From Beijerinckiaceae bacterium (lineage in GTDB: Bacteria > Pseudomonadota > Alphaproteobacteria > Rhizobiales > Beijerinckiaceae): a DNA stretch of 64,000 nucleotides. How positions within the stretch are numbered: position 1 is the first letter of the stretch; the number at the start of each line of letters is the position of its first letter. Location: assembly GCA_947453155.1 (NCBI GenBank), contig CANGFE010000003.1, positions 1-64,000 on the forward strand, given 5' to 3'. This document shows, in pieces, positions 1-64,000 of this stretch. The notes under the pieces are model-generated. The model searched no databases. It saw nothing but the letters and a program-made list of their open reading frames with translations, and was not told the DNA's origin. The position numbers and the translations under genes are program-made.

Positions 1-30
1 ATCAAGAAGTTCTTCCTGCCCAACGGCTGA
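1..30 (+). CDS. rpmI: 50S ribosomal protein L35, C-terminal end (partial)
   Basis: The first 30 bases read in frame as IKKFFLPNG followed by TGA. A C-terminus of the type IKKFLPNGL is what I recall for alphaproteobacterial L35, and rpmI directly precedes rplT in the conserved infC-rpmI-rplT operon. The 5' part lies outside the window. The 47-base gap to rplT holds the rplT ribosome binding site (AGGAG). The call rests on nine residues plus gene order. Confidence 0.75.
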
Positions 31-77
31 GACTTCTCCGCCCCTTCCCATCAAGCTTTCTTTCCAGGAGATCAGTC

Positions 78-443
78 ATGGCACGTGTCAAGCGCGGTGT
101 AACCTCGCACGCCAAGCACAAGAAAACCCTCGACGCCGCCAAAGGCTTCTATGGCCGTCGTAAGAACACCATTCGCGCCGCAAAGGCTGCCGTCGACAAG
201 TCGATGCAGTACGCCTACCGCGACCGCAAGAACAAGAAGCGCACGATCCGCGCGCTCTGGATCCAGCGCCTCAACGCGGCCGTCCGCGATCTCGGCCTGA
301 CCTACAGCCGCTTCATCGACGGCCTGACCAAGGCTGGCGTGCAGGTGGACCGCAAGGTTCTCTCCGAACTCGCCATCCACGAGCCGGAAGCCTTCAAGGC
401 CATCGTTGAAAAGGCCAAGTCTGCCCTTCCCGCAACGGCCTGA
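78..443 (+). CDS. rplT: 50S ribosomal protein L20
   Basis: This 121-residue, very basic protein matches L20 from end to end: it starts [16 protein letters not shown] and carries the [13 protein letters not shown] and [21 protein letters not shown] blocks typical of the family. L20 binds 23S rRNA early in assembly of the large subunit. Length is normal (about 117-121). The ATG follows CCAGGAGATCAGTC, a good ribosome binding site. It is the last gene of the rpmI-rplT unit and is followed by a strong terminator before pheS. In enterobacteria L20 represses its own operon; nothing here shows whether that applies. Confidence 0.98.
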
Positions 444-463
444 GGCAAACCGCTTCGCAAGTT

Positions 464-495
464 AAAAAAGCCCGGCCTTGTTGCCGGGCTTTTTT
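464..495 (+). terminator. Rho-independent terminator after rplT
   Basis: The run AAAAAAGCCCGGC, a six-base loop and GCCGGGCTTTTTT form a perfect GC-rich stem followed by a T run. It ends the ribosomal protein transcript before pheS. The flanking A run means it could also act on the opposite strand. Confidence 0.9.
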
Positions 496-582
496 CATAT
501 CGGGCCGCCTGCCTCGACAAGCTCTGGCCTCTCATGGCACAAGCCGCGCTAACAGCTCTCAATCTTGAAAACGGGACCCGGA

Positions 583-1665
583 ATGTCGGACCTGAACGCC
601 CTCGAAACCGAAACGCTTGCCGCCATTGCCGCGGCAAATGATGAAGCCGCTCTTGAAAATGTGCGCGTTGCCGCGCTCGGCAAGAAAGGCTCGATTTCCG
701 CGCTGCTCGCCACACTTGGCAAAATGTCGCCTGACGAGCGCAAGACCGAAGGCGCCAAAATCAATGTGCTTAAAGACAGGGTCACAGACGCGCTCGCCGC
801 GCGCAAACTTGTCTTGAAAGAAGCCGCCCTCGAAGCGCGCCTCGCCTCCGAGACTGTTGATGTGACGCTGCCCGTGCGCGAAGCGCCTGTCGAGACTGGC
901 CGCATTCATCCGATCTCTCAGGTCATGGATGAACTCACCGCAATTTTCGCCGACATGGGTTTCTCTATCGCTGAAGGTCCGGATGTCGAAGAAGACGACA
1001 TCAATTTCACCAAGCTGAATTTCCCGGAAGGTCATCCGGCGCGTGAAATGCACGACACCTTCTTCTTCAATCCGAAAGAAGATGGCACACGCAAATTGCT
1101 GCGCACGCATACGAGCCCGGTGCAAGTGCGCACCATGCTCAATGTGAAGCCGCCGATCCGCGTGATCTGCCCCGGCCGCACCTATCGTTGCGATTCCGAC
1201 CAGACGCATACGCCCATGTTCCATCAGGTCGAAGGTCTTGTCATCGACAAGTCCGCCAACCTTGGCCATCTAAAATGGATTCTCGAAGAATTCTGCAAAG
1301 CCTTCTTCGAAGTGCCGAATGTGAAAATGCGTTTCCGTCCATCCTTCTTCCCCTTCACCGAGCCGTCGATGGAAGTCGACATTCAGTGCAAGCGCTCGGG
1401 CGGCGAGATTCGTTTCGGCGAAGGCGAAGATTGGCTTGAAATTCTCGGCTGCGGCATGGTGCATCCCAATGTGCTGCGCAATTGCGGTATTGATCCGGAT
1501 GAATATCAAGGCTTCGCCTGGGGCATGGGCATCGACCGCATTGCCATGCTGAAATATGGCATGCCGGATTTGCGCCCCTTCTTTGAAGCGGATCTGCGCT
1601 GGTTGTCGCATTATGGTTTCCGTCCACTCGACCTGCCATCTTTGGCAGGCGGTCTCAGCTCGTAA
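583..1665 (+). CDS. pheS: Phenylalanine--tRNA ligase alpha subunit
   Basis: Catalytic subunit of the heterotetrameric cytoplasmic enzyme that charges tRNA-Phe. The 360 residues show an N-terminal coiled-coil region (about 1-85, binds tRNA), class II motif 2 around [19 protein letters not shown] (197-215), the [16 protein letters not shown] block (251-266) and motif 3 in [13 protein letters not shown] (310-322). I chose ATG 583 (MSDLNALE) over an in-frame TTG 18 bases upstream because family members begin this way and 360 residues is the usual length. It is 15 bases upstream of pheT and co-transcribed with it. No phe attenuator leader was recognised. Confidence 0.97.
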
Positions 1666-1680
1666 AGGGAGGGCACGCAT

Positions 1681-4113
1681 ATGAAGTTCACGCTCTCCTG
1701 GCTGAAAGATCATCTCGAAACTGACGCTTCGCTCAACGACATTGTTGAAACGCTGACGCGCATCGGTCTTGAAGTCGAGCATGTCACCGACCCGGCCGAC
1801 ACGCTGAAGAATTTTGTTGTCGGCCATGTGCTCGACGCCCAGCAACATCCCGATGCAGATCGCTTGCGCGTGTGCATGGTGGATGTTGGTACTGGCACAC
1901 CTATTCAGGTCGTCTGCGGCGCGCCCAATGCGCGCACGGGCTTGAAGACAGTCTTCGCTTCGCCCGGCACTTATATTCCGGCCAAAAAATTCACCATCGC
2001 CAAAGGCGTGATCCGCGGCGTGGAATCGCACGGCATGCTTTGCTCGGCGGCAGAACTCGAATTGTCGGAAGATCATGACGGCATTATCGAACTTGCTGAC
2101 AGTGCAACAGCCGGTCAGCGCTATGTCGATTTTGCTGGTCTTGGCGATCCCGTCATCGAAATCAATCTGACGCCGAACCGTGCCGATGCCACAGGCGTGC
2201 ATGGCATTGCGCGCGATCTTGCAGCGGCTGGCCTTGGCCGCTTGAAAGAGCATGCGATCAAGCCGGTGGCTGGAAAATTCCCGTGCCCCGTTTCGGTGAA
2301 ACTAGACTTCGCATCGGGCGAAGAAAATCTCGCACCCGCTTTTGCTCTGCGCCTTGTGCGCGGCGTGAAGAATGGCCCGTCACCTGCCTGGATGCAGAAG
2401 CGTCTGACCTCGATTGGTCTGCGCCCCATCAATGCGCTGGTCGATATCACCAATTACATGACCTTCGACCGTGGTCGCCCTCTGCATGTCTTTGATGCAA
2501 AGAAGGTGGCCGGAAATCTCATCGTGCGTCGCGCCAAGGCGGGCGAAGAGATTGTTGCGCTGGATGGCAAGACCTACAAGCTCGACCCATCGATCATCGC
2601 CATTGCCGATGACAAGGGTGTGGAATCGATTGCCGGCATTATGGGCGGCGAGGCGTCGGGCTGCGATGAAACAACAACCGATGTGTTGATTGAATCCGCG
2701 CTTTGGGATCCTCTCACCATTGCACGCGCTGGTCGCCACCTCGGCATTGTCTCGGATGCGCGCTATCGTTTCGAACGCGGTGTTGATCCCGCCTTCTGCG
2801 TACCGGGTGCAGAACTTGCCACTCATCTCGTGCAAGAGATTTGCGGTGGCGAAGCCTCTGAACTCATCGTCGCCGGAAGTGCTGAAGCGCCAAGCCGCAC
2901 GATTGATTTCCCACTCAATGAAGTGCAGCGCCTTGCGGGCCTCACGCTTGATCCGTCACAAATGGCGGGCATTCTTGAAAAGCTTGGCTTTGATGTTTTG
3001 CGTCAAGCCACCAATGCGAGCCGCGTTTTTGTGAAAGTGCCAAGCTGGCGCGCGGACGTCGAAGGCAAGGCTGATCTTGTCGAAGAAATCGTGCGCATTG
3101 CTGGTCTCGATGCGATCACATCAACGCCGCTTCTGCGCGACAATGCAGCCATCCCTGCACCCATCCTGACGCTCTTACAAAAACGCACGCGCATTGCGCG
3201 CCGTGCGCTTGCCACACAGGGTCTTGTTGAAGCCGTCACTTGGTCCTTCATCTCGAAAGATCGGGCTGAGCTTTTTGGCGGTGGGGCGAAGGAATTGTCG
3301 CTCGCAAATCCCATTGCTGCGGATCTTTCGGATATGCGCCCGAGCCTCTTGCCGGGTCTGCTCGCTGCAGCCCAGCGCAATGCCGATCGCGGCATTGGTG
3401 ATCTGGCTTTGTTTGAAGTTGGTCAGATTTTCAAAGGCGACAAGCCGGACGATCAAAAGATGGCGGCCTCAGCCGTGCGTCGCGGCACAGCGCGCGCTAC
3501 GGGCGCGGGGCGTCATTGGTCGGGCGCTGCACGCTCCGTCGATGTCTTTGATGCGAAGAGCGATGCACTCGCTTTGCTGGCGACCCTTGGCGTTGCCACA
3601 GGTGGCTTGCAGATTGTCGCTGGTGGCCCTTCCTTCTTGCATCCGGGCCGCTCAGGCACATTGCAATTCGGGCCCAAGGGCGTGATCGGCTGGTTTGGTG
3701 AATTCCATCCGCGCGTCTTGGAAGCGCTCGACGTGAATGGTCCGCTCTGCGGTTTCGAGATCATGCTCGATGCGATTCCTGCGCCCAAAGCCAAGCCGAC
3801 GAAGGTGAAAGCCAAACTCGATCTGTCAGATCTCATGCCGCTTGAGCGTGACTTTGCTTTCCTCGTCGATGCGACGGTGCAAGCAGGAGAAATTCTGAAG
3901 AGCGCCTTGGCAGCCGACCGCGCGCTGATCACGGGTGCGAATGTTTTCGACGTCTATTCCGGTACGGGGATTCCCGAGGGTAAAAAGTCGGTCGCCATCA
4001 GCGTGACTTTGCAACCGCGCGACAAGACTCTGACCGATACGGAAATCGAAGCGGTCATGCAAAAGATCGTCGCCGAAGTGACGAAAAAAACCGGCGCGAC
4101 ATTGCGCGGCTAA
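1681..4113 (+). CDS. pheT: Phenylalanine--tRNA ligase beta subunit
   Basis: Structural and editing subunit partnering PheS. The 810 residues follow the full bacterial layout: tRNA-binding OB fold (about 40-150), B3/B4 editing domain (about 210-390, with the LTPNRAD block just before it), B5 domain (about 400-480), a synthetase-like core, and a C-terminal ferredoxin-fold anticodon-binding domain (about 715-809, [17 protein letters not shown]). A clear ribosome binding site (AAAGGGAGGG) precedes ATG 1681. The gene ends at a strong terminator shared with the convergent fumarase gene. Confidence 0.97.
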
Positions 4114-4116
4114 AAC

Positions 4117-4149
4117 AAAAAAGCCCGGGAGTTTCTCCCGGGCTTTTTA
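4117..4149 (+). terminator. Bidirectional terminator between pheT and fumarase
   Basis: AAAAAAGCCCGGGAG, loop, CTCCCGGGCTTTTT: a perfect stem with A run on one side and T run on the other, placed between two convergent stop codons (4113 and 4167). It should serve both genes. Confidence 0.9.
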
Positions 4150-4166
4150 ATTTTAGTGACTACCAA

Positions 4167-5783
4167 TCAGCCGAGATTGAGCTCTTTGAAGAAATCGTTG
4201 CCCTTATCGTCAATGACGATGAAGGCCGGAAAATCTTCGACTTCGATCTTCCAGATCGCTTCCATTCCGAGCTCCGGATATTCCAGAACTTCGACCTTCT
4301 TGATGCAATCCTGAGCCAGACGCGCTGCGGGGCCACCAATCGAGCCCAGATAGAAGCCGCCGTGCTTGGCGCAAGCCTCGCGCACTTCCTTTGAGCGATT
4401 GCCCTTGGCGAGCATCACCATCGAGCCGCCAGCGGCCTGGAATTGATCGACGAAGGAATCCATGCGGCCTGCGGTCGTGGGACCAAACGAGCCTGATGCA
4501 AAACCTTCTGGTGTTTTGGCTGGGCCCGCATAATAGACCGGATGGTTTTTGAAATATTCCGGCATGCCCTGTCCAGCATCCAGACGTTCACGCAATTTCG
4601 CATGGGCTAAATCACGAGCAACAATGATCATGCCGGTGAGCGAAAGACGCGTCTTGATCGGATATTGCGAAAGCGTCGCCAAAATATCTTTCATCGGACG
4701 ATTGAGATCGATTTTGACAACATCTCCACCGAGCGTCGAGCCATCGACTTCGGGCAGATATTTTGCAGGATTATGTTCGAGTTCTTCCAAGAACACGCCA
4801 TCCTTGGTGATCTTGCCAACGGCCTGACGGTCGGCCGAGCAGGACACGCCCATGCCGATGGGCAAGGATGCGCCATGGCGCGGCAGGCGGATCACGCGCA
4901 CGTCATGGCAGAAATATTTCCCGCCAAATTGCGCACCCACGCCGAGCTGCTGCGTCAGCTTGTGAATCTCTTCTTCCATCGCAAGATCGCGGAAGGCCTG
5001 ACCGTCTTCGCTGCCCTCAGTTGGCAGAGCATCCAGGTAACGTGCGGACGCGAGCTTGACGGTCTTCAGATTCATTTCAGCCGACATGCCACCGATGACA
5101 ATCGCCAGATGATAAGGCGGGCAAGCAGATGTGCCGAGCGTCAGAATCTTTTCCTTCAGAAAAGCGATCAAACGATCATGTGTCAGCAACGAGGGCGTGC
5201 CCTGAAACAGGTAGGTCTTATTGGCCGAGCCGCCGCCCTTGGCCATGAAGAGGAATTTGTAAGCGTCTTCACCTTCCGAGAAGATATCAATCTGTGCAGG
5301 CAGATTATTCTTCGTATTCTTCTCTTCGAACATCGAGAGGGGCGCGAGCTGCGAATAGCGCAGATTGCGCTTTTCATAAGCATCCATCACGCCTTCAGCG
5401 AGAGCGCTTTCATCTTCGCCATCGGTCCAGATCAAACGACCCTTCTTGCCCATGACGATGGCCGTGCCTGTGTCCTGACACATGGGCAGAATGCCGCCGG
5501 CAGCAATATTGGCGTTCTTCAACAGATCGAAAGCCACGAATTTGTCGTTGCCGGTTGCTTCCGGATCATCGAGAATTTTGCGCAGCTGTGCGAGGTGGCT
5601 TGGACGCAGCAGATGATTGATGTCCATCATCGCTTGTTCAGCCAGCAAGCGAATGGCCTCGCGGCTGACGGTGAGGACTTCCTTGTCGCCAAGCTTCTCG
5701 ACTTTCACGCCCTCGCTCGTCAATTTGCGATAGGGGGTGTTATCCTTGCCAAGGCGGAAAAGCGGGCGGTGCTGATAGGTCAT
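4167..5783 (-). CDS. Fumarate hydratase, class I (4Fe-4S)
   Basis: Converts fumarate to L-malate in the TCA cycle. The 538 residues match the single-chain FumA/FumB type, with the N-terminal alpha domain and C-terminal beta domain fused. The likely 4Fe-4S ligands are the cysteines in [10 protein letters not shown] (about 105), [10 protein letters not shown] (about 224) and GVSCSADRQ (about 318), the spacing expected for class I enzymes. Such enzymes are oxygen sensitive and unrelated to class II FumC. The ATG at 5783 has only a weak ribosome binding site. It is a single-gene unit, convergent with pheT and divergent from glucokinase. Confidence 0.95.
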
Positions 5784-5914
5784 CTCTGTGTCCCGTGTGG
5801 AATGAGCTGACGCTTTCTAGGGCCTTGCCGCGCGCTTTCCAAGATCACCCAAAGGCGAGGCGGAAACCCGCGGGCTTTGCCGCGAGTTTAGCCCTCAGGC
5901 ATCCGGAGAATGAC

Positions 5915-6910
5915 GTGGAATTTCCCCACCCGCTTCTGGTCTGCGACATCGGGGGGACGAATGTCCGTTCCGCCTTTTTAGGCGCGCGCGGCGCAAGCCC
6001 GATTTTGATCCCCCCGAGACTGATCGCCAGCTTTGCGGGTTTTGCCGATTACGTGGAGGCGATCCTCCAAAACCTAGGCGAGCGGCCGCGCTCCCTGATC
6101 GCCTGTGGGGCAGGGCCCGTCCTGAGCCGCCATCTCCAGCTCACCAATGCCGCCTGGGCGGTAGACGGACCGCAACTCGCCTATAGCCTCGGCCTCTCGC
6201 AAGGCTTGCTGCTCAATGATTTTGAGGCACAGGCGCTGAGCTTACCCATCCATCGCCCAGAATGGCTGCGGATCATCGGGCCAGCACTTCCGCCGGGGCC
6301 GGGCCCTCGGTTGATCCTGGGGCCCGGAACCGGCCTTGGCGTCGCTGCCCTCATCAGCGATGGTACACGCCATCTGTCGCTGGCCAGCGAGGCCGCCCAT
6401 ACCGAATTTGCCCCTCTGGATGACGAGGAGCGCGCGATCTGGGCTGTCTTGGACCGGGTGCATGGTCGAATCACAGCCGAGACGCTGGTTTCTGGTCCCG
6501 GCCTCGCACGTTTGCATCAAGCGCGCGCGCAAGCTCTTGGCTTTGCGACACATGCTTTGGACGGGACTGCGGTGGTTATCGCGGCCAAGAACGATGCCTC
6601 AAGTCAGGCAGCTGAAACTCTGCGCCACTTCTGGAGGCTTGTTGCACGCCTTTCAGGCGATCTCGCGCTTGTTTTTTTGGCGCGCGGGGGCGTGACGCTC
6701 TCGGGCGGCGTTCTGCCCCGTATCACTGAATTTCTGGAGGCTGACCTGTTTCGGAAAAATTTTGAAGCAAAAGCGCCGATGGATGCTCTTGCGCGCTCCA
6801 TTCCAACACAGCTTCTCGAAGCGAATGATGCAGTTCTCATCGGCATGGCGGCCATTGCCGCGCACCCGCAAAATTATGCCATTGATTTTGGCCGACGCGC
6901 CTGGCGCTGA
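5915..6910 (+). CDS. glk: Glucokinase
   Basis: Phosphorylates glucose with ATP. The 331 residues contain the ROK/hexokinase-fold phosphate-binding block LLVCDIGGTNVRSAFL at the N-terminus, the GPGTGLGVAAL block near residue 140, and a late VTLSGGVLPRI segment, all typical of the bacterial glucokinase family. The frame is open upstream to a GTG at 5795, but I place the start at GTG 5915 because a GGAG lies seven bases before it and the conserved sequence starts directly after. Its stop codon abuts the convergent ptsN stop (TGA then TTA with no gap). Sugar specificity is inferred from family only. Confidence 0.85.
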   Translation: MEFPHPLLVCDIGGTNVRSAFLGARGASPILIPPRLIASFAGFADYVEAILQNLGERPRSLIACGAGPVLSRHLQLTNAAWAVDGPQLAYSLGLSQGLLLNDFEAQALSLPIHRPEWLRIIGPALPPGPGPRLILGPGTGLGVAALISDGTRHLSLASEAAHTEFAPLDDEERAIWAVLDRVHGRITAETLVSGPGLARLHQARAQALGFATHALDGTAVVIAAKNDASSQAAETLRHFWRLVARLSGDLALVFLARGGVTLSGGVLPRITEFLEADLFRKNFEAKAPMDALARSIPTQLLEANDAVLIGMAAIAAHPQNYAIDFGRRAWR

Positions 6911-7378
6911 TTAAGCCGCGTTTTGCGAAGATGGTGGCTGAATCAGCATCGTGTAAAGCGCTGCAGCATCGCGCGTTGCGCGCAATTTAGCCGCTGTCAC
7001 CGGATCGCGGAAAACGCGCGCCGTACGCGCCAGAGCCTTTAAATGATCTGCGCCAGCCGTTTCAGGCGCGATCAAAAGAAAGATCAGATCAACCGGTGCA
7101 CCATCGAGCGCTTCATAGTCGATAGGCCGCTCGAGACGCGCAAAGACACCGAAAATACGCCCCGCTTTTGCAAGCTTGCCATGTGGAATGGCAATGCCAT
7201 TGCCCACACCCGTTGAACCCAAGCGCTCACGCTGCAAGAGTGCATCAAAAATTTCGCGTGCGGGAATGCCTGAGACCAGCGCGGCCTTCTCGCTAATTTC
7301 CTGCAAAGCCGCTTTTTTAGATGTGACTTTGAGCGACGGCAGAATGGCGTCAGGGTTAAGCAGATCCTTGAGCGACAT
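6911..7378 (-). CDS. ptsN: Nitrogen-regulatory PTS EIIA protein (EIIA-Ntr)
   Basis: Terminal phosphoryl acceptor of the nitrogen-related phosphotransferase chain (PtsP-PtsO-PtsN), which signals nitrogen and potassium state instead of moving sugar. The 155-residue protein begins MSLKDLLNPDAILPSLKV and carries the phosphorylated histidine in GIAIPHGK (His66), followed by the EIIA core. The open frame extends upstream, but the start at 7378 matches the family and leaves a 76-base gap to hpf. It is the last gene of the lptCAB-rpoN-hpf-ptsN unit, which is its standard place in alphaproteobacteria. Confidence 0.95.
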   Translation of the reverse strand: MSLKDLLNPDAILPSLKVTSKKAALQEISEKAALVSGIPAREIFDALLQRERLGSTGVGNGIAIPHGKLAKAGRIFGVFARLERPIDYEALDGAPVDLIFLLIAPETAGADHLKALARTARVFRDPVTAAKLRATRDAAALYTMLIQPPSSQNAA

Positions 7379-7454
7379 GTTTTTCCGTGACCCGGTCAAA
7401 TACGCAGTTTTTGGAGCAAGAAGCGTGCCGCAGGGGAAACTGCGGCACGAAAAT

Positions 7455-8060
7455 TCAGCGTCCAGACCCGCCAGATGCCCCATCTGTGGGCTCCGGGTCA
7501 ATCCATCCAACATTCCCATCTGGTCGGCGATAGACGATGTTCACACGTCTGTTACCGGCATTCCGGAATACCTGGACCGGTGCGCCTGTGAAATCGAGTT
7601 CCATCACCGCCTCTGCCACGCTGAATGTCTTCAATGCGCTGGTTCTTTCCGCAACGACGACGGGGTGGAAATCGGTTCCCTCCTCATCATCCTCGGGGCC
7701 TTGAATCACATAATCGGCGATGGTTTCACCGGCAACCTGAGCCGAATGATTTTGTGAAGCGCCTGCGTGATGATCTTTTAGGCGGCGCTTATATCGCCGC
7801 AACCGTCCCTCGAGGCGTTCCGCTGCTTGTTCGAAACTCGCATAAGGTTCCTGTGCGCGTCCCTCTGAATGCAGCGTTGTTCCCGATGTCAGATGCAAAG
7901 TGCAATCTGTGCGATAGCCCGATCCTTCATGATCAACGACGATATGCCCTGTGACTGCTCCATCGAAATAGCGCGCGGATGACGTATTCACCCGATCCAA
8001 AATATGTTCGCGCAACGCTTCGCCAATGCTGAAATTCTTGCCAGAAACCCTGAGGCCCAT
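7455..8060 (-). CDS. hpf: Ribosome hibernation-promoting factor, long form
   Basis: Binds the 30S subunit and promotes 100S dimers in stationary phase or starvation. The 201 residues consist of an N-terminal sigma-54 modulation/S30AE domain (about 1-105, MGLRVSGKNFSIGEALREHI to RRYKRRLKDHH), a variable linker, and a C-terminal dimerisation domain (about 140-195, SVAEAVMELDFTGAPVQVFRN). Two-domain length marks it as long HPF instead of the short YfiA/Hpf of enterobacteria. It lies between rpoN and ptsN, the usual context that gave the family its older sigma-54 modulation name. Confidence 0.95.
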   Translation of the reverse strand: MGLRVSGKNFSIGEALREHILDRVNTSSARYFDGAVTGHIVVDHEGSGYRTDCTLHLTSGTTLHSEGRAQEPYASFEQAAERLEGRLRRYKRRLKDHHAGASQNHSAQVAGETIADYVIQGPEDDEEGTDFHPVVVAERTSALKTFSVAEAVMELDFTGAPVQVFRNAGNRRVNIVYRRPDGNVGWIDPEPTDGASGGSGR

Positions 8061-8198
8061 GCTTTGCCCCCAATGCTCGACACATCACCGCGGAAGGCAT
8101 GAAAAGGCATGAGCCTTTCCACTTCCGACCATCACAGGCTAGGCCGGTCTGGTGAAGAAAGAAACACTAACGTTCGGTCAACTTGACTTGTCGGCTAA

Positions 8199-9764
8199 TC
8201 AGGCTTCGTGCTGCATCGCCATTTTTTCGCGGCGGCGCTCGACCGACGAGGGAATACGCAGGCTTTCCCGGTATTTGGCTACCGTGCGCCGCGCAATATC
8301 AATATTCTGTTCCTTGAGCTTTACCACAATCGCATCGTCAGAAAGAATGTCGTTCACAGGTTCGCCATCAATCAATTGCTTGATGCGGAAACGAACGGCT
8401 TCAGCAGAATGTGATTCGCCACCAGAGCGCGCTGGAATGGACGCGGTGAAGAAATATTTCAGTTCGAAAAGTCCACGTGGCGAAGCCATATATTTGTTGC
8501 TGGTGACACGCGAAACGGTGGATTCATGCATACCAATCGCATCCGCGATGGTTTTCAAATTCAACGGGCGTAAATGTTCAACGCCATGCGTGAAAAAAGC
8601 ATCTTGTTGACGTACAATTTCTACAGAGACTTTTAAAATCGTACGCGCGCGCTGTTCCAAAGATTTCGTCAGCCAATTGGCGGTTTGAAGACAATTGGAC
8701 ACAAAGCTTTTATCTGCAGCACTGCCCTGCATTTTTGAGACGCGCGCAGCATAGGTCTGATTGACCAAAACGCGCGGCAGGCCTTCGGGATTTAACTCCA
8801 CATGCCATGAGCCATCAGAAGCCGCGCGCACTGTCACATCCGGAACGACTGTCTGGATCGGGCCGCCACCAAAAGCCCGACCGGGTTTGGGATCAAGGCG
8901 GCGAATTTCAGACACCATCTCCGCGAAATCTTCTTCATCCACGCCGCAGATTTTGCGCAAGTTGACGAAGTCGCGCTTCGCCAACAAAGGCAGATTGTCG
9001 AGAAGCGCCTGCATAGCTGGGTCAAGTCGGTTCTGCTCACGCAATTGAATGGCGAGACATTCAGCCAAATTGCGTGCGCCAATACCGGCGGGATCAAACG
9101 TCTGAATTTTTGCGAGCAAAGCAGAAGCTATCTTTTCAGACGCGCCCAAACGCTCAGCGATCTCTTCAATGCTTTCTGACAGATAGCCCGCTTCATCAAT
9201 CGAATCGATGATGGCCTGACCGATCAAACGCTCAACAGGATCAGACACAGCCAGCGCGAGCTGCTCACCCAAATGATCCTGCAACGTCAATTGCGCGGCG
9301 ACATAGGCCTCTAGATCCGACGCCTCGCCATCAGAGCTGCCAGATGTGCCAGTCCAAGACGTTGCCGAAAGCCCAGAGCCTTCGAGTTCGGTCGGCGTCT
9401 CATGCGGTGTTGGCGCACGATCTGTGTCGAAAGAATTGCCAATCTCTGTGCCGAGATCGGATGCAAGATTGTGACTGTCGGTGGAAAGAGATTCCGTGGC
9501 CCAATCGCCTTCAAGGCGCGAGCGATCACCCGGATCAAAATCCGCGTCGCCATCCCAATGTTCAGCATGTTCAGCCGGCGCGTCAGGAATGGGATCTGGT
9601 CGATCTTCGGCGCGCTCCAACAGGGGATTGCGCTCCAGCTCCTCCTCCACGAAGGCCGCCAATTCGACGTTCGAGAATTGCAGCAGCTTGATCGCCTGCA
9701 GGAGCTGCGGCGTCATGACCAGGGACTGACCCTGGCGTAGCATGAGCTTCGTCGAAAGCGCCAT
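8199..9764 (-). CDS. rpoN: RNA polymerase sigma-54 factor
   Basis: Directs RNA polymerase to -24/-12 promoters that need enhancer-binding activators, for example nitrogen genes. The 521-residue protein has the glutamine- and leucine-rich activator-interacting region at its start (MALSTKLMLRQGQSLVMTPQLLQAIKLLQ), an acidic serine-rich region (about 60-130), the core-binding domain, a helix-turn-helix (ESTVSRVTSNKYM), and the diagnostic RpoN box ARRTVAKYRE at about 491-500. The frame is open for 20 codons upstream; I chose the ATG at 9764 because family members start MALS. It sits between lptB and hpf in the conserved operon. Confidence 0.96.
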   Translation of the reverse strand: MALSTKLMLRQGQSLVMTPQLLQAIKLLQFSNVELAAFVEEELERNPLLERAEDRPDPIPDAPAEHAEHWDGDADFDPGDRSRLEGDWATESLSTDSHNLASDLGTEIGNSFDTDRAPTPHETPTELEGSGLSATSWTGTSGSSDGEASDLEAYVAAQLTLQDHLGEQLALAVSDPVERLIGQAIIDSIDEAGYLSESIEEIAERLGASEKIASALLAKIQTFDPAGIGARNLAECLAIQLREQNRLDPAMQALLDNLPLLAKRDFVNLRKICGVDEEDFAEMVSEIRRLDPKPGRAFGGGPIQTVVPDVTVRAASDGSWHVELNPEGLPRVLVNQTYAARVSKMQGSAADKSFVSNCLQTANWLTKSLEQRARTILKVSVEIVRQQDAFFTHGVEHLRPLNLKTIADAIGMHESTVSRVTSNKYMASPRGLFELKYFFTASIPARSGGESHSAEAVRFRIKQLIDGEPVNDILSDDAIVVKLKEQNIDIARRTVAKYRESLRIPSSVERRREKMAMQHEA

Positions 9765-9926
9765 TTGGCTGATCGATACCCTTTTCGACCGGATCCATAT
9801 CCGGCCCGAAACTTGCATATACACGAATGAGCAGGTGAGGGCTATGCAAACAGCCCAAAACGGGGGCTTTGCAGGCAGGTCTCTGACAAACTTAGTTAAT
9901 TTCCGCCAGCCTGTGACGGAAATCCG

Positions 9927-10709
9927 TCACATCCGGAAATCTTGGCCGAGATAGAAGCGGCGGACATCGGGGTTCGCAACGATGGCGTCCGGCGACCCTT
10001 CGGTCAAAACCTGCCCCGAATGGATGATATAGGCCCGGTCGATCAGGCCGAGTGTTTCGCGGACATTATGGTCCGTGATCAAGACGCCAATTCCGCGCTG
10101 CTTCAAATGGCGAACCAATTGCTGGATATCGCCCACTGCAATCGGATCAATCCCGGCAAAAGGCTCGTCCAACAGCATGAAGCTCGGCTGACCTGCCAGA
10201 GCGCGGGCGATTTCACAACGGCGGCGCTCACCCCCCGATAGAGCGATGGACGGCGCTTTGCGCAGGCGCTTGATGTCGAATTCCTCAAGCAAGGATTCGA
10301 GCGCCTGTTCGCGCTGGTCACGATCGGGCACCGTGTTTTCAAGGACGGCGCGAATATTATCTTCGACATTCAGCCCGCGAAAAATTGAGGCTTCTTGCGG
10401 CAGATAGCCAATGCCCAGGCGCGCGCGGCGATACATGGGCAATTGCGTGACTTCGTGCCCATCAAGATCAATGCGACCACGATCAGGACGCACGAGGCCC
10501 GTGATCATATAAAAAACCGTTGTCTTGCCCGCGCCATTGGGACCGAGCAAGCCCACAGCTTCCCCGCGCCGGACCGACAGACTGACATCCTGCACGACCT
10601 GGCGACCGCCATATGTTTTTCCAAGGCCTGAAGCCGCCAGCCAGCCTTCGCCACGTGCTTGCGTCGAGGGAGTAGCGCTCTGGCCTGTCTTGGTGAGGAT
10701 GGTGGTCAC
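9927..10709 (-). CDS. lptB: LPS export ABC transporter ATP-binding protein LptB
   Basis: ATPase that powers extraction of lipopolysaccharide from the inner membrane with LptF and LptG. The 260 residues show Walker A (GPNGAGKTT, 56-64), the signature LSGGERRR (about 157), and Walker [13 protein letters not shown]. An N-terminal extension of about 25 residues precedes the ABC fold. The start is GTG at 10709, 12 bases after lptA ends. Adjacent lptA and lptC make the LPS role near certain; lptF and lptG are not in the window. A 162-base gap separates it from rpoN. Confidence 0.95.
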
Positions 10710-10721
10710 ACGTGTCTCGCT

Positions 10722-11354
10722 TTAGCGGGCCGGTTTGCGTTCGGCGCCTTTGGCAGATGTTGGCTTGCCGTCATCTGATGAGCCCGGCGTGAAAATGGAA
10801 TTCACACGGCCACCCACAACCTGCGCATAGCCGGTATCAAGATCATAAACGAGTTTGGAATCGCGCTCGCCTTTGGTGACATTCGTGCCTTGGCTCAACA
10901 CGACATTGCCAAACAAATAGACCTTATTGTCGATCTTGTCATAAACGCCATTGTCGCCGGTGCCGACCTGATCAAGTTGTGTGACCGTCACCGGGCCTTT
11001 GGCTTCAATGCGGCGAATTCGCCCTGACGAATCCGACTGCACAGCCTGTTGAGCTGCAGCGAGCCCTTCATCCTTTGTGAGGAACACAGTCATCACCGTG
11101 GCGCGCATCGTCGAATCGCCCTGCTTCACAAAGACATTGCCTGTGTAGACGAGCTTTTGATCACGATCGAAATATTCAAGCTTTTCGGCATCAACGGTAA
11201 TCGGCGCTTTGGAATCACCACCTGGCAGAATAGGGCTCAAGCCGCGCTTTTTGGCCTGTGCGGCGGGCGCTGCTGCGGGCCCTGCTGCTTGGGCCACACC
11301 AAACACCAAACCTGCCGCCACACATGCTGCGGAGAAAATGGCCGCTTTATTCAT
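10722..11354 (-). CDS. lptA: LPS transport periplasmic protein LptA
   Basis: Forms the periplasmic bridge that carries lipopolysaccharide from LptC to the outer-membrane LptDE. The 210-residue protein has a clear signal peptide (about 1-23, cleaved after VAQA), then an alanine/proline stretch and an OstA-like beta-jellyroll (about 50-190, ITVDAEKLEYFDRDQKLVYTG). Its ATG overlaps the lptC stop as ATGA, indicating translational coupling, and lptB follows after 12 bases. Confidence 0.93.
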   Translation of the reverse strand: MNKAAIFSAACVAAGLVFGVAQAAGPAAAPAAQAKKRGLSPILPGGDSKAPITVDAEKLEYFDRDQKLVYTGNVFVKQGDSTMRATVMTVFLTKDEGLAAAQQAVQSDSSGRIRRIEAKGPVTVTQLDQVGTGDNGVYDKIDNKVYLFGNVVLSQGTNVTKGERDSKLVYDLDTGYAQVVGGRVNSIFTPGSSDDGKPTSAKGAERKPAR

Positions 11355-12010
11355 TGAGCAGCGCCCCCTGAAACAGTGTCGGGTTTATCACCCGAAGAAA
11401 ATGTCGACCGCACCTTGCCTTCAAAAACAAGATTCTGTCCGTTGTCACGCATATCCATACGGTCAGCTTGAATCTCGCCTTCCGTAATCAGCACTTTCAC
11501 AGATTCATCCGTGACCATTGTGCCGCTTTTGAAATCCATCTTCGCGCTTTTCATATCGATGTCGTAATTGGTGCTGCGAATGCGCACTGCATTCCGAAAA
11601 TCCATGAATTCGCGAAAACTATCATAAATGCCAGCTGCCGAGAGCACACGCACTGTTGTTTGATCAATCATGCCGATCTTTGCATCGAGATTGTTCAATT
11701 CGATCATGTTGGGCTGTCGCACATCTTGAACACCCGTGTCGGCATTCACTTCATAAGGGCGGCCATCTTTGCGATAACCCGCCAGACGCGGCTGCTCCAT
11801 CGTCACGCGGGTGCCATCCAAATTTGTGCCTTTCACAGACACTTCAGCTTGCGGAGCTACGAAAGGATTGAACCAGGTGACGACAATAAAAGAGGCTGAG
11901 CCCAGAATGGCTGTTGCAAGGATGAGGCGTCGCAACACAACCACGCGCGACGAATGACGCGAGGCCGCGCGAAAGCTCTGCGCGCGTGAGCGCCCATTCG
12001 CTTGCCCCAT
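11351..12010 (-). CDS. lptC: LPS export protein LptC
   Basis: Bitopic inner-membrane protein that receives lipopolysaccharide from LptB2FG and passes it to LptA. After a basic 25-residue cytoplasmic tail there is one membrane segment (about 26-46, VVVLRRLILATAILGSASF), then a periplasmic domain with the family pattern LDGTRVTMEQPRLAGYRKDGRPYEV. I give the ATG at 12010 (219 residues). An alternative TTG at 12028 has a better-spaced AAGGAG and would add six residues; a further TTG lies at 12061. It overlaps lptA by four bases. Confidence 0.88.
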   Translation of the reverse strand: MGQANGRSRAQSFRAASRHSSRVVVLRRLILATAILGSASFIVVTWFNPFVAPQAEVSVKGTNLDGTRVTMEQPRLAGYRKDGRPYEVNADTGVQDVRQPNMIELNNLDAKIGMIDQTTVRVLSAAGIYDSFREFMDFRNAVRIRSTNYDIDMKSAKMDFKSGTMVTDESVKVLITEGEIQADRMDMRDNGQNLVFEGKVRSTFSSGDKPDTVSGGAAQ

Positions 12011-12078
12011 CTCACCATTTGTCGACAAACCTAAAGCTCCTTGAAAAAACTCAACCCGCAAGCGCGGATTGTCGTCCT

Positions 12079-12693
12079 TTATTGATGCGCAAATATGTCC
12101 TGCTCAGGCCAGCCCAGCAAGTCGAGGCGGGCGCGCATAGGCAGAAAAGCAAAACATGCCGCCGCGACCTCTGTGCGGCCTTCACGCACGAGCATGGCAT
12201 CCAGCTTGTCACGCAGCGCATGGAGATGGAGAACGTCGGAGGCTGCATAAGACAGCTGCGCCTCGCTCAAAGCCGTGGCTGCCCAATCGGAAGATTGCTG
12301 CTGCTTCGACAGTTCAACGCCCAAAAGCTCGCGGGTCAGGTCCTTGAGACCATGACGATCTGTGTAGGTGCGGACCAATTTGGACGCGATTTTGGTGCAA
12401 TAGACGCCGTTCACAGGCGAGCCAAACGCGTGCTCAAGCACCGCAATATCAAAGCGGCCGAAATGGAAGATCTTCGTCACGCCTTGATCTGCAAGGAGCT
12501 TCTGAAGGTTCGGGGCGCTGGTCTGGCCCTTGGCAATCTGGACAACATCCGCCGTTCCATCGCCTGCGGAGAGCTGCACAACGCAGAGCCGATCCCGATG
12601 CGGATTGAGGCCGAGGGTCTCGGTATCGATCGCAACGCTGGCACCAAAAGCGGCTCCGGCTGGCAAATCGCCCTGATGAACGCGAATGGTCAT
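12079..12693 (-). CDS. Ribonuclease D-like 3'-5' exonuclease
   Basis: DEDDy-family 3'-5' exonuclease, probably acting on tRNA or small RNA ends. The 204 residues hold only the nuclease fold: Exo I with VAIDTETLGL, Exo II in FHFGRFDIAVL, and Exo III with LSYAASDVLHL, where the tyrosine and aspartate are the expected catalytic pair. The HRDC domains of the 375-residue enterobacterial RNase D are absent, as is common in alphaproteobacteria. I chose ATG 12693; an upstream in-frame start would add 23 uncharacteristic residues. It appears to be the first gene of the lptCAB-rpoN-hpf-ptsN run. Confidence 0.88.
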   Translation of the reverse strand: MTIRVHQGDLPAGAAFGASVAIDTETLGLNPHRDRLCVVQLSAGDGTADVVQIAKGQTSAPNLQKLLADQGVTKIFHFGRFDIAVLEHAFGSPVNGVYCTKIASKLVRTYTDRHGLKDLTRELLGVELSKQQQSSDWAATALSEAQLSYAASDVLHLHALRDKLDAMLVREGRTEVAAACFAFLPMRARLDLLGWPEQDIFAHQ

Positions 12694-12823
12694 GTTTTGT
12701 GGCCTAAATGTGAGACGGCGGGGACTACCCCGTCCATTACCCCTCGTGCGCGGGCTCAGCAAGCGTGCGGAGGGCTGTCCTCTACGACCAAAGCTCTAGC
12801 GTTGCATTTCTGCCGAGAGCTGG

Positions 12824-12852
12824 TTGAGACGTGTGAATTGGTCCATTATACC
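12824..12852 (+). promoter_or_regulatory. Candidate sigma-70-type promoter for the HTH/receiver gene
   Basis: TTGAGA (12824-12829), a 17-base spacer and TATACC (12847-12852) match the -35/-10 pattern at 5/6 and 4/6 positions. The predicted start of transcription near 12859 would favour translation from GTG 12881 over the upstream ATG 12860. This is a visual match only. Confidence 0.35.
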
Positions 12853-12880
12853 TTCAAATATGCAAAATGGGGTGGAAACA

Positions 12881-13522
12881 GTGACACCGGCACAAGTCAG
12901 AATGGCGCGAGCAGCGGTCAATTGGTCGCTCGACCAGCTGGCGCAAGCTGCCGGCGTTCACCGCAACACCATCCATAATTTCGAAACTGGCCGTTATTCC
13001 GGCAGCCCCGAAAAGCTCCGCGCCGTGCGCCAAGCTCTGCAACAGGCCGGTGTCGAATTTATCGGCGAGACTGAAAATGCGGGCGTACGCCTACGCACAG
13101 CTCCCACGGCGACCCAAATGGCTGTCGCGGCTGGACTGGCCGTTGCCGGAACAGCCGGAGCAACTGCCGCGCTCGGTCACAGTGTCCTGGTGGTCAATTC
13201 AGCGCCCGAAGTACGCTCGCTCGCCCGTTCCATTCTGGAAGAGCTAAGCCTGAATGTGGTCGAGGCGGAGAATGGCGAAGAAGCGCTGATGATCCTGCAA
13301 GAGCAGGCACTCAGTCTCTCCGCTGTGCTCACCGAATCCGCCATGCCGGGCATGGATGGGATTCTGCTAGCCAATATCATTATGAAAACTTGGCCGGCCA
13401 TCAAAGTCGTGCTGTCAACGGGCGCAGCCGTTGTGCTCGACCGTCAATTGCCGGCCAATACGGATGTCATCGCCAAGCCTTGGCGCATCAGCGAAATGCT
13501 GCGTTTGTTCAAAGGCGTTTGA
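12881..13522 (+). CDS. XRE-type HTH protein fused to a degenerate receiver domain
   Basis: A predicted DNA-binding regulator of 213 residues. Residues 1-63 form an XRE/Cro helix-turn-helix (SLDQLAQAAGVHRNTIHNFETG). An alanine/glycine-rich hydrophobic linker follows (about 77-99). Residues 101-213 fold like a CheY receiver, ending in the conserved lysine IAKPW (Lys199) and with the switch Ser/Thr at 179-180. The acidic pair after strand 1 is Asn106-Ser107 instead of two aspartates, and the phospho-acceptor position in LTESAMPGMDG is Glu152. It therefore probably cannot be phosphorylated and may be locked in one state. I prefer GTG 12881, which follows GGGGTGG; ATG 12860 is possible. It is a lone gene, with its stop one base from the convergent reductase. 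No target is known. Confidence 0.75.
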   Translation: MTPAQVRMARAAVNWSLDQLAQAAGVHRNTIHNFETGRYSGSPEKLRAVRQALQQAGVEFIGETENAGVRLRTAPTATQMAVAAGLAVAGTAGATAALGHSVLVVNSAPEVRSLARSILEELSLNVVEAENGEEALMILQEQALSLSAVLTESAMPGMDGILLANIIMKTWPAIKVVLSTGAAVVLDRQLPANTDVIAKPWRISEMLRLFKGV

Positions 13523-13523
13523 T

Positions 13524-14564
13524 CTAACCCATCGTTGGGTCGAGCACGATCTTTCCCATCCCCGCATCTGCTTCCATCATCGCATGGGCTTTTGGCGCCT
13601 GCGACAGCGGCAAGACATGGGCAATGCGCACTTTGATTTTACCTTCGGCTGCAGCTGCAAAACATTTCGGCCGATCAGCATCACGCGCTCCGGGCATGCC
13701 TTTGATCGTGATCTTATGATCATAGAGATGGAAGAAATTGATCATCACATTCGGCCCGCCATGCGCGCCTGCGGTAACCAAGCGGCCCTTTTCGCCAAGC
13801 GTCAAAAAGGCATCCGGCAAAACTTTGGGATTGGCGATATTGTCATAAAGGACATGTACGCCTTTGCCTTCAGTGATGCGCATCACTTCGGCGCGCAAAT
13901 CCTGCGTTGAATAATCAATCGCATAATCCGCACCGAGCTCCAGACCCGCATCCGCACGATCGCGCGAACCAGCCGTTGTAATGACGCGCGCGCCAATCAC
14001 ATGTTTGGCGATCTGAATACCAACGCTGCCGAGATTGCCGCTGGCGCCCATAATCAGGACCCATTCACCGGCTTTCAATTCGGCAACATTGACCAGCAGA
14101 TTCCAGGCTGTCGGGCAATGACGCATGACAACAGCGGCTTCATGAAAGCCAAGACCATCGGGCAAAGCAAAGGCAACGGAAGCGGGCACGCAAACCTTTT
14201 CAGCAAATCCGCCGGGGCGCTTGATGCCCATCATGCCATTGCGCTCGGTGCCGCCCGTGCCATCTTCATTGCAAGGATCAAGCGGCATGCGACCAGCTGC
14301 ACAAACGCGATCACCGACTTTCCATTTGGTGACGCCGGGCCCGATCGCATCCACAATGCCCGCGCAATCAACGCCAGGAATAAGCGGCAATTCGACACCG
14401 CGCTGCGCTTGTTCGCCACGGCGCACAGCCACGTCCAAAACGCGATTGACGGTTGCAGCATGAACAGCAATGCGGATTTCGCCGTGACGGGGCTGCGGAT
14501 CAGGCAGATCCTCATATTTCATCACATCCGGCGCGCCGAATTGGTGAATGACAATCGCCTTCAT
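13524..14564 (-). CDS. Zinc-independent MDR-family NAD(P)-dependent oxidoreductase
   Basis: Medium-chain dehydrogenase/reductase related to quinone oxidoreductases. The 346 residues have an N-terminal GroES-like domain (about 1-140, with GVDCAGIVDAIGPGV) and a Rossmann domain with the nucleotide loop MGASGNLGSVGIQ (about 172-184). The catalytic and structural zinc cysteine sets of alcohol dehydrogenases are not evident. The second of two tandem ATGs (14564) is better spaced from GGGAGG. It follows the class II aldolase gene on the same strand, separated by a hairpin. Substrate is unknown; the neighbourhood suggests catabolism of a small carbonyl or sugar acid. Confidence 0.8.
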   Translation of the reverse strand: MKAIVIHQFGAPDVMKYEDLPDPQPRHGEIRIAVHAATVNRVLDVAVRRGEQAQRGVELPLIPGVDCAGIVDAIGPGVTKWKVGDRVCAAGRMPLDPCNEDGTGGTERNGMMGIKRPGGFAEKVCVPASVAFALPDGLGFHEAAVVMRHCPTAWNLLVNVAELKAGEWVLIMGASGNLGSVGIQIAKHVIGARVITTAGSRDRADAGLELGADYAIDYSTQDLRAEVMRITEGKGVHVLYDNIANPKVLPDAFLTLGEKGRLVTAGAHGGPNVMINFFHLYDHKITIKGMPGARDADRPKCFAAAAEGKIKVRIAHVLPLSQAPKAHAMMEADAGMGKIVLDPTMG

Positions 14565-14590
14565 CATATCCTCCCAATATCTTTATGAAC

Positions 14591-14625
14591 GGCGGCAGGA
14601 TCGAGCCTGCCGCCTTTTTGTTTTT
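14591..14625 (+). terminator. Terminator-like hairpin oriented opposite to the flanking genes
   Basis: GGCGGCAGG (14591-14599), six-base loop, CCTGCCGCC (14606-14614), then TTTTTGTTTTTTG. The T run lies on the plus-strand 3' side, but both neighbours (class II aldolase, MDR reductase) are on the minus strand. On the minus strand the stem is followed by GTTCATAAAG, so it is not a normal terminator for them. Confidence 0.55.
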
Positions 14626-14634
14626 TGCAAAATC

Positions 14635-15330
14635 TCAGCGGCGCTCGAGGCGGCGACGCAGATAATTGAAGTTGATGGCATTCTGTTCAGGGCTTAGCAG
14701 CTTTTTGCGCAGAGCCATCACATCATCCATCGGGAACTCGCCGGCTGTTTCACCTGCAGCTTCCGCAATCATCTGAATCTGGCAGGCATTTTCCAGCATG
14801 ATGCAGCTGATCACGGCATCTTCAATCGTCGGGCCGCAGACCACCACGCCGTGGTTTTTCAAAAACACGACCGGGCATTTGCCAAGCGCTTTGGCAACAC
14901 CATGGCCCATGTCCTTGGAGCGGATGAGATCGATGGAATCGGTGTAGACGCCATAATTATCAACGAACAAAGCGCTCGGCTGGCTCAGCGCCTTCATGCG
15001 ACAACCCATTGCCGAGAAAGCGACGGAATAAGTCGGATGCGTGTGAATGCTCGCATTCAGATCAGGGCGCATCTTGAAAATTTCGGAATGGATATAGACT
15101 TCACTATGACGCGGTGCCCATCCGTCAACCTTGTTGCCTTCGAGATCACAAGTCACGACATTGTCGACCGTCATTTCATCAAAGCCGAAGGAATGCGGCT
15201 TCATGTAAAATTTCGTCGGATCATCGGGCACGCGAACGCAAATATGACCGCGCGTAAAATCGCCCTGGCCCGCTGCTTCCAGAATGTGACCACCAGCGAC
15301 CAGTTTTTCTTTGGCTTCGTCGCGCGTCAT
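14635..15330 (-). CDS. Class II aldolase/adducin family protein
   Basis: Zinc-dependent sugar-phosphate aldolase or epimerase fold (fuculose-1-phosphate aldolase / ribulose-5-phosphate 4-epimerase superfamily). The 231 residues include the metal-ligand segment SIHTHPTYSVAFSAMG (about 93-108), where the two histidines of HTH are the expected zinc ligands, and a further histidine in FLKNHGVVVCGPT (about 155). Many members of this superfamily catalyse aldol cleavage or decarboxylation and cannot be told apart by eye. The ATG has a good site (AGGGAG). It is probably co-transcribed with the downstream MDR reductase. Confidence 0.85.
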   Translation of the reverse strand: MTRDEAKEKLVAGGHILEAAGQGDFTRGHICVRVPDDPTKFYMKPHSFGFDEMTVDNVVTCDLEGNKVDGWAPRHSEVYIHSEIFKMRPDLNASIHTHPTYSVAFSAMGCRMKALSQPSALFVDNYGVYTDSIDLIRSKDMGHGVAKALGKCPVVFLKNHGVVVCGPTIEDAVISCIMLENACQIQMIAEAAGETAGEFPMDDVMALRKKLLSPEQNAINFNYLRRRLERR

Positions 15331-15365
15331 GTTTTTCTCCCTGAGCCGTTGTGGCTTTTGACCTT

Positions 15366-15397
15366 ATTGAAAACACCCCGGATTTTTATCCGGGGTG
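15366..15397 (-). terminator. Terminator after ridA
   Basis: On the minus strand CACCCCGGAT, a four-base loop and ATCCGGGGTG form a ten-base stem followed by TTTTC. It lies between the ridA stop (15410) and the aldolase start (15330), so the two are probably separate transcripts or only partly read through. Confidence 0.7.
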
Positions 15398-15409
15398 CGC
15401 ATTCTTTTC

Positions 15410-15760
15410 TTAGATGGCCGCGATGACGGCGATCTCGACCTTGTATTGGTCTGTCACCAGCTTGGCTTCGAGCGTAGCGCGAGCCGGTGTGTGACCCTGG
15501 ACAACCCATTTGTCCCAGATCGAATTCATTTCGGCGAAGGTCGAAATATCGGCGAGATAAATCGTGGCCGACAGAATCTTCGTCTTGTCCGTGCCTGCTT
15601 CTGCGAGAATGGCATCGATCAGATCGACGATCTCTTGCGTTTGTTCGGCAACGCTTTTGCCAACGGTCTTATCTGCAACCTGACCAGCTGTATAAACCGT
15701 GTTGCCGTGAACCACGGCTTTGCTCATACGGACGCCGGGGCCGATACGCTTGATCGTCAT
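15410..15760 (-). CDS. RidA family protein (reactive enamine/imine deaminase-like)
   Basis: Members hydrolyse reactive 2-aminoacrylate-type enamines or related imines to keto acids and ammonia. The 116 residues show the YjgF/RidA fold with VYTAGQVADKTVGKSVAEQT at the start and the conserved arginine in GHTPARATLEAKL. The C-terminus VEIAVIAAI differs from the canonical glutamate-rich VEIEAIA of RidA itself, so this may belong to another Rid subgroup. It lies 28 bases downstream of the DUF1993 gene and just before a terminator, so those two form an operon. Confidence 0.85.
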   Translation of the reverse strand: MTIKRIGPGVRMSKAVVHGNTVYTAGQVADKTVGKSVAEQTQEIVDLIDAILAEAGTDKTKILSATIYLADISTFAEMNSIWDKWVVQGHTPARATLEAKLVTDQYKVEIAVIAAI

Positions 15761-15788
15761 GGGAAGATGCTCTCTCGTTGTTGAAGGA

Positions 15789-16313
15789 TTAGATGAATTT
15801 CACGCGTGGCACATCACCCATGAAATCGCGCTTGGCAATCTCAACGCCATTGTGACGCAGGATCGCGTAAGCCGTGGTGACGTGGAAGAAGAATTGCGGC
15901 ATGGCCTGATGAAGCGCGAAATCTTCGCCCAACATGACACGCGTATTGCTTGGCGTCGTCCATGTGATCTCGCGACCTTCGGCTGCATCAATCTTGGACG
16001 GCTCAATGCCTTTCAAAAAAGCGACGGTGGAGGCAATGCGCGCGCGCAATTCATCAAAGCTCTTTTCATCATGCGGCGCTTTTTGCGCGTCCACACCAGC
16101 CAGCATGGAGGCATTGTTGCGCGCCCAATCGGTCGCGACCTGCACCTGCTTCTGGAATGTATACATGTTGGGATAGAGGCGGGCGGTCAGCAAAGCCTGC
16201 GGATCGATCTTCTTTTCCGCGCAATGGGCGGCGGCTTTGTCACACATGCCAGCAAGGCTGCCGAGCATCTGGAGCATCAGCGGAACACAGGCCTGATGAA
16301 GCGATAAGGACAT
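15789..16313 (-). CDS. DUF1993 family protein
   Basis: A 174-residue protein of unknown function that resembles the DUF1993 family, a predicted four-helix, DinB-like fold. It shows a family-like start (MSLSLHQACVPLMLQMLGSLAGMCDKA) and the internal GREITWTTPSNTRVMLGEDFALHQAMPQFFFHVTTAYAILRHNG region, split here by text: the histidines in LHQ and FHVTTAY are conserved-looking. No signal peptide or membrane segment is visible. A good ribosome binding site (AGGGGAGG) precedes the ATG. It is the first gene of a two-gene unit with ridA. Function unknown. Confidence 0.75.
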   Translation of the reverse strand: MSLSLHQACVPLMLQMLGSLAGMCDKAAAHCAEKKIDPQALLTARLYPNMYTFQKQVQVATDWARNNASMLAGVDAQKAPHDEKSFDELRARIASTVAFLKGIEPSKIDAAEGREITWTTPSNTRVMLGEDFALHQAMPQFFFHVTTAYAILRHNGVEIAKRDFMGDVPRVKFI

Positions 16314-16417
16314 GCGGAACCTCCCCTTTTATCTTTGTCTGGAACCCATCGATAAAGCATGGCTTGAGGGCCATCAAGCCGCAGAAAAAAGCCCTTTTAC
16401 TTGTTCAGAAATGGTCT

Positions 16418-16468
16418 TTATCCACGTGCATGAGCAGTGGACAGGCTTGTGCATAGATCTGTGGATGA
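16418..16468. promoter_or_regulatory. Cluster of three DnaA-box-like sequences
   Basis: Within the 164-base gap between the DUF1993 and E1-like genes are TTATCCACG (16418-16426, plus), TGTGCATAG (16448-16456, minus) and TGTGGATGA (16460-16468, minus). Against the consensus TTATNCACA each has one mismatch, and two are 12 bases apart. These are the only sequences of this kind I found in the window. They may bind DnaA for replication control or titration. Confidence 0.45.
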
Positions 16469-16477
16469 GCTGTGAAC

Positions 16478-17260
16478 TCACGCTGACTTTCCACTGCCGT
16501 TCAAAGGGTTCTCGGAATCCCACCGATAGCGGACAGTTTCAAAACGCATCGCACGGCTGTCGATAAGTAAAATCCGGCCTGTCAGGCCCTCACCGAATCC
16601 GACAATTTCGCGGATCGCTTCCAGCGCCATCATCGCGCCCACCATGCCCGTCAATGCGCCGAGCACGCCGGCTTCCGCACATGCGGGCACCGCGCCGGCG
16701 GGCGGGGGCTCAGGAAACAGACAGCGATAAGTAGGGTTTTTCTCGCCCCCTGCATTGGTCTCGAAGGGGCGCAGGGTGGTGAGGGAAGCGTCAAATGTGC
16801 CCACCGCTGCCGTCACCAGCGGCTTTTTTTCAAAAAAGCAGGCATCCGAGACGGCATAGCGCGTCTCGAAATTATCCGACCCCTCAACCACAAGATCATA
16901 ATCACGGATCAGGCCACCCGCATTCTGGGCATCGATACGCTGGCGGTGCGCGACGACACGCACATGCGGATTAAGCCGGGCAATGGCCTGAGCGGCGCTT
17001 TCGACCTTGGGGACGCCGATATCGGGCGTACCGTGCAAAACCTGCCGCTGGAGGTTGGAGAGGGCGACATCGTCATCATCAACAATGCCGAGCGTCCCGA
17101 TGCCAGCCGCGGCGAGATATTGCAGGACTGGCGAGCCAAGCCCGCCCGCGCCGATCACCAGAATCCGCGCGGCCTTGAGTTTCTGCTGCCCGGGGCCGCC
17201 GACCCCCTGCAAGACAATATGGCGCGCATAGCGCTCGATTTCTTCCGCCGACAAGCTCAT
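16478..17260 (-). CDS. E1-like adenylyltransferase (MoeB/ThiF/HesA family)
   Basis: Adenylates the C-terminal glycine of a ubiquitin-like sulfur carrier (MoaD or ThiS) for molybdopterin or thiamine synthesis. The 260 residues have the nucleotide loop VIGAGGLGSPVLQYLAAAG (about 32-50), the ATP-binding DDDDVALSNLQRQ block (59-71), and the crossover region with PACAEAGVLGALTGM. The two CxxC pairs that bind structural zinc in enterobacterial MoeB are not present. I chose ATG 17260 (MSLSAEEIERYARHI); the upstream 18 codons look non-coding. No moa or thi gene is adjacent, so which pathway it serves is open. Confidence 0.88.
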   Translation of the reverse strand: MSLSAEEIERYARHIVLQGVGGPGQQKLKAARILVIGAGGLGSPVLQYLAAAGIGTLGIVDDDDVALSNLQRQVLHGTPDIGVPKVESAAQAIARLNPHVRVVAHRQRIDAQNAGGLIRDYDLVVEGSDNFETRYAVSDACFFEKKPLVTAAVGTFDASLTTLRPFETNAGGEKNPTYRCLFPEPPPAGAVPACAEAGVLGALTGMVGAMMALEAIREIVGFGEGLTGRILLIDSRAMRFETVRYRWDSENPLNGSGKSA

Positions 17261-17368
17261 GGCCGCCAAACTAGGGAGGCAGAGGGGGGAGGGCAAGCGC
17301 GGGGGCCTTCTCATTGCGCCTGCCGACCTCTAGAACGGGCTGACTCTTTTGCCGGACCGCCCCGACCC

Positions 17369-18061
17369 TTGATCACAGCCACCCGCCTCACCCTTGCCCT
17401 GACGCTGCTCACGGGGATCCTCTTCGGCCTCGCGCCAGAGCTGGACCTCGCGGCTGCACGGCTCTTCTGGCGCGAGGGGGCTGGCTTTATTGGGGTCTCG
17501 CCAACGGGGGAAATGCTGCGCAGCATTTTTTATGAAGCACCCTTCTGGATCGGCGGGGCTTTCGTCTGTGGTTGGGGCCTGCGCCGCCTCGGCCTGCCCC
17601 AAATCTGGCTGCCGAGTGGCCGCGCCGTCCTTTTCCTTGCCCTGTCCCTCGCTTTGGGGCCGGGCCTGCTGGTCAATCTAGTGCTCAAAGAGCAATCCCA
17701 TCGCCCGCGGCCTGTCCAGACGCAGGAAATGGGTGGGAAATGGGAGTTCCGGCCCTGGTACAGGTTTGACGGTCAATGCCAGCGCAATTGCTCCTTTGTC
17801 TCGGGCGAGGCAGCCTCGGCGTTCTGGACTATTGCCCCGGCTCTTCTGACCCCGCCCCCCGTCCGGCCCGTCGCCGTCGCCGCCGCCCTGACTTTTGGAG
17901 CCACCACCAGCGCGCTCCGCATGGCTTTTGGCGGGCATTATCTGTCTGACGTGCTTTTGGCCGGTCTTTTCACCCTCTTGATCACCCTGATGCTTTACCG
18001 CTTTCTGATCAGGCCAGAGCGCAAGGAATCCGACTTGCGCGACACGGATGCGGCTCTATAG
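17369..18061 (+). CDS. PAP2-family membrane phosphatase (LpxE-like)
   Basis: Integral membrane phosphatase, candidate for dephosphorylating lipid A, phosphatidylglycerol phosphate or undecaprenyl diphosphate. The 230 residues contain about five or six hydrophobic segments and three PAP2 motifs: [21 protein letters not shown], and [12 protein letters not shown]. In the second motif the usual SGH is SGE, a variant I recall from alphaproteobacterial relatives; the cysteines in QCQRNC just before it fit that subgroup. The start is uncertain: TTG 17369 is the only plausible start near the first membrane segment. It is divergent from the E1-like gene and 59 bases upstream of argG. Confidence 0.75.
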
Positions 18062-18120
18062 TCCGCCGCGATCAAGCCGGGCCCTGCCCGCATCTTTCCT
18101 TCCGCGACAAGAGCCACTCC

Positions 18121-19353
18121 ATGTCCCGACCCATTAAAGACGTCAAACGCGTTGTCCTCGCCTATTCCGGCGGCCTCGACACGTCCATCATTCTGAAGTG
18201 GCTGCAGACCACCTATGGCTGCGAAGTCGTGACCTTCACCGCTGATCTTGGCCAAGGTGAAGAGCTGGAGCCTGCCCGCAAAAAGGCGGAGCTGCTCGGC
18301 ATCAAGAAAGAACATATTTTCATCGAAGATCTGCGCGAAGAATTTGTGCGCGATTACGTCTTCCCGATGTTCCGCGCCAATGCGCAATATGAAGGCCTCT
18401 ATCTGCTGGGCACGTCCATCGCGCGTCCGCTGATTGCCAAGAAGCAAATTGAAATTGCCCGCAAGGTTGGTGCGGACGCCGTGTCACATGGCGCCACCGG
18501 CAAGGGCAATGATCAGGTGCGTTTCGAACTTGGTTATTATGCGCTTGAGCCCGACATTAAAGTCATCGCGCCGTGGCGCGAATGGGATTTCAAAAGCCGC
18601 GAATCCTTGATCGCTTTTGCAGAAGAGAACCAGATCCCGATTGCAAAAGATAAGCGTGGCGAAGCACCTTTCTCTGTCGACGCCAATCTTTTGCACTCCT
18701 CTTCGGAAGGAAAAGTGCTTGAAGATCCGTGGGTCGAGCCGCCGGAATATGTGCATATGCGCACCATTGCGCCGGAAGATGCACCCGACGTTGTGACCGA
18801 AATCACCATCGACTTTGAAAAGGGCGATGCAGTGGCTGTGAACGGCGAGAAAATGTCGCCCGCAACCTTGCTCACCAAACTCAATGAACTTGGCAAAGCC
18901 AATGGCATTGGCCGTCTTGATCTCGTCGAAAACCGCTTCGTCGGCATGAAGTCACGCGGTGTTTATGAAACACCAGGTGGCACGATTTTGCTCGCGGCCC
19001 ACCGCGGCATTGAATCGATCACCCTCGACCGCGGCGCAGCCCATCTGAAAGATGAGCTGATGCCCAAATATGCCGAACTGATCTACAACGGCTTCTGGTT
19101 CTCGCCCGAGCGCGAAATGCTGCAGGCCCTGATCGACAAGAGCCAGGAGCGCGTCACCGGCACGGTCCGCCTGAAGCTCTACAAGGGCACGGCCCGCGTG
19201 GTCGGCCGCCAGTCGCCCTATTCGCTCTATGATCAGGATCTGGTCACATTCGAGGAAGGTGCCGTCGCCTATGACCACCTCGATGCGGCCGGTTTCATCA
19301 AGCTCAATGCGCTGCGCCTGCGCACTTTGGGCAAGCGCGCCAAGCGCGGCTAA
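18121..19353 (+). CDS. argG: Argininosuccinate synthase
   Basis: Joins citrulline and aspartate with ATP in arginine biosynthesis. The 410 residues begin with the N-type ATP pyrophosphatase loop [18 protein letters not shown] (about 11-28), followed by [17 protein letters not shown] (about 98-114), [14 protein letters not shown] (121-134) and PWREWDF. Length and motifs match class I ArgG. It ends at a strong terminator before typA. argH is not in the window, so the genes are unlinked. Confidence 0.98.
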
Positions 19354-19364
19354 TCCAAAACTCC

Positions 19365-19392
19365 AAAGGCCCCGCTTTAGCGGGGCCTTTTA
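19365..19392 (+). terminator. Terminator after argG
   Basis: AAAGGCCCCGC, short loop TTTA, GCGGGGCCTTTT: perfect 11-base stem with T run, 12 bases after the argG stop. The following 190 bases up to typA contain no recognisable gene and presumably hold the typA promoter and leader. Confidence 0.9.
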
Positions 19393-19582
19393 ATCCTATC
19401 GGCTGATCACGCGTCTGGGTTCCCAAGAGGAGGGCTTTCGTGTATTCAGCGCGCAAACCGGCCTCCGGCCGTCTCGTTTCCTCAAGATCGCGAGTCTCCC
19501 GCCCAGTTCAGAAACCGGGCCAATAAACTCGTTTATGCCGTCGCCGGATGTCCGGGGCGCTGATCCAAACCCTGGCAGACCC

Positions 19583-21406
19583 ATGAAACTGCGTAATATC
19601 GCCATCATCGCACACGTTGACCACGGCAAGACAACCCTCGTCGACAAACTCCTGCAGCAGTCCGGTGCATTCCGTGACAACCAGCGCGTTGCTGAACGCG
19701 TGATGGATTCCAACGATCTCGAAAAAGAACGTGGCATCACCATTCTGGCCAAAGCGACTTCGGTTGTTTGGAAAGACGTGCGCATCAACATCGTTGACAC
19801 TCCGGGCCACGCCGACTTCGGCGGCGAAGTGGAACGTATTCTCTCGATGGTCGACAGCGCCATCGTTCTCGTCGACGCTGCTGAAGGCCCGATGCCGCAG
19901 ACAAAATTCGTCGTCGGCAAGGCGCTCAAGATTGGCCTCAAGCCCATCGTCTGCATTAACAAGGTTGATCGCCCCGATGCGCGCGTGACGGAAGTCGTCA
20001 ACGAAGTCTTCGATCTCTTCGCAGCACTTGATGCAACTGATGAGCAGCTCGACTTCCCGATCATTTATGGTTCGGCCAAGCAGGGCTGGGTCGCTGACTC
20101 ACCCGAAGGTCCGCAGGATCAGGGCATGGCCGCTTTGTTCGACATCGTGCTGAAGCATGTTGCCGAACCCAAAATTGAAGCCGGCTCCTTCCGTCTGCTT
20201 GGCACACTTCTCGAAGCCAACCCTTACCTCGGCCGCATGGTCACGGGCCGCGTGTTTGCTGGTTCCGTGAAGCCCAACCAGCAGGTCAAGGTTTTGGATC
20301 GCGAAGGCAAGATCGTTGAGCAAGGCCGCATTTCAAAAATCCTCGCCTTCCGCGGGATTGAGCGCCAGCCGATCGATGAAGCCGAAGCCGGCGACATTGT
20401 CGCCATTGCGGGTCTCGAAAAATTCAACGTCGCCGACACGCTCTGCGCGATGGATGTGACTGAGCCTTTGCAGGCGCAGCCGATCGATCCGCCGACCCTG
20501 TCGATGACCTTCATGGTCAATGACAGCCCGCTCGCCGGCACTGAAGGTGACAAGGTGACGAGCCGCATGATCCGCGCTCGTCTCTACAAAGAAGCGGAAG
20601 GCAATGTCGCGCTGCGCGTTGAAGATTCACCGGGCGGTGACAGCTTCATCGTTTCGGGCCGCGGCGAATTGCAGCTTGGTATTCTGATTGAAACCATGCG
20701 CCGCGAAGGTTTTGAGCTCAGCATTTCGCGTCCGCGCGTTGTGTTCCAGCGGATGGAAGATGGCACTGTTCTCGAGCCCATCGAAGAAGTCGTCATCGAC
20801 GTGGATGAAGAACATTCGGGCGTCGTTGTTCAGAAAATGGCTGAGCGCAAGGCAGATCTTTTGGAAATGCGTCCTTCGGGCGGCAACCGCCTGCGTCTCG
20901 TTTTCCATGCGCCAACACGTGGTCTGATTGGTTATCAGGGCGAATTGCTCACCGACACCAAGGGCACGGCGATCATGAATCGCCTGTTCCACGAATATGC
21001 GCCGCATAAGGGCGAAATTCAGGGTCGTCGCAATGGCGTGCTGATTTCCAACGAACAGGGTGAAGCAGTTGCCTATGCCATGTGGAAACTCGAAGATCGC
21101 GGCCCGATGATGATTGAGCCGGGCTGGAAAGTGTATCGCGGCATGATCGTTGGCGAGCATACCCGTGAAAATGATCTCGAGATCAACGTGCTCAAGGGCA
21201 AGCAGCTCACCAATATTCGTACGCAGAGCAAGGATGAAGCGGTGCGTCTGACCCCGCCCATCCGCATGACGCTCGAAAAGGCGCTGGCCTATATCGAAGA
21301 TGATGAGCGCGTCGAAGTCACGCCGAAGTCGATCCGCCTGCGCAAGGGTCTTTTGGATCCGAATGATCGCAAGCGCGCTGAACGCTCAAAAGATGGGTCG
21401 ATCTGA
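19583..21406 (+). CDS. typA: Translational GTPase TypA/BipA
   Basis: Ribosome-associated GTPase of the EF-G family, involved in ribosome assembly and stress or cold adaptation. The 607 residues begin MKLRNIAIIAHVDHGKTTLVDKLL with the P-loop at about 10-18, switch II DTPGHADFGGEVER, NKVD (about 128-131), then EF-G-like domains II, III and V and a unique C-terminal domain. The frame is open 16 codons further upstream, but ATG 19583 gives the standard N-terminus. The convergent dnaA gene shares its terminator. Confidence 0.97.
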   Translation: MKLRNIAIIAHVDHGKTTLVDKLLQQSGAFRDNQRVAERVMDSNDLEKERGITILAKATSVVWKDVRINIVDTPGHADFGGEVERILSMVDSAIVLVDAAEGPMPQTKFVVGKALKIGLKPIVCINKVDRPDARVTEVVNEVFDLFAALDATDEQLDFPIIYGSAKQGWVADSPEGPQDQGMAALFDIVLKHVAEPKIEAGSFRLLGTLLEANPYLGRMVTGRVFAGSVKPNQQVKVLDREGKIVEQGRISKILAFRGIERQPIDEAEAGDIVAIAGLEKFNVADTLCAMDVTEPLQAQPIDPPTLSMTFMVNDSPLAGTEGDKVTSRMIRARLYKEAEGNVALRVEDSPGGDSFIVSGRGELQLGILIETMRREGFELSISRPRVVFQRMEDGTVLEPIEEVVIDVDEEHSGVVVQKMAERKADLLEMRPSGGNRLRLVFHAPTRGLIGYQGELLTDTKGTAIMNRLFHEYAPHKGEIQGRRNGVLISNEQGEAVAYAMWKLEDRGPMMIEPGWKVYRGMIVGEHTRENDLEINVLKGKQLTNIRTQSKDEAVRLTPPIRMTLEKALAYIEDDERVEVTPKSIRLRKGLLDPNDRKRAERSKDGSI

Positions 21407-21425
21407 TCGCCTCATCCGAAACAAT

Positions 21426-21460
21426 AAAAAAGGCCGCTCTTTTGAGCGGCCTTTTCTTTT
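21426..21460 (+). terminator. Bidirectional terminator between typA and dnaA
   Basis: AAAAAGGCCGCTC, loop, GAGCGGCCTTTTCTTTT. The stem is flanked by A and T runs and lies between the convergent stops at 21406 and 21478. Confidence 0.88.
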
Positions 21461-21477
21461 GGTGATCCTTACAAGGA

Positions 21478-23019
21478 TCAATCCATCAACATGCGCTTCA
21501 AGAGTTCGAGCTCTTCATTGAGCTGACCGTCTTTATTCGCCAGACCTTCGATCTTGCGCACCGCATGAAGCACGGTCGTATGATCGCGGCCACCAAAGCG
21601 GCGGCCGATTTCCGGCAGCGAGCGCAGCGTCAGCACTTTTGCCAGATACATGGCGATTTGACGCGGACGCACCACAGTCGCTGTGCGACGTGAAGACAGA
21701 ATATCAGCACGGCTCACATTGAAATGGGTCGCGACGAGTTTTTGAATGTCTTCAATCTTGACGCGCTTGGGTTCACGCGTGCGCACGAGATCACGGATCG
21801 CGGTTTCAGCCGTTTCAACCGTGAGCGGAGCACCTGTCAGTGTGACATGCGCGAGCAACCGATTGACCGCGCCATCGAGATCACGACCATTGGTCTGAAT
21901 CGAACGAGCGACAAAAGTGACGACCGGAGCCGGCACTTCAAAGGTCGGCTGCGTAACGCGGGCGGCCGCGATGCGCGTTTCAAGAATTTTGATGCGCAGA
22001 GCTTCATCCAGCGAGCCCATTTCCACGCACAATCCGCCAGCCAGACGCGAGCGCACGCGCTCATCCAGGCTTTCGAGATCGGAAGGCGGACGATCAGCGG
22101 CAATCACCACCTGGCGACCGGCATCGATCAGCGCATTCAGCGTGTGGCAGAATTCCTGCTGAATCGACTTGCCCTGCAAGAATTGCACGTCATCGATAAC
22201 GAGAACGTCGATCGCACGCAGCTTTTCCTTGAAAGCGATAGCTGTCTGCGCCTTAAGGGCGGAGACGAAGCCGTACATGAACTTTTCAGCCGTCAGATAA
22301 ATGACGCGGCGGCCCGCTTCACTCGCGCAATGGGCGATGGCTTGAATGAGATGGGTCTTTCCAAGGCCAACCGAGGCGTGGATGTAGAGGGGATTATAGA
22401 TCGGCGTCTCGGAGGCGGGGGCCTGCGCCACGCGCTGGGCAGCGGCATGGGCCAGCTGATTCGATTTGCCGACCAAGAAGCTCGTAAAGGTCAAGCGACG
22501 GTCGAGTGGCGACCCGCCCAGAGCCTCGCTTTCGAGATGTTTGGCATCGCGACCCGAAATTTCGATATCGCGGCGCGGCGTCAGGGCGCTCGGGGGGGCA
22601 AAAAGGGAAGACGTCGAGCGGGGAGCGGCTTCTTCTGCCCGGTGAGCCGGGGCTTCTGCCGCGCGCTGCTGCATAATGCGGCCGGATGTGCGCACCGCGA
22701 TGCTCAACGATGCAATGCCCGGAAGTTCGGATGCCATCACCGTAATGATGCGATCCGTATAATGAGACTGGATCCAGCTCTTCAGAAACTTTGTGGGCAC
22801 GGACAGACGCGCAACATCATCCTGCACTTCGTCCAGCTCCAAACGGCCGAACCAAGAGTTGAAGACGTCTTCGCCCACTTCAGCACGCAGGCGGCGGCAG
22901 ACACGCTGCCAAGCTTCTGAATGATCCATAACGACCGTGGCGTCAGATTTTTCAGGAGCGAGAGACGCAGCCTGAACGGAATCGAGACGTGGCTTGAGCA
23001 TCGATTTATTCTCAATCAT
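21478..23019 (-). CDS. dnaA: Chromosomal replication initiator protein DnaA
   Basis: Binds DnaA boxes and melts the chromosomal origin. The 513 residues show domain I (about 33-105, [25 protein letters not shown]), a variable linker (about 110-170), the AAA+ domain with Walker [10 protein letters not shown] (215-223) and Walker [14 protein letters not shown], and the DNA-binding domain IV with the signature [16 protein letters not shown] near residue 475. The usual GGVGLGKTH reads ASVGLGKTH. The start is uncertain; I give ATG 23019 (MIENKSML), with ATG 23001 as an alternative. It is followed by the typA/dnaA terminator and preceded by a perfect palindrome and a small ORF. Confidence 0.96.
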
Positions 23020-23078
23020 GAAACGCCGAGACAAAGGCCTCGGAGGGGAAATGGAATGCGCAAAAACGCAGGCTAACA

Positions 23079-23097
23079 CCGCTCAACTGTTGAGCGG
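23079..23097. promoter_or_regulatory. Perfect 19-base palindrome upstream of dnaA
   Basis: CCGCTCAACTGTTGAGCGG: nine-base arms around one central base, 60 bases upstream of the dnaA start and 16 bases downstream of the small ORF stop. No T run follows on the minus strand within ten bases, so it looks more like a dyad operator than a terminator, though a hairpin role cannot be excluded. Confidence 0.45.
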
Positions 23098-23112
23098 AGA
23101 AATGGACCCTTT

Positions 23113-23286
23113 TCAGGTCAGTCCGTACACCATGCTGATTTTGCCATGCCGCTCCCGGGCAAAATGGCCGCCCATTTCATAGGACTTTTCACAACCTTCC
23201 ACGCTCGAGACCTTAAGCGCAACAGAGCGGCCGAAGCCTTTATGTTCCGATGACGCTTTGAATTCTGTCTTCAGCGTAGAAGTCAT
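23113..23286 (-). CDS. Small conserved-looking protein of unknown function, 57 aa
   Basis: An open frame between dnaA and rpsT. It starts ATG at 23286 with GAAGGGGG six bases upstream and ends TGA at 23113. The product begins MTSTLKTEFKASSEHKGFGR and ends KISMVYGLT; it is soluble, rich in Lys, Ser, Glu and Gly, with no signal peptide or membrane segment and a single cysteine. Its codons resemble those of neighbouring genes (GGC, GAA, AAG, CTG, GCG). The surrounding 560 bases upstream have no comparable frame. I do not recognise a family. Same-strand position 93 bases ahead of dnaA suggests it could be co-transcribed with dnaA. Confidence 0.6.
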   Translation of the reverse strand: MTSTLKTEFKASSEHKGFGRSVALKVSSVEGCEKSYEMGGHFARERHGKISMVYGLT

Positions 23287-23847
23287 GATGCCCCCTTCTG
23301 TGACGACGAGCCACAGGTCAAAATTTCAATTTTTTATAAGCTGTCGCTTATATGGGTCTGCTTGCAACAGACCAGTGACAAATCTCGTCAACGCGTCATC
23401 ACCGCATCGAGTCACACCGTTCCGACTTATCGGTCCCTTCGGCGTAACTTCTTCTTTTCGGTGATTTTTTTCTACCTCGCGCCGAGCGGTCTTTGTCTAA
23501 ACAAATCCTTACACAGCGCTCTCTGGCTCCGCAAGAAAATGCATTTTTCTTCTTTCTTGTTGGCTTTGCAAAAAGCTCGAAAGAAAAGAGAGAATCTGGA
23601 TTGACGCGCATAAATGCTTGATTCTTGGGAGTTACGAAGTGCAATTGGATGACACTTCGATGTCATCACCGTGTTGCTTTTGACCGACTGCTGAACGCGC
23701 ATTGCGCTTGTCAAGCGGCTCGATTCTTTCGCTGCATCACGCTTATCTAGCAAGTGCTTGAATCTCTTGGATTTCAGCTGTGCTAGCAAAGAACGCAAAA
23801 AGAAATAGTCGAAAGTGTGTCTCGTTCGCAATTCGCGTTTCAAAATG
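23287..23847. other. Gene-free spacer upstream of dnaA and its small ORF
   Basis: About 560 bases without a convincing gene, visibly richer in A and T than the flanks (several T and A runs at 23331-23336, 23464-23470 and 23574-23592). It contains five GANTC sites at 23409, 23592, 23620, 23722 and 23760. I found no good DnaA box (TTATNCACA with at most one mismatch). It likely carries the dnaA promoter and control sites; an origin role is possible but unsupported. Confidence 0.5.
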
Positions 23848-23876
23848 CAAAAAAGCCCGGCAGAGCCGGGCTTTCT
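23848..23876 (-). terminator. Terminator after rpsT
   Basis: Reading the minus strand: AAAGCCCGGC, TCT loop, GCCGGGCTTTTTT. It starts about 30 bases past the rpsT stop at 23909. The stem sequence nearly repeats those after rplT and pheT. Confidence 0.88.
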
Positions 23877-23908
23877 TTGAATTCACGTCGCTCTTTTTTG
23901 AAGCAAAC

Positions 23909-24175
23909 TTACTTCGCGAGAGCTTTCACACGCACTGTCAGGCGCGAGATTTTGCGCGATGCATTATTCTTGTGAAGGATGCCCTTTTGTGCGGCACGCA
24001 TCACCAGCGGTTCAGCCTCAGAAAGAGCCGCCTGAGCGGCATTCGCGTCACCGGTCGCCAAAGCCTCTTCGACTTTGCGGACATAGGTGCGCATCTGGCT
24101 GCGACGCGTGCGGTTCACCGCGGTGCGACGCTCGATCTTGCGGACGGCCTTCTTGGCCGAGGAGGTATTCGCCAT
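23909..24175 (-). CDS. rpsT: 30S ribosomal protein S20
   Basis: Primary 16S rRNA-binding protein of the small subunit. The 88-residue, lysine- and arginine-rich protein begins [36 protein letters not shown] and ends [16 protein letters not shown], a full match to the family in sequence and length. ATG 24175 follows GAGGAAAA. It is its own transcript, ended by a strong terminator. Proximity to dnaA is common in alphaproteobacteria. Confidence 0.97.
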
Positions 24176-24321
24176 AAGTTTTCCTCGAAGGATCGGCCGC
24201 TTAAAAAGGAGCCGGAGAATTCTGGTCTACGGGGATCCCCGCAGAAGATGGGGGGATATAGACGGGAAGCCCGTCCCTCGTCAATGCGAGGAGAGCGAGA
24301 ATCTGGCCTCTTGGGGCGGAT

Positions 24322-25092
24322 TCAGCTCTTGAAGGCGGGCGGGCGCTTTTCGACAAAGGCCTGCATGCCTTCCTTTTGGTCGGGCGTGGCGAAAGTGGCG
24401 TAAAAAACCCGCCTTTCGAAGCGGATTCCCTCGCTTAATGTGGTCTCATAGGCCCGATTGATACATTCCTTGGCCATCATCACAGCCGGAAGCGACATGC
24501 CAGCGATGGCCTGAGCCACTTTAATGGCCTCAGGGATCAGGTCCGCAGCCGGGATCACGCGGGAGACGAGGCCAGCCCGCTCCGCCTCAGCTGCGTCCAT
24601 CATGCGGCCCGTCAGGCACAGTTCCATAGCCTTGGACTTGCCTACCAGATGGGTCAGGCGCTGGGTTCCCCCGGCGCCAGGCAGGATACCAAGCTTGATC
24701 TCGGGCTGGCCGAATTTGGCATTGTCAGCCGCCAAGATGAAATCGCACATCATGGCGAGTTCCGAGCCGCCACCGAGGGCAAATCCGGCCACTGCGGCGA
24801 TTACGGGCTTGCGCATCTGCGTGACGCGTTCCCATTGCGCGACAAAATCGCCGAGATAGCCATCCAGATAAGTGTTGGACTGCATTTCCTTCACATCGGC
24901 GCCCGCGGCAAAAGCCTTTTCGGAGCCGGTCAGAATAATGCAGCGGATCTCCTGCGCCGCTTCAGCCTCGTCGAGCGCGGCATTGAGATCTTTGATCAGC
25001 TGAACGGAGAGCGCGTTCAACGCCTCAGGGCGATTGAGACGGATGAGACGAACCGGACCATGCGTTTCGGTCAAAACAGTTTCATAGGCCAT
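24322..25092 (-). CDS. Enoyl-CoA hydratase
   Basis: Hydrates trans-2-enoyl-CoA in fatty-acid beta-oxidation. The 256 residues fit the crotonase fold: oxyanion-hole segment KAFAAGADVKEM (about 57-68) and GFALGGGSELAMMCD (about 102-116). The two catalytic glutamates are present in GGGSELAM and in FGQPEIKLGILPGAGGTQRL. These features favour hydratase over isomerase or other crotonases. It is a stand-alone gene 146 bases upstream of rpsT on the same strand, without other beta-oxidation genes nearby. Confidence 0.9.
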   Translation of the reverse strand: MAYETVLTETHGPVRLIRLNRPEALNALSVQLIKDLNAALDEAEAAQEIRCIILTGSEKAFAAGADVKEMQSNTYLDGYLGDFVAQWERVTQMRKPVIAAVAGFALGGGSELAMMCDFILAADNAKFGQPEIKLGILPGAGGTQRLTHLVGKSKAMELCLTGRMMDAAEAERAGLVSRVIPAADLIPEAIKVAQAIAGMSLPAVMMAKECINRAYETTLSEGIRFERRVFYATFATPDQKEGMQAFVEKRPPAFKS

Positions 25093-25144
25093 GGCGCGCG
25101 CTCCCCAAGATCAACCGCATGGCTAATGCAGGACGGCACAAATG

Positions 25145-25171
25145 AAAAGAGGCGCCGTTAAGGCGCCTCTC
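25145..25171 (-). terminator. Terminator after cysK
   Basis: Minus strand: AGAGGCGCC, loop, GGCGCCTCTTTTC. It lies 25 bases beyond the cysK stop and upstream of the enoyl-CoA hydratase start. Confidence 0.85.
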
Positions 25172-25195
25172 GACATAAGGATGATATATGCGCTC

Positions 25196-26155
25196 TCACA
25201 GACCTTCGAACAGCGCCGTTGAGAGATAACGCTCGGCGAAAGAAGGAATGATGATGACGATATTTTTTCCGGCCATTTCAGGACGGGCGCCGATTTCGAG
25301 AGCCGCTGCTACAGCAGCGCCCGATGAAATGCCAACCGGAATACCCTCCATGCGAGCGAGCTGACGCGCCGTATCAAACGCAGTCTGATTGCCCACCGTG
25401 ACCACTTCATCAATCACTGAGCGATCGAGCACAGACGGCACAAAACCCGCGCCAATGCCTTGGATCTTATGAGGACCCGGTTGTCCGCCCGAAAGAACGG
25501 GAGAATCTTCCGGCTCAACAGCAATGACCTTCACAGACGGTTTATGCTGCTTCAAAACCTGACCAACGCCGGTGATTGTGCCACCCGTACCTACACCCGA
25601 AATAAGCACATCGACCGTGCCATTGGTGTCGTTCCAGATTTCTTCAGCTGTTGTTTTGCGATGAATTTCCGGATTGGCCGGATTTTCAAATTGCTGGGGA
25701 ATGATCGCGCCCGGCGTGGAAGCAACGATTTCTTGCGCTTTAGCAATCGCGCCCTTCATGCCCTGTGCGGCAGGCGTGAGTTCCAATTGCGCGCCCAGCA
25801 ATGCCAACATTTTGCGGCGCTCAATCGACATGCTTTCTGGCATAACAAGAATGAGTTTGTAGCCGCGCGCTGCGGCCACGAAAGCCAGCGCAATGCCGGT
25901 ATTGCCGGAGGTCGGCTCGACGAGAACCGTGCGTGCCGGATCAATTTTTCCAGCCGCTTCGAGCGCGTCAATCATCGCGACGCCGATGCGGTCTTTCACG
26001 CTCGAAATCGGATTGAAAAATTCCAGCTTGGCGAGGAGGTTTGCCTTCACGCCGCGCTCTTTGGCGAGACGCTGCAAACGCACCAGAGGCGTGTCGCCAA
26101 TGGTCGCAGTAATATTGTCATAGATACGGCCGCGGCCGGGACGAATGTTGCTCAT
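25196..26155 (-). CDS. cysK: Cysteine synthase A (O-acetylserine sulfhydrylase)
   Basis: PLP enzyme forming cysteine from O-acetylserine and sulfide. The 319 residues show the PLP lysine in [10 protein letters not shown] (Lys54), the substrate loop [12 protein letters not shown], the phosphate-binding [12 protein letters not shown], and the C-terminal PVGISSGAA. Length is normal for CysK. ATG 26155 follows AAGGGAG. The gene is preceded on the same strand by an Rrf2 regulator, and the AT-rich 81-base gap between them contains an inverted repeat that may be the regulator's operator. It ends at a terminator. Confidence 0.95.
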
Positions 26156-26174
26156 CGGAGCGCTCCCTTCTGTC

Positions 26175-26208
26175 GATCTGTTGTTATTCTAAATTGATTT
26201 TACAGATC
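26175..26208. promoter_or_regulatory. Inverted repeat upstream of cysK, candidate Rrf2 operator
   Basis: GATCTGT (26175-26181) and ACAGATC (26202-26208) are perfect seven-base arms separated by 20 AT-rich bases. On the minus strand the spacer contains TAGAAT, a near-consensus -10 hexamer, so binding here would block cysK transcription. The link to the adjacent Rrf2 gene is inferred from position. Confidence 0.4.
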
Positions 26209-26236
26209 AGGTCGAGATTTTATTATTATTCCGATT

Positions 26237-26686
26237 TTAAATTGTGAAATCAGCCCCGGTGGTCATGTCTTCAAACACGCCCTTTTCACCGGATTCCCGG
26301 CAGAGGTCATCAACCGAAACAGCATCAAGCTCGGCCAGGAAATGCCGACCAGCCTTTTCAACGAGCGGATGGATGACCTGTTCAACCAGCTTGGAATCGG
26401 GCGCGGGATCAGCATCCTCCGCCCCGTCAGCCATGGCAGCGCGGACAATTTCGCCCGCCGTGATCCGGCGGCGTTCCTTGGCCAGCTCATAGCCGCCACG
26501 CGGCCCACGGACGCCTTTGAGGATGCCGGCCTTCACCAAAGCCTGCAGAAGCGTTTCCAGATGGCGGGGAGGCAGGTTGTGGCGCGCGGCCAGAGCTTTC
26601 GCCGCCACAGGCGTGGGGCGGGCGTGAAGGGCCACATCGACCACCGCGGCTATGGCCAGCTGGCTACGACGCGAGAGCAAGATCAT
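26237..26686 (-). CDS. Rrf2-family transcriptional regulator
   Basis: Winged-helix regulator of 149 residues: HTH region about 1-55 ([41 protein letters not shown], given in two parts by the family) followed by the wing [16 protein letters not shown] (about 59-74). It has only one cysteine (DDLCRE), so the three-cysteine Fe-S site of IscR is absent. The arrangement directly before cysK recalls CymR, which senses the cysteine synthase complex in Firmicutes; a similar role here is inference. Its ATG overlaps the dut stop (ATGA), so it is transcribed from the coaBC-dut unit or an internal promoter. Confidence 0.85.
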
Positions 26687-27159
26687 CCGGAACTCCGTTG
26701 CGAATGCGAGACACCCGTCGACCCAAAGCCTCCGGCCCCGCGATCAGACGACGATAAATCATCTACCTCGACAAGGCGGGCTTGGACTACTGGGGCCACG
26801 ATCATTTGAGCGATCCGGTCGCCCCGCACAATCTCGAACGGATCTGCGCCATGGTTGATCACGATGACGCCGATCTCGCCCCGATAATCGGCATCAATCG
26901 TGCCAGGCGTATTGACCAGCGTCACACCTTTTTTGAGTGCCAAACCAGAACGCGGACGGATCTGCGCCTCAAACCCTTCCGGCAATTCAATCGCAAGACC
27001 TGTGGGCACCAATTCACGGCTACCCGGCTCGATCACCAATGTGGTCTGCGGTGCGATGGCGGCTTGCAAATCAAGTCCCGCAGAGGACGCCGTTTGATAA
27101 GTCGGCAGCGGCAAATCCTTGCCATGCGGCAAACGCTTCACACGCACATCGACGCTCAT
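26683..27159 (-). CDS. dut: dUTP diphosphatase
   Basis: Hydrolyses dUTP to dUMP, keeping uracil out of DNA and feeding dTMP synthesis. The 158 residues carry the five trimeric dUTPase motifs, including SAGLDLQAA (about 26-34), [12 protein letters not shown] (about 73-84), [17 protein letters not shown] (about 87-103), [10 protein letters not shown] and the C-terminal [10 protein letters not shown]. Overlaps of four bases with coaBC upstream and the Rrf2 gene downstream indicate coupling. The pairing of coaBC and dut is common in bacteria. Confidence 0.97.
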
Positions 27160-28394
27160 GCCGCGCCACCTTTTTTGAGTAGATCCGCCAAAGTCGCAAC
27201 AAGACGACGCGCGACTTCTTCCTTGTCGAGAAGAGGCCAGGATTCGACGCCCGACTTTGATACGAGATGAACTTCATTCTTCGAGCCGCCCATCACGCCG
27301 GTCTCTGGGCTGACATCATTGGCAATAATCAAATCGCATTTCTTGCGCGCCAACTTGTCTTGCGCATAGGCGATGACATTCTGTGTCTCGGCAGCAAAGC
27401 CGACGACCAGCTTCGGTCGTTGCACCGCCTGTCCCGCGACATGGGCAAGAATGTCCGGATTTTCAGCAAATTGTAAAACAGGCCCGCCAGATAGGGACTT
27501 TTTCATCTTCTGCGAGCCGGCATTTTCAACACGCCAATCAGCCACGGCTGCTGTGCCAATGAAAATATCAGCCGGCAGTGAAGCTTCAACAGCGGCGAGC
27601 ATGTCGCGTGCTGTTTCAACATGACGCGTTTGAACACCAGCCGGATCAGCAATCGAAACCGGCCCGCTGATCAACACAACTTGCGCGCCCGCGCGCGCGG
27701 CTGCCTGCGCAATCGCATGACCTTGCTTTCCGGACGAGCGATTGGCGATGTAGCGCACCGGATCAATCGGCTCATGCGTCGGGCCAGATGTGATGACAAT
27801 CTTGCGGCCAGCCAATGGCCCATAACCTGTCAGCGGAATCGTCGTTGAACCTGCGACCGCTTTTTCAATTGCCGCAACAATGTCGAGCGGCTCAACCATG
27901 CGGCCCGGTCCAAATTCACCGCAGGCCATTTCGCCATCAGCTGGGCCTGCAAACAAAACGCCATCAGCTTGCAATTGCGCGACGTTACGAGCGGTTGCCG
28001 GATGCAACCACATGCGCACATTCATAGCGGGTGCCATGAGCACTTTTTTGTCGGTCGCCAGCAAGAGAGTGGAGGCCAAATCATTGGCCAGACCATGGGC
28101 CGCTTTGGCCATCAAATCCGCGGTCGCCGGAGCCACAACCACAAGGTCGGCTGCGCGGGACAACTCTATGTGACCCATTTCCTCTTCTTCTGTGAGCGAG
28201 AACAGATCTTCGTGAACAGGCATGCCCGCGAGGCTTGCCACGGAAAGAGGGGTGACAAATTGCTTGCCGGCCGCTGTGAGAACGGGGCGCACGCTAGCCC
28301 CGCGTTCACGCAGGCGGCGAATGAGATCAAGCGCCTTATAGGCGGCGATGCCGCCACCAATGATGAGGAGAATCCGCTTTCCGGTCAGGGTCAT
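27156..28394 (-). CDS. coaBC: Bifunctional phosphopantothenoylcysteine decarboxylase/phosphopantothenate--cysteine ligase
   Basis: Two successive steps of coenzyme A synthesis. The 412 residues join an N-terminal FMN-dependent CoaC domain (about 1-180, [16 protein letters not shown], the histidine in [11 protein letters not shown] and the PAMNVRMW motif) to a C-terminal CoaB domain (about 190-405, [25 protein letters not shown]). I chose ATG 28394 with AGGGGA upstream. The stop overlaps dut. coaA (56.3 kb) and coaE (63 kb) lie elsewhere in this window, so three CoA genes are present but scattered. Confidence 0.96.
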
Positions 28395-28413
28395 GATCTC
28401 GTCCCCTTCAAGC

Positions 28414-29988
28414 TCACCGCAGCCACAGACCAAGCGCCAACACGATCACAATGGCCCAAAGCGCGACATGGCCCAAACGCGCGCGGCGCGCCTCGGCACG
28501 ACCGATGCGCTCCACTGTCGGCCCCGACAGATCGAACCCGTCCGCTGCCAATTTTTCAAGTTTCTCGACCAGCCGCTCGCCGCGGATCAGCACATTCGGC
28601 AAATCATTGGCAAAACGCGCGATGGAGGAGAGATGACGCCCGAGATCTTCGATTTTACCGCGGGGCCCAAGATTTTCTTCAATCCAAGACCGCACCACAG
28701 GCTCAGCAGTCGACCAGAGGTTTAGATGCGGGTCGAGTGTGCGGCCCACGCCCTCAACAACCACCATGGTCTTTTGCAACATCACCAGCTCCGTGCGCGT
28801 CTTCATTTCGAAGATCGCCGTGATCTCGAAAAGCAGCGTCAGCAGCTTAGCCATGGAGATCTGGTCGGCCGTGCGTGCATGAATCGGCTCGCCAATCGCA
28901 CGCACGGCTTGCGCAAAGTCATCAATGCTGAATGTCTCGGGCACATAGCCCGCTTCAAAATGCACTTCCGCTACGCGGCGATAATTACGCGTGATGAAAC
29001 CATAGAGAATCTCAGCCAGGAAACGACGCTCCTTCGGACCAAGACGCCCCGTAATGCCAAAATCCACAGCGACCAGACGACCCTGCGGATCGATGAAGAG
29101 ATTGCCCTGGTGCATGTCGGCATGGAAAAAGCCGTCGCGCAAAGCGTGCTGCAAGAAAGACTGAATGACGATACGGCCAAGACGCGGCAAATCATGACCT
29201 GCGCGCTTCAGCGCCTCAAGATCGGTCAGCGGAATCCCATCGATCCACTCAAGCGTCAGAACTTCCTTGGTCGTGCGATCCCAATCAACGCTGGGAATTC
29301 TGAAGTCCGGATCATCCGCAACATTTTCAGCAAATTCGGAAGCCGCGGCCGCTTCAAGACGGAAATCCATCTCCATACGGACCGAGCGTTCAAGCGTATC
29401 GACCACTTCAACAGGACGCAGACGATCCGCGCCGCTAAAATGCTCTTGAGCGAAATAGGCCGCCGCATACATATCCGACAGATCGCGCGCAAAACGCGAT
29501 TGAACGCCCGGACGCAGCACTTTCACCGCAACATCACGCTCGCCATGAATGTCTTTCACGCGCGCGCGGTGCACTTGCGCAATGGAGGCTGCCGCCACTG
29601 ACGGACCGAACTCCGTATAGACTTCGTTGAGTGGGCGGCCGAAAGCAGCTGATATTTGCGCTTCGGCAACCTCTTGCGGAAACGGCTCCATGCGATCTTG
29701 CAAAAATTCAAGATCACGCACCACCGCAGGGCCAACCACGTCAGGCCGCGTGGCAAGAAATTGTCCGAGCTTCACATAAGACGGGCCAAGGCGACTGATC
29801 GCCACAGCCAACCGCGCCGTCTGTGACGCAGAACCACCGCGTGCAACAAGTCGCGCCAAAGCCAAAGGCAGGCGCGCTGTTGGCGGCAGCATGGCTGGAT
29901 CAACATTGGAAAACACGCCCTCTCGCGCGAGCACAAAACCCGCGCGACCCAAGCGCCAAAGATGACCAAGCGTCCCAAAGAAAGCCAT
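28414..29988 (-). CDS. ubiB: Ubiquinone biosynthesis protein UbiB (ABC1/ADCK kinase family)
   Basis: Atypical kinase-like ATPase needed for ubiquinone synthesis, probably by handling lipid intermediates at the inner membrane. The 524 residues include the family signature KLGQFLATRPD (about 73-83, the KxGQ motif), AAASIAQVHRA, the EMDFRLEAAAASEFAEN block and FFHADMHQGNLFIDPQG, VAVDFGITGRL for catalysis. One C-terminal hydrophobic segment (LGHVALWAIVIVLALGLWL) anchors it. It lies three bases downstream of ubiE. Confidence 0.95.
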   Translation of the reverse strand: MAFFGTLGHLWRLGRAGFVLAREGVFSNVDPAMLPPTARLPLALARLVARGGSASQTARLAVAISRLGPSYVKLGQFLATRPDVVGPAVVRDLEFLQDRMEPFPQEVAEAQISAAFGRPLNEVYTEFGPSVAAASIAQVHRARVKDIHGERDVAVKVLRPGVQSRFARDLSDMYAAAYFAQEHFSGADRLRPVEVVDTLERSVRMEMDFRLEAAAASEFAENVADDPDFRIPSVDWDRTTKEVLTLEWIDGIPLTDLEALKRAGHDLPRLGRIVIQSFLQHALRDGFFHADMHQGNLFIDPQGRLVAVDFGITGRLGPKERRFLAEILYGFITRNYRRVAEVHFEAGYVPETFSIDDFAQAVRAIGEPIHARTADQISMAKLLTLLFEITAIFEMKTRTELVMLQKTMVVVEGVGRTLDPHLNLWSTAEPVVRSWIEENLGPRGKIEDLGRHLSSIARFANDLPNVLIRGERLVEKLEKLAADGFDLSGPTVERIGRAEARRARLGHVALWAIVIVLALGLWLR

Positions 29989-29991
29989 GTT

Positions 29992-30771
29992 TTAGAGCTT
30001 CCATCCCGAGTGGATTGCCACCACGCCACCGGTGAGGCGCGTGTAAGAAGCTCTCTTGAATCCGGCTTCTTCAATCATATCGCGGAAGACTTCCGGATGC
30101 GGAAACTTGCGAATGGATTCGACAAGATAGCGATAAGGATGGCCGTCACCAGTGATGACTTTGCCCATCGCTGGAATGGCTGTGAAGGAATAAGACTCAT
30201 AAATCTTGTCGAGGCCAGGAATATCGACGCTCGAAAACTCGAGGCAGAGAAAACGACCGCCCCGCTTCAACACGCGATAGGCTTCAGCCAAAGCGCGCTC
30301 AATGCGCGGCACGTTGCGAATGCCAAAAGCAATCGTATAAGCGTCAAAAGTTTTATCGGGCAGTGGTAATTCTTCCGCATTGGCCTCAACAAAACGCAGC
30401 TGATCGCGGTATGGACGCTGCGCCGCGCGCTCTTCGCCCACGCGCAACATTTCGCCATTGATGTCGAGGATGGTCACCTGCGTCTGCGGACCACCAGCTT
30501 CCGCCACACGGAACGCGACGTCACCCGTGCCGCCCGCCACATCAAGATGCTGAAATGGGCGGTTACGCGGCGGTTTCACCATGGACACGAGCACGTCTTT
30601 CCAGGCCCGATGGAGGCCTGCCGACATGAAATCATTCATCAGGTCATAGCGATCGGCGACCTTGTGAAAGACATCGTCCACGAGGGCCTGCTTCTGGCCG
30701 AGGCGCACGGTGGAGAAACCGAAATGGGTCTCGTCGTCAGGGCGTGGGGCGGAAGAAGATGCTTGAACCAT
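29992..30771 (-). CDS. ubiE: Ubiquinone/menaquinone C-methyltransferase UbiE
   Basis: SAM-dependent C-methylation of the quinone ring. The 259 residues contain the UbiE start [32 protein letters not shown] (in pieces), the SAM loop [14 protein letters not shown] (about 74-87), and the diagnostic [25 protein letters not shown] region. The open frame runs 34 codons further upstream into the mutM promoter; ATG 30771 gives a normal N-terminus. It heads the ubiE-ubiB-coaBC-dut-rrf2 run and is divergent from mutM across about 100 bases. Confidence 0.95.
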
Positions 30772-30872
30772 AAAAGAACTCCAGAGCGGCCGGGACCATA
30801 GCGCGACATCTCCGGATTGGCCATGTAGGATTATCGCCTGATAGCAAAGCAGAATGAGAGTGCTTAACGCCA

Positions 30873-31754
30873 ATGCCTGAACTGCCAGAGGTCGAGACCG
30901 TTCGACGGGGACTTGAGCCCGCCATGGCGGGTCAAATGATCACGAAGGTGGAGCAGCGCCGACCGGACCTGCGCTTCCCGCTGCCGGAGCACTTTGCCGA
31001 CCGTCTCAAGGGCCGCACCATCACGGGCCTCTCGCGCCGGGCCAAATATCTGCTCCTCCACCTCGATGATGGCGTGGACCTGGTCTGCCATCTGGGCATG
31101 AGCGGGTCTTTTCGGGTGGAAGAGGGCTCTAAAAGCCGCACGCCGGGCGATTTCCATTATGAGCGGTCGAAAGCCGCGGCCCATGACCATATCGTCCTGC
31201 ACCTCTCCTCGGGCGCCCACGTTACCTATAATGATCCCCGCCGTTTCGGATTTATGGACCTCATCCCGCAGGCGGAACTGGCCGACCACCCGTTTTTCCG
31301 CGGGCTCGGGCTGGAGCCCTTGGGCAATGAGCTCGACGGCGCGCATCTGGCAGCCCTGTTCAAGGGCCGGAAAGCACCCCTCAAGGCCGCCTTACTCGAC
31401 CAGCGGCTAATTGCGGGTCTGGGTAATATTTATGTCTGCGAGAGCCTCCATATGGCGGGCCTCTCACCCAAGCGGGCGGCTGGAACTTTGGCGAAAAAGT
31501 CGGGTGCGCCAACGGCTGGAGCGGAACGACTAGCCGCCGACATCCGCCTCGTTTTGGAAGATGCGGTCCGTGCGGGCGGCTCGTCCCTGCGCGACCATCG
31601 CCAGACGGATGGGTCGCTCGGCTATTTCCAGCACAATTTCCGTGTCTATGACCGCGAAGGCGAAACCTGCCCCACCAAAGACTGCGGGGGCACTGTTCGC
31701 AGAATTGTGCAAAGCGGGCGCTCGACCTTCTACTGCCCGAAATGCCAAAAATAA
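30873..31754 (+). CDS. mutM: Formamidopyrimidine-DNA glycosylase
   Basis: Removes 8-oxoguanine and formamidopyrimidines from DNA and cleaves the abasic site. The 293 residues begin [16 protein letters not shown], with the catalytic Pro2 and Glu3 intact, include the [12 protein letters not shown] block (about 119-130) and the H2TH region [19 protein letters not shown], and finish with a four-cysteine zinc finger (CPTKDCGG ... TFYCPKCQK, about 266-292). Divergence from ubiE is a common arrangement in this group. Confidence 0.97.
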
Positions 31755-31813
31755 GCTAAGACAAAGAACCAATGAGCCGGGCTACCGGCCGAAAAGAAAC
31801 CCGGGAGGAAATG

Positions 31814-32818
31814 ATGAAGCTCACGTCTCTTGTATCGCTGGCGGCTCTGCTCGCGGCATCCTCGGCACAGGCCGACACCGTGGCAGATTTCTATCGCGGC
31901 AAGAACGTCAATGTGCTGATCGGTGTCGCTGTAGGCGGCGAATATGATCTGCATGCACGCATCGTCTCCCGCTATATCGGCAAATATATTCCCGGCAATC
32001 CTGCTGTTGTGCCCCAGAACATGACAGGTGCCGGCGGATTGAAAATGGCGAATTACCTCTACGAAGTCGCCACACGCGATGGCACCAATATCGGCATGAT
32101 CGCCAATACATTTCCGGCCATGCAGGCCGCTGGTGTGAAGGGCGTCATGTTTGACGCCAACCAATTCAACTGGATCGGCTCGATCTGCCCGACCGTTGAA
32201 ACCATGACGATGTGGAAAACCACTGGCGTGAAGTCCATTGAGGATGCGCGCAACAAGGAAGTGATTGTCGGCGCAACAGGTCGTGGCGCCATCACCTATA
32301 TGTTCCCTGCCATGCTGAATGAATTTGCAGGCACCAAATTCAAAATCGTCACGGGCTATCCGGGCGGCAATGATGTCAATCTCGCCATGGAACGCGGCGA
32401 AGTCGGTGCGCGCAACAACACTTGGTCGAGCTGGAAAGTGACCAAGCCGAATTGGCTCGCCAACAAAGACATTACCGTCATCGTCCAGGCAGGCCCGAAG
32501 GCCCCTGACTTGCCGAATGTTCCGTCCATCGAAGACGTCATCCCCGATCCGGATAATCGCAAGATTGTTGAGCTTCTCGTCTCAGGTACTTTGCTTGGCC
32601 GCCCTCTCGCCACAACACCCGGCGTGCATACCGAGCGCGTGAAAGCTTTGCGTGACGCTTTCGATGCGGTGATGAAAGATCCCGAATTCCTCAAAGAAGT
32701 GGCTGCGGCCAATATCGAGGTTGATCCGGTCCGCGGCGAAAAAATGCAAGAAGTCGTCAAACGCGTTTTGGCGACGCCAAAACATCTTGCGGAAAGAGCC
32801 CGCGATCTCATCGAATAA
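31814..32818 (+). CDS. Bug/TctC-family periplasmic substrate-binding protein
   Basis: Extracytoplasmic receptor of the tripartite tricarboxylate transporter type. The 334-residue protein has a signal peptide (about 1-20, MKLTSLVSLAALLAASSAQA) followed by FYRGKNVNVLIGVAVGGEYDLHARIVSRYIGKYIPGNPAVV and QNMTGAGGLKMANYLY, which are typical of the family (listed in parts). GGGAGGAA sits just before tandem ATGs; the second (31814) is better spaced. No TctA or TctB membrane subunit is adjacent, so it is an orphan receptor that either uses a distant permease or signals. Ligand unknown, probably a carboxylate. Confidence 0.85.
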   Translation: MKLTSLVSLAALLAASSAQADTVADFYRGKNVNVLIGVAVGGEYDLHARIVSRYIGKYIPGNPAVVPQNMTGAGGLKMANYLYEVATRDGTNIGMIANTFPAMQAAGVKGVMFDANQFNWIGSICPTVETMTMWKTTGVKSIEDARNKEVIVGATGRGAITYMFPAMLNEFAGTKFKIVTGYPGGNDVNLAMERGEVGARNNTWSSWKVTKPNWLANKDITVIVQAGPKAPDLPNVPSIEDVIPDPDNRKIVELLVSGTLLGRPLATTPGVHTERVKALRDAFDAVMKDPEFLKEVAAANIEVDPVRGEKMQEVVKRVLATPKHLAERARDLIE

Positions 32819-32821
32819 AAG

Positions 32822-32850
32822 AAGGGCGGGTTCAACCCGCCCTTTTTTAT
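32822..32850 (+). terminator. Terminator after the Bug receptor gene
   Basis: AAGGGCGGG, TTCAA loop, CCCGCCCTTTTTT. It overlaps the last codons of the convergent PotF-like gene, which ends at 32847. Confidence 0.85.
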
Positions 32851-33935
32851 TTTCCCGTCTTCACACGCGTCCATTCGCGCGTCACGACACGCTGCGTTTG
32901 CGCATCATAAGGTGTGATGGTGAAGAGACGCGCCATTGTCGCTTCGTCCGGATAAATAGCGGGATTTTCAAGCACGCTCTTTTCAACAAAGGGCTTTGAA
33001 GCCAGAACGCCATTCGCATAATTGGTGATACTGCTATTGCGCGCAGCCACTTGCGGTCGCAACATAAAGTCAATGAAAGCATAAGCTTCATTCACATGCG
33101 GTGCGTCTTTCGGAATGGCAAATGAATCGAAGGTCATGAGCGTGCCTTCTTTCGGGATCGTGTAATTGATCTTAATCCCGTTCTTCGCATCCTCAGCACG
33201 GCTGCGCGCCTGGAATGTGTCGCCAGCCCAACCAATCGCCAGACAAATGTCACCATTGGCCAGCGCATTGATATATTCGGATGAATGAAATTTCTTGATG
33301 TAAGGGCGCACCTGCGAAATCAGGGCAGCGGCTTTGCGGATATCCTCCGCTTTTTTGGAATCAGGATTTAGACCCAGATAACGAAGCGAAACGGAGATTA
33401 AATCCTCGGGGCTGTCGAGAAAATAAACGCCGCAATCAGCGACCTTCTTGATCAGTTCGGGTTTGAAAACGATATCCCATGTATCGACGCGCTGATCACC
33501 AAGACGCTGCTTCAGCTTGTCGACATTGTAAGAGAGACCCGTCGTGTACCACATATAGGTCACTGCATGTTTGTTGCCCGGATCATAAACGGCCAAACGT
33601 GCGGTGACTTCTGGCCAGAGCCCCTTCGTATTGGGAATCTTGCTCATCTCCAGCGGCTGAAAAATGCCGGCTTGAATCTGGCGCTGCAAAAATGTGCCCG
33701 AGGGCACCACAATGTCATATCCCGTCTTGCCAGCCAGCAATTTCGCTTCGAGCATTTCATTGGAATCATAGGTATCATAGACGACTTTGATTCCGGTCTC
33801 GTGGGTAAAATCGTCGAGCAATTTCACATCGATATAATCTGTCCAATTATAGACATTGACGACGCGCTCTTGTGCGCTCACAGGCTGAAAACATGCAGCA
33901 CTCAACAAACAGGCAGTGAGAAAGCGCTTCATCAT
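32847..33935 (-). CDS. PotF/PotD-like polyamine-binding periplasmic protein
   Basis: ABC-type extracytoplasmic binding protein for putrescine or spermidine. The 362-residue protein has a signal peptide (about 1-22, ending QPVSAQ) and the characteristic VNVYNWTDYIDVKLLDDFTHETGIKVVYDTYDSNEML start (in parts), the IVVPSGTFLQRQIQAG block and AIGWAGDTFQA. I start at the first of two ATGs preceded by GAGG; a frame from 33950 would overlap the aminotransferase stop. It directly follows that aminotransferase gene on the same strand. The permease and ATPase partners are not here. Confidence 0.87.
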   Translation of the reverse strand: MMKRFLTACLLSAACFQPVSAQERVVNVYNWTDYIDVKLLDDFTHETGIKVVYDTYDSNEMLEAKLLAGKTGYDIVVPSGTFLQRQIQAGIFQPLEMSKIPNTKGLWPEVTARLAVYDPGNKHAVTYMWYTTGLSYNVDKLKQRLGDQRVDTWDIVFKPELIKKVADCGVYFLDSPEDLISVSLRYLGLNPDSKKAEDIRKAAALISQVRPYIKKFHSSEYINALANGDICLAIGWAGDTFQARSRAEDAKNGIKINYTIPKEGTLMTFDSFAIPKDAPHVNEAYAFIDFMLRPQVAARNSSITNYANGVLASKPFVEKSVLENPAIYPDEATMARLFTITPYDAQTQRVVTREWTRVKTGK

Positions 33936-33946
33936 GGGAGCTATCC

Positions 33947-35098
33947 TCATTTCTTGCCGATGGCACGCGCCAGCCGCGTCAGGCCTTCGTCCAATGTTTC
34001 ATCATTCTTGGCAAAGCAAAGGCGGATCACGTTCTTCACCGGATTCTGCGCATAAAAAGCGGAGACGGGAATAGCCGCAACCTTGTGATCAACAACCAGC
34101 TTTTTGCAAAATTCAAAATCATCCGTCGCGCCGAGGCTCGATATATCGATGTTCAAGAAATATGTGCCTTGGCTTGGAATCACATCAAATCCCAATGCGC
34201 GCAAACCATCTGTCAGACGATCGCGGCTCTTCTGGAACGTATCGCGCATATTTTTGAAATAGGCAGCGTCTTTCATCAGACCATAGGCGACCGCTACTTG
34301 AAGATTGGGCGGCGTTGTGAAAGTCAAAAATTGATGGGCCTTTGAGACTACGCGCAGCAGATCGGGGGCCGCGACAACAAGGCCAACTTTCCAACCAGTC
34401 AGCGAAAACATCTTTCCGGCAGAGCCCACTTTGATGGTGCGCTCCCGCATGCCCGGAATGGACATGAGCGGCACATGGTGGTGGCCCTCAAAAACCACAT
34501 GCTCCCAGACTTCATCGCTGATGCAAATGGCATCAAATTTGATGCAATAAGCCGCAAGCATTTCGAGCAGCGGGCGCGGCAGAACAGTGCCTGTTGGATT
34601 CAATGGCGTGTTGATCAGGACAGCTTTTGTTTTGGGGCTGAAAACCGCATCTAGGTCTTCTTGCGTGAAATGCCAATGCGGCGGCTTCAACGTCACGAGC
34701 TTGGGGATGCCGCCCGCCAGTTTCACCATCGGCAGATAGGAATCATAAACCGGCTGGAAGAGCACAACCTCGTCACCCGGTTTGACGGTTGCGAGAATGG
34801 CAGCGGTCAGGGCTTCGGTCGCGCCCGATGTGACCATCGTCTCGCGTTGCGCATCAATGGTCAGCCCGTGAAAGCGTCCGTAATGGTTGGCAATAGCATC
34901 GCGTAGCTCCGGAATACCCATCATCGACGGATATTGATTGTAGCCGGAGAGAGAGGCCTCTGCCGCCTTCTGCCGCACATCTTCGGGGCCCGGATCGTCA
35001 GGAAAACCCTGCCCGAGATTGATGGCCTGATGCTCGCGCGCGAGCGAGGACATCATTTCAAAAATGGTGGTGGGAAGATCAGCAAAAAGCGGGTTCAT
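33947..35098 (-). CDS. PLP-dependent aminotransferase, class I/II
   Basis: Fold-type I aminotransferase of 383 residues, closest in appearance to methionine/kynurenine aminotransferases (YbdL, KAT type). Visible are the AINLGQGFPDDPGP start (about 24-37), GYNQYP, the substrate/PLP segment NTPLNPTGTVLPRP (about 165-178), ISDEVWEHV, and the Schiff-base lysine in KVGSAGKMFSLTGWKVG. ATG 35098 (MNPLFADLP) gives the family start. It lies downstream of regA and ahead of the polyamine receptor, which may point to amine or amino-acid use; substrate is not determined. Confidence 0.87.
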   Translation of the reverse strand: MNPLFADLPTTIFEMMSSLAREHQAINLGQGFPDDPGPEDVRQKAAEASLSGYNQYPSMMGIPELRDAIANHYGRFHGLTIDAQRETMVTSGATEALTAAILATVKPGDEVVLFQPVYDSYLPMVKLAGGIPKLVTLKPPHWHFTQEDLDAVFSPKTKAVLINTPLNPTGTVLPRPLLEMLAAYCIKFDAICISDEVWEHVVFEGHHHVPLMSIPGMRERTIKVGSAGKMFSLTGWKVGLVVAAPDLLRVVSKAHQFLTFTTPPNLQVAVAYGLMKDAAYFKNMRDTFQKSRDRLTDGLRALGFDVIPSQGTYFLNIDISSLGATDDFEFCKKLVVDHKVAAIPVSAFYAQNPVKNVIRLCFAKNDETLDEGLTRLARAIGKK

Positions 35099-35203
35099 CG
35101 GGCCGGTCGCCGTCCTCAAAAGCCTGACTCTGCAAGCTTCCTAGCACGGGTTTTCAGCATCTAGAAGATCAAGACGCCTTCAGAGGCGACTTGCCTGTGA
35201 GGG

Positions 35204-35779
35204 TCAGCGCGGCGCTCGCTTGGCGAGAATACGCTGCAACGTACGCCGATGCATATTGAGGCGGCGTGCTGTTTCGGAAACATTCCGGCCGCACAATTCA
35301 TAAATGCGCTGGATATGCTCCCAGCGCACACGATCCGCCGACATGGGGTTTTCGGGCAGCTCCGCCTTGTCATGCTGGATGGCCATGAGCGCATTATAAA
35401 TTTCATCCGCATCAGCGGGCTTGGCGAGATAATCAAAGGCACCAAGTTTCACCGCCGTCACTGCGGTGGCGATATTTCCATAGCCGGTGAGAATAATGCC
35501 ACGCGAGTCTGGACGAAGCGCTTTGAGCTCGGAAATAATATCGAGCCCGTTACCATCACCAAGGCGCATATCAACCACCGCAAAAGCCGGTGCGGTGCGA
35601 CGAATCGTGGCCAGACCTTCTGCCACAGAATCAACGGCGGTGACTTGAAAGCCTCGGCTCTCCATCGCGCGGGTCAGGCGCGTCAGAAAAGGGCGATCAT
35701 CATCAGCAAGCAACAAGGAGCGATCCTCGAAGCCTGCCAATTCGCTGCTCACATCTGCCGTCTTGATCAGATCATTCAT
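35204..35779 (-). CDS. regA: Redox response regulator RegA/ActR/PrrA
   Basis: Global redox response regulator that controls respiration, nitrogen and carbon fixation genes in alphaproteobacteria. The 191 residues combine a receiver domain (acidic residues in LLLADDDRPF, phospho-acceptor Asp70 in AVVDMRLGDG, lysine in YLAKPAD) and a Fis-type helix-turn-helix whose sequence VSETARRLNMHRRTLQRILAK is almost invariant across the family. It starts three bases after regB ends and is therefore co-transcribed. The symbol varies by genus (actR, prrA, regR). Confidence 0.96.
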   Translation of the reverse strand: MNDLIKTADVSSELAGFEDRSLLLADDDRPFLTRLTRAMESRGFQVTAVDSVAEGLATIRRTAPAFAVVDMRLGDGNGLDIISELKALRPDSRGIILTGYGNIATAVTAVKLGAFDYLAKPADADEIYNALMAIQHDKAELPENPMSADRVRWEHIQRIYELCGRNVSETARRLNMHRRTLQRILAKRAPR

Positions 35780-35782
35780 GGT

Positions 35783-37153
35783 TCAACCCTTGGCCTGTCT
35801 CTGGATATAGGCCTCGATCAGTGTTTTTTCATCATCCGTCTTCGTGCCAGACTCATTTGGTTCAAAGAGATGGCGCGGCCAAACGACGCTGATCCGGGCC
35901 CCCGTCTCTGGCGAGGGGCGATTGGAAACTGCCACGCTTGCGCCAGATCGTTCCAACAACGTTTTCGCGATGAAGAGGCCAAGACCCAGACCGCCTTCTT
36001 CGGATTTGGCGCGCCGATCAGGTCCGCGGGTGGAAATATAAGGATCTCCCAAGCGCGCCAAAACTTCCGGCCTGAATCCGGGGCCATCATCTTCAATAGT
36101 GAGGCGCACTTGCGCAGACCCCCAACGGATGATGATCGCAACACGCGTTGTCGCAAAATCTATCGCATTCTCAACGAGATTCCCGAGCCCATAAAGAATG
36201 CCCGGATTGCGTTGACACACCGGTTCAACACCATCGCCCGATTTTGAAATATCGATGCTGACACCAAAATCCCTCTGGGGCGCAACCACCTCTTCGACAA
36301 GGTGCGACAATGTCATGCGATCCAGCATGCTGGCGCTGTCATTGCCCAGAGAGGCCAATTTCCCAAGAATCGTCCGACAGCGCTGAACCTCTTGCGCGAG
36401 CAAAGCCACATCGGCGGCGGCTTCGCCATCTGCGGGCAAAAGCTTGGCAAGATCTTTGACAACGAGCGTGATTGTGGCGAGCGGCGTCCCCAATTCATGC
36501 GCGGCGGCGGCTGCAAGCCCGTCAAGCTGGGTGAGGTGTTGCTCACGCGCCAGAACCAACTCTGTTGCCGCCAAAGCATCCGACAGGCGACGCGCTTCAT
36601 CGGCCACACGCGCCGCGTATATGCCAATGAACGCCGTACCCAGCACAATGGCGATCCAGATTCCGGCCACATAAAGGGTTGGCAAGGTCAGGGGCTGGCC
36701 CGCCATCCAGGGCAGCGGATAGTGAAAAACCGTCAAGTGGCTAGCGAGAGCCACGACGAGCCCGCCCAGCAGCAGGGTCGCCGTCGCCGTCAGAGACACC
36801 GCCGCGATCATAACCGGGGCCAGGAAGAGCATGGCGAAGGGGTTTTGCAGCCCGCCGGTCAGATAGAGCAGGCCAGAGAGTTGCAAAACGTCATAGCAGA
36901 GCAGGAAAAGGGCGAGCCTATCCCCGAGCCGATAGCTTGCAGAAAACCGGAGGCGGAGCCCGATATTAAGCCAAGCGGAGGCAGAAATCGCGACAAAACA
37001 AAGACCTAGCGGCAAGGCGAAGCCGAGCCCGAAATAGGTCGTGAGGATGGCCAAGAGCTGTCCGGCCACGGCCAGCCAGCGTAATCGGACGATCGTATCG
37101 ACCCTGAGCCGCCGCGCACGTCCACCAAGGTTCAGGTCAGCTAAATCTCGCAT
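35783..37153 (-). CDS. regB: Redox sensor histidine kinase RegB/ActS/PrrB
   Basis: Membrane sensor kinase that phosphorylates RegA. The 456-residue protein has about six membrane segments (25-185) with the ubiquinone-binding GGLQNPF motif (100-106), the H-box AAAHELGTPLATI with phosphorylated His219, the redox-active cysteine in EVQRCRTILGKL (Cys259), and N, G1 and G2 boxes (NLVENAIDFA, DDGPGFRP, GGLGLGLFIAKTLLERSGA). The spacing matches my memory of Rhodobacter RegB (His225, Cys265), offset by six. I chose ATG 37153. It is divergent from phaZ. Confidence 0.96.
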   Translation of the reverse strand: MRDLADLNLGGRARRLRVDTIVRLRWLAVAGQLLAILTTYFGLGFALPLGLCFVAISASAWLNIGLRLRFSASYRLGDRLALFLLCYDVLQLSGLLYLTGGLQNPFAMLFLAPVMIAAVSLTATATLLLGGLVVALASHLTVFHYPLPWMAGQPLTLPTLYVAGIWIAIVLGTAFIGIYAARVADEARRLSDALAATELVLAREQHLTQLDGLAAAAAHELGTPLATITLVVKDLAKLLPADGEAAADVALLAQEVQRCRTILGKLASLGNDSASMLDRMTLSHLVEEVVAPQRDFGVSIDISKSGDGVEPVCQRNPGILYGLGNLVENAIDFATTRVAIIIRWGSAQVRLTIEDDGPGFRPEVLARLGDPYISTRGPDRRAKSEEGGLGLGLFIAKTLLERSGASVAVSNRPSPETGARISVVWPRHLFEPNESGTKTDDEKTLIEAYIQRQAKG

Positions 37154-37215
37154 GATCAATAAACTAGGGCCGAACCAGCGATCCGACCAGCCGGGAAAAG
37201 GCCGTCTTGTGCTTT

Positions 37216-37251
37216 TTGTGCACTTGCACAATAACCCGACAAGCTTATGTT
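37216..37251 (+). promoter_or_regulatory. Candidate phaZ promoter with overlapping palindrome
   Basis: TTGTGCACTTGCACAA (37216-37231) is a perfect seven-base inverted repeat with a two-base centre. It overlaps a -35-like TTGCAC (37224-37229), and TATGTT (37246-37251) follows after 16 bases. The core TGC-N4-GCA resembles the sites described for the PHB-responsive repressor PhaR. Control of phaZ (ATG 37330) by PhaR is inference. Confidence 0.45.
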
Positions 37252-37329
37252 GCAGAGAGACTTTTCGCCTTGAACGCTCATAACGCCAAGGCGTTGGCCG
37301 TGCCTCCTCCTCATACCGAGGGTTACCGG

Positions 37330-38634
37330 ATGAACCGCTTCTCCTATCACATGTATGAGATGGCCCACGCGGCTCTCGTTCCGGCCCGCGCTGTCTCAGA
37401 CGCGACGCGGCTCCTCTTCAAGAGCCCGGTTAACCCCCTTGCGCACACGCCCTTCGGCCGCAATATGGCAGCATCTGCTGAATTGTTTGAGCGATTGACG
37501 CGTCGCTATGGCAAGCCAACGTTCGGTCTCGACACAACCAGTGTGAACGGTGTCACGGTCGCTGTCACAGAAGAGATCGTTTGGGAAAAGCCTTTCGGTC
37601 GCCTGATCCATTTCTCCCGCGCTGCACAATTAGCAAAGCCGCAACCGAGCCTACTAATCGTTGCGCCGCTTTCGGGACATTACGCAACCTTGCTGCGCGG
37701 AACGGTCGAAGCCTTTCTGCCGCACTATGAAGTCTACATCACGGACTGGGCGGATGCCCGCATGGTGCCGTTGAGCGCCGGTTCGTTCGATCTCGATGAT
37801 TACATTGATTATCTGATCGAAATTTATCAGTTCCTCGGCAAAGACATCAAAGGTGCGGGCCTGCATACGCTTGGCGTCTGCCAGCCCTCCGTGCCTCTGA
37901 TTGCGGCCGTCGCGCGCATGGAAGCGGAAAATCATCCGCTCGCGCCGGCATCCATGACGCTGATGGGCGGGCCGATTGATACACGCCGCAGCCCGACAGC
38001 GGTGAATGCGCTGGCGCAAGAGCGCGGAACAGAATGGTTCCGCCGCAATTGCATCTTCAGCGTGCCCTTCCCCTATCCGGGCTTTGGCCGCCAGGTCTAT
38101 CCGGGCTTCCTGCAGCTTTCGGGCTTTATGGCCATGAACATGGATCGCCATGTGAATGCCCATGTCGAAATGTTCAATCATCTGGTCAAGGGCGACGGCG
38201 ATTCCGCCGAAAAGCACCGCGACTTCTACGATGAATATATGGCCGTGATGGACCTCTCGGCAGACTATTATTTGCAGACAATCGAAAACGTCTTCGTGCA
38301 ACATTCTCTGCCCAAGGGTGAAATGAAGCACCGTGGCAAGCCGGTTGATCTGACTGCCATCCACCGCACAGGTCTGATGACCGTGGAAGGCGAAAAAGAC
38401 GATATTTCGGGCGTCGGCCAGACCTATGCCGCGCAAGAGCTCTGCGTGAACATCCCCGCAGAGCGGAAGGTTCACTACCTTCAAAATGGCGTTGGCCATT
38501 ACGGCGTGTTCAACGGCTCACGTTTCCGCTCGGAAATTGCGCCGCGCATCCGTGATTTCATCGCCAATCTTGAGCAGGATGCGGCGCGCGACACCAAAGG
38601 CGCGAAGCTGAAACTGGCCGCCTCTAACGGCTGA
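37330..38634 (+). CDS. phaZ: Intracellular polyhydroxybutyrate depolymerase
   Basis: Breaks down stored polyhydroxyalkanoate granules in the cytoplasm. The 434 residues begin MNRFSYHMYEMAHAAL, typical of the intracellular PhaZ family of alphaproteobacteria, with the catalytic cysteine in a lipase-box-like LGVCQPSVPL (Cys184), an aspartate in EGEKDDISG and the histidine in GVGHYGVFNG. No signal peptide is present, consistent with a cytoplasmic enzyme. GAGGG precedes ATG 37330. The gene is transcribed alone, divergent from the redox pair regBA. Confidence 0.93.
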   Translation: MNRFSYHMYEMAHAALVPARAVSDATRLLFKSPVNPLAHTPFGRNMAASAELFERLTRRYGKPTFGLDTTSVNGVTVAVTEEIVWEKPFGRLIHFSRAAQLAKPQPSLLIVAPLSGHYATLLRGTVEAFLPHYEVYITDWADARMVPLSAGSFDLDDYIDYLIEIYQFLGKDIKGAGLHTLGVCQPSVPLIAAVARMEAENHPLAPASMTLMGGPIDTRRSPTAVNALAQERGTEWFRRNCIFSVPFPYPGFGRQVYPGFLQLSGFMAMNMDRHVNAHVEMFNHLVKGDGDSAEKHRDFYDEYMAVMDLSADYYLQTIENVFVQHSLPKGEMKHRGKPVDLTAIHRTGLMTVEGEKDDISGVGQTYAAQELCVNIPAERKVHYLQNGVGHYGVFNGSRFRSEIAPRIRDFIANLEQDAARDTKGAKLKLAASNG

Positions 38635-38688
38635 TTGCTTTTATGCCTCTGGTCGAGGGCTGCTGGAATCAGCTAGATTCCGGTCCAC

Positions 38689-39453
38689 ATGCTGCGTCTA
38701 TTTCGCCGAGATCCGACACCTCTTCCTGACCATCTGGACGTTGTCCATGAAGGCGCCTCCTATCGCGTGCTTTTGAAACGCGTGCTGACCGCGCGTCGCT
38801 TTACCCTGCGCGTTCGCAATGCCACGCGCGATGTGATCATCACTTTGCCAAAGCGCGGCTCGTTGTCTGCAGCACAAGACTTTGCCCAGCGACATGCAGC
38901 TTGGATTGCAGCGCGCTTGCACCGCCTTCCGCAAGCGGTTCCCTTTGAACACGGTTCGCGCTTTCCTTTCAGAGGCGAGGAGCTGGTAATCGAACATATT
39001 GATCGCTTACGCGGTGGCGTCGAAGTTTGCGCAGAAGAAAAACTTTTGCGTGTCTCGTGCAGCAGCGAGCATCTTTCGCGCCGGGTTCATGACCATCTCA
39101 AAAGTGAAGCGCGCAAAGATTTGGAAGCTGCAGTCAAAGCACATTGCACGACGCTTGGTTTTGCCCCGCGCAAAGTTTCCTTGCGCGATACGACAAGCCG
39201 ATGGGGCTCATGTTCAGCCAGTGGCTCTTTGAATTTTTCATGGCGGCTGATTATGGCGCCACCTTTCGTGCTGGATTATCTCGCAGCCCATGAAGTGGCT
39301 CATCTCGTCCATATGGATCATTCAGATAAGTTTTGGGCCGTTACAAAAAAACTCGCGCCGCGCACAGACCACGCGGAAGCTTGGCTTTATGCGCATGGAT
39401 CATCGCTGCACCGTTATGGTGCCGATGATGAGTTGCGAATAAAAGTGAAATAG
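38689..39453 (+). CDS. YgjP/DUF45-family zinc metallopeptidase
   Basis: Predicted metalloprotease of the M48-like YgjP (DUF45) family. The 254 residues show the family core DTTSRWGSCSASGSLNFSWRLIMAP (about 168-191, in parts) and the zinc site HEVAH (201-205) with a third ligand in HMDHSDKFW (His211). No signal peptide or membrane segment is seen, so it is likely cytoplasmic. The physiological substrate is unknown. The last 40 bases overlap the convergent trmB gene. Confidence 0.87.
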   Translation: MLRLFRRDPTPLPDHLDVVHEGASYRVLLKRVLTARRFTLRVRNATRDVIITLPKRGSLSAAQDFAQRHAAWIAARLHRLPQAVPFEHGSRFPFRGEELVIEHIDRLRGGVEVCAEEKLLRVSCSSEHLSRRVHDHLKSEARKDLEAAVKAHCTTLGFAPRKVSLRDTTSRWGSCSASGSLNFSWRLIMAPPFVLDYLAAHEVAHLVHMDHSDKFWAVTKKLAPRTDHAEAWLYAHGSSLHRYGADDELRIKVK

Positions 39454-40139
39454 GCGGGCTTGCGCCCCTCGCGAAAAGCCTTGGCCTCATAACGCGTGCT
39501 TGGCCAATGTTCCCAAGCGTCTTGCCAAGGCCGCGCGCCGGTTTGTGCTTCTTGCCACGTCCACTGCGATGATTTCAAAACGCGGGCAAGAACCCAGCCC
39601 GCATAATCATCGATGTCTGTAGCAAAGCGGAAAACGGAACCCGGTTTCAACACGCGGGCAATTTCTGAAATATTCTGCTCGGAGAGAAAACGGCGTTTGC
39701 GCTGGCGCCATTTCGGCCAAGGATCGGGATAAAGAACATCCACCCGCGTCAAACAGGCTTCAGGAAGATGCAGCAAAACTTCACGCGCGTCGCCATGGTG
39801 CAGACGAATATTGGTGAGCTCTTTCTCTTCAATCTGCGACAGCAGTTTTGCTACGCCATTGATGAAAGGCTCACAGCCAATATAGCCAATGTCCCGATGG
39901 CGGTCGGCTTCATGAACCAGATGTTCTGCGCCACCAAAGCCTATTTCCATGCGATATTCCTCACGCTTTTCAAAGAAAAGCGCGGCGGGCTCAATCAGGT
40001 TTGAGCAATCGATGGAAAGTTGCGGAAGTGTCTCTGATACAAGCCCCGCTTGATAGGTGCGGAGCTTCTTGCCTTTGCGGCGGCCGTAAAGTGTGCGGTT
40101 GATTGGACCGGTTGAACCGGCAGCCTCATCCGCACACAT
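39414..40139 (-). CDS. trmB: tRNA (guanine-N7)-methyltransferase
   Basis: Forms m7G46 in the tRNA variable loop. The 241 residues contain the SAM-binding region EIGFGGAEHLVHEA (about 63-76), IGCEPFINGVAK, the signature VDVLYPDPWPKWRQRKRRF (about 130-148) and the C-terminal TRYEAKAFREGRKPAYFTF. It follows metK by about 24 bases on the same strand, a pairing that puts SAM synthesis beside a SAM-using enzyme. The 3' end overlaps the convergent metallopeptidase gene by 40 bases. Confidence 0.95.
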   Translation of the reverse strand: MCADEAAGSTGPINRTLYGRRKGKKLRTYQAGLVSETLPQLSIDCSNLIEPAALFFEKREEYRMEIGFGGAEHLVHEADRHRDIGYIGCEPFINGVAKLLSQIEEKELTNIRLHHGDAREVLLHLPEACLTRVDVLYPDPWPKWRQRKRRFLSEQNISEIARVLKPGSVFRFATDIDDYAGWVLARVLKSSQWTWQEAQTGARPWQDAWEHWPSTRYEAKAFREGRKPAYFTFIRNSSSAP

Positions 40140-40163
40140 GTTTTGTCCTCTTAAAAGGCGATC

Positions 40164-41351
40164 TTAGAAACGGCTCTTCAGCGCGTCGACAAGATCGGTC
40201 TTTTCCCATGAGAAGCCACCGTCTGCATCCGGCGTACGACCGAAGTGGCCATAGGCAGACGTGCGAGCATAAATGGGACGATTGAGCTGCAGATGCTCGC
40301 GGATGCCGCGCGGCGTCAGCTTCATCACATCACGCAGCACTTCTTCGAGCTTGGCAGGATCGACTTTGCCTGTGTCATAGAGATCAGCATAAATCGACAG
40401 CGGCTCAGCAACGCCAATCGCGTAAGCGAGCTGAATGCTGCAACGATCTGCGAGACCTGCGGCTACGACGTTCTTGGCGAGATAGCGTGCCGCATAAGCA
40501 GCCGAACGGTCGACCTTGGTCGGATCCTTGCCGGAGAAAGCGCCGCCGCCGTGAGGGGCTGCGCCACCATAAGTGTCGACAATGATTTTGCGGCCGGTCA
40601 GGCCTGTGTCGCCATCAGGGCCACCAATATAGAACTTACCCGTGGGATTGATGTGCCACTGGGTATTCTTGGTGATCCAACCAGCCGGCAGGGCCTTTTC
40701 AACATGCGGGCGCACAATGTCGGAAATCTGCTGCGAGGTCAGATCTTCCTTCACATGCTGATGCGACACGACGATCTGGGTTGCTTCAACAGGCTTGCCA
40801 TTTTCATAGCGGATTGTGACTTGGCTCTTGGCATCTGGGCCCAGATGCTTTTCGGCACCCGAGCGGCGCGCTTCGGAGAGAAGCTGCAAAATCTTGTGCG
40901 AATAATAGATCGGAGCCGGCATGAGTTCCGGTGTTTCGCGGCAGGCATAACCAAACATAATGCCTTGGTCGCCTGCGCCTTCGTCCTTGTTGCTCCCAGA
41001 GTCGACGCCCTGTGCAATATCGACAGACTGCGCATGCAGCAGAACTTCAATATTGGCACGCTCCCAATGGAAGCCGTCCTGCTCATAGCCAATGTCGCGG
41101 ATAGCCTGACGGGCCAGATGGATGATCGTATCTTCGGTAAAGACGGGACCACGGACTTCGCCGGCAATCACGACGCGATTGGTTGTCGCCAGCGTCTCGC
41201 AGGCCACACGAATGTCATAGGGATTGATACCCGCTTTCGCGCCTTCACGAAAAAACAGGTCGACCACTTCATCTGAAATGCGGTCGCAGACCTTGTCCGG
41301 ATGACCTTCGGAAACCGACTCGCTGGTGAACAAATAATTCTGTCTGGTCAC
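40164..41351 (-). CDS. metK: S-adenosylmethionine synthetase
   Basis: Makes SAM from methionine and ATP. The 395 residues show [24 protein letters not shown] (in parts) at the N-terminus, [12 protein letters not shown] (about 115-126), the P-loop-like [19 protein letters not shown] and the C-terminal [10 protein letters not shown] prefer GTG 41351, six bases after GGAG; ATG 41357 has no room for a ribosome binding site. The frame is open further upstream into the leader. No known SAM riboswitch is recognisable in the 138-base leader, but a 16-base palindrome lies at its far end. Confidence 0.95.
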
Positions 41352-41471
41352 ACTCATCTCCGCTGGTCGCGTGAAGAAGCAAGGGCTGATCGGACCACCC
41401 GATTCATCCCTCTTTGGGGCGGAAACTTGTGCCATTGAGCGTTCGTCAGGTCAAGCCAGACCGGATGTTTT

Positions 41472-41487
41472 GTTCTTTTTAAAGAAC
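41472..41487. promoter_or_regulatory. Perfect 16-base palindrome between the XRE gene and metK
   Basis: GTTCTTTTTAAAGAAC has seven-base arms around two central bases. It begins two bases past the XRE stop codon and lies about 120 bases upstream of metK. No T run follows on the minus strand, so an operator is more likely than a terminator. Confidence 0.4.
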
Positions 41488-41489
41488 GA

Positions 41490-41924
41490 TCAGGCCGAGC
41501 TTTCTGCGGCGGTCTCGTCTATTCCACCCGACTGGCTGTTGGCAATTTGCACAATGAGATCGACCAGTCTTTTGCGGATTTTGGCATCCGTGATTTTGGC
41601 AAAGGCGCGATTGAGCTGAAGGCCTTCGGCCGTTGTCACAAGATCGGGAACGAAAGTCCGGGAGCCATCGGCAAATCCGGACAGGTCGCCCAAAATCTCG
41701 GACGTGCCCTCAAAGAAATAAGACGGCGGCACATCCAAAATTTTGGCGATGGCCTGCAAGCGGCTCGCGCCGATGCGGTTTGTGCCCTTTTCGTATTTTT
41801 GCACTTGCTGGAAGGTCAGCCCGAGGGCGAGGCCCAATTTCTCTTGCGTCATGCCGAGAATGGCGCGGCGCATCCGGACACGGCTGCCAACATGTTGATC
41901 AATGGGATTCGGCGGTTTGGTCAC
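41490..41924 (-). CDS. XRE-family HTH regulator of the conserved alphaproteobacterial metK-lnt locus
   Basis: A 144-residue regulator. Residues about 6-65 form a Cro/CI helix-turn-helix (NPIDQHVGSRVRMRR, GMTQEKLGLALGLTFQQVQKYEKG, NRIGASRLQ), strongly resembling the SinR/PhrR-like proteins that occupy this locus in rhizobia. The C-terminal half (about 85-130) is helical and may dimerise. I prefer GTG 41924, which has GGAG nine bases upstream, over GTG 41939. It sits between lnt and metK. Targets are unknown; palindromes on both sides suggest self-control and control of metK. Confidence 0.85.
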   Translation of the reverse strand: MTKPPNPIDQHVGSRVRMRRAILGMTQEKLGLALGLTFQQVQKYEKGTNRIGASRLQAIAKILDVPPSYFFEGTSEILGDLSGFADGSRTFVPDLVTTAEGLQLNRAFAKITDAKIRKRLVDLIVQIANSQSGGIDETAAESSA

Positions 41925-41949
41925 TCGCAATGTCTCCACGCTCGAAACC

Positions 41950-41972
41950 TGAACGGTGCCGCTTTCCGTTCA
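41950..41972. promoter_or_regulatory. Inverted repeat upstream of the XRE regulator gene
   Basis: TGAACGG (41950-41956) and CCGTTCA (41966-41972), seven-base arms nine bases apart, lie about 25 bases upstream of the XRE start codon. Such a position fits autoregulation. Evidence is the repeat alone. Confidence 0.3.
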
Positions 41973-42060
41973 AACTTAAGCAATTCATAAAGCAATGCGT
42001 ACTTGTAACGCTTCGTCAAAGCTGAGGGCAAGAGAGCCAATCAGCAACTTACGCTTGTGC

Positions 42061-43680
42061 TTAACGCCGCCAGCGTAGGCCAAGCAAAATTAGAAGACCA
42101 AAGAGTGCCAAAGAGAATGGCGCCAAAAATGGGAATTGAATTGCAAGTGGCGGTGTGATCGCAAGCGGCAAACGCGCGTCCAGAACGCCTTCCGTTCCGA
42201 GAGCTAGCTGATCAATAGTGCGTCCATAAGAGTCGATGATAGCTGATATTCCCGTGTTCGCTGCGCGAAGAAATGGCAAACCACTCTCGATGCTGCGCAA
42301 GCGCGCTTGAGCCAAGTGCTGATAGGGACCGAAGGTCGGGCCAAACCATCCATCATTGGTCACATTGACGATCAGGCCTGCGGAATTTCGCAAATCCGAC
42401 GACAGAGATTCCGGAAAAATGGCTTCATAACAGACCAGTGGAAAAGCCTGTGGAAGGCCAGGAACCTGCAAAAGCTTACGCGTCACACCCGGCTCAAAGC
42501 CGCCGGGAATATGCACAAATTGGCGCAGACCGATTTTTTCGAGAAGACCCGAGAGCGGCAAATATTCGCCAAAGGGGACGAGATGAACTTTGTCATAGGT
42601 ATCAGCAATCATCCCCGATGACGTCAGCACCTGGATCGAATTGTAATAAGAGACTTTGCGAATTTCACCCGGATAGGCCGAGCCAATCGTTTCAGCTCGC
42701 GCCGATCCAGTGATCAAAACGCTGCGCCCCAGAGATTGTGCAATACGGGACAAAGCTTCCGGATCACGCGACAAAATGAAGGGGAAGGGTGATTCTGGCC
42801 AGATCACATGCGTGATGTCGGAGAGACCATTTGGTGCTAGCGCACTCTTGCGAGCGGTGAGCGCGATGTAGTGAGCCAGAATCTGCTCTTTATTCTCCGG
42901 CCGAAATTTATCATCCTGCGGCGTATTGGGTTGCATGATGCGAATGCGTAGAGCCGGATGATATTCGTCAGGCGCGCTCCAAAGGCGCAAACTTCCAAAA
43001 AGAGTGATCGCCACAAAAAGCGCGCAAGCAGCGACAAAAGCGGATGACGAACGCCGCGCAGATTTACGGCCCGCCAAGACAGCCGGACTTGCGAAGATAA
43101 AGACAGCGAGAAAAGTCAGTCCATGTAAGCCGACAAGGCTCGCCACTTGTGCCAGCAAAAGATTGCCGCCCAATGCCATGCCAAATGTGTTCCACGGAAA
43201 TCCCGTAAACAGCGTCCCGCGTAACCATTCGCTCACGCCAAGCGCGATCGCAAGCGCAAGAATTCGTGCGGAGCCATCTGACCAAAGCAAACGCGCAAAG
43301 ACAAATCCAATGGCGGTGAAACAAGCCAGAATGGCCGGCAGTCCTGCGACCCCAAAGGGCAAAGCCCAAGCAAATTCTTCCGCCTCTACGAGAAAGGCGG
43401 CGCCCAGCCACCAAAGGCTTGCCACAAAATAGCCAAAGCCCAAACACCAACCGATTAAAGCCGCTTGTTTCAGCGCAGATGTATCAAGCCAGAAAGAATG
43501 AAAGCGTTTTGCAGGCTCAAGTCCATCCAAAAGCCAAACCGACACAACCAGCGGAATGGCGACAGCAGGAAAAAAATGAATGGGCGCTAGCGCCAGCGCA
43601 CCCGCAATGCCCGCGCAAAAAGCAATGACATTGCGCCGCCAACCGTAAGACAATGTGATGGCGTGAACCAGCGACAGCAT
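42061..43680 (-). CDS. lnt: Apolipoprotein N-acyltransferase
   Basis: Adds the third acyl chain to outer-membrane lipoproteins. The 539 residues have an N-terminal membrane domain of about six segments (15-230) and a periplasmic nitrilase-like domain (about 245-500) whose catalytic triad is visible as Glu296 (IWPESPFP), Lys364 (YDKVHLVPFGEY) and Cys417 (LVCYEAIFPE); a last membrane helix ends the protein. It is downstream of corC, the usual order ybeY-corC-lnt. A 121-base gap with an inverted repeat separates it from the XRE gene. Confidence 0.96.
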   Translation of the reverse strand: MLSLVHAITLSYGWRRNVIAFCAGIAGALALAPIHFFPAVAIPLVVSVWLLDGLEPAKRFHSFWLDTSALKQAALIGWCLGFGYFVASLWWLGAAFLVEAEEFAWALPFGVAGLPAILACFTAIGFVFARLLWSDGSARILALAIALGVSEWLRGTLFTGFPWNTFGMALGGNLLLAQVASLVGLHGLTFLAVFIFASPAVLAGRKSARRSSSAFVAACALFVAITLFGSLRLWSAPDEYHPALRIRIMQPNTPQDDKFRPENKEQILAHYIALTARKSALAPNGLSDITHVIWPESPFPFILSRDPEALSRIAQSLGRSVLITGSARAETIGSAYPGEIRKVSYYNSIQVLTSSGMIADTYDKVHLVPFGEYLPLSGLLEKIGLRQFVHIPGGFEPGVTRKLLQVPGLPQAFPLVCYEAIFPESLSSDLRNSAGLIVNVTNDGWFGPTFGPYQHLAQARLRSIESGLPFLRAANTGISAIIDSYGRTIDQLALGTEGVLDARLPLAITPPLAIQFPFLAPFSLALFGLLILLGLRWRR

Positions 43681-43695
43681 GAGGCTCCGATCAGG

Positions 43696-44682
43696 CTATT
43701 TGCCCTGAGCTGAAACTGGTTGCGAAAGAAGAGTTACGCGAATGCGCTTCAAGCGACGACGATCGGCATCGAGCACGTCAAAGCGAGCTAAATCTTCCGC
43801 TTCAAACGTTTCACCGCGCGCCAAGACACGTCCTGCCAACGTTGTCACGAGGCCGCCCAGAGTCTCAACTTTTTCTTCGCCACTCATGGCAACGAAATCA
43901 AAAGCCAAGGCCTCGCCTAAATCCTGAAGGCTGGCGCGTGCGTCAACGAGCCAAGTCCCATCGCTCTGAACATCAATGCGGGGGCTGTCATCCTCATCAT
44001 GCTCGTCTTCAATATCGCCGACGATCATTTCGACAATATCTTCAATCGAGGCCAGGCCATCCGTGCCGCCATATTCATCAATAACCAGTGCCATATGCGT
44101 GCGGGTCGATTGCATCTTCACCAGGAGATCAAGGGCCGGCATGGAGGGTGGCACAAAGAGAACGGAGCGAATGATCCCCGCTTTGGACAAAGGCAAAGAC
44201 AGATCCAGTTCACCAAGGCCACGTAGGCGCATGACTGCATCACGCTTGGACGAGGGTTCACTTTTGGCGCCGCGACCTTTCCAGAAATCTTCAGCTGCAG
44301 CGGCAATATAATCGACGAAATCGCGGATATGGACCATGCCGCGTGGGTCGTCGAGAGATTCCCCATGCACGGGCAGGCGCGAATGACCCGCTGTCCGAAA
44401 GACCGACAAAACATCAGCCAGAGAATCTTCAATGCCGACCGCAATAATATCCGCGCGCGGCACCATCACGTCCTGCACTCGCAATTCATGCAGGCCCAAG
44501 ACATTTTTGAGCATGGTCCGCTCTTGCGGCGTGAAATCACTCTCGACCGAGTGATCCTCAAGCGCATCTTCAATATCGTCGCGGATCGATGGATTGTTCA
44601 GCCCAAACAAAGATCGAATGCGTTCGATCAAACTGGGAGGCTCCGCACGACTCTCCCCATGGGATGTGTCTGGCAGGCTCAT
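43696..44682 (-). CDS. CBS-domain protein, CorC/TlyC family
   Basis: Cytoplasmic 328-residue protein with a short N-terminal region, a pair of CBS domains (about 70-205: VQDVMVPRADIIAVG to LVIDEYGGTDGLASIEDIVEMIVGDIEDEHDE) and a C-terminal CorC/HlyC transporter-associated domain (about 225-310). Related proteins influence magnesium or cobalt efflux, and the haemolysin name is historical. Its ATG overlaps the ybeY stop by four bases, and lnt follows, the conserved order in proteobacteria. Confidence 0.92.
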   Translation of the reverse strand: MSLPDTSHGESRAEPPSLIERIRSLFGLNNPSIRDDIEDALEDHSVESDFTPQERTMLKNVLGLHELRVQDVMVPRADIIAVGIEDSLADVLSVFRTAGHSRLPVHGESLDDPRGMVHIRDFVDYIAAAAEDFWKGRGAKSEPSSKRDAVMRLRGLGELDLSLPLSKAGIIRSVLFVPPSMPALDLLVKMQSTRTHMALVIDEYGGTDGLASIEDIVEMIVGDIEDEHDEDDSPRIDVQSDGTWLVDARASLQDLGEALAFDFVAMSGEEKVETLGGLVTTLAGRVLARGETFEAEDLARFDVLDADRRRLKRIRVTLLSQPVSAQGK

Positions 44683-45182
44683 GATGCTTTCTTTCCGTTC
44701 ACAAGGTCACTGGCTGCATAGGGATCCGCGATCCCGAGACGCGCAAGGGCGCGGCGTTCGAGATCTTCCATTTCCTCTGCCTCTACTTCGTTTTCGTGGT
44801 CATAACCCAGAAGATGCAGAAAACCATGCACGATCATGTGAGACGTGTGATCAGACAAAGTCTTGTCTTCATCACGCGCTTCTTTTGTGACCGTCTCAAA
44901 AGCGATGGCTATATCACCCAACAAAGGCGCAGATGCGAGACGGTCTGCGGGAGCGGCCGGGAAGGATAGAACATTGGTGGGCTTATCCTGGCTGCGCCAA
45001 TCCCGATTGAGCTCTTGAATACGTCCATCATCACAAAACAACAGACTGACTTCAGCGCCGTTGAAAAGCGTTTTGCCTGCTTCCAAGCGGGCAGCCTCCA
45101 AAGCGCGTTCAACCAGAGCATCCAAGTCTGCAAGCTTCGACCACAGCTCGCATTCAATGCTGATGTCAGATTGAAGGCTCAT
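44679..45182 (-). CDS. ybeY: Endoribonuclease YbeY
   Basis: Single-strand endoribonuclease acting in 16S rRNA 3'-end maturation and ribosome quality control. The 167 residues carry the metal site HMIVHGFLHLLGYDHENEVEAEEM (in parts), the three-histidine pattern of the family, and NRDWRSQDKPTNVLSFP in the middle. Overlaps of four bases with both phoH upstream and corC downstream place it in a coupled operon. Confidence 0.96.
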   Translation of the reverse strand: MSLQSDISIECELWSKLADLDALVERALEAARLEAGKTLFNGAEVSLLFCDDGRIQELNRDWRSQDKPTNVLSFPAAPADRLASAPLLGDIAIAFETVTKEARDEDKTLSDHTSHMIVHGFLHLLGYDHENEVEAEEMEDLERRALARLGIADPYAASDLVNGKKAS

Positions 45183-46243
45183 TTCAGCCCCGCAGCTCCG
45201 GCATGCGCGGCCTCATAGGCACTGACAATCCGGCGGACAAGATCATGACGCACCACATCCGCATCGCGGAAGCGCACATGACCAATGCCTTCAAGATGGG
45301 ACAACAGATTCACAGCTTCGCTGAGGCCTGACTTTTGACTCGGGGGCAAATCGGTCTGCGTTGGATCACCCGTGATGATCATGCGCGATCCTTCACCCAA
45401 GCGCGTCAAAAACATTTTCATCTGCATGGATGTGGCATTCTGCGCTTCATCCAAAAGAACGCAGGCTGAAGACAAGGTTCGCCCGCGCATGAAAGCCAGC
45501 GGAGCCACTTCAATCATGCCGGTCTGCAAGCCGCGCTCGACCATGCGTCCATCCATAAAATCATAAAGCGCATCGTAGATTGGGCGCAGATAAGGATCGA
45601 CTTTTTCGCGCATGTCACCGGGCAAAAAGCCTATCCGTTCGCCCGCTTCAACGGCGGGGCGCGACAGAATGATCTTTTCAACGACACCTTGTTCGAGCAA
45701 CGAGACCGCATGACCAACCGCGAGCCATGTCTTGCCCGTACCCGCTGGGCCTTCTGCAAAGACAAGCTCGTTGCGCTTCAAGGCGCGCAAATACAAATCT
45801 TGGGCAGCATTGCGAGCGCGCACGCCACCACGTTTGCGCGTATTCACGCTTTCAAAAACCGCGCGACCAGCCTCTTCCTTGGGGAAGAGATTGCCTTGCA
45901 AGACGCCTTCCTGAACGGCGCCATCCACATCACCGAGAGAAATCGCCTGACCCTTTTTCACGCGAGCATAGAGGGCTTCAAGAACGCGACGTGCTTGATC
46001 GCAAGCCTCGGGCGCGCCTTTCAACGTGACGTGATTGCCATTGGCATGGGCTGAAATACCAACACGACGCTCCAAGCGTGCCAGATTCTGATCGTAATGA
46101 CCGAAAAGAAGCGAGGCATGACGATTGTCGTCAAAAGCGATGGTGACTTCGGTTTTCTCGGCCTGCGCGACATCCACACCACCCGCCCTTTCGGGTGCGG
46201 CGTGAACGGGGCCAGCTGTGCCAGTCTTATCGGATGATCTCAA
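45179..46243 (-). CDS. PhoH-like ATPase (YbeZ)
   Basis: P-loop ATPase of the PhoH family, known to partner YbeY in RNA metabolism. The 354 residues have an N-terminal KH-like region (about 30-110), Walker A GPAGTGKTWLAVGHAV (about 158-173) and Walker B SACVLLDEAQNATSMQMKMFLTR, typical of the family (in parts). The start is TTG 46243 with AGGGGAG eight bases upstream; no ATG is suitably placed. It sits between miaB and ybeY. Confidence 0.93.
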   Translation of the reverse strand: MRSSDKTGTAGPVHAAPERAGGVDVAQAEKTEVTIAFDDNRHASLLFGHYDQNLARLERRVGISAHANGNHVTLKGAPEACDQARRVLEALYARVKKGQAISLGDVDGAVQEGVLQGNLFPKEEAGRAVFESVNTRKRGGVRARNAAQDLYLRALKRNELVFAEGPAGTGKTWLAVGHAVSLLEQGVVEKIILSRPAVEAGERIGFLPGDMREKVDPYLRPIYDALYDFMDGRMVERGLQTGMIEVAPLAFMRGRTLSSACVLLDEAQNATSMQMKMFLTRLGEGSRMIITGDPTQTDLPPSQKSGLSEAVNLLSHLEGIGHVRFRDADVVRHDLVRRIVSAYEAAHAGAAGLK

Positions 46244-46265
46244 GCGAACATCTCCCCTGCGAAAC

Positions 46266-47651
46266 TCATCGAACCTCTCCCACGAGAGTGCCTTTGAGTG
46301 AATTAGTGAGGGCTTCCGTAATCAACACATCCGCTACGCAACCAATCAACGATTCAGGTCCATCAACCTGTACAGCCTGAAGATAAGGTGACTTACCCGC
46401 AATTTGTCCGGGATCACGCCCTTTTTTCTCAAAGAGAATCGGCATCACCTTGCCCACAGACGCATCATTATAGGCGTGGCGCTGCCCGTCCACGAGTACT
46501 TGCAGACGATGAAGCCGCTCGCTTTTGACTTCTTCGGGCACTTGATCGTCCATTTCCGCGCCAGGGGTGCCGGGACGCATGGAATATTTGAAGAAATAGC
46601 TGCTCGAAAAATTGATCTTTTGGACCAAATCAAGCGTGGCTTGAAAATCTTCTTCCGTCTCGCCTGGAAAGCCCACGATAAAATCGGACGACAAAGCAAT
46701 ATCGGGACGAATGGCGCGAAAGCGATCGATCAGGTCACAATATTCTTTGGCTGTATGTTTGCGATTCATTGCGCGCAAAATACGATCGGACCCTGATTGA
46801 ACGGGCAGATGCAAAAAAGGCATCAAAGCCGGTTGCTGCACATGCGCATCAATCAAATCCTGCGCCATATCGTTCGGGTGGCTTGTCATATAACGCAAAC
46901 GCAGGAGACCCGGGATTTGCGCGAGCCTCGCCGTCAGTCCCGGCAAGGAGACGACATCACCCTTTTCATCGAGGCCATGAAACGCATTGACGTTCTGCCC
47001 GAGCAGTGTGATTTCGCGCACGCCCGCATCCACCAGATGACGCGCCTCGTCGAGAATTTTTGCAATAGGTCGCGAGGTTTCGGCGCCTCTCGTATAGGGC
47101 ACGACACAAAAAGTGCAAAATTTATCGCAGCCTTCTTGAATGGTCAGAAAAGCGGATATTCCACGGCTCGCGACTTTGGCGCGCGCCGGCGCAACCAGAT
47201 GATCAAATTTATCTTCGGTCGGAAAATCCGTTTCGATCTTTACGCCGTTTTGAACATTGCGCAGCATGTCCGGCAAACGATGATAGCTTTGTGGGCCGAC
47301 CACAAGATCAACAGCCTTTTGGCGGCGAAGAATCTCCGCGCCTTCTGCTTGCGCAACGCAGCCCGCCACGGCGATCTTCATATCGAGGCCGCGACTCGCG
47401 CGCTCTTCTTTTAAAACGCGCACTTTTCCAAGCTCGGAGAAAACTTTCTCCGCAGCGCGTTCACGAATGTGGCAGGTGTTCAGCACAACCAGATCGGCTT
47501 CAGCCATATCGGTTGTTTCTTCGTAGCCTTCCGGCGCGAGAACGTCTGCCATGCGTGTGGCATCATAGACGTTCATCTGGCAGCCATAGGACTTGATGAA
47601 CAATTTTCGCCGTTCAGTCTTATCGGTCTGAACGGATGTCGGCGTGCTCAA
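46266..47651 (-). CDS. miaB: tRNA-2-methylthio-N6-dimethylallyladenosine synthase
   Basis: Radical-SAM methylthiotransferase modifying A37 of tRNAs reading UNN codons. The 461 residues include the N-terminal MTTase domain with cysteines in [10 protein letters not shown] (Cys24), NTCHIRE and [10 protein letters not shown], the radical-SAM cluster [17 protein letters not shown] (about 163-179) and a C-terminal TRAM domain. The apparent start is TTG 47651, preceded by GAGGTG. It leads into phoH after 22 bases. A fur/irr-type gene often found upstream in this locus is not present. Confidence 0.95.
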
Positions 47652-47755
47652 GCGGATTTCACCTCGACTCAGGATCGTGCTTCGACCACCTCTGCAGGAT
47701 AGGCGAAGTTCTGTGACGTTCTAGTGCCATCGAAGAGTTTTGAGAACAAAAGTCT

Positions 47756-48244
47756 TCAGCTCAGCTGGGCGCGCAGGACAAGAGCTGTGGCGCGCGAGCC
47801 ATCTTTTTTCGGATAATAGCCGGCGCGCTCGCCAACCTTGGCAAATCCGAATTGCTCGTAGAGGTGAATAGCCCCGCTATTGCCCTGTTCAACCTCGAGA
47901 AAAACCTCACGTGCGCCATGGGCTGCAAGCCGGGCAAAATGGGCTTTCAGCAATTGGCGGCCTATGCCACGCCCTTGGTGGCGCGGATCAACCGCGATCG
48001 AGAGCAATTCTGCCTCCGGGGCGACCAATCGCGACACGGCAAAGCCAAAGCAGGTTTTTCCGGGACCATCAAAAGCCCCATCGGCCATGACCTGCCGGTC
48101 TCGCGTCAATTCCTCGAAATCGGCAACAGCCCAGCTGCGCGCAAAAAAACGGGCGTGAAGTTGGGCACAATCAGCAAACCAGCGCGGCTCCAGAGGACGA
48201 ACCGCAACCTCGCGCGGTTTGGAGGCAAAGGGCCAAAACCGCAT
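47756..48244 (-). CDS. rimI: Ribosomal-protein-alanine N-acetyltransferase RimI-like
   Basis: GNAT acetyltransferase of 162 residues, by context RimI, which acetylates the N-terminus of S18 or a related target. The acetyl-CoA site is ELLSIAVDPRHQGRGIGRQLLKAHF (about 79-103, in parts, with the R/QxxGxG/A motif QGRGIG), followed by VEQGNSGAIHLYEQFGFAKVG. Its ATG overlaps the tsaB stop by one base (TGATG). The tsaB-rimI pairing is conserved in many bacteria. Confidence 0.88.
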   Translation of the reverse strand: MRFWPFASKPREVAVRPLEPRWFADCAQLHARFFARSWAVADFEELTRDRQVMADGAFDGPGKTCFGFAVSRLVAPEAELLSIAVDPRHQGRGIGRQLLKAHFARLAAHGAREVFLEVEQGNSGAIHLYEQFGFAKVGERAGYYPKKDGSRATALVLRAQLS

Positions 48245-48927
48245 CAGGCGGTCCGCGCAATGGCGCCATTGGCCGGCGGCTTGGCGTCTGGGGGTTTAAG
48301 ATAATAGGGCCGGGCAGGGGCCGTCGCGGGATCGGCTAGGGCGCCAAGTCTCGCGACAAAGCCAATGTCAGGTGTAATGGTTTCGCCAGCCACTTCGGCT
48401 TGCGCACCCAGCGACCAGGCCTCAATCGCCATCATGGTCGCCCCCGATCCCGCAAATACGAGGGGGCCTGCCCCCAAGGTCCGCACCGCATCGCGCACAT
48501 TGGTGATACGCGGCGGGGCCAAGGGCTGCCCTTTGGCCGTAAAGCCCTGGACATAAACCTGCCCATGCTTGGCATCGACTGCGGCCGCAATGACACCGGC
48601 GCCTTCGCGCCCGATCAACGGGGCAGCAAAAGCTGCCAAGGAGGAGACCCCGACGACGGGCACGCCGGCGGCCAGACCAATGGCGCGGCCAGCGGCAATG
48701 CCAATGCGGATCCCAGTGAAGGAGCCGGGCCCAACCACAACAGCAATCCGGCCTAGAGATGAGAAAGGAACGGCCGCCGCTTTGGACAGGCGCTCCAAGA
48801 GTGGCAAGAGCGCTTCGGCATGGCCGCGGGCCATGGGGAGCGTCTCACGTGCCAGAATCGCCCCGTCATCACCCATAATGCAGGCGGAAACAGCCGCCTG
48901 AGATGTATCGATGGCGAGGAGTTTCAT
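48244..48927 (-). CDS. tsaB: tRNA threonylcarbamoyladenosine biosynthesis protein TsaB
   Basis: Non-catalytic partner of TsaD in forming t6A37 on tRNA. The 227 residues have the ASKHA-type start MKLLAIDTSQAAVSACI, the GRIAVVVGPGSFTGIRIGIAAGRAIGLA block (about 61-88, in parts) and VDAKHGQVYVQGF. Length is normal. It lies four bases downstream of the NifU-like gene and overlaps rimI. Confidence 0.94.
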   Translation of the reverse strand: MKLLAIDTSQAAVSACIMGDDGAILARETLPMARGHAEALLPLLERLSKAAAVPFSSLGRIAVVVGPGSFTGIRIGIAAGRAIGLAAGVPVVGVSSLAAFAAPLIGREGAGVIAAAVDAKHGQVYVQGFTAKGQPLAPPRITNVRDAVRTLGAGPLVFAGSGATMMAIEAWSLGAQAEVAGETITPDIGFVARLGALADPATAPARPYYLKPPDAKPPANGAIARTA

Positions 48928-48931
48928 GAGG

Positions 48932-49495
48932 TCAGAGCTGCTCGACCGATTGGACTTCCGGCAGGAAGTGCTTGAGAAGATTCTGAATTCCGCTCTTCAG
49001 CGTAGCCGTGGACGAAGGGCAGCCGGAGCAGGCGCCCTTCATGGCAAGATAAACTACACCATCGCGGAAACCGCGAAACGTAATGTCCCCGCCATCGCCC
49101 GCCACCGCCGGACGGATCCGCGTTTCGAGCAATTCCTTGATGGTCGCGACGGTCTCAGCATGTTCGGGGGCGAAAAACTCTTCGGCCTCTTCTGAGCCTT
49201 CATTATTTTCGCCCTCGACGAGCAAAGGTGCTCCCGAGACGAAATGCTCCATGATCGCGCCCAGCACGGCGGGCTTCAGATGCTGCCATTCGCCGTCCGA
49301 CTTGCTGACGGAGACGAAATCATAGCCAAAAAACACGGTGGAAACGCCAGGAATGGCGAAAAGCGCTTTGGCCAGCGGCGATTTTGCAGCCGCATCCGTA
49401 TCGCGAATTTCGAGTGTTCCGATGGGCAGAACAGTGCGGCCTGGCAAAAACTTCAGGGTCGCGGGATTTGGGGTGGCTTCGGTCTGAATGAACAT
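48932..49495 (-). CDS. NifU-family Fe-S cluster scaffold/carrier
   Basis: The 187 residues consist of an N-terminal Nfu domain (about 1-90, MFIQTEATPNPATLKFLPG) and a C-terminal NifU-like domain (about 105-180) with the cluster-binding pair GACSGCPSSTATLKSGI. This layout matches Nfu1/NfuA-type proteins that carry 4Fe-4S clusters to target enzymes; it is not the nitrogenase NifU. The ATG at 49495 gives the family start. Possible clients in this window are the class I fumarase and MiaB. It is 98 bases downstream of trpS and leads into tsaB. Confidence 0.92.
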   Translation of the reverse strand: MFIQTEATPNPATLKFLPGRTVLPIGTLEIRDTDAAAKSPLAKALFAIPGVSTVFFGYDFVSVSKSDGEWQHLKPAVLGAIMEHFVSGAPLLVEGENNEGSEEAEEFFAPEHAETVATIKELLETRIRPAVAGDGGDITFRGFRDGVVYLAMKGACSGCPSSTATLKSGIQNLLKHFLPEVQSVEQL

Positions 49496-49593
49496 GGCTC
49501 TCTCCACGGCGTCCGGTTCAAGGCCGGCGACGGATGACTCTCACCAGATAAGGGGTGAACCCCTCGAAGATCAATGGCGATTGTGTCGCGCCC

Positions 49594-50628
49594 TCAGCGC
49601 ACAAAGCCGACAATGTCGCGAACCGCCGACATCGTCTTGGCCGCACGCTCGCGCGCCCGGTTGGAGCCATCGCGCAAAACGCCGTCAATATAGGCCGTAT
49701 CAGCCTGCAGGCGGCGCATTTCGGAGCCAATCGGCGCCAGCTTGGCCACAGTCAAATCCACAAGGGCGGATTTGAAGGTCGAAAAATTACCGCTGCCGAA
49801 TTGCTGCAAGACATCAAGCTTCGTCTTGCCTTCGAGGGCTGCATAAATGCCAACCAGATTATCCGCCTCAGGGCGACCCGCGAGACCCTCAAGCGCAGAC
49901 GGCAGCGCATCAGGATCGGTCTTAGCCTTGCGAATCTTTTGCGCAATCGTGTCGCCATCATCAGCTAGATTGATGCGCGAATTATCAGACGGATCAGATT
50001 TCGACATTTTCTTCGACCCGTCGCGCAAGCTCATGACACGCGTAGCTGGGCCTTGGATCAAGGGCTCGGGCAACGGGAAAAAAGCTTTGCCATCGGCATA
50101 AGCCGGATTGTCTGCCAGAAAATCATTGTTGAATTTTTGCGCAATATCACGCGCCAATTCGAGATGCTGCTTCTGGTCTTCACCCACCGGAACATGCGTC
50201 GCGCGATAGACGAGAATGTCAGCCGCCATCAATGTCGGATAGGCATAGAGACCGACAGATGCGTTTTCGCGGTCCTTACCAGCCTTTTCTTTGAACTGGG
50301 TCATGCGATTGAGCCAGCCAATGCGGGCCACGCAATTGAAGATCCAAGCCAGCTCTGCATGCTCGGCCACTTGGCTCTGGTTGAAGACAATATGGCGTGT
50401 GGGATCAACACCGGCCGCAATAAAAGCCGCCGTGACTTCGCGAATGTTCGAGGTCAACTCGGAAGGCTTCTGGGCCACGGTGATCGCATGCAAATCGACC
50501 ACGCAATAGATGCAATCATGCGTGTCCTGCAGAGCCACAAACTTCGTGATCGCGCCGAGGTAATTGCCAAGATGCAAATTACCTGTGGGCTGAACACCGG
50601 AAAAAACGAGTTGGGGGAAGGCTTGCAT
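49594..50628 (-). CDS. trpS: Tryptophan--tRNA ligase
   Basis: Class Ic synthetase of 344 residues. The HIGH-equivalent is [17 protein letters not shown] (about 11-27) and the KMSKS loop is [15 protein letters not shown] (about 204-218). Other matches include [10 protein letters not shown] and [23 protein letters not shown] (in parts). ATG 50628 directly begins the conserved N-terminus. It is on the same strand as hslU upstream (70 bases away) and the NifU-like gene downstream. Confidence 0.97.
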
Positions 50629-50698
50629 TGCAACGTGGCTCCGATAGCAAGGCCCGCCTTATCGCAAATGGGCGGACCTTCTGGCAAGCCTTTCAATC

Positions 50699-52003
50699 TT
50701 AAAGAACGAAGCGGCTCAAATCGGCATTGCGAGCGAGATCGGCAATCTGCTTTTCGACAAATGGCCCGTCGATGACAATTTCCTGACCGGACCGGTCGGG
50801 TGCTGAAAAACTGACCTCTTCGAGCAGTTTTTCCATCATGGTCTGCAGCCGCCGCGCCCCGATATTTTCAACCGTGGAATTCACCTGCACGGTCATCCGC
50901 GCCAAAACATCGATGGAATCGGGCGTAAAGGTCAGTTTGACGCCTTCGGTCGCCAGCAAGGCCGTATATTGCTTGATCAGGCTCGCCTCGGTCTCTGTCA
51001 GGATGCGCTTGAAATCATCTTCTGAGAGCGATTTGAGCTCAACGCGGATGGGCAGGCGCCCCTGTAACTCCGGCAAAAGGTCGGACGGCTTGGAGACATG
51101 GAAGGCGCCTGAGGCAATGAAGAGAATATGATCCGTCTTCACTGCACCATGCTTGGTCGAGACAGTCGTGCCTTCGATCAGGGGCAAAAGATCACGCTGG
51201 ACGCCTTCACGTGACACATCCGCGCCACCGCGATTTTCGCGCGCACAGATTTTGTCAATCTCATCGAGAAAAACGATGCCGTTATTTTCAACTTCGTGGA
51301 TTGCTTCCTGGACCAGCTGATCCTGATCCAGAAGCTTGTCGCTTTCTTCGGTGACGAGCGGCTCGTAAGCTTCTTTCACGCTGGTGCGCAAGCTGCGCGT
51401 CTTAGTTCCAAGTTTTCCAAAAATATCGCCAATAGAAATTGCGCCGACTGAAGATCCCGGCATATTGGGCAATTCAAACATCGGCATACCGGCGCTGGAT
51501 TGCGCCAGTTCAATCTCGATCTCTTTGTCGTCCAATTCGCCCTGTCGCAATTTCTTGCGAAACGTATCGCGCGTTGCGCCAGAGGCACTTTTGCCAACCA
51601 GCGCATCTAGTACGCGCTCTTCGGCGGCTGCCTGCGCCTTTACTGAAACCGAACGTCGCTTGCTTTCCTTCACCAAGGAAATACCGACTTCGAGAAGATC
51701 ACGCACGATCTGTTCGACATCACGCCCGACGTAGCCAACTTCGGTGAATTTCGTCGCTTCTACTTTGAGAAAGGGCGCGCCCGCGAGCTTTGCCAAGCGG
51801 CGCGCAATTTCCGTTTTGCCGCATCCGGTGGGGCCAATCATCAGTATGTTTTTTGGCAGCACTTCCTCGCGCATCGCGCCTGTGAGCTGCAAACGCCGCC
51901 AACGATTGCGCAAAGCAATGGCGACCGCACGCTTAGCATCATTCTGGCCGACGATGAATCGATCCAGCTCGGAGACAATCTCACGCGGGGAAAAATCGGT
52001 CAT
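50699..52003 (-). CDS. hslU: HslUV protease ATPase subunit
   Basis: AAA+ unfoldase that feeds proteins into the HslV peptidase. The 434 residues contain Walker [18 protein letters not shown] (about 50-66), the central pore motif region [14 protein letters not shown] (about 88-101), an I-domain (about 110-230), Walker [14 protein letters not shown] and the sensor-2 region [18 protein letters not shown]. The C-terminus DLSRFVL matches the tail that docks into HslV. It begins two bases after hslV ends. Confidence 0.97.
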
Positions 52004-52005
52004 GG

Positions 52006-52581
52006 TCAGCGCTTCTCGATCGATTCAATGACGAGGCTTGAATTGGTGTAAACGCAGATTTCTGCGGCAATTTTCATGGCCGAGCGGACAATGGTTTCCG
52101 CATCCTGATCTGTTGGCAAAAGTGCGCGGGCGGCCGCCAGGGCATAATTTCCGCCAGACCCAATGGCCATGACAGACCCGTGCTCGGTCTGCTCGGGCTC
52201 CAAAACGTCCCCGGTGCCGGTCAGAACCAGACCGACCTTGTCATCAGCGACGAGCATCATGGCTTCCAATCGCCGCAGATAGCGGTCTGTGCGCCAATCT
52301 TTGGCCAATTCCACGCAAGAGCGGAGCAATTGGCCCGGATATTGGTCGATTTTGGCCTCAAGCCGCTCAAAAAGGGCAAAAGCATCGGCAGTCGCCCCCG
52401 CAAACCCTGCAATCACATCGCCTTTGCCGAGGCGACGGACTTTTCGAGCATTGCCTTTGATGATGGTCGGGCCAAGGCTGACCTGCCCATCGCCTCCAAT
52501 GACTGTCCGGCCGCCCTTCTGGACCATCAAAATCGTGGTCGCGTGCCAGCCGGAGCCGGATTGCTGTGCGGGTTCGGTCAT
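52006..52581 (-). CDS. hslV: HslUV protease peptidase subunit
   Basis: Threonine peptidase with a proteasome beta-subunit fold, forming two hexameric rings capped by HslU. The 191 residues begin [24 protein letters not shown]; the catalytic threonine is the first T of ATTIL, so a short propeptide must be removed. [21 protein letters not shown] and [16 protein letters not shown] follow as usual. The frame continues 26 codons upstream, but ATG 52581 gives the family start. It is divergent from hisB over 168 bases. Confidence 0.96.
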
Positions 52582-52749
52582 GGACAAGCTCCGGAGGGCG
52601 TGGAAGGCCGCATTTATGAAGTCGGTAACAGACTGACAAGGGCCTTTGCGGTAACACAAGGGCTGAAAATCATAGGCAATCAGGCTGCGAGGTAGCCATA
52701 AGGCACCGGGCTTGCTAGAAGCCGCAGCATCAATTCAAGGACAGGATCC

Positions 52750-53337
52750 ATGCGTAGCGCCACCCTTTCGCGCCAGACGCGCGAAACCGAGATCAAGGCG
52801 ACCGTCAATCTTGACGGAACGGGCAAGGCTGAGATCAAGACCGGTATCGGCTTCTTCGATCACATGCTCGACCAAATCGCCCGTCACAGCCTCATCGACA
52901 TCGAGATCGAGGCCAAGGGCGATCTGCACATTGATCAGCATCACACTGTGGAAGACACGGGCATTGTGCTTGGCCAAGCGATCCGTCAGGCGCTTGGCGA
53001 TCTGCGCGGCGTCACCCGCTATGCCGATTGCCTCTTGCCGATGGACGAGACGCTGACGCGCGTGGCGCTGGATGTGTCCGGACGCCCCTTCCTCGTGTTC
53101 CGCACGACCTTCCATCACAGCAAGATCGGCGAATTCGACACGGACCTCGTGCGCGAATTTTTTCAGGCTTTCGCCATGAATGCCGGCATCACGCTGCATG
53201 TTGAGACGCTCTATGGGATCAATGATCACCATATTTCTGAATCTTGCTTCAAGGGCCTTGCCCGCGCGCTAGGTGCGGCCATTGCTATTGATCCGCGTCA
53301 GAAAGACCGCGTGCCGTCCACCAAGGGCAGCCTCTAA
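52750..53337 (+). CDS. hisB: Imidazoleglycerol-phosphate dehydratase
   Basis: Sixth step of histidine synthesis. The 195 residues are the monofunctional form, with the repeated metal-binding motifs [25 protein letters not shown] and [14 protein letters not shown] (about 34-76) and [29 protein letters not shown] (about 136-164), here shown in parts. AAGGACAGG precedes the ATG. It heads the run hisB-DUF2628-hisH-hisA-hisF-hisE-coaA. Confidence 0.97.
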
Positions 53338-53357
53338 GGTCAGAGAGCATCGCAGGG

Positions 53358-53816
53358 ATGAGCATCTATACGGTGCATATGAAGGAAACTTCCGATCAAT
53401 CGTCCGCTTTCGAGCGGGCGGTTTTCGTGCGCGATGGTTTTGGCTGGTGGGCTTTGTTCTTCGGGCCTCTCTGGCTTTTGTGGAACCGTGCGTGGTTAGG
53501 CTTTGCAAGCTGGAGCCTGATCCAGATCGCTCTCGGCCTACTCGTGCAAAGTCACATCATTCACATGGGCGCGCAGGGCCTTTTGGAATTGCTCATCGCA
53601 CTCGCACTTGGTTTTGAGGCGGCCTCCATCCGTCGTTACGTTTTGCGCCGCCGAGGCTTTCGCCTTGTTGATGTCGTTCAAGACCGACGCTTGGCTGATG
53701 CAGAGCGTCGTTTTTTCGCGCGTTTTAAATTGGACAGTCCTGCGCCCGTGATGCGCACTTCAGCGACCTCGGGATCATCCCCTCTCGTTGGCCTCTTCCC
53801 ATCGGCAGGAGCCTGA
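53358..53816 (+). CDS. DUF2628 domain-containing small membrane protein
   Basis: A 152-residue protein of unknown function between hisB and hisH. It has a short hydrophilic start, then two or three membrane segments (about 28-50, [21 protein letters not shown], and 52-86), then a basic cytoplasmic-looking tail ([20 protein letters not shown]). The aromatic segment is the DUF2628 hallmark. As I recall, this gene occupies the same position in many rhizobia, so the linkage is old. It ends four bases before hisH. No role in histidine synthesis is established. Confidence 0.85.
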
Positions 53817-53820
53817 CGAG

Positions 53821-54465
53821 ATGAGCGTCGCAATCGTTGATTATGGATCTGGCAATCTGCACTCCGCACATAAAGCGGTGGAGCGCGCAGCGGCCGAACA
53901 AGGTGTACGCGTCATCGTTACATCCGATCCGGATGTTGTGCGCGGTGCTGATCGCATTGTCCTGCCAGGTGTGGGCGCTTTCGCCGATTGCCGCCGTGGC
54001 CTCGACAATGTGACTGGCATGGTTGAGGCGCTGGAAGAAAGCGTCATCAAAGGCGGAAAGCCCTTCCTGGGGATTTGCGTGGGCATGCAATTGCTCGCAT
54101 CCCGCGGGCTCGAGCATGGCGTGGCGCAAGGGCTCAACTGGATCCCTGGCGAAGTCGTCGAAATTAAGCCAGCATCACCCGATCTCAAAGTTCCGCATAT
54201 GGGCTGGAACACACTTGAAGCGCGGCGCTCGCATCCGCTTCTGAAAGATATTCCGGTTGGCGAAAATGGCCTCCATGCCTATTTCGTCCATTCCTATCAT
54301 CTGAAAACGGCTGATCCGGCGCATATTGTCGCCACGACCGAATATGGTGGTGAACTCACCGCCATGGTTGGTCGCGACAATATTGTTGGCACCCAATTTC
54401 ATCCCGAAAAGAGCCAAAAACTTGGGCTGGCTCTGATTGCTAATTTTCTCAGGTGGGCACCTTGA
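53821..54465 (+). CDS. hisH: Imidazole glycerol phosphate synthase, glutaminase subunit
   Basis: Supplies ammonia from glutamine to HisF. The 214 residues have the class I amidotransferase triad: nucleophile cysteine in [11 protein letters not shown] (about 82-92) and His-x-Glu in [10 protein letters not shown] (about 192-201); it begins [22 protein letters not shown] 53821 follows CTGACGAG. The hisA start lies inside the last codons of this gene, suggesting translational coupling. Confidence 0.97.
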
Positions 54466-55208
54466 TCCTCTTTCCCGCGATTGATCTCAAGCAGGGCGAA
54501 TGCGTGCGCCTGATTCATGGCGATATGGATCAGGCAACCGTCTTCAACACAGATCCTGCTGCTCAGGCGCAAGCCTTTGAAGATCAGGGTTTCGAATATC
54601 TGCATGTGGTCGATCTGGACGGCGCTTTCGCTGGCGAGCCGCGCAATGCGCAAGCCGTCGAAGGCATTTTGAAGCGGATCAAAATGCCCGTGCAATTGGG
54701 CGGCGGCATTCGTGACATGCGCACGATCGATGGCTGGCTGTCGAAAGGGGTGACGCGCGTCATCATCGGCACAGCAGCTGTGCGCGACCCTGATCTCGTG
54801 CGCGAAGCTGCGCGCCTCTATCCGGGCAAGATTGCCGTGGGCATCGATGCGCGCGATGGTTTGGTGGCTGTCGATGGCTGGGCCAAAGTTTCGCAAGTCA
54901 CCGCACCTGAGCTTGGCAAACGTTTTGAAGACGCGGGTGTTGCCGCCATCATCTACACGGATATTTCGCGCGACGGTGTGTTGAAGGGCCTAAATATTGA
55001 AGCGACCCTCGCGCTGGCCGATGCGATCTCCATTCCTGTCATTGCTTCCGGAGGCCTTGCCTCACTCGCCGATGTCGAGCGCCTGTTGATGCCTGATTGC
55101 AACAAACTTGCAGGCGCGATCACGGGGCGTGCACTTTACGATGGTCGCCTTGATCCTGCGCAGGCCCTGCGTTTGATCCGTGCGGCACGGGAGGCACGGC
55201 TTGCTTAA
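54462..55208 (+). CDS. hisA: HisA: phosphoribosylformimino-AICAR-phosphate isomerase
   Basis: Isomerises ProFAR to PRFAR in histidine synthesis. The 248 residues form a TIM barrel with the two phosphate-binding half-barrel motifs: [14 protein letters not shown] at the start, [14 protein letters not shown] (about 81-94), and [17 protein letters not shown] near the C-terminus. The start is TTG 54462, five bases after AGGTGG, overlapping the hisH stop; an in-frame GTG lies at 54453. Its own stop overlaps the hisF start by eight bases. Confidence 0.95.
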
Positions 55209-55962
55209 ATGCCGCGTCATTCCCTGTCTTGATGTGAAAGACGGTCGCGTCGTCAAAGGCGTGAATTTCGTCGATCTGAAAGATGCAGGCGATCCGGTTG
55301 AAAGCGCCATTGCCTATGATGCGGCAGGCGCCGACGAACTCTGCTTTCTCGACATTACTGCAAGCCATGAAAATCGCGGCACGATCCTCGATGTCGTACA
55401 GCGTACGGCCGAAGCCTGTTTTATGCCGCTCACCGTTGGCGGTGGTGTGCGCACCACAGACGACATTCGCAATCTTCTTCTGGCGGGCGCGGACAAAGTT
55501 TCGATCATGACAGCCGCGGTCAACAACCGCGACTTTGTCCGCGAAGCGGCCGAAAAATTCGGCAGCCAATGTATTGTCGTGGCCATTGACGCCAAGCAGG
55601 TCGCAGCCGACCGCTGGGAAATCTTCACACACGGCGGGCGCAAGCCGACCGGTCTTGATGCCATCCAATATGCCAAAGAAGTGGTCGCCCTAGGCGCAGG
55701 TGAAATTCTTCTCACCTCGATGGACCGCGACGGCACAAAGTCCGGCTTCGACATCACGCTGACACGCGCCATCGCCGACGCGGTGAACGTGCCCTTGATT
55801 GCCTCAGGCGGCGTCGGCAACCTAGACCATCTGGTTGACGGCATTCAGGATGGCCATGCCACAGCCGTTCTAGCTGCTTCGATCTTCCATTTTGGCGAAT
55901 TCACCATTCGTCAGGCCAAAGAGCATATGAAGAACGCGGGTCTGCCCGTTCGCATGGATTAA
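55201..55962 (+). CDS. hisF: Imidazole glycerol phosphate synthase, cyclase subunit
   Basis: Uses ammonia from HisH and PRFAR to make imidazole glycerol phosphate and AICAR. The 253 residues begin (L)[22 protein letters not shown] with the catalytic aspartate in CLDVKDG (Asp11), show [16 protein letters not shown] (about 79-94) and the second catalytic aspartate in [15 protein letters not shown]. The start is TTG 55201 with GAGG six bases upstream, so it begins before hisA ends. hisE follows after 13 bases. Confidence 0.96.
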
Positions 55963-55975
55963 AGGAGATCGGGAC

Positions 55976-56290
55976 ATGGCTTTCCGTCTTGAAGACCTGT
56001 CAGCGATCATCGCCGCTCGTGCCGCGGCCAGCACCGAAAAGTCCTATACGAAGTCACTGCTCGACAAAGGCGTGACCCATTGCGGCAAAAAATTTGGCGA
56101 AGAGGCGGTTGAGTTTGCCATTGCTGCCGCGCAAGGCGACAAAAGCGCCATGACGGCCGAGGCAGCCGATGTGCTCTATCATCTTTTGGTAGCGCTTCAG
56201 GCCGCAGGCATTCCGTTGCAAGATGTTCTGGACGAACTTGGCCGGCGCACCGGCATGTCAGGACATGAGGAAAAAGCCGCCCGGGGCTGA
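55976..56290 (+). CDS. hisE: Phosphoribosyl-ATP diphosphatase
   Basis: Second step of histidine synthesis, removing pyrophosphate from PR-ATP. The 104-residue protein is the stand-alone HisE form (not fused to HisI): SYTKSLLDKGVTHCGKKFGEEAVEFAIAA (about 22-50, in parts) with the EEAxE metal-binding signature, then EAADVLYHLLVALQAAGI. AAAGGAG precedes the ATG. coaA follows 29 bases later. Confidence 0.96.
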   Translation: MAFRLEDLSAIIAARAAASTEKSYTKSLLDKGVTHCGKKFGEEAVEFAIAAAQGDKSAMTAEAADVLYHLLVALQAAGIPLQDVLDELGRRTGMSGHEEKAARG

Positions 56291-56319
56291 GCCCCAGAAA
56301 AGCCGGGCGGGAATGAGAA

Positions 56320-57282
56320 ATGAAAAACAAAACCGCAGCGCCCTCGATGCCTCCCCAAGAGCTTTCGCCTTACCGCCATTTCACGCGGAGTGAATGGGCA
56401 GCTCTGCGCGCCGATACGCCGCTAACACTGACCATCGAAGACCTGGAAAAACTCCAGTCGATGAACGACCCGATCTCGGTCGACGAAGTCATTGCCATTT
56501 ATCTGCCCTTGTCGCGCTTGCTGGCGCTTTATGTTGCCGCCACACAAGGCCTGTTCAAAGCAACGCAGCGCTTTCTCGGCGCTGAAGACGGCAAAATGCC
56601 CTACATCATCGGCATTGCCGGTTCGGTCGCCGTTGGAAAATCGACCACTGCGCGCGTGCTAAAAGCTTTGCTCTCGCGCTGGACCAACACGCCGAAGGTC
56701 GAGCTGATCACGACAGATGGATTCCTGCATCCCAATTCCGTGCTGGAGCGCGAAGGGATTATGGACCGCAAAGGTTTTCCGGAAAGCTATGACGGCACGA
56801 GCCTGCTGCGCTTTCTCTCGGAAATCAAAGCGGGCAAGCGCAATGTGGAAGCACCCGTCTATTCGCATCTCGTCTATGACGTCATGCCCGGCAAAAATAT
56901 TGTCGTCGACCGTCCCGATATTCTGATTGTCGAAGGGTTGAATGTACTTCTCCCCAATAAGCCAGGTAAGGACATTCCCTTCGTTTCTGACTTCTTCGAC
57001 TTTTCGGTCTATCTAGATGCGCCCGACGATGATCTTGAGCGCTGGTATGTCGCGCGCTTTATGAAATTGCGTGAGACAGCCTTCCGCGATCCGCGTTCCT
57101 ATTTCCGTAAATATGCCGATTTGAATGATGAAGACGCCGAACGCACCGCGCGCGATATTTGGCGGCGGATCAATTTGCGCAATCTGCACGAAAATATTTT
57201 GCCGACCCGCGCGCGCGCCAGTCTGGTTCTGACCAAAGGCCAGAACCATAAGATTGAAAAAGTCGCGCTCAGAAAACTCTGA
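56320..57282 (+). CDS. coaA: Pantothenate kinase, type I
   Basis: First step of coenzyme A synthesis, usually feedback-inhibited by CoA. The 320 residues have the P-loop [20 protein letters not shown] (about 94-113), [28 protein letters not shown] (in parts) and [11 protein letters not shown] (about 205-215), matching prokaryotic type I CoaA. It is the last gene of the his run, an arrangement seen in other rhizobia. Its TGA directly abuts the stop of the convergent kinase gene, TCA on the plus strand. Confidence 0.96.
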
Positions 57283-58290
57283 TCAGGCCGGGATCGTCAG
57301 GCCGTTTTCAGCCGCATGATCGGCGAGATTGACGTTGGGACGAGCGCCATAGTGCTGAATGATTTCAGCTGCCGCGAGTCCGCCCAAACGTCCGGCATCG
57401 CGCATATCGCAGCCGCGCGCCAATCCGGCCAGGAAGCCTGCCGCAAAGAGATCACCGGCGCCGGTTGTATCAACCAACTTTTCAATGGGTGAGGCGGGAA
57501 CCGCAACCGTCTCTTCGCGTGTCACAACAAGGCAGCCTTCTTCGGAGCGCGTCACAGCGCCCAAAACACCTTCATTGCGGAAGGCAGAAACAGCCGTATC
57601 AAAATCAGCGGTCTGATAGAGCGCTTTCAATTCATGCTGGTTGGCGAAAACGAGATCGACAACTTTGTGCCGGATGAGTTCCAAAAACTCATCGCGATAG
57701 CGATCAACGCAAAAAGAATCCGACAAAGTCAGCGCAACCTTATTGCCCGCAGCATGTGATATCGCAGCTGCCTTCTTGAAAGCCTCTTTCGCGGCAGGCG
57801 GATCCCACAAATAGCCTTCGAGATAAAGGATCGACGAATTACGCACGATATCTTCATTGATGTCATCAGGCCCAAGATTTTGGCAAGCGCCGAGATAAGT
57901 ATTCATCGTGCGTTCGCCATCTGGCGTCACAAGCACGAGGCAGCGTGCGGTCGAGGGCCCATCCTTGGCAAAAGGAGTTTCGAAATGAACGCCGCTTTTA
58001 CGAATGTCATGAGCAAAAGACCGGCCCGTTTCATCATCGCGCAATTTGCCGACGAAAGATGTGCGAATTCCAAACGAGGAAAGGCCAACAATTGTGTTGG
58101 CGGCCGAACCGCCAGAAATCACCGTGGCTGCGCCCATAGCCTCATAAAGACGATGCGCGGCTGCCTCATCGACCAGCATCATGCCGCCTTTGGCGAGCCC
58201 ATGCTGGATTAGGAAGTCATCCTCTGTGCGCGCGATCACATCGACAATCGCATTGCCAAGACCGAGGACTTCAAATTTTTCTGCGGGCAT
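57283..58290 (-). CDS. PfkB-family carbohydrate/adenosine kinase
   Basis: Ribokinase-like sugar or nucleoside kinase of 335 residues. The fold signatures are the N-terminal GLGNAIVDVIART (about 6-18) and the catalytic DTTGAGDLFAAGFLAGLARG near residue 260, with the base aspartate in GAGD. Its overall start and length resemble bacterial proteins annotated as adenosine kinase, but the substrate cannot be fixed by eye. It is on the opposite strand to the his run and 50 bases upstream of the XRE gene. Confidence 0.85.
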   Translation of the reverse strand: MPAEKFEVLGLGNAIVDVIARTEDDFLIQHGLAKGGMMLVDEAAAHRLYEAMGAATVISGGSAANTIVGLSSFGIRTSFVGKLRDDETGRSFAHDIRKSGVHFETPFAKDGPSTARCLVLVTPDGERTMNTYLGACQNLGPDDINEDIVRNSSILYLEGYLWDPPAAKEAFKKAAAISHAAGNKVALTLSDSFCVDRYRDEFLELIRHKVVDLVFANQHELKALYQTADFDTAVSAFRNEGVLGAVTRSEEGCLVVTREETVAVPASPIEKLVDTTGAGDLFAAGFLAGLARGCDMRDAGRLGGLAAAEIIQHYGARPNVNLADHAAENGLTIPA

Positions 58291-58343
58291 ATCCTGCTCC
58301 TCACATCATTCCGCAGGCGGTGTCGCACCCGCCCGATCAAGGG

Positions 58344-58727
58344 TCAAGAGCGTGGCCGCTTGGAGGCAGCGGCAACACGCTCATTCAGAAGGCCAAGCAG
58401 GGCGCGGATATCGGTTTCCGACAAAGTGCCGATTTGGCGCGCAAATTTATTGGCGAGCTCGGTCGCCTCAGGCCCAAGGCCGGAGGTATCGACGACAATG
58501 CGTGGATGGGAAATTTGCGCCAGACGCTCGATTTCCTCGGCCTCATCCCAGATCACATTGAAGAAAGTAATGATCCGCTGAACGAGATACCAAGCCGGCG
58601 CGCCGCGATGGCCATGCTCCAGCGCCGAGAGATAGGCTGGCGATACACCCAGTGCACCAGCCATATCTTTTAGCGTAATGCCGCGCTCGGCCCGCATGGT
58701 TCGCAATTTTTGCCCGAAAGGTGTCAT
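58344..58727 (-). CDS. XRE-family HTH transcriptional regulator
   Basis: A 127-residue regulator: helix-turn-helix at about 8-62 (LRTMRAERGITLKDMAGALGVSPAYLSALEHG) and a helical C-terminal region (about 65-118) ending in a basic tail. I start at ATG 58727, which overlaps the smr stop as ATGA; the longer frame merely reads through smr. Its position after smr appears conserved in rhizobia as far as I recall. Targets unknown. Confidence 0.87.
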   Translation of the reverse strand: MTPFGQKLRTMRAERGITLKDMAGALGVSPAYLSALEHGHRGAPAWYLVQRIITFFNVIWDEAEEIERLAQISHPRIVVDTSGLGPEATELANKFARQIGTLSETDIRALLGLLNERVAAASKRPRS

Positions 58728-59326
58728 GAGCTTTTGGCTCCCGACCGACGGTTCGACCGCAAGCGGACAAAGAGCGCGCCACTCCCGCCATGACTTGCTG
58801 CGGCTTCTTCGAAGCCAAGCACCATGTGACGCAGATCTGGCTCTGACAGCCAATGTGGAACCATCCGCCGCAAGACGCCGGCGTGATTTGAAAACCCTGT
58901 TTCGTCGCGATTGTCCGCTTTGCCTTTTCCCGTCACGACAAGAACAAGGCGCACATCATTTTGGAAGGCGCGCAGAAGAAAATCCCGCAAGACCGAATGA
59001 GCTTCCGCCTGTCGCATGCCATGCAGATCAAGCTTCATCGGCACATCGATCTGGCCACGCGAAAGGCGCTGGCGTAAACGCCGCTCCAAAGGCGCCAAGG
59101 GAAGAGGCCTGGGCTTTTCCGGTGTTGCCGTGCGAATGACGGGTGTCGAAACTTTCGCTGGAAGCGGCGGGGGCGCCACGGCATCGCCCTCTATCGGGTC
59201 ATCCTGATGTTCGGGCAAAGCCGCGTCGGGCTTTGGTGTCACAGTCTTGGCGACTTCGACCCAGAGACGCACATCTTCACGCGACAATCGACCGCCACGG
59301 GTTTTGGAGGACGGGCGCATTTTCAT
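58724..59326 (-). CDS. Smr/MutS2-C-type domain protein
   Basis: The 200 residues have a basic, proline-rich N-terminal half without clear fold (about 1-95) and a C-terminal Smr domain (about 98-180) with the conserved KLDLHGMRQAEAHSVLRDFL and VLVVTGKGKA segments. Stand-alone Smr domains act as nucleases on branched DNA or on RNA in other bacteria; the activity here is not established. Start and stop codons overlap those of mltA and the XRE gene by four bases each, so the three genes are translationally coupled. Confidence 0.9.
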   Translation of the reverse strand: MKMRPSSKTRGGRLSREDVRLWVEVAKTVTPKPDAALPEHQDDPIEGDAVAPPPLPAKVSTPVIRTATPEKPRPLPLAPLERRLRQRLSRGQIDVPMKLDLHGMRQAEAHSVLRDFLLRAFQNDVRLVLVVTGKGKADNRDETGFSNHAGVLRRMVPHWLSEPDLRHMVLGFEEAAASHGGSGALFVRLRSNRRSGAKSS

Positions 59327-60459
59327 GGTGCGTGACCCTGGGGCAGAAACACGATCATGCGACCGGAATGGCGAATATTTCCGGCCAAAGTGCCTGCTTC
59401 GTCACCGGTACCAAAATACAGATCCGCGCGTGCCGGACCAAGAATGGCCGAACCCGTATCTTGCGCGATCATCAAGCGGCGGAGGTGATTCATCTGCCCA
59501 TCATGCCATGGCAGGTCCGCTTCAATCCAGAAGGGGAGGCCATAGGACCAAAGGCTGCGATCAATCGCAATGGATCTATGGGCAGTGAGCCGGACATTGG
59601 CAGCCGCGAGCGGCTCAATTGCAGAATCTTCAACGGGCGATGTTGAAAAGAAGACGAAAGATTCATTTCGGTGCAGAAGCAGGCGACCTTTTTCGCCAAG
59701 CTTCTGGCCGTTTCCTCGCACCCACGCTTTCAATCGGGCCAGAGACATTTCTTCCAGCGACAGCGCGCCCTCAGCGATCAGGATTTTCCCGATCGATGTA
59801 TAGGGCCGGCCATTGCGTCCCGCATAAGTCAGATCGGCGCAGCTTCCATCGGGAAAGCGCAGGCGTGCTGATCCCTGCACGTGAATCATAAAAGCTTCGA
59901 TCGCATCGGCCACATAAGCCAGTGGAGCCGCAAGCGCAACGAGCTTTCCAGACTCGATATCGGCGCGTGTGGGGTAGGGAACAAGCGTTCCATCATCTTG
60001 GCGGCGAGCCGCCGCAAGCCCCACAAGTCCAAGCATATCTTCGCCAGGCTGCAGTGTCACAAGATCAGCAGGACGGGCAAACAATGGCTCTGAAAATTCT
60101 GCTGTCGCAACAAGAGAGGCCGCAACCTCCGGCCGATAATAAGCCGTGAAGAAAGCTGGATGATGTTCATCCTTGCTTTCATCTGGAATAATCAGAAAGG
60201 GTATGAAGTTCTCTTCGAAGAAAGATTGAATATCGCGGGATGTCAGATTCATCCCAATTTGAAGCGCTTTCTTTGCAATATCTTTCTGGGCTTTTGAATA
60301 GGAGACCCCCAATCTCTGATGGGGTGTCTCACTTAGAATAGCTTCGCAAGACGGAAGGAACGCTGCCCACGCTTCTTGCAAATGATCTTTTGCGAAACCA
60401 TCCAGATCACCGAAAGTGAGGCGCTTCAATTGCGCGCCGGGCAAATCACTTTCGTCCAT
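59323..60459 (-). CDS. mltA: Membrane-bound lytic transglycosylase A (MltA) family protein
   Basis: Cleaves peptidoglycan to 1,6-anhydro-muropeptides. The 378 residues have the MltA barrel (about 90-270, TAYYRPEVAASL and LRFPDGSCADLTYAGRNGRPY) and the C-terminal 3D domain with the catalytic aspartate region AILGPARADLYFGTGDEAG. Oddly, the N-terminus MDESDLPGAQLKRLTFGDLDG is hydrophilic, with no signal peptide or lipobox, and the frame has no upstream start codon. It begins five bases after tim44 ends and overlaps smr. Confidence 0.88.
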   Translation of the reverse strand: MDESDLPGAQLKRLTFGDLDGFAKDHLQEAWAAFLPSCEAILSETPHQRLGVSYSKAQKDIAKKALQIGMNLTSRDIQSFFEENFIPFLIIPDESKDEHHPAFFTAYYRPEVAASLVATAEFSEPLFARPADLVTLQPGEDMLGLVGLAAARRQDDGTLVPYPTRADIESGKLVALAAPLAYVADAIEAFMIHVQGSARLRFPDGSCADLTYAGRNGRPYTSIGKILIAEGALSLEEMSLARLKAWVRGNGQKLGEKGRLLLHRNESFVFFSTSPVEDSAIEPLAAANVRLTAHRSIAIDRSLWSYGLPFWIEADLPWHDGQMNHLRRLMIAQDTGSAILGPARADLYFGTGDEAGTLAGNIRHSGRMIVFLPQGHAP

Positions 60460-60464
60460 CGAAA

Positions 60465-61166
60465 TCAGGCGCCGACTTCTGTCGCAACAAGGCGCCAGTT
60501 CGGATCGCGGGAAGACGTCTCACGCGCAAAGGTCCAAACGTCGATCATATCCACGACCTTGTCGGGATTGCCATCAACGATGCGACCATCGCTGCTGCGT
60601 GTCGCTGTGATGAGTTTCGACTGAAAACGCATGGTGACTTGCGCCGTATTGTCGCGCAATTGCGCATCATCAACCATCGCCCGATCAATAGACACAAAAG
60701 TCGTGTCGACCGTATCGCCACGCGACTCACGATCGACAATGGCGGCGACAAAACTTTCGTAAACGTCCTTGGCAAGAAGATCGCGCAACGCCGTGCGATT
60801 TCCTGCTGCAAAAGACATGATGATCATTTCATAGGCGGCTTTCGCACCCTCGATGAATTCCTTCGGATCGAAGCTCTTGTCTGCTGCGGAGATTGCTTCC
60901 AAACCCGGCAGGACATTCTGTTCGATACCGGGGTGACGCAACCAAATCGCTCGGCGATCTTCGGCGCTAGGCTCCAGCGTGGTCGCATCGGCGCTGCCCC
61001 CGCGAGCCGAGGAATTAGCCCCCTCGTCATTAGCGGGTTCTGCGGGACGGCGGCGATACATATCGACCGGCGGCTGTTCATGACCTGTGCGCGTTCCCAA
61101 AACGGAACGGAGCTTCCAGACCACGAAAACAGCCAAGAGCCCGAAAATCAGAGTGGTCGCGTCCAT
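60465..61166 (-). CDS. Tim44/TimA-like domain protein
   Basis: The 233 residues have one N-terminal membrane segment (about 4-20, TTLIFGLLAVFVVWKL), a variable proline- and glutamate-rich linker (about 25-85), and a C-terminal Tim44-like domain (about 95-230, NRTALRDLLAKDVYESFVAAI). Alphaproteobacterial homologues of the mitochondrial import motor component are membrane-associated, with no settled function. ATG 61166 is chosen; the longer frame lies in the fxsA promoter. It heads the tim44-mltA-smr-XRE run and is divergent from fxsA. Confidence 0.9.
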   Translation of the reverse strand: MDATTLIFGLLAVFVVWKLRSVLGTRTGHEQPPVDMYRRRPAEPANDEGANSSARGGSADATTLEPSAEDRRAIWLRHPGIEQNVLPGLEAISAADKSFDPKEFIEGAKAAYEMIIMSFAAGNRTALRDLLAKDVYESFVAAIVDRESRGDTVDTTFVSIDRAMVDDAQLRDNTAQVTMRFQSKLITATRSSDGRIVDGNPDKVVDMIDVWTFARETSSRDPNWRLVATEVGA

Positions 61167-61253
61167 AAAATAACATCCAAGTGCAGAAGCGCCTTTGAGT
61201 GGGCGCGGAGCGTTCTTATATATCAAATAGTCGCAGGTGTGCATTTTGCCACC

Positions 61254-61751
61254 ATGGAAGATGGCCAAGCTGACGGGGACGTGATCGTGAGACCGGGTTT
61301 GATCCTCAAATGGATCGTCCTTTCTTGGCTAGCGGCTGAGCTAGCTGCCTTTTTTCTGCTGATCGCCACAATTGGCCTCGGCCTCACCCTGCTTTTGGGC
61401 TTCGTGACCACCGCCTGCGGCTTCATGTTGCTCGGCAAGGCGAGCCGCGACACGCTCCAGCAACTCAACGCCCAACCGCAGGGCGGTCTGACCGTCATTC
61501 TGCTGGGTCCGGCGCGCATTTTGGCGGCCGTGCTGCTGATCCTGCCTGGCTTTCTCTCAGACCTGATCGGTCTCGTACTTGCCATCCCTTTGTTCGGACA
61601 AATTTTTTCGACAACCGTCAGCCGTAAATATGCTCCGCAGCGGCCGGATTTTGTTGATCTTGATGCGACCGAATGGCGACAAGCGGATGAAAATTCCAGC
61701 GGTCCCATGGCTTTGCCAAAAAGCACCGGGCCAAGGCAGCCACCGGTCTGA
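61254..61751 (+). CDS. fxsA: FxsA family membrane protein
   Basis: Small inner-membrane protein; the enterobacterial homologue relieves phage T7 exclusion by F plasmid, but its normal role is unclear. The 165 residues have three or four hydrophobic segments (about 15-105), including KWIVLSWLAAELAAFFLLIA and LPGFLSDLIGLVLAIPLFG, followed by a polar tail. The PGFxSD motif is typical. The start could be ATG 61254 or GTG 61281, which has a better GGGG site. It lies upstream of secB on the same strand. Confidence 0.85.
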   Translation: MEDGQADGDVIVRPGLILKWIVLSWLAAELAAFFLLIATIGLGLTLLLGFVTTACGFMLLGKASRDTLQQLNAQPQGGLTVILLGPARILAAVLLILPGFLSDLIGLVLAIPLFGQIFSTTVSRKYAPQRPDFVDLDATEWRQADENSSGPMALPKSTGPRQPPV

Positions 61752-61811
61752 CTTGTGCGGCGGGGAGGAGCGTGATACCCGCCCCATTCTATCATTTACG
61801 GAGGGTGATTT

Positions 61812-62291
61812 ATGACTGAAGCCAATGGAAACGGTGCCGCCACTGAAGCCGCACCGCAGCTGAATGTCATCGCCCAATATACGAAGGACCTGTCCTTCGA
61901 AAATCCAAATGCTCCGCGTTCACTCGGCCAGCAGCAGGGCGCGCCTGAAATCTCCATTCAGGTGAATATCAACCTGCGCCAATTGGCTGAAGCGGATTTC
62001 GAAGTTGAACTCCTGCTTGAAGGTTCGGCCGTTGAAGGCACGAACACTTTGTTCAAGTTCGATCTGAATTATGCCGGCGTCTTCCGCATTGTGAATGTGC
62101 CCGAGCAGGAAATGCATCCGATCCTGATGATCGAATGTCCGCGCCTGCTCTTCCCCTTCGCGCGTGAAATCATCGCGAACGCAATCCGTGGCGGCGGCTT
62201 CCCGCCTCTGTTGATTGATCCGATCGACTTCGTGAGCCTTTATCGCCAGCGTATCGCGGAAGCTCAGCAGCAGCCGACCAGCGTCTCTTAA
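61812..62291 (+). CDS. secB: Protein-export chaperone SecB
   Basis: Tetrameric chaperone that keeps preproteins unfolded and delivers them to SecA. The 159 residues show [17 protein letters not shown] (about 19-35), the beta-strand core with [19 protein letters not shown] (about 98-116) and [26 protein letters not shown] sits seven bases before the ATG. Its TAA shares the palindrome TTAA with the stop of convergent dnaQ. Confidence 0.97.
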
Positions 62292-62986
62292 GACTCTGAG
62301 GTACTCGTATATTTCAGCCAGACGGCTTTTTCGCCCATCTTTCCGATAAAGGAACGGTGGGCGTTTTCTTCTTCAGCAATGATCAAAGGCGAAAGCGGCT
62401 GTGGCCGCGGGCGCACTTCAACAGCCTCGACCTGCTGAACAACTTTGATTTCAGACGCGAGCACCAAAGCCGACTGCCGGCCGCCGCTCAATTCCGCATA
62501 GACTTCGGCCAGAAGTTCCGCATCGAGCAAGGCGCCGTGTTTAACGCGTCGTGAATTGTCGATGCGGTAACGCGAACACAAAGCATCCAGAGAAGCCGGC
62601 GATCCCGGATGTTTCCGGCGCGCCATCGCCAATGTGTCAATGACGCGATCCATCGGGATCGGCACGCGTCCCGAGCGCTGCAATTCCGAATTGATAAAGC
62701 GCATATCAAATTCAGCATTGTGAATCACAAGCGGCGCATCACCGATGAAGGCAAGGAAATCATCAGCCACTTGATCGAAGAGCGGCTTGCCCTTCAAAAA
62801 CTCTGTCGACAGGCCGTGAATACGAAAAGCCTCATCCGGCACGTCACGCTGCGGATCAATATAGACGTGAAAATTTTCGCCGCTTGGAACAGTGTTGATC
62901 GTCTCGACACAAGCAATTTCGACAAGACGATCACCCGTTGCCGGATCAAGACCTGTCGTTTCAGTATCGAGAATGATCTGCCGCAT
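62288..62986 (-). CDS. dnaQ: DNA polymerase III epsilon subunit (3'-5' proofreading exonuclease)
   Basis: Proofreading subunit of the replicase. The 232 residues have the DEDDh motifs: Exo [16 protein letters not shown] (about 5-19), Exo [14 protein letters not shown] (about 95-106) and Exo [17 protein letters not shown] with the histidine and aspartate (about 160-173). The C-terminal tail (RKPQPLSPL-like, about 200-232) is where the clamp- or alpha-binding segment is expected. It follows coaE by 27 bases on the same strand. Confidence 0.95.
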
Positions 62987-63013
62987 TTTGCACTTCCGGT
63001 TGAGCCTGGACTG

Positions 63014-63592
63014 TTAAATCAAAGCGCGCAGCAGAGTGGTGATCTGACGGCGCGCATCTTCGAGGCTCCGCGACGTATCGATCACCACATGAGCGTGACG
63101 ACGTTTGTTCTCATCCGGCCATTGTTTTTGCAAAATGGCATTGAAGCGCGCCTCAGTCATTCCCGGACGCGCCAAGACACGGGCCTTTTGCACTTGAAAA
63201 GGCGCTGACACGACGACAACGGCATCCATGTCGCGATCAAGGCCCGTTTCGAAAAGCAAAGGCACATCACAGACGGCCAGCTGCGCTCCTTGTGCCTTGG
63301 CTCTTTCCAGAAAAGCGGTCCGATGCGCGGCGACCAAAGGGTGGACGAGGCCTTCGAGCTTTTTCATCTCCACCGGATTGTTGAGGACCAGATCCCCAAG
63401 CTTACGCCGATCAATCCCATCCGGTCCCGCAGCGGCTGGAAAAGCGGCCGCAACCAAAGCGGAGGCCGACCCGGCGTAAATTTCGTGAACCGCCCGATCC
63501 GAATCATGAACCGGGACGCCAAGGGACCGGAAAATTTCGGCCGTTGCCGATTTTCCCATGCCGATAGACCCGGTTAGGCCGATGACCCGCAT
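63014..63592 (-). CDS. coaE: Dephospho-CoA kinase
   Basis: Last step of coenzyme A synthesis. The 192 residues begin MRVIGLTGSIGMGKSATAEIFRS with the P-loop at 8-15, continue GVPVHDSDRAVHEIY and VCDVPLLFETGLDRDMDAVVVVSAP. The frame runs 47 codons upstream inside the maf gene, but ATG 63592 gives the standard start. It lies four bases after the maf stop. In several relatives an aroE gene separates maf and coaE; here there is none. Confidence 0.96.
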   Translation of the reverse strand: MRVIGLTGSIGMGKSATAEIFRSLGVPVHDSDRAVHEIYAGSASALVAAAFPAAAGPDGIDRRKLGDLVLNNPVEMKKLEGLVHPLVAAHRTAFLERAKAQGAQLAVCDVPLLFETGLDRDMDAVVVVSAPFQVQKARVLARPGMTEARFNAILQKQWPDENKRRHAHVVIDTSRSLEDARRQITTLLRALI

Positions 63593-63596
63593 CAAT

Positions 63597-64000
63597 TCAT
63601 GCCTCCACAAGGCCTGCTTGCCGGAAAAAGGCGAGCAGAGGCAAAAGGGGCAGGCCAAGGATCGTGCTGTGATCCCCCTCGACCTTATCAAATAGGTGGA
63701 TACCAAGCCCCTCCAGCTGATAGGCCCCGACACTTTGCATCACGGCCGATCCGGCCGCCGCCAGATAGGCTTCGAGAAAATCATCCCCGAAATTGCGCAT
63801 GGTCAAATGAGCGGATTCGACATGAGCAAAAACCTCGCGGCCTCCGTTCACACATACGATGGCCGAATGGAGCTGGTGCGTCTTGCCGCGCAAGCGCTGC
63901 AAATGGTGACGCGCGCCCTCTATCGAGGAAGGCTTGTGGAATTGCTCGGCGCCCAAAGCCAAAGTCTGATCTGCGCCGACAATCCAGCGACCCGTATTTT
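63597..64000 (-). CDS. Maf-like nucleotide pyrophosphatase (5' part outside window)
   Basis: C-terminal 133 residues of a Maf/YhdE-type nucleoside triphosphate pyrophosphatase, which hydrolyses non-canonical nucleotides. The frame stays open to the window edge and reads TGRWIVGADQTLALGAEQFHKP, the conserved GADQ block, then LRGKTHQLHSAIVCV, and QSVGAYQLEGLGIHLFDKVEGDHSTILGLPLLPLLAFF at the end (in parts). The start lies to the right of the window. It is coupled to coaE. Confidence 0.9.
   Translation of the reverse strand, partial: NTGRWIVGADQTLALGAEQFHKPSSIEGARHHLQRLRGKTHQLHSAIVCVNGGREVFAHVESAHLTMRNFGDDFLEAYLAAAGSAVMQSVGAYQLEGLGIHLFDKVEGDHSTILGLPLLPLLAFFRQAGLVEA

Follow-up and report, generated by a model that had tools for sequence, protein, structure and literature searches.

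An XRE-family protein fused to a pseudo-receiver domain in one clade of Beijerinckiaceae, with an exchangeable Asp or Glu at the acceptor position

Organisation of the XRE-PsR locus

The window analysed here is a 64,000-nucleotide stretch of a Beijerinckiaceae genome. The gene under study, XRE-PsR, lies on its plus strand at 12881..13522 and encodes a protein of 213 amino acids that consists of a helix-turn-helix (HTH) domain, a linker and a pseudo-receiver. It begins with a GTG codon, which is common to all 13 orthologues. The HTH domain (residues 4-57, 12890..13051, plus strand) scored over the cut-off with two Pfam profiles, HTH_31 (36.1 bits, cut-off 27, residues 4-57) and HTH_3 (31.5 bits, cut-off 23, residues 6-54); the HTH_3-type match places it in the XRE/Cro-CI family. 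It is followed by a linker (about residues 74-98, 13100..13174, plus strand) and by the receiver part (residues 102-207, 13184..13501, plus strand), which was recognised by the Response_reg profile with 51.0 bits (cut-off 30.2). The receiver contains the motifs MPGMDG (155-160) and AKPW (198-201), as well as N106 and S107 at the site of the acid pair, E152 at the acceptor position, T180, K199 and, three residues before this lysine (K-3), V196. The reading frame, the motifs and all of these residues apart from V196 had been described in the original prediction, and the Pfam matches confirmed its order of domains, XRE HTH first and receiver last, which it called unusual.

The linker is rich in Ala and Gly, as predicted, and its length varies: the uncharged run comprises 13 to 24 residues across the 13 orthologues. 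The maximum hydropathy over 19 residues ranges from 1.34 to 2.06 and reaches 1.6, the usual threshold, in 11 of them. A membrane-spanning segment was rejected as a family trait because four orthologues have only 13-14 uncharged residues in this place; some membrane association of the linker may occur.

A probable sigma70-like promoter, TTGAGA - 17 bp - TATACC, was found by eye from the alignment at 12824..12852 on the plus strand. The TATA element is present in 13/13 orthologues and TTGAG in nine, with one base off in the remaining four. As candidates for an autoregulatory operator, perfect inverted repeats whose arms measure at least 6 were sought in the 190 bp upstream of the gene. Such repeats occur in 4/13 upstream regions, each at another distance, and no perfect dyad shared among the 13 orthologues was seen, so a shared operator of this perfect form was rejected.

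The divergent neighbour (12079..12693, minus strand) is presumably a ribonuclease D-like 3'-5' exonuclease (rnd-like), and the convergent neighbour (13524..14567, minus strand) is one that we take to be an NADPH:quinone oxidoreductase-like protein. The two genes flank XRE-PsR in 12 of the 13 genomes, including G012, in which a dehydrogenase-like gene is inserted on the rnd side, and G008, in which rnd is interrupted by the contig end. In the thirteenth (G027), rnd adjoins XRE-PsR and the contig ends short of the other neighbour. None of the adjoining genes codes for a kinase, and to this extent the absence of a nearby kinase noted in the original prediction holds. The sole match to a kinase ATPase domain in the window (35873-36187) is about 22 kb away; it lies beside a receiver match (35387-35713), both on the minus strand.

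Distribution and inheritance of the fusion

A full-length orthologue was found in at least 13 of 51 genomes of the same genus, the genome of the window included. This count is a lower bound because several of the genomes are incomplete. The other 12 proteins are 76-95% identical to that of the window. In a tree of the two neighbouring genes (20 rows, two of them with one gene only), 14 genomes group together with a support of 93/98; they include G043, whose placement the tree does not fix. At this site of G043 (L142, G043:C3:11900-12250) the matches to rnd and the quinone oxidoreductase gene are 110 bp apart with no gene between them, and no remnant of XRE-PsR was seen there by eye. Outside the clade, the gene is absent from the rnd flank in all 17 genomes that were read (of 37). 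The shared flanks and the tree of neighbouring genes allowed us to conclude that XRE-PsR is a single gene specific to this clade and passed on vertically, and that G043 has either lost it or never carried it.

The search was extended by similarity to the window protein in samples of the family (298 genomes), order (397) and class (385), which overlap and are partial; none gave a full-length match outside the genus. In the family sample, 38 genomes had a match at E<=1e-20, of which five were full-length and belonged to the window genus, and no alignment in the other 33 covered both domains. The receiver match that starts earliest in this sample (L052, position 46) belongs to a protein that holds a receiver only. 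In the order sample, four genomes had a match at E<=1e-24, namely the window's own full-length protein and three HTH-only proteins, and the sole match of the class sample was the window's own. No XRE-receiver fusion was present in 15 stretches picked among the genus-search matches listed. A scan of a genome contig collection with two peptide patterns returned 12 full-length orthologues and three HTH-only matches, the latter in records of Limimaricola and Rhodobacter. The orthologues all come from metagenome-assembled genomes, of which five are titled Beijerinckiaceae, five Hyphomicrobiales and two Rhizobiales. In the plasmid collection 494 records matched and none covered 80% of the protein, the widest match (Sinorhizobium) being a single-domain receiver; 56 pattern matches in viral contigs included no relatives. 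The literature search, judged mainly from titles and the beginnings of abstracts, returned no paper on an XRE-receiver fusion. One protein of the genus (L125, G044:C153), of about 130 amino acids from its ATG, combines a related HTH with a hydrophobic, Ala-rich stretch after it and lacks a receiver; it is a possible relative of the HTH-linker part.

Fold, selection and pocket of the receiver domain

The structure of the protein was modelled with AlphaFold2. With 71 alignment rows the five models ranged from 68.4 to 87.5 in mean pLDDT, and the best of them (87.5) contains the HTH helices and all receiver elements; a run with 13 close rows gave a pLDDT of 43 and was set aside. In the model, alpha4 is very short (residues 183-187), and residues 83-96 of the linker have a pLDDT under 50. 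The modelled receiver aligned with solved receivers at Z scores of up to 19.6 (3jte, 1.2 A over 114 residues) in structure alignments (VIA-align) whose rows span residues 97-213 only, that is, the protein without its HTH. The Response_reg profile and the (beta-alpha)5 fold together identify the domain as a CheY-like receiver, and the modelling proposed with the original prediction recovered a receiver fold.

The open frame is intact in all 13 orthologues. The median dN/dS was 0.026 for the HTH (residues 2-61), 0.32 for the linker (62-99) and about 0.10 for the receiver, as calculated with our own Nei-Gojobori script. Synonymous sites are close to saturation, and after removal of the pairs beyond it 69, 64 and 75 of 78 pairs, respectively, entered the medians. 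This indicates that the receiver is kept by purifying selection and is not decaying.

The residues of the phosphorylation site differ in how well they are kept. Position 107 is Ser in 13/13 orthologues and position 106 is Asn in 12 (Asp in G003), with one change as the minimum on the protein tree. An intact acid pair, which in close relatives would have pointed to local decay in the window protein, occurs in none of the 13, which favours a real feature. The K-3 position is occupied by V, L, M or I and is never aromatic. The switch residue Thr180 is invariant, Lys199 is present in 12/13 (Arg in G004), and positions T+1, D+4 and D+8 look receiver-like. Position 152 is Asp in eight orthologues and Glu in five (G000, G037, G009, G027, G008). 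This distribution needs at least three changes on the protein tree, which was built with site 152 included, and likewise on the neighbour-gene tree, the count being free of direction. Thus, of the three replacements described in the original prediction, Asn106 and Ser107 are conserved and Glu152 is not. The Glu codon is unlikely to be a sequencing error, as the same GAA is present in G037, a separate assembly with a 95% identical protein; three more orthologues have GAA or GAG at this codon. Positions 110 and 141 also exchange Asp and Glu.

The K-3 aromatic residue serves in Y-T coupling, the relay from the switch Thr to the alpha4-beta5-alpha5 face, and is found in most, not all, true receivers. 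For comparison, we used 28 other receivers: 20 that the family search had returned, 7 from that of the genus, and L138. Of these, 27 have the first acid, 26 the second and 27 the acceptor Asp; Thr/Ser is present in 27, Lys in 26 (one gap) and a K-3 aromatic residue in 25 (one gap). As the metal site and the relay are mostly intact in this set, their loss is a trait of the fused clade, within which Asp and Glu have in addition replaced each other repeatedly at position 152.

By these features, the window protein has the switch Thr and the Lys of a canonical receiver and lacks the DD1/DD2 acid pair, the acceptor Asp and the K-3 aromatic residue. A pseudo-receiver is defined in the available text of PMC12632262 as a domain recognised as a receiver but without the residues needed for phosphotransfer, and the domain described here is of this kind. 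With Glu152 the window protein is also an aspartate-less receiver. Since eight of the orthologues have Asp152, this state is no family trait, and most members are pseudo-receivers that are not aspartate-less. A KPW-type receiver of G030 (L018 / L141) is partly degenerate as well: it has Asp-Ala at the acid pair and no MPG loop.

We also compared 15 stretches of the receiver between the 13 orthologues and 20 intact receivers of the family, two sets unmatched for divergence. In 10 stretches the orthologues resembled one another more closely than the intact receivers did, in four less closely, and in one the two sets were equal. Their likeness was lowest in beta5 (0.54) and alpha4 (0.58), for which the intact set gave 0.82 and 0.69; the largest gain was in alpha5 (0.91 vs 0.55), and alpha2 was likewise more alike (0.81 vs 0.62). 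The alpha4-beta5 region is part of the usual phosphorylation-driven dimer face. The pattern gives a hint that alpha4-beta5 may be relaxed and that alpha5, alpha1 and alpha3-beta4 may be kept, and it is no sharp signal for a contact face.

A second, single-domain pseudo-receiver of the KPW type was observed in seven genomes of the clade (L279-L285 in G036, G009, G004, G012, G010, G008 and G003). Matches to the G036 protein at E<=1e-15 occur in 7 of the 51 genomes, all of them among the 13 with the fusion (Fisher p 1.5e-5, uncorrected for shared ancestry). By eye, none of the seven has an acidic residue at the first acid position, one keeps the Lys, and the MPG loop has been lost; four carry Glu and three Asp at the acceptor position, and the PLDLLIEAER tail is invariant. 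Near three of the seven loci there is a receiver-like frame with a DDD start, as seen in the first 90 letters of the frames. The acceptor letter is the same in this protein and at position 152 of the fusion in 3/7 genomes, so the two residues do not track each other. No match was obtained in G019, which is listed as 100% complete and has the fusion; hence the single-domain protein is no obligatory partner of it. This second pseudo-receiver shows again that Asp and Glu drift once the metal site is gone.

Possible roles and comparison with known systems

Taken together, we consider it fairly probable that XRE-PsR is a phosphorylation-independent XRE regulator whose pseudo-receiver serves as a contact or dimerisation surface. 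It would be an orphan XRE-family protein, with DNA binding predicted from its HTH, fused to a pseudo-receiver that folds normally. Because the acid pair for Mg2+ (replaced by Asn-Ser) and the aromatic relay residue are missing, switching by Asp phosphorylation would not be expected. The acidic residue at position 152, Asp or Glu, would be retained for structure, next to Thr180 and Lys199 in the emptied pocket. The domain would be kept because one of its sides makes contact, with alpha1, alpha3-beta4 and alpha5 as candidates, and this contact could be either dimerisation of the HTH or docking of a partner protein, so that output would be set by expression or by that partner. Reuse of the receiver for contact with a putative partner protein fits best among the alternatives of the original prediction. 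Another pseudo-receiver, FrzS, docks its partner by alpha3-beta4-alpha4 according to the available part of PMC12632262, where the on-off switching of pseudo-receivers in bacteria is termed a mystery.

A narrower version, possible though doubtful, gives the pseudo-receiver only the passive role of a scaffold for dimerisation; the protein would then repress or activate constitutively and be controlled through its own synthesis. The gene has its own sigma70-like promoter, no kinase lies beside it, the HTH is nearly invariant, and many atypical regulators dimerise without phosphorylation (PMC12632262, as far as available). However, the upstream region offers no shared perfect dyad for autoregulation, and the data point to no particular dimerising face.

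It is less likely that the domain acts as a decoy, or as a surface for a partner, and connects the XRE regulator to two-component signalling by pairing with another receiver, a pseudo-receiver or a kinase. If so, phosphorylation elsewhere would set DNA binding by a regulator that itself is never phosphorylated. The single-domain pseudo-receiver, which in the genus is found only with the fusion, would be a candidate example of such pairing.

The original prediction put forward Glu152 as a phosphomimetic and the protein as a regulator locked in one state. In the form considered here, this Glu would hold the receiver in its active form and make the HTH constitutively active. The window protein and four more orthologues have Glu152 and keep T180 and K199, and an Asp-to-Glu change can partly activate some response regulators (available parts of PMC12632262 and PMC4395418). 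On the other hand, eight orthologues carry Asp with the same dead metal site, the residue has changed at least three times, and Asp and Glu also exchange at positions 110 and 141. The reading is also weakened by the K-3 aromatic residue, missing throughout, and by the poor conservation of alpha4-beta5. In addition, DNA binding by ChxR survives replacement of its Glu alone (PMC4395418, in part), and experiments that asked whether activity stems from the acceptor-site residue were in some cases negative (PMC12632262, in part). As Glu152 is not fixed and the second pseudo-receiver varies between Asp and Glu too, Glu152 is probably not a lock, and we regard this explanation as improbable. Orthologues that share a dead metal site and differ in Asp or Glu provide a natural test of the phosphomimetic hypothesis within one family.

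Equally improbable is ligand sensing, in which the emptied pocket would bind a small ligand or anion. Retention of T180, of K199 and of an acid at position 152 while the metal site is gone would agree with it, and the pseudo-receiver of the kinase ShkA binds c-di-GMP (PMC7010744, available part), but the Asp/Glu exchange argues against a tight ligand geometry. As part of the phosphate pocket is kept (T180, K199, T+1, D+4, D+8), some residual chemistry or anion binding may occur there. It is very unlikely that Asp152 of the eight Asp-bearing orthologues, which keep the Thr and mostly the Lys, is still phosphorylated by a metal-independent or otherwise unusual route that the Glu species have lost, given that neither the acid pair nor the K-3 aromatic residue is intact in any of the 13. 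Finally, decay of the receiver on its way to loss, which the empty site of G043 might recall, is rejected because of the receiver dN/dS of about 0.10 across the clade, with 13 intact frames.

The preferred reading, a phosphorylation-independent regulator with a contact surface, has counterparts among described proteins. CosR is one of the atypical response regulators with a pseudo-receiver, and in those that bind DNA the output domain generally comes after the receiver; in XRE-PsR the XRE HTH is first and the pseudo-receiver last. ChxR, HP1043, RitR, GlnR, FrzS and NblR, as far as the available sources describe them, likewise have a receiver fold with catalytic residues replaced and are, like XRE-PsR, orphans with no adjoining kinase. 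Pseudo-receivers are common: they account for about 6% of the receivers in one bacterial set, and about 80% of them lack an acidic residue at DD2 and about 20% at DD1 (PMC12632262, in part). In aspartate-less receivers the acceptor is most often replaced by Glu (PMC4395418, in part), and the available parts of PMC12632262 and PMC4395418 name Asn at DD2 and Glu at the acceptor Asp as common replacements. According to PMC4395418, in part, 53% of receivers stand alone or have a C-terminal DNA-binding extension. The pocket replacements of XRE-PsR are typical of known pseudo-receivers, and its XRE-first order and clade-restricted fusion are less usual.

An XRE regulator is also encoded near an NADPH:quinone oxidoreductase gene in Cereibacter sphaeroides. 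This protein, XrpA, is a repressor of ctrA and chpT and, unlike XRE-PsR, has 120 amino acids, a C-terminus that is short and helical, and no receiver; we liken the two from its description in the available text of PMC11999139. The HTH of XRE-PsR is homologous to that of short alphaproteobacterial XRE proteins ending in ...GVRLR, which gave HTH-only matches in five genomes of the family sample and in two more of the order sample. Of the seven HTH-only proteins that were read, six are short and stop just past the GVRL stretch that they share with XRE-PsR. All seven are without a recognisable receiver, L039 having a longer, different C-terminal part. The closest receiver matches outside the genus are KPW-type receivers of Beijerinckiaceae (L041-L060), which are 37.5-42.2% identical and have the same WP and KPW signatures. 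Unlike XRE-PsR, all 20 have the acid pair E-D, the acceptor D, S, K, and F at K-3. Their frames of 138-252 amino acids were taken as single-domain, and the four that were read over their whole length showed no HTH. The order of XRE-PsR, with the XRE part first and the pseudo-receiver last, suggests that a common small HTH protein acquired a receiver at its end as a plain module.
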